Source: Planktothrix tepida PCC 9214
GTDB taxonomy: Bacteria > Cyanobacteriota > Cyanobacteriia > Cyanobacteriales > Microcoleaceae
Assembly (NCBI RefSeq): GCF_900009145.1
Contig: NZ_LN889813.1
Span: 201,129-234,755, forward strand
DNA length: 33,627 nucleotides
Direction of reading: 5' to 3'
Shown: piece by piece, positions 1 through 33,627 of the stretch
Layout of the letters: every line of letters begins with the position of its first letter
How positions within the stretch are numbered: position 1 is the stretch's first letter
The notes under the pieces: model-generated
Databases searched by the model: none
Told to the model about the DNA's origin: nothing
What the model saw: only the letters and a program-made list of their open reading frames with translations
Program-made: the position numbers and the translations under genes

Positions 1-21
1 AACTGATAACTGATAACTGAT
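1..21. repeat. Heptanucleotide tandem repeat (AACTGAT x3), cut by the window edge
   Basis: Three perfect AACTGAT units fill the first 21 bases and run up to the stop codon of the first minus-strand gene. The 7-bp period is that of cyanobacterial STRR repeats and recurs at five other places in this window. The array may extend to the left beyond the window. Confidence 0.7.
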
Positions 22-473
22 TAATTATAATCAGCTACACTGGATTGATAAACGTCTTTTTCTATCGGCCAATCTTCATTTTCACCGCCAATAATAAGTT
101 TTTCAATGATTACATATTCTTGGCTTAATTGGCGAAAAGCATTGATTAAAACATCGAGAGCAAAAGCATCACTGGTTCCTAAATCAAACCAACAACGTGC
201 CCAAACTCCCTGATATTCAATTTCTCCCATATTGTGCATCAGTGCCATCATACTATTATCAACAATGGCATCATCGTAGGTCAGATAACTTAAGTCAATT
301 CCAGTATCTTGAACCTGTAGATTTTCTGCATTAAATCCTCCCATTTTTCCTAATAGAAACCATGAATCAAACACTTCCTCAATATAATCCCGTTCACTGC
401 GGGAGGGAACGGTTTGAAATTGTAGCCAAATCCAAATATCAAAAGGATTACATTCTCTAAACAAAACTTCCAT
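21..473 (-). CDS. DUF3531 family protein
   Basis: A 150-aa soluble protein with no signal peptide or membrane segment. Its tryptophan- and acid-rich sequence (FDIWIWLQF near the N-terminus, then GGFNAENLQVQ, MALMHNMGE and CWFDLGTSDA in the middle, NEDWPIE near the end) matches my recollection of DUF3531, a family found in cyanobacteria and plant plastids with no known activity. The ATG lies 12 bases after the stop codon of the TPR gene on the same strand, so the two are probably co-transcribed. No clear Shine-Dalgarno precedes it, which fits translation coupled to the upstream gene. The family call rests on recognition, not on a search; no catalytic motif is visible. Confidence 0.75.
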   Translation of the reverse strand: MEVLFRECNPFDIWIWLQFQTVPSRSERDYIEEVFDSWFLLGKMGGFNAENLQVQDTGIDLSYLTYDDAIVDNSMMALMHNMGEIEYQGVWARCWFDLGTSDAFALDVLINAFRQLSQEYVIIEKLIIGGENEDWPIEKDVYQSSVADYN

Positions 474-485
474 AAGAATAAATGG

Positions 486-1520
486 TTATAAAGGTGGTAA
501 TTGATTGGCAGTTGGCCCCCAAAGACCATTAGCATCTTTAATTTTATCGCGCAACGGATCACAAGGTCGTCCTTGATTATCAATGCGGTTTAGATTTTTG
601 CATTGTTCATAAAAGATTTGAGCGACTAATCGTTTAGGAAGTTGATCAGATTGGTTTAAAGCTTGGGTAAAATATTGCTTGGCTTCCTGTAACTGGGAGG
701 GAATTAGAGTTTGATTGCTTGCTTTGAGTTTCTTTCCCTGTTCTGCTAAGATTTGGGCTTTCAGATATAATACTTCTGGATGGTTTGGAGCTTCAGATAA
801 AGCTTTTTCGGTATAACTTAAGGCTTGATCATATTGACCTAAATTTTGATAGCCAATGGCAATTCCCCGATAAGCTAAGTAACTAGGTTTAGCTTGTTGT
901 TCAAGTTTTTTAATAGCTTTTTGGGAGTCAGAAAAGGGAAGATTCAAGGATAATAATAAATCCATATAGCCTTGAATTAAGTTTAATTCGGGATCTTGAG
1001 GATTAATTTTTTCAGCAACATTTAAGGATTTTAATACCTCTTGTAATTGATTTAAGGCTTTAGGAGCACCTTTTAATGTGCCTTCCGTGACGATGGTATG
1101 ACCCCCTTGTAAAAATAAACCGACTGCAATATAAAGATTACCGCGTAAAGGGTCTTTTGTACTTAAGAGTTTAGCCGATGCTAAGGTTTGATCACTATAG
1201 GTTTTTAAAGCATTAAAATCTTGATCTTGGTAAGCTAAAGAAGCCAAGAGTGCATAGACTAAGGGTTCATTGGGTTCTTGTAATTTCGCTTTTTCTAAAA
1301 CTTGTTGAGCTTCCTTATAATTCCCTCGCTCAAACATTGCTTTAAATGCAGTTTCTGTTTGGCTTCCGATGGGACGCGGATCGGTTGTGCGAAACGGATC
1401 AGCCGCCAAACTGGGATTTATCCCTGAACTGAATGTAATCAAACTGGCACTCATTCCCCAGAAAACCTGTCTAATCATTAAGGGAAATTTCTGAGCTTTA
1501 CACCGAGAAGAATTGATCAT
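486..1520 (-). CDS. Exported tetratricopeptide-repeat protein
   Basis: About 344 aa. The N-terminus has basic residues, a hydrophobic stretch and a likely cleavage site near SLAA-DPF, so the protein is probably sent to the periplasm or lumen. After a short proline-rich linker come degenerate TPR helices (for example the units with YKEAQQVLEKAKLQEPNEP and YDQALSYTEKALSEAPNHP), so it probably scaffolds other proteins; no enzyme domain is visible. The open frame extends to a TTG at 1541, and ATG codons occur at 1529 and 1520. I chose 1520 because AGGA lies 8 bases ahead of it; 1529 is the main alternative. It is the first gene of a pair with the DUF3531 gene. Cyanobacteria carry many such TPR proteins, and I cannot name this one. 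Confidence 0.75.
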   Translation of the reverse strand: MINSSRCKAQKFPLMIRQVFWGMSASLITFSSGINPSLAADPFRTTDPRPIGSQTETAFKAMFERGNYKEAQQVLEKAKLQEPNEPLVYALLASLAYQDQDFNALKTYSDQTLASAKLLSTKDPLRGNLYIAVGLFLQGGHTIVTEGTLKGAPKALNQLQEVLKSLNVAEKINPQDPELNLIQGYMDLLLSLNLPFSDSQKAIKKLEQQAKPSYLAYRGIAIGYQNLGQYDQALSYTEKALSEAPNHPEVLYLKAQILAEQGKKLKASNQTLIPSQLQEAKQYFTQALNQSDQLPKRLVAQIFYEQCKNLNRIDNQGRPCDPLRDKIKDANGLWGPTANQLPPL

Positions 1521-1682
1521 AATGTTCATCCTATTATCCAAGTTAAAACGGAATGTTCAATCAGAGCCAAGCTGGGATGATATTGCCATCTGTTTTGTAT
1601 AAATCTTAATTTTTTTCTCTGCTTTCGGCAAGGGGAAACCCAGATTTATTTGCAAGAACTGATAAAAATAATCTACTGATTG

Positions 1683-1691
1683 TGTTATAAT
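1683..1691 (+). promoter_or_regulatory. Extended -10 promoter element for the ABC ATPase gene
   Basis: TGTTATAAT is a perfect extended -10 (TGnTATAAT). No good -35 lies 16-18 bases upstream, which is acceptable for an extended -10 promoter. Transcription would begin near 1698, about 80 bases before the ATG at 1778. The TTG at 1706 would then have almost no leader, which favours the later start. Confidence 0.5.
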
Positions 1692-1777
1692 CTAAATTAA
1701 GGGTATTGGGCATTAAGCATTTCCTCTTGCTTTGTTTTTTCGGCTCAAATTCTCATTTTATTGGTCTTCTGTTTGTG

Positions 1778-2461
1778 ATGCTTTATATCAAAAATTTAGT
1801 TTATCATCCCGCCGCTAGTGACAACCCGATTTTAGCGCAGGTCAACTTAGAACTGGCACCGCAGCAAATGGGACTCATTATTGGGCCTAGTGGTTCGGGA
1901 AAAAGTACATTACTGGAAATTTTAGCGGGTTTAGCTGAAAAAACGAAGGGAAATATTTGCTGGCGGGAGCAAGAATTAACCTCGGAACACTTACAACAGC
2001 TTGCGGGTTTAGTGTTTCAATTTCCAGAACGACATTTTTGTGGCGGCACAATTTTAGATGAGTTACGCTTAGGTCATCCAGAGTTAGGTTCAGAGCAGGT
2101 TCATCAAGCGTTAGATGAAGTAGGACTCAGCCATTTATCGTTACAAGTTGCTCCCCATTCCCTCAGTGGTGGACAGCAAAGACGTCTAGCCTTAGCGGTA
2201 CAATTAATTCGCCAACCTCATATTTTAATGTTAGATGAACCAACGGCGGGTTTAGACTGGTCAATGCGACAACAATTAATTAATTTATTAGGAAAATTAA
2301 AAAAACATTGGACGTTATTAATTGTCACCCATGATGCTAGAGAATTGTTGAATCTTGCAGATTGTTGTTGGTCATTACAACACGGTCATTTAGCTCCCCT
2401 AGATTTGAAGACAATGGTAATGCAAGACCAACAAAAAATAGTAGCTTCTCCAAAAGCTTAA
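1778..2461 (+). CDS. ABC transporter ATP-binding protein, EcfA/CbiO-like
   Basis: A 228-aa ATPase with all ABC motifs in order: Walker A GPSGSGKST, Q-loop FQFPERHF, signature LSGGQQRR, Walker B LMLDEPTAGLD and the switch histidine in VTHD. The FQFPE Q-loop resembles energy-coupling-factor (cobalt/vitamin) ATPases rather than amino-acid or export ATPases. No EcfT, EcfS or other permease lies nearby, so the substrate is unknown and partners must be elsewhere; cyanobacteria and plastids both have such orphan ATPases. The open frame runs back to a TTG at 1706, but that adds 24 hydrophobic residues foreign to the family. ATG 1778 (MLYIKNLVYHP) begins where ABC domains normally begin. It ends 13 bases before rsmG, suggesting an operon. 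Confidence 0.85.
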   Translation: MLYIKNLVYHPAASDNPILAQVNLELAPQQMGLIIGPSGSGKSTLLEILAGLAEKTKGNICWREQELTSEHLQQLAGLVFQFPERHFCGGTILDELRLGHPELGSEQVHQALDEVGLSHLSLQVAPHSLSGGQQRRLALAVQLIRQPHILMLDEPTAGLDWSMRQQLINLLGKLKKHWTLLIVTHDARELLNLADCCWSLQHGHLAPLDLKTMVMQDQQKIVASPKA

Positions 2462-2474
2462 TTTTTGATAAATT

Positions 2475-3224
2475 ATGAATCAAACTTCCTTCCCTAAGTT
2501 ACCCGAACTGACTGCAATTTGGCAGGATACATTAAATTGGCAACCTACTCCTGCACAACAGGATTTATTTCAACAATTATTTGAGTTAATTCTGGAGTTT
2601 AATCAACAACTGAACTTAACTCGCTTAACTGAACCTGAAGAATTTTGGGAAAAACATTTATGGGATTCTCTACGCGGAATTGCCCCCGTATTATCGGGTA
2701 AAATTCCTGCCCATCCCGGTGATAAAATTATTGATATTGGCACAGGGGGAGGCTTCCCCGGAATACCTGTGGCTTTAGTATTACCGGATTGTTCTGTGAC
2801 GTTATTAGATTCAACTCGCAAGAAAATTACCGCCTTAACAACAATTTTAGAGCAATTAAATATCAAAAATACAATTCCTTGGGTGGGTCGAGCAGAAGCT
2901 CTGGGTCAACATCCTAAACATCGAGAATCCTATCAGTTGGCTTTGTTAAGAGCCGTTGCTCCGCCATCCGTTTCTGCTGAATATGCTCTGCCTTTATTAA
3001 AGATTGGAGGATTAGGAATACTCTATCGAGGTCACTGGACAACGGAAGAAGAAAAACAGTTAACATTCACGGTGAAACAATTAGGGGGAATCATCGAATC
3101 TGTTGATGAATTTACCACCCCTTTAACTAACAGTGTTCGCCACTGTGTATCGATTAAAAAAGTAAAATATACGCCTAAACAATACCCGCGAAATGTTGGA
3201 GTTCCCGGTCAAAAACCCTTGTAG
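2475..3224 (+). CDS. rsmG: 16S rRNA (guanine-527-N7)-methyltransferase RsmG
   Basis: A 249-aa class I SAM-dependent methyltransferase. The glycine-rich SAM motif IDIGTGGGFPGIP is diagnostic of RsmG (GidB), as are the preceding KHLWDSL segment and the C-terminal YPRNVGVPGQKPL end. The enzyme puts N7-methyl on G527 of 16S rRNA in the 530 loop; its loss in other bacteria gives low-level streptomycin resistance. Length is within the family range. It follows the ABC ATPase by 13 bases on the same strand. Its stop codon lies inside the left arm of the inverted repeat at 3219-3267, which could end the transcript. Confidence 0.95.
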   Translation: MNQTSFPKLPELTAIWQDTLNWQPTPAQQDLFQQLFELILEFNQQLNLTRLTEPEEFWEKHLWDSLRGIAPVLSGKIPAHPGDKIIDIGTGGGFPGIPVALVLPDCSVTLLDSTRKKITALTTILEQLNIKNTIPWVGRAEALGQHPKHRESYQLALLRAVAPPSVSAEYALPLLKIGGLGILYRGHWTTEEEKQLTFTVKQLGGIIESVDEFTTPLTNSVRHCVSIKKVKYTPKQYPRNVGVPGQKPL

Positions 3225-3267
3225 TAAGCCCTAAAGGGCCAAAAGAGGGCTAAAGCCCTCACTACAA
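3219..3267. repeat. Compound inverted repeat (dispersed cyanobacterial palindrome type), possible terminator
   Basis: Outer arms TTGTAGT and ACTACAA (7 bp) enclose two smaller hairpins, GCCCT/AGGGC and GAGGGCT/AGCCCTC. The layout resembles dispersed palindromes that I recall from filamentous cyanobacteria. It overlaps the rsmG stop codon and its right arm touches the kinase-tail remnant at 3267. It lacks a run of T, so any terminator role would depend on structure alone. Confidence 0.6.
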
Positions 3268-3308
3268 AGATCGTTGACTTAACTAAGCCTTTAATAAACC
3301 ATGATTAA
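3267..3308 (+). pseudogene. C-terminal remnant of a lost third hybrid histidine kinase
   Basis: Read in frame from 3267, these bases encode KIVDLTKPLINHD and a stop. That matches the ends of the two downstream kinases ([12 protein letters not shown]-stop and [13 protein letters not shown]-stop). The stop also overlaps the next start in the same way: ATGATTAA at 3301-3308, as at 7859-7866. The simplest reading is that a kinase gene once stood upstream in the same tandem array and was deleted down to its last codons, with the inverted repeat at the break. Confidence 0.75.
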
Positions 3309-4434
3309 CCCTGACCCCAAAACAGCTAAAAAAAACCGACAAATTTCCCTGAGATTAGTGTTAATTGTCCCCTTTGTGTTGCAAATTGTCGGTGCTGTGG
3401 GATTAGTGGGTTATTTGTCTTATCAGAGTGGACAACAAGCGGTAGAAAACTTAGCCAATCAGGTGATGAATCAGGTAACAAAACGAATACATGATCACCT
3501 GAATACCTCCCTGCAAATTCAACAGCAAATAGTCGCTCTAAATTATGATATTTTTCAACAGGGTAGCCTTAATATCAAAGATTTTGAGCAACTACGTCAG
3601 CATCTTTGGCAACAGATCAAACTCTCTCCTTCCCTTTCATCTAATGGCTTCGCTAATGAACAGGGAGAACAGATAAACTACTATCGCCTTCTCAGTCGGG
3701 AATTACTTGCACAAGCCAATCAGCTTTCTGGAGAAAATCTCAAACAAGGTGCATTCATCTTAAACCAAGTCAACCTTCCAGATGTCACAAAACGGAAATA
3801 TTATCTCGTTGATCATCAAGGTAGAGGTAGGAAATTGAGCTATGTGAAACCCGTTAATGTACTGCAAACCGATTGGTATCTGGCGGCAATTGCAGCTAAA
3901 AAACAAACTTGGTCGCCGATTATTGTTTACAAAGTGCCAAAAACATTAGGGATTAATGCGATATTTCCTGTTTATGATAATGGGAAAAAACTTCAAGGTG
4001 TTTTTAATAGTGGCATTATATTAGATGGAATCGGAACCTTTTTAAATAATCTCAAATTCTCGACTTCAGGACAAACATTTATTATTGATCGTCAGGGCGA
4101 TCTTGTCGCTACATCAACGTTAGAAACTCCCTATTTGAAAGATGCCACGGGAAAGTTAATCCGCTTAAGTGCTACCCAGAGTCAGAACCCTTGGACAAGG
4201 ATAATCACCCATCAACTGCAACAACAATATGGCGATCTTAACCAAATTAAAACTGATTTTAACTTCCAAGTTCCCTTGAAGGGGAAAACGCTGTTTGTTC
4301 ACATTAAGCCTTATCAAGATCAATATGGTTTAGATTGGTTGTTAGTCGTAGCTCTCCCAGACTCTGACTTTATGGCAGAAATTCAGGCTAATGCCAAATT
4401 AACAGTTTTACTCTCTCTTATTACCTTACAATAA
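3301..4434 (+). pseudogene. Hybrid sensor histidine kinase 1, 5' half (TM1 and dCache sensor), split by the IS
   Basis: The first 377 codons of a kinase gene. Visible are a basic N-terminus, a first membrane helix (about residues 18-42), an extracytoplasmic double-Cache-like sensor (about 45-350) and the beginning of a second membrane helix that stops at SLITLQ. The last two residues' reading and the stop (CAA TAA) come partly from the IS, which starts at 4430. Removing the IS joins codon 377 in frame with base 6182 and gives a 937-aa kinase very like the next gene. If expressed, this half would be a membrane-anchored sensor with no kinase. The first 60 residues are nearly the same as in the paralog, whereas the sensor has diverged strongly. 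Confidence 0.88.
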
Positions 4435-4446
4435 CCGTATTCAAAG

Positions 4447-4467
4447 CCCACGTCTTTCAAGCGTGGG
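4447..4467 (+). repeat. Left-end subterminal hairpin of IS copy 1
   Basis: CCCACG (4447-4452) pairs with CGTGGG (4462-4467) around a 9-base loop, 17 bases inside the left tip. In IS608-like elements TnpA recognises such a folded single-strand hairpin. A second tight hairpin, CCGCCT-tt-AGGCGG at 4479-4492, lies just beyond the tnpA stop codon and may end its transcript. Confidence 0.7.
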
Positions 4468-4500
4468 ATGTAGAATACCCGCCTTTAGGCGGAGTGAAGG

Positions 4501-4899
4501 CTAGTGAGAGTTTTGGTTAGCAATATACTTTTTGATAGTTTCACTAGAAACAGAACCAGCCGTCCCACAATAATAGCTTCGACTCCACAAAGAAGGTAGT
4601 TTAAGTAAATGAGGAAATTCTTTTCTTAATATTCTTGATGATGCCCCTTTGATTCTGAACATAATTTGATGTGGAGCAATCAAAGGGTGACAACTAATAA
4701 ATAAATGCACATGATCAGGCATTATCTCCAGAGCTAGGACATCACATTCTAGCTCTTTTGCTTTTTGGTAGATAATTTCCTCTAATCTTCTGCTCACTCC
4801 GTTAACCAACACCCTTTTCCTCCTTTTTGGGCAAAAGACAAAATGATAGTTGATCAGACTAACTGATGTGTTTTTTCTTCTATATTGATTTTCTGTCAT
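4501..4899 (-). CDS. tnpA: IS200/IS605 TnpA, Y1 HUH transposase (copy 1)
   Basis: A 132-aa REP/Y1 transposase of typical length. The HUH metal-binding motif is HVH at residues 63-65 (within PDHVHLFI), and the catalytic tyrosine is Y125 in the helix IKKYIANQ, near the Y127 position of IS608 TnpA. The enzyme nicks single-stranded DNA, forms a 5'-phosphotyrosine link, and moves the top strand as a circle that inserts 3' of TTAC. The gene is complete, begins with ATG, and is divergent from tnpB with 35 bases between the chosen starts. The second copy encodes the same protein, so the element is probably active or was until recently. Confidence 0.95.
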   Translation of the reverse strand: MTENQYRRKNTSVSLINYHFVFCPKRRKRVLVNGVSRRLEEIIYQKAKELECDVLALEIMPDHVHLFISCHPLIAPHQIMFRIKGASSRILRKEFPHLLKLPSLWSRSYYCGTAGSVSSETIKKYIANQNSH

Positions 4900-4934
4900 T
4901 GTCGATACACACGATTCATCAACCTTATGTTATC

Positions 4935-6161
4935 ATGGATGACATGACAAAAATAACTCGGACGATTAAATTGAAATTCGTGGATCTCAACCGTTGTAAA
5001 GCTCAGGTGTTTGAGCAAATGACGGCAGAAAACACACGGGTTGCCAACAAGCTGTTGTCATTGCCGATTAAAGAACGGCGTAAAATGACAACAGCTAAAA
5101 TTATGTCCGAGTTAAAATCTGCCCTTGTTAACCAAGTAATCCGACATACCACATCACCCACAGGTCGTAAAACCAAACAATATAAAGTTCTTCCTGTGGA
5201 AGTTAACAACCAAAACTGGAAGTTAACCCTAAAAGGGAATACTTATTCAATTAGTTTTCCAACCCTTAAAGGTGAAAAAAGAATTCCCATTGAAGTTGCA
5301 TCTCCCCATTGGCAACCTGTTTTAGACGGATTGTTAGAGGGAACAATTCAAGGGGGTTCTTTTAAATTAATTAAACATCGAAATAAGTGGTATGCCTATC
5401 TGTCAATTACTGAGGATGTTCCAGAAGTTAAGACGGAGAAAAGATTAGGATGTGACCGAGGACAGAATAATTTAGCGGTAGTTGCACCTAAACAGGGTTT
5501 TGGTAAGTTCTTTAATGGTCAAAGCGTTAAGCATCGGAGACGTTATTTTCAACAACGAAGAAAACAACTTCAAGAAGCTAAAAAGTTTCGAGCATTAAAG
5601 AAATGGGACAAAAAAGAACGACGATGGATGGATGCAATCAATCATACAATCAGCCGTCGAATTGTTCGTTTTGCCGAATACCATAATGCTGATGTTGTTA
5701 TTGAGGATTTAGAAGGATGTCGAAGCACAATGAAACAGAGCCAAAAATCTCGTTCTGATTCCGGTGAATCTCGACATAATTGGTCTTATTATTCTTTGGA
5801 ACAGAAACTTAATTATAAGTTGGCTCTTAAAGGATTGAAATTAATTAAAAGACCTGCGCCATACACTTCCAAATCCTGTTCAACCTGTGGTTTTATTGGT
5901 AAAAGAAATCGACATGATTTCAATTGCCCTAATGGTCACTACCATAACTCTGATTTGAATGCTGCGAAAAACCTAGCTCAATGGGACGGTTTTTCTTGTC
6001 AGTTAGACCTACAGAGAGATGCTTCTGTAATGGATTCATCCGGTTTAACTGATGGGGTGCTTGGCACACCCCTGAACTCGGTGAATACAGTCAAACAAGA
6101 GTATATTCAACTGTCTCTGCTTGACTGGACTAGATACGAGAATCCCACCCCTTTAGCGTAG
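4935..6161 (+). CDS. tnpB: TnpB RNA-guided nuclease, IS200/IS605 accessory protein (copy 1)
   Basis: About 408 aa from ATG 4935. The RuvC-like residues are all present: D174 in GCDRG, E257 in VVIEDLEG and D340 in SDLNAAKN. The zinc finger begins with C315 and C318 (CSTCG) but continues as CPNGH, so His335 would have to replace the usual fourth cysteine. TnpB proteins are ancestors of Cas12 and cut DNA with a guide RNA made from the element's right end. The frame runs back to 4866, overlapping tnpA, but family similarity begins at [15 protein letters not shown]; 4944 is another possible ATG. The stop TAG lies in the loop of the right-end hairpin, so the C-terminus is encoded by a transposition structure. 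Confidence 0.93.
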
Positions 6162-6174
6162 CGCAGGGGTGGGA
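6143..6174 (+). repeat. Right-end hairpin of IS copy 1, likely part of the TnpB guide RNA
   Basis: TCCCACCCCT (6143-6152) pairs perfectly with AGGGGTGGGA (6165-6174) around a 12-base loop that holds the tnpB stop codon. It ends 7 bases before the right tip. In this family such a hairpin is bound by TnpA. The tnpB 3' end plus right end also form the reRNA/omegaRNA, whose guide is the host DNA directly after the tip; here that would be about 6182-6201. Confidence 0.7.
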
Positions 6175-6181
6175 GTGTCAA

Positions 6182-7866
6182 TCCTGACTACAGCTATTGG
6201 TATTCTCACCGCTCGATGGATTACTCATCCAATTCTCCGTTTAAATCGAGCAAGTCAGGCAATCGCAAAGGGTGAATGGCAATATTTAACCCCAGAAAAA
6301 AATCACGGGATTCAGGATATCAAACTTCAAGGTATTACTGAAGTAACAAGTCTTACCGATTCATTTAATAGTATGGCGATTCAGTTAAAAACTGCTTTTG
6401 AAACCTTAGAAAATCGGGTATATGAACGCACCGCAGAATTAGAAATTGCTAAGGAAAAAGCCGAAGTTGCCAATCAAGCCAAAAGTACCTTTATTGCCAA
6501 TATGAGCCATGAATTGCGATCGCCTTTGAATGCTATTCTAGGTTTTTCCCAATTGATCTTAAGAAAGTCGGCAGTTAGTCCAGAAGAATATGAGAATGCA
6601 GACATTATCTATCGCAGTGGAGAATATTTACTAACCCTGATTAATAATATTCTGGATTTATCAAAAATAGAAGCCGGAAAAACCACCTTGAATCCTCGAT
6701 ATTTTGATCTGTATTACCTCCTAGATGATTTAGAAAATATGTTGCATCTACGCGCTGTATCTGCGGGTTTAACACTGATATTTATTCGAGATGAAAATGT
6801 TCCTCATTATATCTATACCGATGAAGTTAAACTGCGTCAGGTGATCATCAATTTACTTAGTAATGCCATTAAATTTACCTTAGATGGTCAAATTACACTC
6901 TCTGTCTTTCAGGGAGATCAAGAAACAATCGATATTTTTAATCTTCATTTTTCTATTTGTGATACGGGAGTCGGAATAGCACCCGAAGAATTACCCAAGC
7001 TGTTTGATGCTTTTTCTCAAGCTCAAGCGGGAAAGAAATGCAATGAAGGAACGGGTTTAGGGTTAGCCATTAGTCGCAAATTTATCTCATTAATGGGAGG
7101 AGATATTTCTGTAGAAAGTGAATTAGGAAAAGGCACAACCTTTCAATTTTATATTCAAGCTAAATTAGGTCAAGAAATTGTGAGTAAAACTCCAGAAAAA
7201 CACCCTCAAGTTCTGGCTTTAGCTCCCGGTCAACCCACCTATAAAATTCTGACGGTTGATGATAAAGAAATTAATCGTCAATTACTAATTAAATTACTTT
7301 CACCTTTAGGATTTGAGGTAAAAGAAGCGAGTAATGGAATTGAAGCGATCGCAATATGGGAAGAATGGGAACCCCATTTAATTTGGATGGATATGCGAAT
7401 GCCTGTGATGGATGGTTATGAAGCCACTCAATATATTAAATCCACAACTAAAGGCAATGGGACTGCCATTATTGCGTTAACAGCCAGTGTTTTAGAAGAA
7501 GAAAAAGCGATTACTCTCTCAGCCGGATGTGATGATTTTCTCCGTAAACCCTTTACAGAATATACCATTTTTGAGGCTTTAGGGAAACATTTAGGAGTGG
7601 AGTATATTTATGCAGAAACACAAACTCTTTTAAGGAGTAGTCCCAAACTAAAGTTAACTTCAGAGGATTTAAAAATTATGTCCCCTGAATGGATTAATCA
7701 ACTCTATGAAGCTGCATTAGAAGCAAACTCTACCCAAGTTTTGGAATTAATTGAAGAAATTCCGGCTACCGAGATTGATCTCACCCAATTTCTAACAAAG
7801 GTTGTGCGTAAATTTCAATTTGAGCAGATAATTGAATTAACCGAGCCTTTAATAAACCATGATTAA
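6182..7866 (+). pseudogene. Hybrid sensor histidine kinase 1, 3' half (HAMP, HisKA, HATPase, REC), split by the IS
   Basis: Continuation of the kinase that begins at 3301. From the IS edge: the rest of membrane helix 2, a HAMP region ([15 protein letters not shown]), a coiled coil, HisKA with the phospho-accepting histidine in [11 protein letters not shown] (about residue 486 of the restored protein), an HATPase domain (N box [10 protein letters not shown]1 DTGVGI, G2 GTGLGL) and a receiver with [17 protein letters not shown] and RKPF. A 90-residue helical tail shared with the paralog ends the protein. All motifs are intact, so the IS is the only visible lesion. A GTG at 6175 in the IS tip with AGGGG five bases ahead could restart translation and give a kinase without its sensor. 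The stop overlaps the next start (ATGATTAA). Confidence 0.88.
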
Positions 7867-10594
7867 CCTTCGCTCGAAGACCGTCAAAAAAAACAGACAA
7901 ATTCCCCTGAGATTTGTGTTAATTTTCCCCTTTGTGTTGCAAATTGTGGGCGCAGTGGGTTTAGTCGGCTATCTTTCTTACCGCAGTGGACAGCACGCTG
8001 TTGAGAACCTGGCTGATAAATTAATGACAGAGACGAGTAATCGTATTGAGCAATATCTTAATAGTTACATGGGAAAAGCTCAAGAAATCAACCAAATGAA
8101 TGTGGAGGCTTTTGAGTCAGGAATCTTAAACTTGAATGATTTTAAGGCTATGGGTAAATATTTCTGTCGTCAGCAGCAATTATTTGGTTTTACCTATATT
8201 AACTTTGGTAGTAAGGAAGGAGGATATATTGGTGCAGGTTATGGAGATCCGGCAGGTAATGTGTTAGAAATTTCAGAAACTCTCCCATCTGAACCCAATA
8301 AGTATCGATATTACTTGGTTGACAAGCAAGCGAATCGACTAAAATTAATTAATACAGTTGCGATTTCTCAAATTGATAGTCTCTGGTACTTGGATGCGGT
8401 GAAAGCGGGCAAACCAATCTGGACTTCGATTTATTCTTGGACAGTTGCGTCGAATGTTCTCAGTATCTCAGCAAGCACTCCCGTTTATAGCTCCCAAAAT
8501 AATTTGCTTGGGGTATTTGGTATTGATCTCGATCTCCTTCAGATTAGTCAGTTTCTCAAAAAACTTAATAAAACAAGTTCTGGTCATATTTTTATCATGG
8601 AGCGTTCAGGATTGATTGTGGCGAGTTCAGAAGATGAATCTCCTATCTTGGTCGTGAATAACAAAGGGCAACGTTTGGCAGCTATCAATAGTCGTGAAAC
8701 AGTCATTCGTGATTTGACTGGGGAGTTAATCAAAGGATTTGGTAGTTTAAATGCCATCAATAAACCGCAATCACTCCGCCCTAATTTAGCTCACAATCCT
8801 TTTGTTCGTGTCATCCCCTACCGAGATCAATATGGTTTGGATTGGGTGGTCGTGATAGTCATCCCAGAATCTGAATTTCTAGGAGAAATTCAAGCTAATA
8901 CCCAGACCACTATTTTACTTTGTTTCTTAACTTTAATTCTCGCTACAGTATTAGGAATTATTACATCAAATTTGATTGCTAAACCGATTAAGCGATTGAG
9001 TCAAGCAAGTAGAGCGATCGCTAATGGTGAATTGAGTCAGGTTGTTGAGATCGAGGGAGTTTCCGAGATCGAGACTCTAGCCGATTCCTTTAATGACATG
9101 GCTTTTCAGTTACAAACCTCTTTTGAAACCTTAGAACATCGCGTAGAAGAACGCACCGCAGAATTAGTGATTGCTAAAGAAAAAGCCGAAGTTGCTAATC
9201 AAGCTAAAAGTACGTTTATTGCTAATATGAGTCACGAATTGCGATCGCCCTTGAATGCGATTTTAGGCTTTTCTCAATTAATGATTAGAAGTCCTAATCT
9301 TCCCTCTGAACAATATGAAAACGCCGGAATTATCTATCGGAGTGGTGAATATCTATTAACTCTGATTAATAATGTTTTAGATTTGTCTAAAATCGAAGCG
9401 GGAAAAACCAGCCTAAATCTGAATCATTTTGATTTGTATCAGTTATTAGATGATTTAGAAGATATGCTAGATTTACGAGCGATTAATGCCGGATTAAAGT
9501 TAATCTTTCAACGCAGTGAAACCCTTCCTCGCTATATCTGTACTGATGCCGTTAAATTGCGTCAGGTGTTAATTAATTTACTCAGCAATGCAATTAAATT
9601 TACGTCTCAAGGGGGTATTAGTTTAACCGTTTTTGAGGATAAAGAAGACTCAACGGACGTGATTACCTTAACTTTTAAAATCCGCGATACGGGAGTGGGA
9701 ATTTCCCAGGCGGAATTACCGAAACTCTTTGAAGCCTTCACCCAAGCCCAAGCCGGAAAAGAAAAGCAAGAAGGGACGGGTTTAGGATTAACTATTAGTC
9801 GTAAATTTGTGCAATTAATGGGGGGAGATATTTCTGTAGAAAGTGAATTAGGAAAAGGCACAACCTTTAGATTTACAATCCAGGCAAAACTGGGTCAATA
9901 TATTAAGAATGAACCGACAGAAACCCGACAAAAAGTATTAGGATTAATACCGGGTCAGCCGACCTATAAAATTCTGACCGTTGATGATAAAGAAATTAAT
10001 TGTAAATTATTAATTAAACTTTTAGAACCCTTGGGATTTGAGTTAAAAGAAGCTAGAAATGGGCTAGAAGCGATCGCAATTTGGAATGAGTGGGAACCCC
10101 ATTTAATCTTCATGGATATGCGAATGCCTGTGATGGATGGTTATGAAGCGACTAAATATATTAAATCCACAACAAAAGGTAATGCTACAGCGATTATTGC
10201 TGTAACTGCGAGTGTATTAGAAGAAGAAAAAGCCATTGTCCTCTCAGCCGGATGTGATAATTTTATTCGTAAACCCTTTACAGAACAAAGGATTTTTGAA
10301 TCCTTGACTAAACATTTAGGAGTTCAGTATATTTATGAGGAAACACAAGCCATTTTAAATAATAAGTTAAACGTTAAATTGACTACTGATGATTTAAACA
10401 TCATGTCTCAAGATTGGATTGATAAATTGTATAAATCAGCACTTGAAGCCGATGGCCAAGTTGTGATGGAATTAATTATAGAAATTCCCAACACCCAGAT
10501 TTTTCTGATACAATTCTTAACACAACTTGTGCGGAAATTTCAATTCGAGCAAATAGTTGAATTAATTGAACCCCTGATTAATCATGAATCCTGA
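7859..10594 (+). CDS. Hybrid sensor histidine kinase 2 (dCache-HAMP-HisKA-HATPase-REC), paralog of kinase 1
   Basis: A 911-aa intact membrane kinase. Order: membrane helix 1 (about 18-42), periplasmic double-Cache-like sensor (50-335), membrane helix 2 (346-368), HAMP (368-420), coiled coil, HisKA with H459 in [11 protein letters not shown], HATPase with [15 protein letters not shown] and GTGLGL, then a receiver with D753 in [11 protein letters not shown] and a helical C-terminal tail. It would sense a small extracellular ligand and pass phosphate from H459 to its own receiver; the regulator encoded next is the likely next step or target. Its ATG overlaps the kinase 1 stop by 8 bases with no Shine-Dalgarno, so translation is probably coupled. 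The N-terminal 60 residues and the kinase core closely match kinase 1, whereas the sensor differs, suggesting a changed ligand after duplication. Confidence 0.93.
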
Positions 10595-11972
10595 GCTTTC
10601 ACCCCCAATGAAAGGAAATATCCTCCTCGTCGATGATCTTCCAGAAAATTTACAGCTATTAAGCGATTTACTAATTCAACTTGGCTATACTGTCCGCAGT
10701 GTCACCAGTGGGCGAATGGCTCTTAAAACGGTGAGATTCAAACAACCCGATGTGATTTTTTTAGATGTTAAAATGCCAGAAATGGATGGTTATCAAGTTT
10801 GTGAAGCCTTAAAAGCAGATGAAAATTTTCGCAATATTCCCGTCATTTTTATTAGTGCCTTAAATGATGTTTTTGATAAAGTAAAAGCCTTTCAAGCGGG
10901 TGGAGTAGACTATATTACCAAACCCTTTCAAGTGGAAGAAGTCGTAGCCCGTTTAGAAAGTCAGTTAACCATTCAACGACAAAAACAACTTTTGGAAGCC
11001 GAAATTATTAAGCGTCAGGAAGCTGAGGAGATTCTCTATCAATCCAGAGCACTTTTATCGAGTATATTAAATAGTTCCCTAGATGGAATTGCCGCATTGC
11101 AAGCGGTACGGGAACCAGAAACAGGAATGATTAAAGATTTTCGTTGCTTAGTCGTTAACCCGGTCTTGGCTAAAGTCTTTGAACGCACTCGTGATGAAAT
11201 GATGGGTAAAATTATTCTCAAAAAACTCCTCAACCGCATTCAACCGGAACTATTTTATCGGTTTGTGAAAATCGTCGAGACAGGTGAATCTTTAGAACAG
11301 GATATTTATTATCCCTTTGGAGAATCTTACTGGTATCACTTTGTTGCCGTCAAATTAGGGGATGGTTTTTCGATTACCATCCGTGATATTACTAGCCGAA
11401 AAAAAGCGGAACTCGCCCTTCAAGAAGCCAATCAAAAATTATATCAACTGGCCAATCTGGATAGTTTAACTCAAGTGGCTAACCGTCGCTGTTTTGATGC
11501 TTGTTTGCAAAAAGAATGGGAGGCTTTGGAAAAACAACAACGGCCATTAACCTTAATTATGTTTGATCTCGATAGCTTTAAAGCTTATAACGACCATTAC
11601 GGTCATCTAGCTGGGGATGATTGTCTATTCAAAATTGCACAGGCGGTTTATCAATGTACTCGTCACCTCGATTTGCGGCGTTCCGTTGACCTTGTAGCCC
11701 GTTACGGAGGCGAGGAATTTGTCATCCTCCTCTCCAATGCAAATCTACAGGTTGGCATCAATGTAGCAAAACGGATTCAGCGTATGATTTCCCATTTAGC
11801 GATTCCTCATCAACGGTCGGGAGTCAAGGAATTTGTCACCGTCAGTTTAGGAATTGCGTCCCTAATTCCCAGCGCAACAGTTCAACCGGATTACTTAATT
11901 CAACTCGCAGATCAAGCGTTGTACAATGCTAAACAACAAGGGCGTGATTGCTATTGTATAGCCCTCAATTAG
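10584..11972 (+). CDS. Response regulator diguanylate cyclase (REC-PAS-GGDEF)
   Basis: A 462-aa cytoplasmic protein. The receiver (1-125) has the acidic pair D17/D18, phospho-acceptor D61 in FLDVKMPEMDG and K113 in ITKPF. A coiled coil and a PAS-like domain follow (about 150-280), then a GGDEF domain with an intact GGEEF signature at 375-379. RSVD at 366-369, five residues ahead, is an intact inhibitory I-site for c-di-GMP feedback. It should make c-di-GMP from two GTP when phosphorylated. Its ATG lies 11 bases inside the end of hybrid kinase 2, so it is the third gene of the kinase operon and the obvious output of that relay. No EAL or HD-GYP domain is present. Confidence 0.93.
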   Translation: MNPELSPPMKGNILLVDDLPENLQLLSDLLIQLGYTVRSVTSGRMALKTVRFKQPDVIFLDVKMPEMDGYQVCEALKADENFRNIPVIFISALNDVFDKVKAFQAGGVDYITKPFQVEEVVARLESQLTIQRQKQLLEAEIIKRQEAEEILYQSRALLSSILNSSLDGIAALQAVREPETGMIKDFRCLVVNPVLAKVFERTRDEMMGKIILKKLLNRIQPELFYRFVKIVETGESLEQDIYYPFGESYWYHFVAVKLGDGFSITIRDITSRKKAELALQEANQKLYQLANLDSLTQVANRRCFDACLQKEWEALEKQQRPLTLIMFDLDSFKAYNDHYGHLAGDDCLFKIAQAVYQCTRHLDLRRSVDLVARYGGEEFVILLSNANLQVGINVAKRIQRMISHLAIPHQRSGVKEFVTVSLGIASLIPSATVQPDYLIQLADQALYNAKQQGRDCYCIALN

Positions 11973-11998
11973 TCATGAGTAATAAGTTTCTACTATAA

Positions 11999-14900
11999 TC
12001 AAGAATGGCGATACAATGTCTCAAAAATGAGATACATTTCTTGAGCTAATTTTTTAGGGTTCCATAAGGGGGCTAAAGATTCAGGGCTTTGAGATTGAAT
12101 TAAGTGAGATTGAATGTGATGGCGTAAATTTTTATCTAATCCTAATCGGATGCCTAATTCTGTATATTCTTCCCAACTCCAAGCAATTCCAAAATCCAAA
12201 TTAACCGCTTTTAAAAAGGAATAACCCATGCGAGAAAGATACTGTTCCCCAGCACGAGTCACGACGGGTAAATTTGCAGATAACGCCTCTAAATTATGGG
12301 TTCCACCATTATAAGGATAGGAATCTAATAAGGCATCCGCCACATAATAAATTGCTCGATGTTCTTCTTCAGTTTTCGTTAACCCAATAAAAATTAAACG
12401 ACTTTTATCAACATTGTATTCCTCACAAACTTGATGATACAGTTCTCGAATTAAGTTATTATCCCCTTGACCTTTACGAAGGAGTACACTCTGAGGAACA
12501 TTCTTGAGAATTTTTACTTGAGCTTCAATCATTTCTTGATTAATTTTTCGTCCCGGTGCTACACATAAATACACCATTTGATCAGATTGAATATTTAAAC
12601 TATTTCTAACAGCTTCTCGATCTACAGGACGACTTTTAAAGGGTTCTAAAGCTACAGAAGTATGAGGTAAACGGATTAACTGTTCTAGGTAATGTTTTTC
12701 AATACCTTGGGGATGGGTATATTGATCACAGAAGAAATAGTTATCTGGGGAAATATAGGGTGCATCAAATCCTAACCAGGACACACAAACCGGGGCGGGT
12801 CGGCGATATAAAATTTGCACGTTAGTTGGAACTGTCATTGAATCCAAATCGACTAAAATATCTAACTGATCTTTGAGGATTTCTGCGGATATTTCTTCGG
12901 CTGAGGCAAATCCATTTGGATAAGCTTTTGGCCAATAACATTGGGTGGCGATTTGTTCAAATCGTTGGGTAACTTCATCTATCGGTAACTGTCCGGTCAC
13001 ATAAAGATAAATATTAGGGGAAATCAAGGACAATTCTCGAATCAAAGCTTCACTACACCATCCTACAGAGTGGCGGCGGAAGTGTTTAGAGATGAATCCG
13101 ATTTTTAGAGATTTAGAGATGGTTTTGGAAGGGACAGAAGCATATTGAGGGGATGAAACATCACGGAAGCGATATTTATAATATTGTTGGGCAATTAATC
13201 GATAAAATTGGGCATTTTTTTCGACAGAATCTCGCAAGTGAGATAGGGTAAACAGCAAAATCTCATACAGAATAATTGCTTCTGAAATGTTGATTTTATC
13301 AGGAGCTTGATAACAAATTTTTTCTAATTCTAAGAGTTTATCTAAAGCTTGTTGACAAGCTCCCGACTGGCTATAAGCAAAAATATAGGCAATTGCCGAT
13401 AAAATCGGAACTTGATCTCCACATCTTTGACAATATAAATCTGACATTTCACGCGCTTTCGCTAAATTCGTGGAATGACTGAGTAAATCACATAACTGTT
13501 GATAAGCTTCTGTAAAATCGGGTTTAAGTTCAATTGCTTTTTCTAAATTAATAATGGCTTCTGCGGGTTGATCATGTTTGCGAATATGAGCTAATCTACA
13601 ATGAATTTCAGCCCAATTGGGTTGAATCGCTAAGGCTTGTTCAAAGTTTTGAATTGCAGCTTCTACACGACCGATCCGAGCATAAAGATTCGCCAGATTT
13701 GCATAACTATCCATTGAATCAGGTTTGAGTTTAATCGCTTGTTGATAGTGATAGATTGCCTTTTCTGCTTCCTGTGTATTAGAGAAAATATGACCCAAAT
13801 AAAGATGGGGTTGGGGCAAATCGGGGTTCAATTCAATGGATTTGTAATATAATTGGATGGCTTCTTTTTCTTGCCCTTGTTGCGATCGCACGCTTGCCAT
13901 ATTAGAATAAATTTCAGCCCAATTAGGTTTTAAAGCAATCGCCCGTTGATAGCTTTGAATTGCCTCCTCCCATAATCCTCGACGGGCTAAACTATTCCCA
14001 AATTCAAAGTTAAATTCCGCTTCGACTAAATTCGGTTGTAATTCTAAAGCCTTTTGCCAAGCACTAATTGATTCATCTACTCGACCAACTGTTTGAAAAA
14101 CTTTCCCTAAATTCCAGTAAACCGCCGCTAAATTCGGATTAAGGTCTAAGGCTTTTTCATAACTCGCAATTGCTTGATCCCAACGTTGCATTTTAAACAA
14201 CATGGTTCCAATATTAGCGTGAATTTCGGGAAAATTAGGTTGCAGTTCTAAAGCTAAAGAATAAGCGCGCAAGGCAGCTTCAATTTTTCCTTGAAAGTGT
14301 AAGGTATTTCCTAATGTTAAATAGGCTGGTAAATAGTCAGGTTGAAGTTTTAAAGCTCGATGACAAAGGGCGAGTGCTTGATCAAACAAGCCTTGATTTA
14401 TCAAGATTTCAGCTTGATTTTTATACTGTTCTGCTTCGGGATTTCCCCTGACTTTTTCCAGGGAATTTTCTACCAAAAACTGTTCACTTCCCGACGTAAT
14501 TAAACTCGCTTTAATATTCGACTCGGATTGATATTTTAGTTGTGTTGCTAGTCCAGAACTTGCTAATTCTACTCCCCCTTCATAAAACCCCGGACTATTC
14601 TCCTGAACGTCTTTTTCTTCCTGAAACTTAAACTGAAGCAGTCGATCAAGTTCCTGATGAGCAAAGGCTTGTTGGGGATTAATTTCAATGGCTTTTTTAT
14701 AACAATCAATAGCAAGATTAACTTGATCAATTTTTAGCAAAATTTCAGCTAATCTTAAATAGTATAATTCTTGCTGCGGTTGAAAAAGGATTGCTTTTTG
14801 GTAATAATCAATAGCCTGATTAATCTTCTGCTGTTTACTGAGTAAGTTCCCCAACATCCAATAAATCAACCCATGATTCGGATTAATGTGTAGAGCTTTT

Positions 14901-15295
14901 TGATAACTTAAAAACGCCTCTTCAAACCGTTCTTGCTGAAAATAAATACTTCCTAAATTAGCATAAGCTTCCATAAAATCCGGTTGAATTTCTAAAGCTT
15001 GGGTATAGGCCCAAATTGCTAAATCAAAACGAGATTGAGTGTAAAGGGCATTTCCAACCCCTAAATAAGCCGAAGAGAACTGAGGTTGTAAATTGAGAGC
15101 TTGATGGAGAGCTTCAATTCCATCTTCTTCCTTTCCGATTAAAATATAAGTTTCCGCCAGTCTTTTATAAATTTCTGCCTCTTGAGAATTCAGTTCTAAA
15201 GCTTGCTTAAATTTATGAATAGCAGCGTCTAAATTTCCCAATTCTTTAAGCTGAATTCCTTGTTTTAATAAGACAGAAACGGCATCTAAACTCAC
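11999..15295 (-). CDS. TPR/GT41 glycosyltransferase, SPINDLY/OGT-like
   Basis: About 1098 aa. The first 220 residues are regular 34-residue TPRs. A linker of about 60 residues rich in E, S and G follows, then a second TPR block to about residue 600 and a less regular helical part. The C-terminal 400 residues match the glycosyltransferase 41 fold: LKIGFISKHFRRHSVGW, DILVDLDSMT, RPAPVCVSWLGFD, VYLCVAPGRKINQEMI, DALLDSYPYNGGTHN and TRAGEQYLSRMG. Relatives add GlcNAc or fucose to Ser/Thr of proteins; the donor here cannot be told. The frame opens at a TTG (15313), but GTG 15295 has GGAG eight bases ahead and is chosen. It converges on the kinase operon and is divergent from rpiA. Confidence 0.88.
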   Translation of the reverse strand: MSLDAVSVLLKQGIQLKELGNLDAAIHKFKQALELNSQEAEIYKRLAETYILIGKEEDGIEALHQALNLQPQFSSAYLGVGNALYTQSRFDLAIWAYTQALEIQPDFMEAYANLGSIYFQQERFEEAFLSYQKALHINPNHGLIYWMLGNLLSKQQKINQAIDYYQKAILFQPQQELYYLRLAEILLKIDQVNLAIDCYKKAIEINPQQAFAHQELDRLLQFKFQEEKDVQENSPGFYEGGVELASSGLATQLKYQSESNIKASLITSGSEQFLVENSLEKVRGNPEAEQYKNQAEILINQGLFDQALALCHRALKLQPDYLPAYLTLGNTLHFQGKIEAALRAYSLALELQPNFPEIHANIGTMLFKMQRWDQAIASYEKALDLNPNLAAVYWNLGKVFQTVGRVDESISAWQKALELQPNLVEAEFNFEFGNSLARRGLWEEAIQSYQRAIALKPNWAEIYSNMASVRSQQGQEKEAIQLYYKSIELNPDLPQPHLYLGHIFSNTQEAEKAIYHYQQAIKLKPDSMDSYANLANLYARIGRVEAAIQNFEQALAIQPNWAEIHCRLAHIRKHDQPAEAIINLEKAIELKPDFTEAYQQLCDLLSHSTNLAKAREMSDLYCQRCGDQVPILSAIAYIFAYSQSGACQQALDKLLELEKICYQAPDKINISEAIILYEILLFTLSHLRDSVEKNAQFYRLIAQQYYKYRFRDVSSPQYASVPSKTISKSLKIGFISKHFRRHSVGWCSEALIRELSLISPNIYLYVTGQLPIDEVTQRFEQIATQCYWPKAYPNGFASAEEISAEILKDQLDILVDLDSMTVPTNVQILYRRPAPVCVSWLGFDAPYISPDNYFFCDQYTHPQGIEKHYLEQLIRLPHTSVALEPFKSRPVDREAVRNSLNIQSDQMVYLCVAPGRKINQEMIEAQVKILKNVPQSVLLRKGQGDNNLIRELYHQVCEEYNVDKSRLIFIGLTKTEEEHRAIYYVADALLDSYPYNGGTHNLEALSANLPVVTRAGEQYLSRMGYSFLKAVNLDFGIAWSWEEYTELGIRLGLDKNLRHHIQSHLIQSQSPESLAPLWNPKKLAQEMYLIFETLYRHS

Positions 15296-15337
15296 AAGTA
15301 ACTCTCCAATCAATATTCAACACCTCTTGATAGGATT

Positions 15338-15361
15338 TAAGTCGGGTATACCCTCGACTTA
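15338..15361. promoter_or_regulatory. Inverted repeat between divergent genes, candidate operator
   Basis: TAAGTCG (15338-15344) and CGACTTA (15355-15361) form a perfect 7-bp inverted repeat with a 10-base spacer that contains the palindrome GGTATACC. It lies 43 bases before the glycosyltransferase GTG and 140 bases before rpiA, in their shared promoter region. I do not recognise the regulator; a chance repeat is possible. Confidence 0.3.
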
Positions 15362-15500
15362 GCTCAAGATCCAAATGGTGACTCATCCCACGTTCTTGAT
15401 TATATTCCCTAATTGACCCAAACTCGGTAGACTGATCACGGGGAGTAAAATCTGCAATTGCTCCTTGTCCAAAACAGCCCTTTATTGAGGATAAATTAGA

Positions 15501-16211
15501 ATGAGTGAACAAGATCCCGTAACATTGATGAAACAGTACGTTGGGAAAGCAGCAGCCGATCGAGTAAAATCGGGAACCATCGTCGGACTCGGAACAGGTT
15601 CGACAACAGCCTATGCCATTCAGTATATTGGAGAACGCCTCAAAAGTGGAGAACTCAAAGATATTAAAGGCATTCCTACCTCCTTTCAAGCAACAGTATT
15701 AGCCAAAGAATATGGCATTCCGTTAACAACATTAGATGAAGTTGATCGGATCGATGTTGCCATTGATGGGGCCGATGAAGTTGATCCCCACAAAAATTTA
15801 ATTAAAGGCGGAGGTGCCGCCCATACCCGTGAGAAAATTGTCGATAGTTTGGCGGAAGTTTTTATTGTGGTGGTCGATAGTTCTAAATTAGTTGATCAAC
15901 TCGGCTCAACGTTTTTATTACCTGTTGAAGTGATGCCATTAGCGATGACTCCGGTGATGAAAACCCTGGAAAAATTAGGAGGAAAACCCACCTTGAGAAT
16001 GGGGGTCAAAAAAGCAGGGCCAGTGGTCACCGATCAAGGAAATTTAGTTATCGATGTCAAATTTGATGCCATTGAAAATCCCGCCGAATTAGAAAAAGAA
16101 ATTAACAATATTCCTGGGGTGTTAGAAAATGGTTTATTTGTGGGAGTTGCGGATGTAATTCTGGTGGGTGAAGTCATCAACGGAGAAGCTAAAGTTCGAG
16201 AAATCTCCTAA
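15501..16211 (+). CDS. rpiA: Ribose-5-phosphate isomerase A
   Basis: A 236-aa enzyme of normal length that interconverts ribose-5-phosphate and ribulose-5-phosphate in the Calvin cycle and pentose phosphate pathway. Diagnostic motifs are the phosphate loop [12 protein letters not shown], the catalytic aspartates in IDGADEVDP, and [12 protein letters not shown] with the conserved lysine. The C-terminal [19 protein letters not shown] segment is also typical. ATG 15501 is preceded by GAGG at a suitable distance. It appears to be transcribed alone, divergent from the glycosyltransferase, with a possible hairpin terminator at 16231-16255. Confidence 0.97.
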
Positions 16212-16230
16212 TCTTAAATTATAGCATAAA

Positions 16231-16255
16231 CCCTGGTTTTCTGGTTCTACCAGGG
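16231..16255 (+). terminator. Hairpin after rpiA, possible terminator
   Basis: CCCTGGT (16231-16237) pairs with ACCAGGG (16249-16255) around an 11-base loop, 20 bases after the rpiA stop. No T-run follows directly. A separate perfect palindrome, AAAAACCGGTTTTT, lies at 16284-16297 just before the next gene. Confidence 0.35.
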
Positions 16256-16320
16256 GATGTGCTACAAAGCAAGTGGAGCCTGAAAAAACCGGTTTTTGAA
16301 CTTTTAATCTTGACGTTTTT

Positions 16321-17505
16321 ATGATGTATTACCGACGATTTGGACGAACAGAATTACCAATGCCTGTGTTTTCCTGTGGGGGAATGAGATATCAACATCA
16401 ATGGCAAGATGCTCCCTTTGATCAAATTCCTGAAGCCAATCAAAAACAACTGGAAGCTTGTATTTATCGTTCCTTAGAATTGGGGATTAATCATATTGAA
16501 ACGGCGAGGGGTTATGGCACGTCAGAAATGCAGTTAGGGAAAATTTTACCTAAACTTCCCAGAGAACGATTAATTATACAAACGAAAGTTTGTCCTAACC
16601 CTGATCCTTTAAAATTTAAACAAGATTTTGAGCAATCTTTAGCTTATTTACAATTAGATCATGTTGATTTACTCGGAATTCATGGAATTAATACCTGTGA
16701 AATTTTAGAAGATACGATTAAACCGGGTGGGTGTTTAGCCGTTGCTAAAGAATTACAAACCCAGGGAAAAGTTAGGTTTATTGGCTTTTCAACTCATGGC
16801 CCGACAGACGCTATTATTCAAGCCATTGAAACGAATGAATTTGATTATGTAAATTTACATTGGTATTATATTAATCAAAATAATTGGCCGGCTATTGAAG
16901 CCGCAACTCGCCACGATATGGGGGTTTTTATTATTAGTCCGTCCGATAAAGGCGGTCAACTTTATAACCCCCCGGAAAAGTTAGTACAGTTATGTAGTCC
17001 CCTCAGTCCAATGGTATTTAATAATTTATTTTGTTTAAGTCATCCTCAAGTTCATACCTTAAGTATTGGTGCTTCTAAACCAACGGATTTTGATGAACAT
17101 TTAAAAACCCTTCCCCTTTTAGATCGCTGGGATGAAATTTTACCTTCTATTGTGCAACGTTTAGAACAGGAATTAATTAATTGTTTTGGGGAAGCCTGGG
17201 CGAAAACTTGGCATATTGGTTTACCTCGTCAGGAACAAACCCCGAATAATATTAATATTCCAGTGATTTTGTGGTTAAGAAATTTAGCGATCGCCTATGA
17301 TATGATTGACTATGCTAAAATGCGCTATAATTTATTAGGAAATGGCGGTCATTGGTTCCCCGGAAAAACGGCTGAAGGGGTTGAACAGTTAGATTTAAGT
17401 CACTGTTTAGTTAACAGTCCCCACGCGGATCAAATCCCTGATCTGTTAGCCGAAACTCATCAATTATTAAAAGCAGAAACGGTTTTACGGTTATCTAAAA
17501 GTTAA
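16321..17505 (+). CDS. Aldo/keto reductase family protein
   Basis: A 394-aa NAD(P)H-type aldo/keto reductase. The N-terminal YYRRFGRTELPMPVFSCGGMR is the usual opening of the family. Catalytic positions are visible as Y65 in ARGYGTSE, K89 in IIQTKV and H121 in GIHGI. The fourth catalytic residue, normally Asp, is Glu60 (IETA). The later part (FIGFSTHG, then IISPSDKGG) resembles the predicted oxidoreductases of COG1453, but there is no cluster of cysteines for the 4Fe-4S domain some of them have. The substrate is unknown. ATG 16321 is followed directly by a second ATG and has only a weak ribosome site. It ends next to a palindrome facing a minus-strand gene. Confidence 0.88.
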   Translation: MMYYRRFGRTELPMPVFSCGGMRYQHQWQDAPFDQIPEANQKQLEACIYRSLELGINHIETARGYGTSEMQLGKILPKLPRERLIIQTKVCPNPDPLKFKQDFEQSLAYLQLDHVDLLGIHGINTCEILEDTIKPGGCLAVAKELQTQGKVRFIGFSTHGPTDAIIQAIETNEFDYVNLHWYYINQNNWPAIEAATRHDMGVFIISPSDKGGQLYNPPEKLVQLCSPLSPMVFNNLFCLSHPQVHTLSIGASKPTDFDEHLKTLPLLDRWDEILPSIVQRLEQELINCFGEAWAKTWHIGLPRQEQTPNNINIPVILWLRNLAIAYDMIDYAKMRYNLLGNGGHWFPGKTAEGVEQLDLSHCLVNSPHADQIPDLLAETHQLLKAETVLRLSKS

Positions 17506-17542
17506 TATTTCATCTTTCAATATTTGTTACCCATCCCTATTC

Positions 17543-17572
17543 TGTAGAGATGCGCCATGGCGCGTCTCTACA
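17543..17572. repeat. 30-bp dispersed palindrome, likely two-way terminator
   Basis: TGTAGAGA-T-GCGCCA and TGGCGC-G-TCTCTACA form a near-perfect 15-bp stem whose only flaw is a T/G pair. It sits between the ends of the convergent aldo/keto reductase and the small minus-strand gene. GTAGAGACGCGCCATGGCGCGTC-type palindromes are, as I recall, common dispersed repeats in filamentous cyanobacteria. Confidence 0.6.
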
Positions 17573-17592
17573 TTGGGTTAAGATCAAACGGT

Positions 17593-17811
17593 CTAATACG
17601 CTAAAGTTTCTAAAGTTTCGCGTAAGTACAAACTCACTAATTGATCTAAATTTGTTGTTGGTTCAATTAGGTTTAAATTACGTTCCAATTCCCAGCGTTG
17701 AAAACCCGAACTAGATGCGATCGCTGTTTTCAGATTTTGCCAGATTTGAGAATCTTCACCCCACTGATTTGAAGCGAAAGCGGTATTATCTTGAAGGGTT
17801 GAATTTGCCAT
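17593..17811 (-). CDS. Small conserved-looking protein of unknown function
   Basis: A 72-aa soluble protein starting MANSTLQDN. The frame extends five codons further to 17826, but ATG 17811 has GAGG nine bases ahead and is preferred. It is rich in Q, N, L and E, has no cysteine pair, signal or membrane segment, and looks helical in its second half (WELERNLNLIE, LVSLYLRETLETLAY). I do not recognise a family; related short proteins occur in cyanobacteria as far as I recall. It stands alone, with the 30-bp palindrome beyond its stop and a 240-bp gene-free stretch before it. Confidence 0.6.
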   Translation of the reverse strand: MANSTLQDNTAFASNQWGEDSQIWQNLKTAIASSSGFQRWELERNLNLIEPTTNLDQLVSLYLRETLETLAY

Positions 17812-17940
17812 CGTTCTGTACCTCATTAACAGCAGTATCTAGTTTAGAGAAAAATTCTGTTATCCGTGATACAGATTATCATTCAAACTGAGATGATTCA
17901 GTTTCATGAGGAATCAGAATTCACCGACAACAGAAACCCA

Positions 17941-17962
17941 TGTAACATTAGTTAATATTACA
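17941..17962. promoter_or_regulatory. Imperfect palindrome, candidate operator
   Basis: TGTAACATTAG and TTAATATTACA form a 22-bp symmetric site (9 of 11 positions pair) about 130 bases upstream of the small protein gene. It does not fit the NtcA consensus GTA-N8-TAC, because its GTA and TAC are 14 bases apart. The rest of the 17827-18068 gap holds only the heptamer array at its right side. Confidence 0.25.
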
Positions 17963-18012
17963 CACATTTTGCCAATTTGGGTCAACAAATGTTGATATAG
18001 TGCTAAACGCTA

Positions 18013-18040
18013 GGGAACAGGGAACAGGGAACAGGGAATA
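18013..18040. repeat. Heptanucleotide STRR: GGGAACA x3 then GGGAATA x1
   Basis: Four perfect 7-bp units lie just beyond the stop codon of the ABC ATPase gene (minus). The same GGGAATA/GGGAACA units form the larger array at 25991-26053, with the block order reversed. Confidence 0.85.
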
Positions 18041-18068
18041 GTAAGCATTTTTCTCTTCCTGGTTCCGT

Positions 18069-18824
18069 TTAAAGCATTTTTTCTAAGAATTGCTTCGCCC
18101 GTTCACAGCCAGGATTTTTAAAGAATTGTTCTGGGGGAGAATCTTCTGCGAGTAACCCACCATCGAGGAATAAAATCCGGTTAGAAACTTCTTTTGCAAA
18201 TGCCATTTCATGAGTAACAATTGCCATTGTAATTCCCGTTTCAGCTAATCCTTTCATAACATCTAAAACCTCTTTCACCATTTCAGGATCAAGGGCGGAG
18301 GTGGGTTCATCCATTAATAAAATATCCGGTTCCATCGCCATAGTCCGGGCGATCGCAACTCGTTGTTTTTGTCCCCCTGAAAGTCGAGAGGGATAAACAT
18401 CGGTTTTATCAGACATTCCGACTTTTTGTAATAACTCGATCCCCAATTGTTTCGCCACAGGTTCAGACAGTTTCTTAACTTTCATAGGTGCATAAGTGAC
18501 ATTTTGCAAGACTGTTAAATGGGGAAATAAATTAAAGTGTTGAAAGACCATCCCCACACGCTGACGAACTTTTAAAATTTCAGCTTTAGGGTCGGTAATT
18601 TCTATCCCATCAATAAAAATATGCCCTGATGTCGGTGTTTCCAGAAGATTTAAACAGCGTAAAAAGGTAGATTTTCCGCAACCCGACGGCCCAATAATAG
18701 AAACTACTTGCCCTTTTTGAATTTCCGTTGAAATCCCTCTTAATACTTTTAAATCTCCAAAAGATTTATACAAACGATCAATTTTAACCGCCGTATTAAC
18801 TGCTGCGTTTGAGTTGGTATTCAA
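18069..18824 (-). CDS. Polar amino-acid ABC transporter ATPase (GlnQ-like)
   Basis: A 251-aa ATPase of the PAAT family that powers uptake of polar amino acids. Motifs in order: Walker [12 protein letters not shown]-loop FQHFNLFPH, signature LSGGQKQR, Walker [12 protein letters not shown] and switch histidine in VTHEMAFA. The [11 protein letters not shown] segment and length are typical of GlnQ/HisP. The start is a TTG at 18824 with GGGGAG nine bases ahead; no ATG is available near the family start. It overlaps the fused binding-protein/permease gene by 29 bases, so the two are one operon and surely one transporter. The precise amino acid cannot be told. Confidence 0.92.
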
Positions 18825-20379
18825 GTTTATTCGCTCCCCAGGTTAAGGTAATAATCATCAGATAATAAATCACCGCCACGAAAATTAAAGGTTCAAAGTA
18901 AATATACTTTTCAGCCCCAACAATTTGAGCGCGACGTAACAGATCTTCAACGCCAATGACTGAAACTAACGTTGAATCTTTTAACAGGTTGATACTTTCA
19001 TTGACCAAAGCCGGAAGAATGTTTTTTAAGGCTTGAGGTAAAATAATATCTAACATCATGAGTTGATAGTTTACCCCCAAGGCTTCACAAGCTTCTTTTT
19101 GTCCTTTATCAACGGCTTGAATTCCCGCCCGAATGGTTTCGGAAATATAGGCCCCTGAGTTCAGAGAAAAGGTTAATATCCCCGCTTGAAAAGCCGTAAT
19201 ATCATATCCGGTAAGTTGGGGAGTGGCAAAATAAATTAATGTTAATTGTACAAGCAGGGGTGTCCCTCGAAAAATAGAGGTATAACCTTGGGAAAAAATA
19301 TTCAAGGGTTTAATTGTTGAAATCTTAAATAAAGCCAGAATTGTTCCCCAAATAAATCCAAAAAAAGCAGAGACTAAACTAAATTGTAACGTAATAAAAA
19401 TCCCCGCTAAAATATAAGGGATATTGGGAGCAATTTTATTAAAATCTAGTTTTAATCCCTTCCCATGAGGAACTTCAGGGGCTTGGGTCACGACCGGGCG
19501 ATCAAACCATTTCTTTGCCAGTTGCTCAATTTTACCACTGGCTTTCATCTGTTGAATCACTTCGTTAAAAGGTTGAACTAAGGGCGATCCTTTGGGAAAA
19601 GCGATCGCTGATCCAGCTTCTTCTGTATTCGGAACTTCGTTATAAACTAACCCTGGATTTGCGGCAATATACCCTTTAACAATTGTATTTTCTAAAACCC
19701 CAGCATCCAGGCGTTTTGAGTTTAATTCCTGGATAATATCACTGGTTTTATTTAAGGGAACTGCAATCACCCCTTGCCAATTTTTAACCGCTTCCTGTTG
19801 AATTGAACCGAGTTGTACCCCGACTTTTTTGCCTTTTAATTGATCGGGATTTTTATAATTTTTATCTTGCAAACTAACAATAGTATTTTTAGCTTCAAAA
19901 TAGATATCGGAAAATTCTACATTTTTTTTGCGATCAGGAGTCGGTGTCATTCCCGCCATGACGAAATCCGCTCGTTTAGCGGTTAACGCTGGGATTAATC
20001 CATTAAAATCCATCCCCACAACGGTCAGATTATAGCCCAATTGCTTCGTAATATATTCCGCGATATCCACATCAAAGCCAACAATTTTTTCTCCACTGGT
20101 AGCCGTATCTTTAAACTCGTAGGGCGGATAATCTGGGGAGGTTGCCATGACTAAGGTTTTCGTTGTCCCAGAGGGATTTTCCTGGGCAAAAATCTGGGGA
20201 GACTGTCCCATAACAATGCCCCAGATTATTCCTACCATCAGAAACAAAAATAACAAAAATTTAAAGGGTTTTGTTGCAATCATGCTTTGGTTAAATCGAT
20301 TAAAAACCGTTATTGTGATTAGATTTAATTTCAGCCTATTAACTGAGAAAATTCTGTAAAATTTGATCCTTTTTTTCAT
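18796..20379 (-). CDS. Fused amino-acid-binding protein and permease (GlnH-GlnP type)
   Basis: About 527 aa. An N-terminal membrane helix or signal anchor ([17 protein letters not shown]) is followed by a family 3 solute-binding domain (about 60-290, starting [15 protein letters not shown], with [10 protein letters not shown] and the [14 protein letters not shown] segment). Then comes a HisM-type permease domain with several helices and the EAA loop [24 protein letters not shown]. The fusion tethers the binding protein to its permease, so the encoded polypeptide plus the downstream ATPase make a complete importer. The frame extends to 20421, but ATG 20379 has AAAGG seven bases ahead. A further internal ATG at 20283 begins closer to the signal but has no ribosome site. 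Confidence 0.92.
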
Positions 20380-20583
20380 TTTATTACCTTTAATAGCAAA
20401 TCTGGGCTCAACACAATACAAATTATTGTTAAAAAGTCAAGGAGAATTAAAAAGAAATCAAAGCAATCTTCAAAGATAAATTCGGGACGGAGATGAAGTT
20501 TGAGTTGACTGATGATCCAATCTTCACTTACCATAATAAATGAGAGATCTAGCTTAATCAGTACAACAGGAGAAAAATCGTTA

Positions 20584-21123
20584 ATGCAGCATCGAGGTGT
20601 GACGGTATGGTTTACAGGTTTGAGTGGTGCCGGAAAAACAACCATTAGCCGAGCGGTCGCTGAGATCCTTCAACAGAAGCAATGTAAACTCGAAATATTA
20701 GATGGAGATATTGTTCGGGAAAACCTCACCAAAGGTTTAGGATTTAGTAAAGCAGATCGGGATGAAAATATCCGTCGTATCGGCTTTGTTGCCCATCTAT
20801 TAACCCGAAATGGGGTGATTGTCCTGGTTTCAGCTATCTCTCCCTACCGAGAAATTCGGGAAGAAGTCCGCGAAAAAATCGGTGATTTTGTAGAAGTCTA
20901 TGTTAATGCACCCTTAACGGTTTGTGAAGATCGAGATGTCAAAGGGTTGTATAAAAAAGCAAGAGCCGGGGAAATTAAAGGCTTTACAGGAATTGATGAT
21001 CCTTACGAAGCCCCAACAAACCCAGAAATTGAATGTCATACCGATCAAGAAGATTTATCCGAAAGTATTGCTAAAGTTCTGCAAAAACTAGCCGAGTTAG
21101 GCTATATCTCCAATGAGGATTGA
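20584..21123 (+). CDS. cysC: Adenylyl-sulfate (APS) kinase
   Basis: A 179-aa enzyme that makes PAPS from APS and ATP in sulfate assimilation. It shows the P-loop GLSGAGKTT (12-20), DGDIVRENLTKGLGFSKADRDENIRR for APS binding, and VSAISPYR with S86 at the phosphoserine position. A later segment, VYVNAPLTVCEDRDVKGLYKKARAGEIKGFTGIDDPYEAP, is typical. The open frame begins at 20512, but the family starts at MQHRGVTVWFTGLSG. ATG 20584 has GGAG 11 bases ahead, a slightly long spacing. The gene is divergent from the amino-acid transporter across a 204-base gap in which I see no convincing promoter: a TTGACT at 20505 and CATAAT at 20532 are 21 bases apart. Confidence 0.96.
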   Translation: MQHRGVTVWFTGLSGAGKTTISRAVAEILQQKQCKLEILDGDIVRENLTKGLGFSKADRDENIRRIGFVAHLLTRNGVIVLVSAISPYREIREEVREKIGDFVEVYVNAPLTVCEDRDVKGLYKKARAGEIKGFTGIDDPYEAPTNPEIECHTDQEDLSESIAKVLQKLAELGYISNED

Positions 21124-21148
21124 CCGTTAACAATTGACGGTTGACTGT
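21121..21148. repeat. Degenerate heptamer repeat after cysC
   Basis: TGACCGT, TAACAAT, TGACGGT and TGACTGT follow each other with a strict 7-bp period, starting at the cysC stop codon. They look like a decayed STRR array. CCGT and ACGG within it can also pair. Confidence 0.4.
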
Positions 21149-21181
21149 TAGGATAAAAAAGAATCGATTGGGTAATGGCTT

Positions 21182-21985
21182 ATGAACATCTCTGGGATGA
21201 AACAAGAAGTTTATCGGTGGTCACGGTTATGGATCAGTACGGTCTTGATGGTGGCGATCGCCTTGACGAGTTGTTCACAACCCGCCCAGTCGGATCAAAC
21301 GGTGAAAGTGAGTCCTGAACTGGAAAAACAAATCCTGCAAGTGATTCGAGCGCATCCAGAAGTCATTTTAGAATCCGTTCAAGCGTATCAACAACAACAG
21401 GACGGCCAACTGCAACAGGCGCGACAAGCGTTCCTCGACCAGATGAAAACGAATCCTAAAGCCATTATTGGAAGCTCTCCCGCCACAGGTGCAGCGGCTC
21501 AAAATATTGTTCTGGTGGAGTTTTCCGACTTTCAATGTCCCTTCTGTGCCCGCGCTCACCAAACCATCCAACAGTTCATGAAGGCTCACCAAGATCAGGT
21601 GACGCTGGTTTATAAGCATTTTCCCTTAACTCAGATTCATCCTCAAGCCTTAAACGCGGCGAAAGCATCCTGGGCGGCTCAACAACAAGGAAAATTCTGG
21701 GAATACCAAAATGCCTTGTTTACTCAGCAAGATCAATTAGGAGAACAATTGTATGTTGCGATCGCCAAACAGTTAAACCTGAATCTGGATCAATTCAACC
21801 GCGATCGCCAAAGCCCACAAGCCCAAGCCGCTCTTCAAAAAGATATCCAATTAGCAGAAAGTTTGGGAATTTCGGGAACCCCTTTCTTTATCATGAATGG
21901 TGAAACCTTCTCTGGCGCAGTGGAATTATCCGAAATGGAAAAAGTCTTAGCGACCGTCCAAGCATCCAAAGGTCAGAAAAACTAA
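21182..21985 (+). CDS. DsbA-like thiol oxidoreductase, lipoprotein
   Basis: A 267-aa exported protein. The N-terminus has a hydrophobic helix ending in a lipobox, ALTSC, with C31 as the lipidated residue. A helical linker rich in Q follows, then a thioredoxin-fold DsbA domain (about 105-260) with active site C119-P-F-C122 in FSDFQCPFC and the cis-proline loop SGTPFFIMNG. It probably forms or shuffles disulfides on the outer face of the plasma membrane. This DsbA branch (DSBA-like thioredoxin, BdbD/ScoA-like) is common in cyanobacteria. A second ATG at 21197 is possible. It follows cysC by 58 bases and precedes the acyltransferase by 30, so co-transcription is plausible but the functions are not linked. 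Confidence 0.88.
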   Translation: MNISGMKQEVYRWSRLWISTVLMVAIALTSCSQPAQSDQTVKVSPELEKQILQVIRAHPEVILESVQAYQQQQDGQLQQARQAFLDQMKTNPKAIIGSSPATGAAAQNIVLVEFSDFQCPFCARAHQTIQQFMKAHQDQVTLVYKHFPLTQIHPQALNAAKASWAAQQQGKFWEYQNALFTQQDQLGEQLYVAIAKQLNLNLDQFNRDRQSPQAQAALQKDIQLAESLGISGTPFFIMNGETFSGAVELSEMEKVLATVQASKGQKN

Positions 21986-22015
21986 CCTTTCACCCCGAAC
22001 TATTGAAACAAGCGC

Positions 22016-22675
22016 GTGAATCAAGAATTTGCATCTGTTGTGAGAAGCCGTGAACCCCTGTCCAGTTTGATTTTGTATCACTTGTTTAAGTGGTCAGTGG
22101 TCAGCCCGATGCTGCATCTCTATTTTCAAGGTCGGATTTATCATGCAGATCGGGTTCCCCTCGCGGGGCCATTAGTGGTGGTCAGTAACCATGCGAGTGA
22201 TTTTGACCCTCCTCTACTTTCTAGCTGTATGGGGCGTCCCGTTTCCTATATGGCAAAAGAGGAATTATTTGAAGTTCCCGTTTTGAAACAGGCAATTTCC
22301 CTATATGGGGCTTATCCCGTTAAACGGGGTTCACCCGATCGCAGCGCCATTCGTGCAGCCTTACAACAGTTAGAGAAGGGTTGGGCTACAGGAGTCTTTT
22401 TACAGGGAACTCGCACCCTGGATGGTCGGATTACAGAGCCTAAATTAGGGGCGGCTTTAATTGCTGCTAAAGCGAAAGTGCCTTTATTGCCCGTGTGTTT
22501 ATGGGGAACTCACGCGATTGTGAATAAAGGTTCCTATCTACCTCGACCTACCCCCGTAACCGTTCGGGTCGGCCATTTAATCCCACCTCCTGATTCTACG
22601 GATCGGGACGAATTATTAACCCTAACTCAGAACTGTGCTGATGAAATTAATGCACTGCATGATTTAGGACGTTAA
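22016..22675 (+). CDS. PlsC-like 1-acyl-glycerol-3-phosphate acyltransferase
   Basis: A 219-aa acyltransferase of the PlsC/LPLAT family, which acylates lysophosphatidic acid or a related acceptor at the membrane. The catalytic HX4D box is intact as H59-ASDF-D64 in VVSNHASDFDPP. The second block is YPVKRGSPDRSAI and the last is VPLLPVCLWGTHAI. The third block, usually FPEGTR, reads FLQGTR (128-133), losing the conserved proline and acid. The start is a GTG at 22016; no ATG comes before the family's N-terminal segment (REPLSSLILYHLFKWSVVSP). Cyanobacteria have several such paralogs; the acyl donor and acceptor cannot be told. Confidence 0.88.
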   Translation: MNQEFASVVRSREPLSSLILYHLFKWSVVSPMLHLYFQGRIYHADRVPLAGPLVVVSNHASDFDPPLLSSCMGRPVSYMAKEELFEVPVLKQAISLYGAYPVKRGSPDRSAIRAALQQLEKGWATGVFLQGTRTLDGRITEPKLGAALIAAKAKVPLLPVCLWGTHAIVNKGSYLPRPTPVTVRVGHLIPPPDSTDRDELLTLTQNCADEINALHDLGR

Positions 22676-22701
22676 TCAGTTATCAAGTATCCGCATTATC
22701 A

Positions 22702-22729
22702 GTAATTCGTAATTCGTAATTCGTAATTT
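22702..22729. repeat. Heptanucleotide STRR: GTAATTC x3 then GTAATTT
   Basis: Four 7-bp units lie in the 65-base gap between the acyltransferase and DUF2288 genes and end 11 bases before the DUF2288 ATG. They would sit in its leader. Confidence 0.8.
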
Positions 22730-22740
22730 GTCAATTTTTT

Positions 22741-23052
22741 ATGGAAACTGAATCTTTAAAAGACCAACTGACCGAAAATCTGGATGAAGCAGAATGGGAT
22801 TGGTTAACTCCTCATGTGGAACGAGAAGTTGTGATTGTTGTAGAACCCCAACTCGATTTATTAGCAGTGGGAGAAGCAATCGCTTTAGATAATACGGCTT
22901 CGGTACAACATTGGATTAGTGAACAACTGATTTCTAAACCCTCTCCAGAGCGGATTTCTGAATGGAATGATCAGCCGAAAAAAAGATTTCAAGCGTTAAT
23001 TGTGCAACCGTTTGTGTTAGTTCAAGAAATGAAGGCTGAGGGTGAAGGTTAA
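22741..23052 (+). CDS. DUF2288 family protein
   Basis: A 103-aa acidic soluble protein. The pattern WDWLTPHVEREVVIVV, LDLLAVGEAIALDN, VQHWIS and FQALIVQPFVLVQEM fits my recollection of DUF2288, a short family of unknown function in cyanobacteria and some proteobacteria. No cysteine or metal motif is visible. The ATG at 22741 directly follows an AT-rich run, with no clear Shine-Dalgarno. It is the last plus-strand gene before the convergent nucleosidase-like gene, whose stop is only 6 bases away. No function can be assigned. Confidence 0.75.
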   Translation: METESLKDQLTENLDEAEWDWLTPHVEREVVIVVEPQLDLLAVGEAIALDNTASVQHWISEQLISKPSPERISEWNDQPKKRFQALIVQPFVLVQEMKAEGEG

Positions 23053-23058
23053 ACTTTT

Positions 23059-23760
23059 TTAAACCCTGGTTAATGTCCCCAATTTTTGAGTCACTTGTTG
23101 TAAAATATGAAGACTTTTTAACCCACTACGAATCAGTTGTAATGCCTGAATCGGATGTTGTACCATGACCTTCAGTAAGGGTAATTTTTTTAATTGTCCG
23201 TTGGTATCAATTACAGTCGTTAAGTCGGGTAAATTTTGATAGCAATCATCACTAACCACCCGCACCATTGCCACTTTAATTCCTACTTTTGTTAACAGTT
23301 CTAATATAATTGTGCCTTCCATATCCACGACTTCAGCAGAATACCGTTGACCTAATTTTTGTTTTTCAACGGCCGTCGTAATCACCTGTTCGCTGGTTAA
23401 TCCACAAACTAAATGAGCAGGAATGAAGTGCTGGTGTAACGCCAAAGTTAAGTCAATATCACAACAATGTTGACTTGCACCTGGAGAAATTAAAGGTAAA
23501 CAGTTTTTATAAATAACAATATCTCCGATGTGTAGATCGGGTGATAAACTTCCACACAATCCTAGAACTAAAACTTGTATTGAGGACTGACTTTTAACTG
23601 CGTCTGATGTCAGCAATTCTTGTAAATAAACCGTTAAAGATTGAGAGCCAATGGGAATCGGAATCACTTGCATAAACGAGGATTGAATTTTCTGTAATCC
23701 TCGGATAACGGCTTGATATTCTTGACCTTGAGGAACCAGAATAAAATTAAATGGCTGCAT
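23059..23760 (-). CDS. Nucleoside phosphorylase / MTA-SAH nucleosidase family protein
   Basis: A 233-aa protein of the PNP/UDP phosphorylase superfamily. It opens with FNFILVPQGQEYQAV, has VLVLGLCGSLSPDLHIGDIVIY as the phosphate/base loop region, and the ribose-binding VDMEGTIILELL with the conserved Met-Glu pair. RVVSDDCYQNLPD near the end carries the catalytic Asp position. It would cleave a purine nucleoside, by phosphorolysis or hydrolysis. The glycine-poor N-terminus differs from standard MTA/SAH nucleosidase, so a special substrate (for example adenosylhopane, as for HpnG) is conceivable but unproven. It is followed by the DUF2288 gene tail-to-tail; IS copy 2 lies 113 bases upstream of its ATG. 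Confidence 0.72.
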   Translation of the reverse strand: MQPFNFILVPQGQEYQAVIRGLQKIQSSFMQVIPIPIGSQSLTVYLQELLTSDAVKSQSSIQVLVLGLCGSLSPDLHIGDIVIYKNCLPLISPGASQHCCDIDLTLALHQHFIPAHLVCGLTSEQVITTAVEKQKLGQRYSAEVVDMEGTIILELLTKVGIKVAMVRVVSDDCYQNLPDLTTVIDTNGQLKKLPLLKVMVQHPIQALQLIRSGLKSLHILQQVTQKLGTLTRV

Positions 23761-23890
23761 CCTTCACCGTGATGATTTTAGTCTCAACATTTGCTATATT
23801 AAAATAACAAATAACTCAAAAACAAGACTATTAATCCTACATCATTTAGTTCAGACTTAGGATGCTATTTTACAATAACCGTATTCAAAG

Positions 23891-23911
23891 CCCACGTCTT
23901 TCAAGCGTGGG
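23891..23911 (+). repeat. Left-end subterminal hairpin of IS copy 2
   Basis: CCCACG and CGTGGG around a 9-base loop, identical to copy 1. The second hairpin CCGCCT-tt-AGGCGG is at 23923-23936. Confidence 0.7.
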
Positions 23912-23944
23912 ATGTAGAATACCCGCCTTTAGGCGGAGTGAAGG

Positions 23945-24343
23945 CTAGTGAGAGTTTTGGTTAGCAATATACTTTTTGATAGTTTCACTAGAAACAGAAC
24001 CAGCCGTCCCACAATAATAGCTTCGACTCCACAAAGAAGGTAGTTTAAGTAAATGAGGAAATTCTTTTCTTAATATTCTTGATGATGCCCCTTTGATTCT
24101 GAACATAATTTGATGTGGAGCAATCAAAGGGTGACAACTAATAAATAAATGCACATGATCAGGCATTATCTCCAGAGCTAGGACATCACATTCTAGCTCT
24201 TTTGCTTTTTGGTAGATAATTTCCTCTAATCTTCTGCTCACTCCGTTAACCAACACCCTTTTCCTCCTTTTTGGGCAAAAGACAAAATGATAGTTGATCA
24301 GACTAACTGATGTGTTTTTTCTTCTATATTGATTTTCTGTCAT
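23945..24343 (-). CDS. tnpA: IS200/IS605 TnpA, Y1 HUH transposase (copy 2)
   Basis: Identical 132-aa protein to copy 1, with HVH at 63-65 and catalytic Y125. No mutation separates the copies, so either could mobilise both. Transcribed leftward toward the nucleosidase-like gene's promoter region. Confidence 0.95.
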   Translation of the reverse strand: MTENQYRRKNTSVSLINYHFVFCPKRRKRVLVNGVSRRLEEIIYQKAKELECDVLALEIMPDHVHLFISCHPLIAPHQIMFRIKGASSRILRKEFPHLLKLPSLWSRSYYCGTAGSVSSETIKKYIANQNSH

Positions 24344-24378
24344 TGTCGATACACACGATTCATCAACCTTATGTTATC

Positions 24379-25605
24379 ATGGATGACATGACAAAAATAA
24401 CTCGGACGATTAAATTGAAATTCGTGGATCTCAACCGTTGTAAAGCTCAGGTGTTTGAGCAAATGACGGCAGAAAACACACGGGTTGCCAACAAGCTGTT
24501 GTCATTGCCGATTAAAGAACGGCGTAAAATGACAACAGCTAAAATTATGTCCGAGTTAAAATCTGCCCTTGTTAACCAAGTAATCCGACATACCACATCA
24601 CCCACAGGTCGTAAAACCAAACAATATAAAGTTCTTCCTGTGGAAGTTAACAACCAAAACTGGAAGTTAACCCTAAAAGGGAATACTTATTCAATTAGTT
24701 TTCCAACCCTTAAAGGTGAAAAAAGAATTCCCATTGAAGTTGCATCTCCCCATTGGCAACCTGTTTTAGACGGATTGTTAGAGGGAACAATTCAAGGGGG
24801 TTCTTTTAAATTAATTAAACATCGAAATAAGTGGTATGCCTATCTGTCAATTACTGAGGATGTTCCAGAAGTTAAGACGGAGAAAAGATTAGGATGTGAC
24901 CGAGGACAGAATAATTTAGCGGTAGTTGCACCTAAACAGGGTTTTGGTAAGTTCTTTAATGGTCAAAGCGTTAAGCATCGGAGACGTTATTTTCAACAAC
25001 GAAGAAAACAACTTCAAGAAGCTAAAAAGTTTCGAGCATTAAAGAAATGGGACAAAAAAGAACGACGATGGATGGATGCAATCAATCATACAATCAGCCG
25101 TCGAATTGTTCGTTTTGCCGAATACCATAATGCTGATGTTGTTATTGAGGATTTAGAAGGATGTCGAAGCACAATGAAACAGAGCCAAAAATCTCGTTCT
25201 GATTCCGGTGAATCTCGACATAATTGGTCTTATTATTCTTTGGAACAGAAACTTAATTATAAGTTGGCTCTTAAAGGATTGAAATTAATTAAAAGACCTG
25301 CGCCATACACTTCCAAATCCTGTTCAACCTGTGGTTTTATTGGTAAAAGAAATCGACATGATTTCAATTGCCCTAATGGTCACTACCATAACTCTGATTT
25401 GAATGCTGCGAAAAACCTAGCTCAATGGGACGGTTTTTCTTGTCAGTTAGACCTACAGAGAGATGCTTCTGTAATGGATTCATCCGGTTTAACTGATGGG
25501 GTGCTTGGCACACCCCTGAACTCGGTGAATACAGTCAAACAAGAGTATATTCAACTGTCTCTGCTTGACTGGACTAGATACGAGAATCCCACCCCTTTAG
25601 CGTAG
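24379..25605 (+). CDS. tnpB: TnpB RNA-guided nuclease (copy 2)
   Basis: Identical to the copy 1 protein: RuvC residues D174, E257 and D340 are intact, and the zinc finger has the same CPNGH variant. The start is placed at ATG 24379 by the same reasoning, ignoring the in-frame extension back to 24310. The stop again lies in the right-end hairpin loop. What differs is the DNA after the tip (25626-25645), which would give this copy a different guide from copy 1. Confidence 0.93.
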   Translation: MDDMTKITRTIKLKFVDLNRCKAQVFEQMTAENTRVANKLLSLPIKERRKMTTAKIMSELKSALVNQVIRHTTSPTGRKTKQYKVLPVEVNNQNWKLTLKGNTYSISFPTLKGEKRIPIEVASPHWQPVLDGLLEGTIQGGSFKLIKHRNKWYAYLSITEDVPEVKTEKRLGCDRGQNNLAVVAPKQGFGKFFNGQSVKHRRRYFQQRRKQLQEAKKFRALKKWDKKERRWMDAINHTISRRIVRFAEYHNADVVIEDLEGCRSTMKQSQKSRSDSGESRHNWSYYSLEQKLNYKLALKGLKLIKRPAPYTSKSCSTCGFIGKRNRHDFNCPNGHYHNSDLNAAKNLAQWDGFSCQLDLQRDASVMDSSGLTDGVLGTPLNSVNTVKQEYIQLSLLDWTRYENPTPLA

Positions 25606-25618
25606 CGCAGGGGTGGGA
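25587..25618 (+). repeat. Right-end hairpin of IS copy 2, likely part of the TnpB guide RNA
   Basis: Same 10-bp perfect stem and 12-base loop as copy 1. The expected guide follows the tip at about 25626-25645 and covers the 3' end of the zinc-ribbon gene. Confidence 0.7.
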
Positions 25619-25633
25619 GTGTCAACATTCCAC

Positions 25634-25810
25634 TTAGACTACTGCTAATTTTTTAACGGTTTTTTCAAGAGATGCGGTATACTTCAGAATCGAAGCCTGA
25701 GTCGCAGTTAAATCGGGCATTTCTTGCCAACAGTGGCGACACCGCCAAAACAGATGACCTCGATGAAAGTGTCGCAGCATCGGATGAGTACAACAGGGAC
25801 AGTTTGGCAT
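25634..25810 (-). CDS. 58-aa zinc-ribbon protein
   Basis: A short minus-strand gene beginning MPNCPCCTHPMLRHF and ending KKLAVV. It has two CxxC knuckles, C4-P-C-C7 and C24-R-H-C27, the pattern of a small zinc ribbon, separated by a basic and aromatic stretch (RHFHRGHLFWRC). A short helical tail follows. I recall similar short proteins in cyanobacterial genomes but cannot name a function; nucleic-acid binding or a protein-protein role are both open. The ATG is at 25810 with no strong ribosome site. IS copy 2 ends 8 bases beyond its stop, so coding is intact but any terminator was displaced. Confidence 0.7.
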   Translation of the reverse strand: MPNCPCCTHPMLRHFHRGHLFWRCRHCWQEMPDLTATQASILKYTASLEKTVKKLAVV

Positions 25811-26133
25811 AAACGTTTATTAAACCTCATGAAAAGGGATAAGGGATCAATTACCCGCCTGGGAAGTAAGTTTTAAAACAGGATTAAAATAATGATTTGA
25901 CAATAAAAAACAAATTTGAAGAACTTTTGAAGATTTGGCAAATTCGGAAAACTGTAATAAATCTATACATTTTGAATAAAAAATATAGCAGGGAATAGGG
26001 AATAGGGAATAGGGAATAGGGAATAGGGAACAGGGAACAGGGAACAGGGAACAGGGAGGAAAAGATTTCTCTGTTTACGTTTTAGCATCAGTCTATGTCC
26101 TAACACCCCCGGCGCGACTGCTATCAATCAAAT
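25811..26133. other. Gene-free stretch (323 bp) holding a large heptamer array
   Basis: The first 180 bases, AT-rich, lie upstream of the zinc-ribbon gene and should hold its promoter, but I see no convincing -35/-10 pair. The array at 25991-26053 follows, then about 80 unremarkable bases to the end of the diguanylate cyclase gene. No open frame of note was seen. Confidence 0.6.
25991..26053. repeat. Heptanucleotide STRR: GGGAATA x5 then GGGAACA x4
   Basis: Nine perfect 7-bp units in two homogeneous blocks, followed by a decayed unit GGGAGGA. Blocks of identical variants suggest growth by slippage or unequal exchange after single-base changes. Confidence 0.9.
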
Positions 26134-29100
26134 TCACGCGAAATGATCACAGCTTTGGCTAAAAATACACACCTGATTTCGTCCCTGTTGTTTAGCTTGG
26201 TATAACGCAGCATCCGCCGCCCGTAAAATGGACTCTCCCGTTACACCTTGGGCTGGGAAGATGGCAAGCCCTAAAGATAAGGTAATCTGACCTAAATCTT
26301 GATAGTGATGTTGTAGCTTCAGATTTTGAACTTCAATTCGGATTGTTTCTGCCCTTTCCTCAAGAATTTCCAGAGAAACTTCAGGTAAAATCAGGGTAAA
26401 TTCCTCTCCCCCATAACGGCAAGCAATATCTGAACCCCGGATATGTTGTTGTAAAAAAGCACCCAGTTTTTGTAAAACAATATCTCCGGCATCATGACCA
26501 TAGTTATCATTATAATGTTTAAAGTGATCAATATCAATCATCATCACCCCTAAACAAAATTTCTGACGTTGGGCGCGGCTAATTTCTCGTTCTAAAGATT
26601 CTTCTAAATAACGACGATTATATAACCCCGTTAAACTATCTCGAATACTTTGATATTCTAAGGCTTCTCGTAGTTTTAAATTAGCTAACGCTAAAGCAAT
26701 ATGTTCCGCAACAGCGATTGCCAACCGTTGTTGGTCTTCAGAAAGTTGTCCGGGTTCCTGAGAAGCCAAACATAATAATCCCAAGGCATCTCCTTGGGCG
26801 GTCATGGGAATACAAAGATGTTCAACCGCAGGTAAAGGAACCCCAGATGACTCTATTGCCGTTGTCAGTGCTCGGCCAATTTCACTAGAATTGATTAATT
26901 TGAGTTGACTCCTATGTAATTTTTTATAGATATGTTTACATAATAAATGACTTTTAGGAGAAGCTACAAAATGAGATCTTCCTCGACGCAATGCCCAGCA
27001 ATCTGGAGGGCTAAAAACACTTTCACTCAAGGCTTCTAAATTTCCCCAACTAGCAACCATTTCCACTAAATTTTTAGAATTTTTAGTCACAAATAAACTC
27101 CCCGAAAGATGGGGGAAAAAAGGCTTGAGTAATTCATTAATGACTTGATAAGCTTCTTCTGTTGAATTACACGCTTGTAAGAACTCACTCATTTGACCGA
27201 GTAGCACAGTTTCACGGTTTCGTTGTTTCAAATCATTCACCCAACGGGTGAGTTTTTCATTCGCTTGTTGAGCCGCTTCTTGGGTTTGCTTACGCTCTGT
27301 AATATCACGACAAGTCACCGCTAAACCATCGAAAAGGGGAACAACTTGCAACTGTACCCATTTGGCTTTAACATTCGGGTCAGAAACTGCTAATTCTTCC
27401 TCAAATCCTTTATGGGTTTTGAACCCCCGCAGATATTTATCAAAATATCCCCATTGTCCCCAAGGAAAAATCTCATAAAGTCCTTTTCCGAGTAAACTTT
27501 CTTTATTTTGTGAAATCATTTCTTCCGCTTTAGAATTCATATCAACCAAGATAAAATCAATTGATTTTCCCGCTTCATCTCGACAATTTTGTAATAGAAA
27601 AAACGCATCTAAACTGCCATCAATAGCGGCTCTAAACCGGGATTCTGAATCCTGAAGAGCGACGGTTGCTTTTTGCCGTTCAATAGCTTCTTGTTGCAGG
27701 TCGTTAATGGCTTTTGCTAATTCTTGAGTGCGCTGTTCTACTCGTTCTTCTAGTTCTTCATTAATTTGATGTAATTGATTTTCTAAGAGTTTCCGTTCCG
27801 CAATTTCTCGAATTAATTCATCATTGGAAGTTGCCAATTGCAGGGTTCTTTCCTGTACTTTAATTTCCAGGTCTTCTTGAGATTTTTGGATCGCTAATTC
27901 TACTTGTTTGCGATCGCTAATATCCCGCATAAAAACCGTTAAAATTTTACCTTGATCTAAAAACAACTCAGAAATAGAAACCTCAGCCGGAAATTCCGTA
28001 CCATCTTTGCGACGACCGATGACTTCACTATAATCTTTAATATTTTTAAATAAACAACAATTTGAAGATACTAATTCTAAGTTAGATTGATCATGTCTTT
28101 CAATAAAAGTTTTAGAAATTAAAAGACAAAAGGGCTGTTTTAACACTTCATTTGCCGTATAACCAAATATTTTTTCAGCCCCTTGATTAAATAACGTAAT
28201 TTGTTGCTCTTCATTAATAGAAATAATGGCATCTTGAGCCATATCTAAAATGCCAGCCAAGCGCAAACCCGAATCGATAATCGCTTGTTCAGCTTGCTTT
28301 GCCTTGGTAATATCTCGATTAATTTTTAGAATAGCAATCGGATTTCCGTCCCCATCTTTTTTGAGCGACCAACTACTATGAATAACCACAATATTTCCTT
28401 GACGGTTGGTTTGAATTAATTCTCCTTCCCAATTTCCTTTCTCAAACACTTCTTGGTGAATTTTATCAAGGGGTTTAGGAAATTGAGTGTTTAAGATTTT
28501 AACTAAATTTTTTCCTAATGCTTCTAATTTAGAATATCCATAAAGTTTTTCAGCCCCTTGGCTCCAATAGGTAATATTATTATTCAAATCAACGGCAACA
28601 ATTCCATCATTGGCTAAATCTAAAAGTTGAGTCTGATCTTGTAAAATTTGTTGAGTTCGGGCTTGTTCTAATAGTTCTTGTTTTAACCGATGATTTAAAG
28701 ATTCTAACTCGGCGGTACGTTCAGAAACTTTGATTTCCAGGTCTTCATTAATTTTTTTTAATGCTTCTTCTGCCCATTTTCGCTCCGTAATATTGGTTAG
28801 AATCACCACACAGCCTTTGAAAGAATTATGGGGAATTGAAAGGGGACTAGCACTCATAAGAAAGTTGAAGGTTTTGCCATCATCTCGCAGAAATAATACT
28901 TCTTGACCTTTATAGGGATTCCCATTAATAACGGAGGCGATTGAAAACATCGAATTGTTCTCTTTTCCCAAGCCAGACTGACCGCCATTAGAGTTGGGGA
29001 AGAGTTCAAGTTTAATCATGTCATCGAAATTAGAAAGCAGTAAATTTTTACCTAAAATTTTGTGGGATTCCTCGCTGGCTCGAATAATTTTTCCTTGATG

Positions 29101-29691
29101 ATCACAAACAATAATAGACTCTGCCGCTTGTTCTAACAGTAGCCTAGTTAACCGTTCTTGAGCAATTAACTCTTCATCTCGTTTTTGTTCTGATAAATCC
29201 GTAACAATTAAACATCCAACGTCAACCCCTTTTTGATTTAAGATGCTAATGGAAAGATAAACCGGAACCTCAGTTCCATCCGCAGCAATTAAGATTAATT
29301 CTCCTTTCCCGGAACCCAAACTAGCCTTCTGACATAAAGCCTCAAATAGCATAATGTCAGAAGGGGAAATAAATTGTTTAAAATCGCTACCAATTAATTT
29401 TTTTAACGGGGTTTTGACTAAAGCAGCGAGTCGTTTATTACAATAAAGCAATAACGTACTATCGGTAGTAATCGTTGCCGCGCCTTCTTTCATTTCTTCG
29501 ACTAAAAGTCGATAGGAAGAATCCGCCCCTTGCAGGGTATAAACTTGCTCTCCCTGTGATCCCGCAATCACTAAAGCATCCACCTCTCCATTGCCAATTG
29601 CGCGTAATGTTTCCTCGGCAATTGATAATTGGTAACGCAGATTATCAACTTCTTGTTTTAATTCTAGTTCTGATGGTTTAAAGTTAACCAT
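26134..29691 (-). CDS. Multi-PAS, GAF diguanylate cyclase, last gene of the KaiB-like operon
   Basis: A 1185-aa protein with no membrane helix, so probably cytoplasmic. Order: N-terminal coiled coil; a conserved motif (NGEVDALVIAGSQGEQVYTL, about 32-51); PAS domains near 55-170, 180-305, 345-465, 475-600 and 675-800 separated by coiled coils; a GAF domain (about 830-1000); and GGDEF (1015-1180). The signature GGEEF is at 1094-1098, and RGSD five residues ahead is an intact I-site, so the cyclase should be active and product-inhibited. No EAL follows. The N-terminal motif resembles one I recall at the start of PAS kinases encoded beside kaiB genes in other bacteria. The ATG lies 31 bases after the second kaiB-like stop. 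Confidence 0.9.
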   Translation of the reverse strand: MVNFKPSELELKQEVDNLRYQLSIAEETLRAIGNGEVDALVIAGSQGEQVYTLQGADSSYRLLVEEMKEGAATITTDSTLLLYCNKRLAALVKTPLKKLIGSDFKQFISPSDIMLFEALCQKASLGSGKGELILIAADGTEVPVYLSISILNQKGVDVGCLIVTDLSEQKRDEELIAQERLTRLLLEQAAESIIVCDHQGKIIRASEESHKILGKNLLLSNFDDMIKLELFPNSNGGQSGLGKENNSMFSIASVINGNPYKGQEVLFLRDDGKTFNFLMSASPLSIPHNSFKGCVVILTNITERKWAEEALKKINEDLEIKVSERTAELESLNHRLKQELLEQARTQQILQDQTQLLDLANDGIVAVDLNNNITYWSQGAEKLYGYSKLEALGKNLVKILNTQFPKPLDKIHQEVFEKGNWEGELIQTNRQGNIVVIHSSWSLKKDGDGNPIAILKINRDITKAKQAEQAIIDSGLRLAGILDMAQDAIISINEEQQITLFNQGAEKIFGYTANEVLKQPFCLLISKTFIERHDQSNLELVSSNCCLFKNIKDYSEVIGRRKDGTEFPAEVSISELFLDQGKILTVFMRDISDRKQVELAIQKSQEDLEIKVQERTLQLATSNDELIREIAERKLLENQLHQINEELEERVEQRTQELAKAINDLQQEAIERQKATVALQDSESRFRAAIDGSLDAFFLLQNCRDEAGKSIDFILVDMNSKAEEMISQNKESLLGKGLYEIFPWGQWGYFDKYLRGFKTHKGFEEELAVSDPNVKAKWVQLQVVPLFDGLAVTCRDITERKQTQEAAQQANEKLTRWVNDLKQRNRETVLLGQMSEFLQACNSTEEAYQVINELLKPFFPHLSGSLFVTKNSKNLVEMVASWGNLEALSESVFSPPDCWALRRGRSHFVASPKSHLLCKHIYKKLHRSQLKLINSSEIGRALTTAIESSGVPLPAVEHLCIPMTAQGDALGLLCLASQEPGQLSEDQQRLAIAVAEHIALALANLKLREALEYQSIRDSLTGLYNRRYLEESLEREISRAQRQKFCLGVMMIDIDHFKHYNDNYGHDAGDIVLQKLGAFLQQHIRGSDIACRYGGEEFTLILPEVSLEILEERAETIRIEVQNLKLQHHYQDLGQITLSLGLAIFPAQGVTGESILRAADAALYQAKQQGRNQVCIFSQSCDHFA

Positions 29692-29722
29692 AGTTAACTC
29701 TCAAATCCGGGAAAAACATGAT

Positions 29723-30046
29723 TTAAAAGGATAAATTTAAAGCCATGAGGATTCTTTCAGTTTGAGATAAATCCCCAATAATTCGTTGTAATGGTAAGGG
29801 TAGCAGTCGAATCAAAGTTGGGACAGCGACGATGGGTTCGCCTTGGGTCAATTCGGGTTGCTGGTACACATCAATTACTTCTAAATCATAATGATCTTTT
29901 AAGTAAGTTTCACAAATGTACTTGATGGTTTTTAAAGCAAGAATTGACTTGAAATTAGTTCCCGCAATATATAAACGAAAGCTGTAAAAATTTTCCCCTC
30001 TTAGTTGCTGAAATTCCGGTTTAGATTGCAGACAATGAGATTTCAT
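29723..30046 (-). CDS. KaiB-like protein 2 (divergent)
   Basis: A 107-aa protein of the KaiB family. Visible are FRLYIAGTNFKSILALKTIKYICETYL, IDVYQQPELTQ, VAVPTLIRLLPLPLQRIIGDLSQTERILMALNL. The PTL-R-LP-P-RIIGDLS core is well kept, but the usual DKI segment before PTL is changed to EPI, and the acidic C-terminal tail of clock KaiB is absent. It has an extra 20 residues at the N-terminus. KaiB switches between two folds and, in the fold-switched form, binds KaiC and competes with SasA; whether this copy can do so is unknown. AGGA lies seven bases before the ATG. It follows KaiB-like 1 by 22 bases. Confidence 0.88.
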   Translation of the reverse strand: MKSHCLQSKPEFQQLRGENFYSFRLYIAGTNFKSILALKTIKYICETYLKDHYDLEVIDVYQQPELTQGEPIVAVPTLIRLLPLPLQRIIGDLSQTERILMALNLSF

Positions 30047-30068
30047 GATCTTTTCCTTGTGTATTGAA

Positions 30069-30395
30069 TTAAAGATTTTTCCATTCTTCCCCTTTCCATA
30101 GCTCTAACCCCACTAAGACTTTTTCAGGATTGGATAAATCTCCAATAACTTGCTTTAAGGGTCGAGGAATGGTGCGAACTAATGTAGGAAGGGCAAAAAT
30201 TTTATCTTGCTGGGCGAGTTGCGGATTTTCTAACAAATCGATAATTTCAATTTGATATTGACCCTGGAGATACTGCTCACAAATTTTTTTCAAATTGGTG
30301 AACGCTGTAATCGCTTTAGGTGTTTGTCCAGCAACATATAAACGAAGTTCCCATAATTTGGGTTCATCGGGTTCCAAGTTTTCTTGATTATCCAT
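30069..30395 (-). CDS. KaiB-like protein 1
   Basis: A 108-aa protein much closer to clock Kai[58 protein letters not shown] and [18 protein letters not shown]. These follow the KaiB pattern almost position by position. It has an acidic 15-residue N-terminal extension and a short C-terminus (GEEWKNL) instead of the acidic tail. No kaiA or kaiC lies in the window, so this is a KaiB paralog (as for KaiB2/KaiB3 types) rather than the kaiABC operon gene. It begins a three-gene minus-strand unit with KaiB-like 2 and the diguanylate cyclase. A perfect inverted repeat lies 24 bases upstream. No strong ribosome site is visible. Confidence 0.92.
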
Positions 30396-30418
30396 GATGT
30401 GGTGGCTTCTCTCAGTTT

Positions 30419-30437
30419 AATGACATAAACTGTCATT
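30419..30437. promoter_or_regulatory. Inverted repeat before the KaiB-like operon, candidate operator or leader hairpin
   Basis: AATGACA (30419-30425) and TGTCATT (30431-30437) form a perfect 7-bp inverted repeat around five bases, 24 bases upstream of the first kaiB-like ATG. Position fits an operator over the promoter or a hairpin in the leader. I do not recognise a known regulator site. Confidence 0.4.
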
Positions 30438-30647
30438 GCAAGTGTCGCTAAATACATTCTAATCACAAAATACTCAACTGGATGATTTATACAGGTTAAT
30501 GACGGTAAAATCAACTGGGTTTACTGAACGGGTAGAAAGCAACCAGAGGGTTGATCAATGATAGTAATTTAGACGTAAACTCAAGTTTGATTAACCAGTA
30601 GTAGCTGAAATATAATGTAGACTCAATTAAAACATTATTGTTGCCAT

Positions 30648-31136
30648 TCACTCTGTAGCCACAGATAACCTTTTGACCGTTGAATCACAACGAACGATAA
30701 TTCCTTGAGTCCGGGGTGAAAAGGTTTTTTGCTTGGGTAAAGTGAGTTGTAATACATTTCCCTGAAATTCTGCTGTTACGGTTTCGGGATGCACCGCATA
30801 AGGTAAAGGAATCAAACTTTGAAATTCTTGGGCTGGATAGGTAAAATCACAATAACCCAAAATTTGTACCTGTTCAATCTTTTCTCCCGCTAAAAAAACC
30901 GTTTCGGATGTTACCCGAATTTGCAAATCTTCGGGTTGAAAACAGGGAATTGAGATGTTTAAAAGAAGATGGGTTGACGTTTCCAGCATTTGGACATCCC
31001 GAATCGGTGTTGTTCCCTCCTGAGCGACCCAAATGGTGAGGGGGGGATTGGTTGAAATCGGGTTATCGGTGAGAAACTGTATCCGTTGATACAAATTTCC
31101 CAGAAACTGCCAAATTTTTAAATTCTCGAAAATCAT
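30648..31136 (-). CDS. Hsp20/alpha-crystallin-like protein
   Basis: A 162-aa protein with an alpha-crystallin domain (about 45-150). LLLNISIPCFQPEDLQIRV, TVFLAGEKIEQ, and AEFQGNVLQLTLPK follow the Hsp20 strand pattern, including the final A-x-x-x-x-NVL-x-LTLPK signature. The N-terminal arm (about 40 residues) is short and hydrophobic in part, and the C-terminal IXI motif is replaced by TQGIIVRC. Hsp20 proteins hold unfolding proteins and often attach to membranes. This is a divergent member. It is 252 bases upstream of the KaiB-like genes on the same strand, so co-transcription is possible but not shown. ATG 31136 has no strong ribosome site. A GAAC-N4-GTTC palindrome lies about 50 bases upstream. 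Confidence 0.75.
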   Translation of the reverse strand: MIFENLKIWQFLGNLYQRIQFLTDNPISTNPPLTIWVAQEGTTPIRDVQMLETSTHLLLNISIPCFQPEDLQIRVTSETVFLAGEKIEQVQILGYCDFTYPAQEFQSLIPLPYAVHPETVTAEFQGNVLQLTLPKQKTFSPRTQGIIVRCDSTVKRLSVATE

Positions 31137-31453
31137 GGATTGCTTCTGCTAAAGTTTCCTGATAAATTCCCGCGCTCAAAGTGAACAGGTGTTCATTTGA
31201 TTGCTTTTATGAATAACTTAGCAAGGAAATTTGAAGAAAATTTGAAGTTGAGTTTTGATTTCTTAAGATTTTTCTCATTACGAATTACAAATTGGGAAAG
31301 GGTTTGGTGGATTTAGTACAGACCCTTCTGAACACAGTCAGTTATCCCGTCAGGCTATGGCCACTCTTGCTTTTGGCCCGTTTGTATAACTGTAATGTGT
31401 AGTGCTATAGCCGACTAAAATCGCCAAAATTATTTGATTTCAACGTTCATCGA
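31137..31453. other. Gene-free stretch (317 bp) upstream of the Hsp20-like gene
   Basis: Contains the TGAACA-gg-TGTTCA palindrome and an AT-rich centre. A 31-codon GTG-started frame at 31307-31402 on the plus strand shows no support and was not called. No other structure stands out. Confidence 0.5.
31182..31195. promoter_or_regulatory. GAAC-N4-GTTC palindrome (LexA-like box) before the Hsp20-like gene
   Basis: TGAACA and TGTTCA form a perfect 14-bp palindrome with a two-base centre, about 46-59 bases ahead of the Hsp20-like ATG. GAAC-N4-GTTC is the Bacillus-type LexA box; the cyanobacterial LexA consensus is usually given as RGTAC-N3-DGTWC, which differs in the left half. The regulator therefore is not certain. 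Confidence 0.35.
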
Positions 31454-33265
31454 TTACAAAGTAGGTTGCAAACGACGCCAAATTTCGGTGCTTAGGGCTT
31501 CGGCTCCCATGTCCTTACTTAGATATTGGGAAGCCCCCACCGCAAATGCTTGGACAATTCTACTTTCTTCAGTATAAGCTGAAAAAAAGATGATGGGAAG
31601 ATGTCGCCATCGTTGATCAGTGCGTACCGCTTGGCAGAGATCTAAACCATTAAAACCCGACATTTCCCAATCTAATATTAATAAATCGGGATGACAATCT
31701 AATAGCACCTCCCAAAAAGCTTCCGGGTTTTCTAGGGTTGTAACGTTTATACCCATTGCATTTAACAAGTTACTCATATAGCTCAAAAGAGCCGGATCAT
31801 CATCCACAACTAAAACCCGATTTCCCCTTCCCCGTCGAGACCAGGAGAGTACCTCTGTCACAGCTTTTAAAATTTCATAAGCCGGTAAAGGTTTAGATAA
31901 AAATGTCTTTACACCTAAACGAGCAACCGTAACACGAGCCTTTAAACTTTGCCGTCCAGTTAAAGTAATCACTGGGATTTGAGGAATCCGACGGCTGAGT
32001 TCTGCTAATAACGTTAAACCACTTTCTTGAGGATTAGGAAAGGTTAAATCGAGTAAAATAATATTAGGAGGATTTTGACTAATCATTTTACGAGCAACGG
32101 AAAGATCCGTCGCAATTTCAACTCGCAACCCCCAAGCATTGGCTTCAACTCGAATTTGTTCTGCTAACATTAAGTCATCATCAACAATTAAAATCAAGGG
32201 AGAATAAGCAACGGGTTCTGAAGATAAAGGAATTAATAACGTTTCTCGACTAGCTTCCAAACTCAGGGTTGCGACTAAATCAGAAATTAATTGACTGTCT
32301 TTAATATCTAGTTGAGGATGTTCTAAAAGATGTTCAAGTTCTCGCGCCACTTTTGATCCTTCCTGCAACCCAAAAAGTCCCAATGATCCCGATAATTTAT
32401 GAGCTTCCTGTAAAGCTTGTTCTTGAAGTTCTGGGGTTAATTTTCTTTCAACTAAAGTAGAAGCAACTTGTTCTAAAATGGCAATTTGTTCTTTAACTTT
32501 AACTTTAAAACTTTGCCAAACCTGAGCGGTTTTTTCCCGAATTTGCTGTCGAGAGTCCGTCGGAGAAACCATTACTTTAGACTCAGCAGGATTGGAGGGT
32601 TCTCGTAACCGATATCCCAACCCATGAACCGTTTCAATTAAGTCTGCACTTCCCGCAGCTTTGAGTTTTCGACGCAAACATTTAATATGGGTACTCACGG
32701 TTTCTTCCCCCGGAGATTCAGCAAAATCCCACAGTCGATCTAAAATTGCCTTGCGGCTAAAAATTCGCTTAGGATTGAGTAGGAATAGTTCTAGTAAACA
32801 ATATTCTTTTGAGGTTAAGTGAATCAACTGATCTTCACATTTAACTTCATTGTTAATCGGGTCAAAATAAAGATTTTCCCAAGTCATTACCGCCGAAGAA
32901 ACTGATTTTCCCCGACGCAACAAAGCCCGAACTCTTGCCATTAATTCATCGGGGTCAAAGGGCTTCACCACATAATCATCGGCTCCCGCATCTAAGCCCA
33001 TCACCCGATCTGTACTGCTATCTCTAGCAGTTAATAACAGGATGGGGCTTTGATATCCCTTAATGCGGAGTTGTTTACAAACACTAATCCCATCTAGTTT
33101 AGGAATACAAATATCTAATAAAATTAAATCATAGGTAAAACTCTCAGCCAGTTCTAAGGTGGTTAAGCCATCTGTTGCCGTATTAATAGTATATTGATGA
33201 CCCAGAAGAATTTCACATAAGGCGGCACTGGTGAGGGGGTCATCTTCGACCAACAAAATTTTCAT
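31454..33265 (-). CDS. OmpR-type regulator with HPt and two extra receivers (REC-wHTH-HPt-REC-REC)
   Basis: A 603-aa cytoplasmic protein. Receiver 1 (1-120) has the acidic E7-D8-D9 cluster, phospho-acceptor D51 and K101 in VVKPF. A winged-helix DNA-binding domain (about 128-225) ends with VHGLGYRLREP. Next is an HPt domain with H289 in EAHKLSGSLGLFG. Receiver 2 begins LILIVDDD (acceptor in ILLDLTFPN, SKPL) and receiver 3 begins RVLVVDDD (acceptor in LLILDWEMSG, SKDM). There is no kinase domain, so it depends on an external kinase and can hold a multi-step relay within itself before or while binding DNA. GGAGGG eight bases ahead makes ATG 33265 certain. No partner kinase is adjacent in the window. 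Confidence 0.92.
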   Translation of the reverse strand: MKILLVEDDPLTSAALCEILLGHQYTINTATDGLTTLELAESFTYDLILLDICIPKLDGISVCKQLRIKGYQSPILLLTARDSSTDRVMGLDAGADDYVVKPFDPDELMARVRALLRRGKSVSSAVMTWENLYFDPINNEVKCEDQLIHLTSKEYCLLELFLLNPKRIFSRKAILDRLWDFAESPGEETVSTHIKCLRRKLKAAGSADLIETVHGLGYRLREPSNPAESKVMVSPTDSRQQIREKTAQVWQSFKVKVKEQIAILEQVASTLVERKLTPELQEQALQEAHKLSGSLGLFGLQEGSKVARELEHLLEHPQLDIKDSQLISDLVATLSLEASRETLLIPLSSEPVAYSPLILIVDDDLMLAEQIRVEANAWGLRVEIATDLSVARKMISQNPPNIILLDLTFPNPQESGLTLLAELSRRIPQIPVITLTGRQSLKARVTVARLGVKTFLSKPLPAYEILKAVTEVLSWSRRGRGNRVLVVDDDPALLSYMSNLLNAMGINVTTLENPEAFWEVLLDCHPDLLILDWEMSGFNGLDLCQAVRTDQRWRHLPIIFFSAYTEESRIVQAFAVGASQYLSKDMGAEALSTEIWRRLQPTL

Positions 33266-33391
33266 TAATATTCCCTCCGTTGCTGAGTTTCATCACTCTT
33301 ACCGGGGCTATAACTCTAGGGTATTTCATTATTGATCTTAACCATAAATTCTTAAGGATTCAACCTAGGAAATTTCCCCGACTTAGATCGG

Positions 33392-33424
33392 TTCCAGGGT
33401 CTTACCCCCATAAGATTCCTGGAA
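33392..33424. terminator. Hairpin upstream of the regulator gene
   Basis: TTCCAGG (33392-33398) pairs with CCTGGAA (33418-33424), and inside it TCTTA pairs with TAAGA after a G/T pair and a one-base bulge, leaving a six-base loop. No T-run follows on either side. It could end a transcript from beyond the window or be a leader structure. Confidence 0.35.
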
Positions 33425-33494
33425 ACTCTAAATGATAAATTAATATGCAATCTTTAACGGTTTTGGCTACAAATACTTGTCGGATACCTATTTT

Positions 33495-33627
33495 CTATCC
33501 CCTATCCCCTATCCCCTATCCCCTATTTCCTATTTCCTATTTCCTATTTTCTATTTTCTATTTTCTATTTTCTATTTTCTATTTTCTATTTTCTATTTTC
33601 TATTTTCTATTTTCTATTTTCTATTTT
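33495..33627. repeat. Heptanucleotide STRR: CTATCCC x4, CTATTTC x3, CTATTTT x12, open at the window end
   Basis: Nineteen uninterrupted 7-bp units in three homogeneous blocks. On the other strand the blocks read GAAAATA, GGAAATA and GGGGATA when rotated. The array runs to the last base of the window and probably continues. Confidence 0.95.

What the first reader, a model, noticed from the sequence alone, without database searches (positions are those of the whole stretch)
26134..30395. KaiC-less operon of two KaiB-like proteins and a PAS/GAF diguanylate cyclase
Seen: two adjacent KaiB-family genes (22 bases apart) followed after 31 bases by a 1185-aa multi-PAS, GAF, GGDEF protein with active GGEEF and intact I-site. 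Known: KaiB is a fold-switching clock protein that normally works with KaiC and SasA, a histidine kinase. Inference: here the output partner is a c-di-GMP synthase instead of a kinase, so KaiB-like proteins could time or gate c-di-GMP production. The cyclase begins with a GEVDALVIAG...GEQVYTL motif that I recall from PAS kinases encoded beside kaiB in other phyla, which suggests a shared docking module whose output domain has been swapped.
Basis: partly seen in the sequence, partly recalled or inferred. Interest (0 to 1): 0.78.

Follow-up and report, generated by a model that had tools for sequence, protein, structure and literature searches.

The report
KaiB pair wired to c-di-GMP cyclase
In a Planktothrix-type cyanobacterium, two clock-like KaiB genes sit in front of an enzyme that should make the signal c-di-GMP; relatives show that the enzyme shares its front half with the sensor kinase of a widespread KaiC-KaiB-KaiB gene set, so clock-type proteins may be plugged directly into a second-messenger enzyme.

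Summary
Confirmed: on the minus strand kaiB-like 1, kaiB-like 2 and a 1185-aa PAS/GAF/GGDEF gene lie 22 and 31 bases apart, with GGEEF and I-site intact. All 10 sampled genomes of the genus (Planktothrix) carry the cyclase. It is a chimera: residues 1-620 match kinases of a kaiC-kaiB-kaiB-PAS-kinase cassette, residues 652-1176 unrelated cyclases. Its N-terminal module marks that cassette: KaiB lies just upstream of 42 of 44 assessable cyanobacterial module genes and 72 of 74 named loci (overlapping sets; archaea to Bacteroidetes), and near 0 of 40 control kinases. Kinase output was replaced by GGDEF in at least four lineages; one methanotroph contig fuses KaiB2, module and GGDEF-EAL. In Planktothrix the cassette's KaiC is gone (found in 2 of 10 genomes, in a second cassette), KaiB1 has decayed in 2 of 9, while KaiB2 and cyclase stay under purifying selection. 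Best reading: KaiB2 docks on the module and steers c-di-GMP synthesis. Docking and timing are inferred; no structure job ran. Kinase or GGDEF/EAL genes beside kaiBC outside cyanobacteria are in print (2011); module, swap and KaiC-less form did not turn up in ten paper searches.

The parts
30069..30395 (-). kaiB-like 1 (108 aa); counterpart of the first KaiB of the kaiC-kaiB-kaiB cassette
   Evidence: Pfam KaiB 91.2 bits; intact in 7 of 9 readable genus genomes, median dN/dS 0.122 over 21 pairs; decayed remnant in G317 and G304
29723..30046 (-). kaiB-like 2 (107 aa); counterpart of the second KaiB, the one next to the sensor gene
   Evidence: Pfam KaiB 83.9 bits; intact in 9 of 9 readable genus genomes, cut by a contig end in the tenth, median dN/dS 0.107 over 36 pairs; among the top 12 KaiB2-profile hits in 194 genomes
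26134..29691 (-). PAS/GAF/GGDEF diguanylate cyclase (1185 aa), chimera of Kai-cassette sensor and unrelated cyclase
29506..29691 (-). N-terminal module, residues 1-62 (coil-like stretch, then GEVDALVIAG...GEQVYTL), proposed KaiB docking site
   Evidence: G35 in 111 of 111 and D38 in 114 of 114 aligned module rows with a letter there; linkage to KaiB; no PDB sequence match at E 0.01 for residues before 57
27832..29691 (-). half shared with the cassette kinases, residues 1-620
   Evidence: 49% identity to residues 1-630 of the hybrid kinase in L071, same family
26137..27738 (-). cyclase-derived half, residues 652-1185 (PAS, GAF, GGDEF)
   Evidence: 46% identity over 652-1176 to the cyclase in L178; 54% over 793-1175 in L177
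26164..26661 (-). GGDEF domain, residues 1011-1176, GGEEF active site with RGSD I-site
30648..31136 (-). Hsp20-like gene upstream, conserved neighbour in the genus; not claimed as a functional part
   Evidence: Pfam HSP20 31.4 bits; found upstream in 8 of 10 genus loci, the window included; one of the two misses is cut by a contig end

Best explanation
The three genes are the remodelled remnant of a widespread cassette, kaiC-kaiB1-kaiB2-PAS sensor kinase. Shown by sequence: the sensor's first ~62 residues form a module that travels with the KaiB pair; in Planktothrix the part that is a kinase in relatives is a PAS-GAF-GGDEF half of other origin, the cassette's own KaiC is missing from the operon, and KaiB2 and the cyclase are kept under purifying selection. 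Inferred: KaiB2, helped by KaiB1, docks on the coil/GEVDALV module of the cyclase dimer and biases the PAS/coiled-coil stack, so that KaiB state (free or bound, ground or thioredoxin-like fold) sets c-di-GMP synthesis together with the PAS and GAF inputs and I-site feedback. The upstream cue is then either the cell's only KaiC (canonical KaiABC) through competition for KaiB, or KaiB's own slow fold change without KaiC; I cannot separate these.
For: Linkage: KaiB upstream (same strand, within 3.5 kb) in 42 of 44 (set A) and 72 of 74 (set B) assessable module genes, two KaiBs in 39 and 67 (12 loci are in both sets); 0 of 40 control kinases. Reverse: in 194 Cyanobacteriia the 12 best KaiB2-profile hits are the 12 module operons, though 6 of the 12 had rows in the profile; 5 of 5 inspected kaiC-single-kaiB loci lack the module. 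A module search of plasmids gave one record and it reads kaiC-kaiB-kaiB-module protein, the last two genes overlapping. Fusion KaiB2-module-PAS-GGDEF-EAL (L167). Chimera and discordant trees. Other GGDEF outputs: L091; L079/L080; Chromatiaceae. Purifying selection. Three fold-switch prolines kept.
Against: The fusion is one metagenome contig whose KaiB start is cut by the contig end. Two genomes (G501, G556) keep a module kinase with no KaiB pair and no KaiC2, and L104 and L108 are exceptions in set B, so the module can persist without adjacent KaiB. KaiB1 has decayed in 2 of 9 readable genus genomes. The tree of the N-terminus does not place the genus beside L071 or firmly beside any kinase clade. 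Promoter- and terminator-like sites were about as many as chance gives, and transcript structure is unknown.
Confidence: 0.58

Rival explanations
1. Hitch-hiking remnants: after kaiC was lost the KaiB pair became functionless baggage, and the cyclase is an ordinary PAS/GAF sensor cyclase that happens to retain an old N-terminus.
For: KaiC2 not found in 8 of 10 genus genomes (one of the 8, G541, is 73% complete and holds a fragment of a second cassette); KaiB1 decayed in G317 and G304; G501/G556 keep the module kinase without the pair.
Against: Median dN/dS 0.107 for KaiB2 and 0.122 for KaiB1; KaiB2 intact in 9 of 9 readable genomes; in comparisons with the window, module residues 1-75 (0.130, 8 of 9 pairs) and PAS1 (0.105, 9 of 9) have lower medians than GAF (0.242, 9 of 9) and GGDEF (0.178, 8 of 9).
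Confidence: 0.2
2. The two KaiBs act on the canonical KaiC (as amplitude or period modifiers) and not on the cyclase; co-location only gives co-expression.
For: The canonical KaiC is the only KaiC found in the window genome; KaiC3 and KaiB3 of Synechocystis have been suggested to modulate amplitude and period of the standard oscillator (PMC6989803 passages).
Against: The pair is tied to the module in many phyla outside cyanobacteria. In the window KaiB1 lacks both lateral KaiB-KaiB charges (R23, K26) and KaiB2 lacks R23, so cooperative ring formation on KaiC is doubtful.
Confidence: 0.15
3. Chance adjacency or annotation artefact.
For: The genome has 50 GGDEF matches, so a GGDEF neighbour alone is not rare: 5 of 40 ordinary kinases of related genomes have one on the same strand.
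Against: Order conserved through the genus; module specific to KaiB-pair operons.
Confidence: 0.02

Closest known systems
[quoted passage not shown] passages read)
   Same: Signalling gene immediately downstream of kai genes; both kinase and c-di-GMP-type outputs noted outside cyanobacteria
   Different: That report excepts cyanobacteria; the passages I saw describe no shared N-terminal module, no KaiB pair, no output swap and no KaiC-less form of this cluster (its figures and supplements were not seen)
SasA, the KaiC-binding output kinase of the cyanobacterial clock
   Same: Output enzyme coupled to Kai proteins
   Different: SasA carries a KaiB-like domain and a kinase; this cyclase matches neither, its KaiBs are separate proteins; the genome has its own SasA-type kinase
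Synechocystis kaiC2-kaiB2 operon (PMC6989803 passages)
   Same: A non-standard KaiC with a non-standard KaiB
   Different: Five kaiC-single-kaiB loci inspected here lack the module sensor; that these loci are of the Synechocystis type was not tested
Legionella kai operon (KaiB Lpp1115, PDB 4kun)
   Same: A KaiB reported in the fold-switched state and linked to stress response rather than a clock (PMC10808063 passages; that 4kun is the crystal meant is my inference)
   Different: The original paper was not held, so its gene order was not compared

Membership tests
KaiB family (PF07689) | Profile score over curated cut-off | tested here: met
   91.2 and 83.9 bits against 27
KaiB family (PF07689) | Three fold-switch prolines (R. 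sphaeroides P58, P65, P67) | tested here: met
   Positions 63, 70, 72 (own canonical KaiB numbering; matched by their spacing) are P in all 7 genus KaiB1 and all 10 genus KaiB2 rows; feature from PMC11551320 passages
Canonical circadian KaiB (TIGR02654 / NF006798) | Equivalog cut-offs 145.3 and 110 bits | tested here: not met
   KaiB1 95.9/102.0, KaiB2 81.4/82.8
Canonical circadian KaiB (TIGR02654 / NF006798) | Lateral ring charges R23 and K26 (T. elongatus numbering) | tested here: not met
   Window KaiB1 T23 and T26; across the 7 genus KaiB1 rows position 23 is mostly T, with R in one (G364), and 26 is I or T; genus KaiB2 L23, K26 kept (feature from PMC6769508 passages)
Canonical circadian KaiB (TIGR02654 / NF006798) | Binds KaiC CI | not testable with these tools
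   needs biochemistry
Active diguanylate cyclase | GG(D/E)EF active site and RxxD I-site | tested here: met
   RGSD...GGEEF in 10 of 10 genus cyclases
Active diguanylate cyclase | c-di-GMP synthesis | not testable with these tools
   no assay
kaiC-kaiB-kaiB-module cassette (defined here) | Two KaiBs directly upstream of a module-bearing sensor | tested here: met
kaiC-kaiB-kaiB-module cassette (defined here) | Cassette kaiC upstream | tested here: not met
   No kaiC upstream in the 9 genus loci with over 3500 nt upstream; KaiC2 type found in 2 of 10 genus genomes, not in the window's
SasA output kinase | KaiB-like domain plus HisKA/HATPase | tested here: not met
   No KaiB, HisKA or HATPase match in the cyclase

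The most novel reading that the evidence does not exclude
KaiB is, beyond clocks, a general plug-in regulatory subunit: KaiB2 of KaiB-pair cassettes binds a conserved N-terminal module on whatever signalling enzyme follows, and in Planktothrix this partnership has outlived its KaiC and controls c-di-GMP synthesis directly, without phosphorelay and possibly without any KaiC.
Probability: 0.35. Interest if true: 0.87.

Novelty: new variant of a known kind. Interest (0 to 1): 0.72.

Why it matters
What the extra KaiB proteins of bacteria do is an acknowledged gap (PMC10808063 passages), and c-di-GMP was recently shown to shift the Synechococcus clock through factors not yet identified (PMC13001216, abstract and passages). 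This finding gives a concrete candidate link with a named segment, natural swaps that leave the segment constant while the output changes, and a lineage in which the KaiB pair persists without its KaiC. It makes a testable claim: KaiB proteins regulate sensor enzymes directly.

Tried and rejected
Viral contigs with the full cyclase: one hit, in the GGDEF part only. Promoter/terminator scan: 16 promoter-like sites against 16.2 expected and 8 terminator-like against 5.8, no use. Considered that the two KaiBs are a local duplication of the canonical KaiB: rejected, each is like the KaiB at the same place of the cassette in other lineages. Considered that all cassettes lacking kaiC lost it: rejected for G018 and G246, which keep a KaiC2 elsewhere. 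Considered one ancestral GGDEF swap: rejected by discordant trees, although the GGDEF tree has long branches (L091, L167) and few firm deep forks and puts L167 near L079/L080, so the exact number of swaps is uncertain, and the direction kinase-to-cyclase is inferred from nesting. The uniform-placement estimate of GGDEF neighbours of kinase-type operons (13 of 31 against 0.48 expected) overstated the case: 40 other kinases of the same genomes gave 5 of 40, Fisher p 0.006, not corrected for relatedness. Rows left out of the 31: the 13 module genes with GGDEF in frame, L074 (its genome was not) and L095 (contig end).

The drift of the module in G501/G556 (E at 47, and the motif reading GKVDA) fits loss of a KaiB partner, but it is one event, and L080, L132 (both with KaiBs) and L134 also differ at 47; not used as evidence.

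On checking, these points were mended without changing the odds: the KaiB2 profile A2 held rows from 6 of the 12 module genomes that it then found, so only the other 6 are independent; G541 is incomplete; the SasA-type kinase, canonical KaiC, RadA and RecA were first named by length and context and then tested.
Full report
OBSERVATION. The window (G000:C57:201129-234755) carries on its minus strand kaiB-like 1 (30395..30069), kaiB-like 2 (30046..29723) and a 1185-aa gene (29691..26134), 22 and 31 bases apart. Pfam gives KaiB for both small genes and PAS, GAF and GGDEF for the large one, with no kinase domains.

GENUS CONSERVATION. The cyclase N-terminus (residues 1-213) was sought in 194 Cyanobacteriia (12 genomes hit) and 388 genomes of the order (37 hit); the samples overlap. 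All 10 genomes of the genus have a full-length cyclase at 80-100% N-terminal identity. KaiB2 is intact in 9 and cut by a contig end in one; KaiB1 is intact in 7, a decayed remnant in G317 and in G304 (there a deletion joins the start of the Hsp20 gene to the end of kaiB1), and off the contig in G541. Median dN/dS: KaiB1 0.122 (21 pairs), KaiB2 0.107 (36 pairs), cyclase 0.168 (43 of 45 pairs). All 10 have the canonical KaiC; a KaiC2-type KaiC was found in 2 of 10 (G317, G488), each in a second kaiC-kaiB-kaiB operon. Of the 8 without it, 7 are at least 99% complete; G541 is 73% complete and holds a fragment of a second module gene.

THE CASSETTE. Neighbourhoods of all 46 module genes were read (window). 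Of 44 with at least 700 nt upstream, 42 have a KaiB and 39 two; of 43 with at least 3500 nt, 30 have kaiC, one of these broken in a region with transposase-like frames (L032). The 13 without it are nine of the genus, G018 and G246 (KaiC2 elsewhere), and G501 and G556 (no KaiC2 in the genome, and only three KaiB-domain frames, whose lengths fit SasA, canonical and long KaiB). Of 74 with at least 700 nt upstream, 72 have KaiB and 67 two; of 58 with at least 3500 nt, 51 have kaiC. Exceptions: L104 (kaiC and kaiBs further off in the same locus) and L108. A module search of plasmids gave one record of 72,556, and it reads kaiC, kaiB, kaiB, module protein. The reverse test agrees: the 12 best KaiB2-profile hits in 194 genomes (139.7-157.7 bits) are the 12 module operons (6 of them had rows in the profile), the next at 129.7 bits being a kaiC-single-kaiB locus. 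Of six further loci from that list, five are kaiC with a single kaiB and one a lone kaiB; none has the module.

THE SWAP. Residues 1-620 of the cyclase align at 49% to residues 1-630 of the hybrid kinase (HisKA, HATPase, receiver) in L071, of the same family; residues 652-1176 align at 46% to a cyclase without the module (L178), residues 793-1175 at 54% to another (L177). In a tree of the first ~170 residues the genus is one clade within the cyanobacterial set, mostly kinases, but its nearest kin is unresolved and is not L071; in a GGDEF tree it falls among ordinary cyanobacterial cyclases, away from the other Kai-linked GGDEFs. Module genes with GGDEF in the same frame: 13 of 46 in set A (10 genus; L079 and L080; L091) and 10 of 80 in set B (4 genus; 5 Chromatiaceae; L167). 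Pfam finds GAF-GGDEF in L091 and GGDEF-EAL in L079, L118 and L167. By position in the N-terminal tree I count at least four separate changes (genus; L091; L079/L080; Chromatiaceae), with the caution that the GGDEF tree is weak at depth. L091, L079, L080 and the five Chromatiaceae loci keep kaiC. In L167 KaiB2, module, PAS domains, GGDEF and EAL are one open frame of 1170 residues: a natural fusion, but one contig, with the KaiB start cut off. Kinase-type operons also tend to lie by a same-strand GGDEF gene: 13 of 31, against 5 of 40 for other kinases of the same genomes. So c-di-GMP looks like a recurrent output of this cassette in cyanobacteria, wired by direct fusion, by a GGDEF gene right after the kinase (L071, where Pfam shows receiver plus GGDEF; L072 and L077 look alike by length), or by other neighbours.

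MECHANISM. The module stays constant while the output changes. G35 is invariant in 111 of 111 and D38 in 114 of 114 rows. Residues before 57 match nothing in the PDB by sequence at E 0.01; the rest matches PAS-type proteins. I therefore propose that KaiB2 docks there. KaiB1 and KaiB2 keep the three prolines said to set the slow fold switch, but not both charges of the KaiB ring on KaiC, which suggests non-ring use. Which cue moves the KaiBs in Planktothrix, canonical KaiC or none, is open.

WHAT IS KNOWN. [quoted passage not shown] PMC13001216 (abstract, outline and passages) shows that c-di-GMP shifts the S. elongatus clock, with no effect on the KaiB-KaiC binding rhythm in vitro. All ten paper searches were read as listings, several of them capped (for example 12 of 89 papers, 25 of 56); among the titles and abstract starts shown none describes the module, the swap or the KaiC-less cassette. 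The library lacks most subscription papers.

VERDICT. The shared-module and output-swap idea is supported by sequence; docking and timing remain inference. New variant of a known kind.

Noticed in passing
window 23945-25605: An IS200/IS605-type pair (Y1 transposase and TnpB) lies between the cyclase and the PNP-family gene; the same interval is about 1.9 kb shorter in the close relative G419, so it is probably a recent insertion.
   Followed up: partly
window 31454-33265: A 603-aa response regulator (three receivers, winged helix, Hpt) upstream; genes similar to it or to parts of it lie near the cassette in G419 and in L024, L029, L075, L083, L085 and L089, a candidate partner of the kinase-type cassettes.
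   Followed up: partly
G000:C57:443420-443659 (L003): A long KaiB (272-aa frame) with an N-terminal extension, like the elongated cyanobacterial KaiBs of PMC5520375.
   Followed up: no
L144, L147, L152, L159, L169, L173, L174, L175: Eight Bacteroidetes-type cassettes in which the module protein is only 235-241 aa with no output domain found; Pfam on L144 shows PAS-type matches only.
   Followed up: no
L252 (NZ_CP119568.1): A complete kaiC-kaiB-kaiB-module cassette on a plasmid typed as conjugative in Pararhizobium qamdonense; kaiB2 and the sensor gene overlap by 8 nt.
   Followed up: no
L167 1-3514: In-frame KaiB2-module-PAS-GGDEF-EAL fusion in a Methylococcaceae metagenome contig.
   Followed up: partly
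L087, L090 (G501, G556): Module kinases without a KaiB pair or KaiC2 in the genome, with a drifted motif.
   Followed up: partly
L024 (G018): The kaiC place of the cassette is taken by an 839-aa regulator-like gene with GGDEF; the KaiC2 sits about 200 kb away.
   Followed up: no
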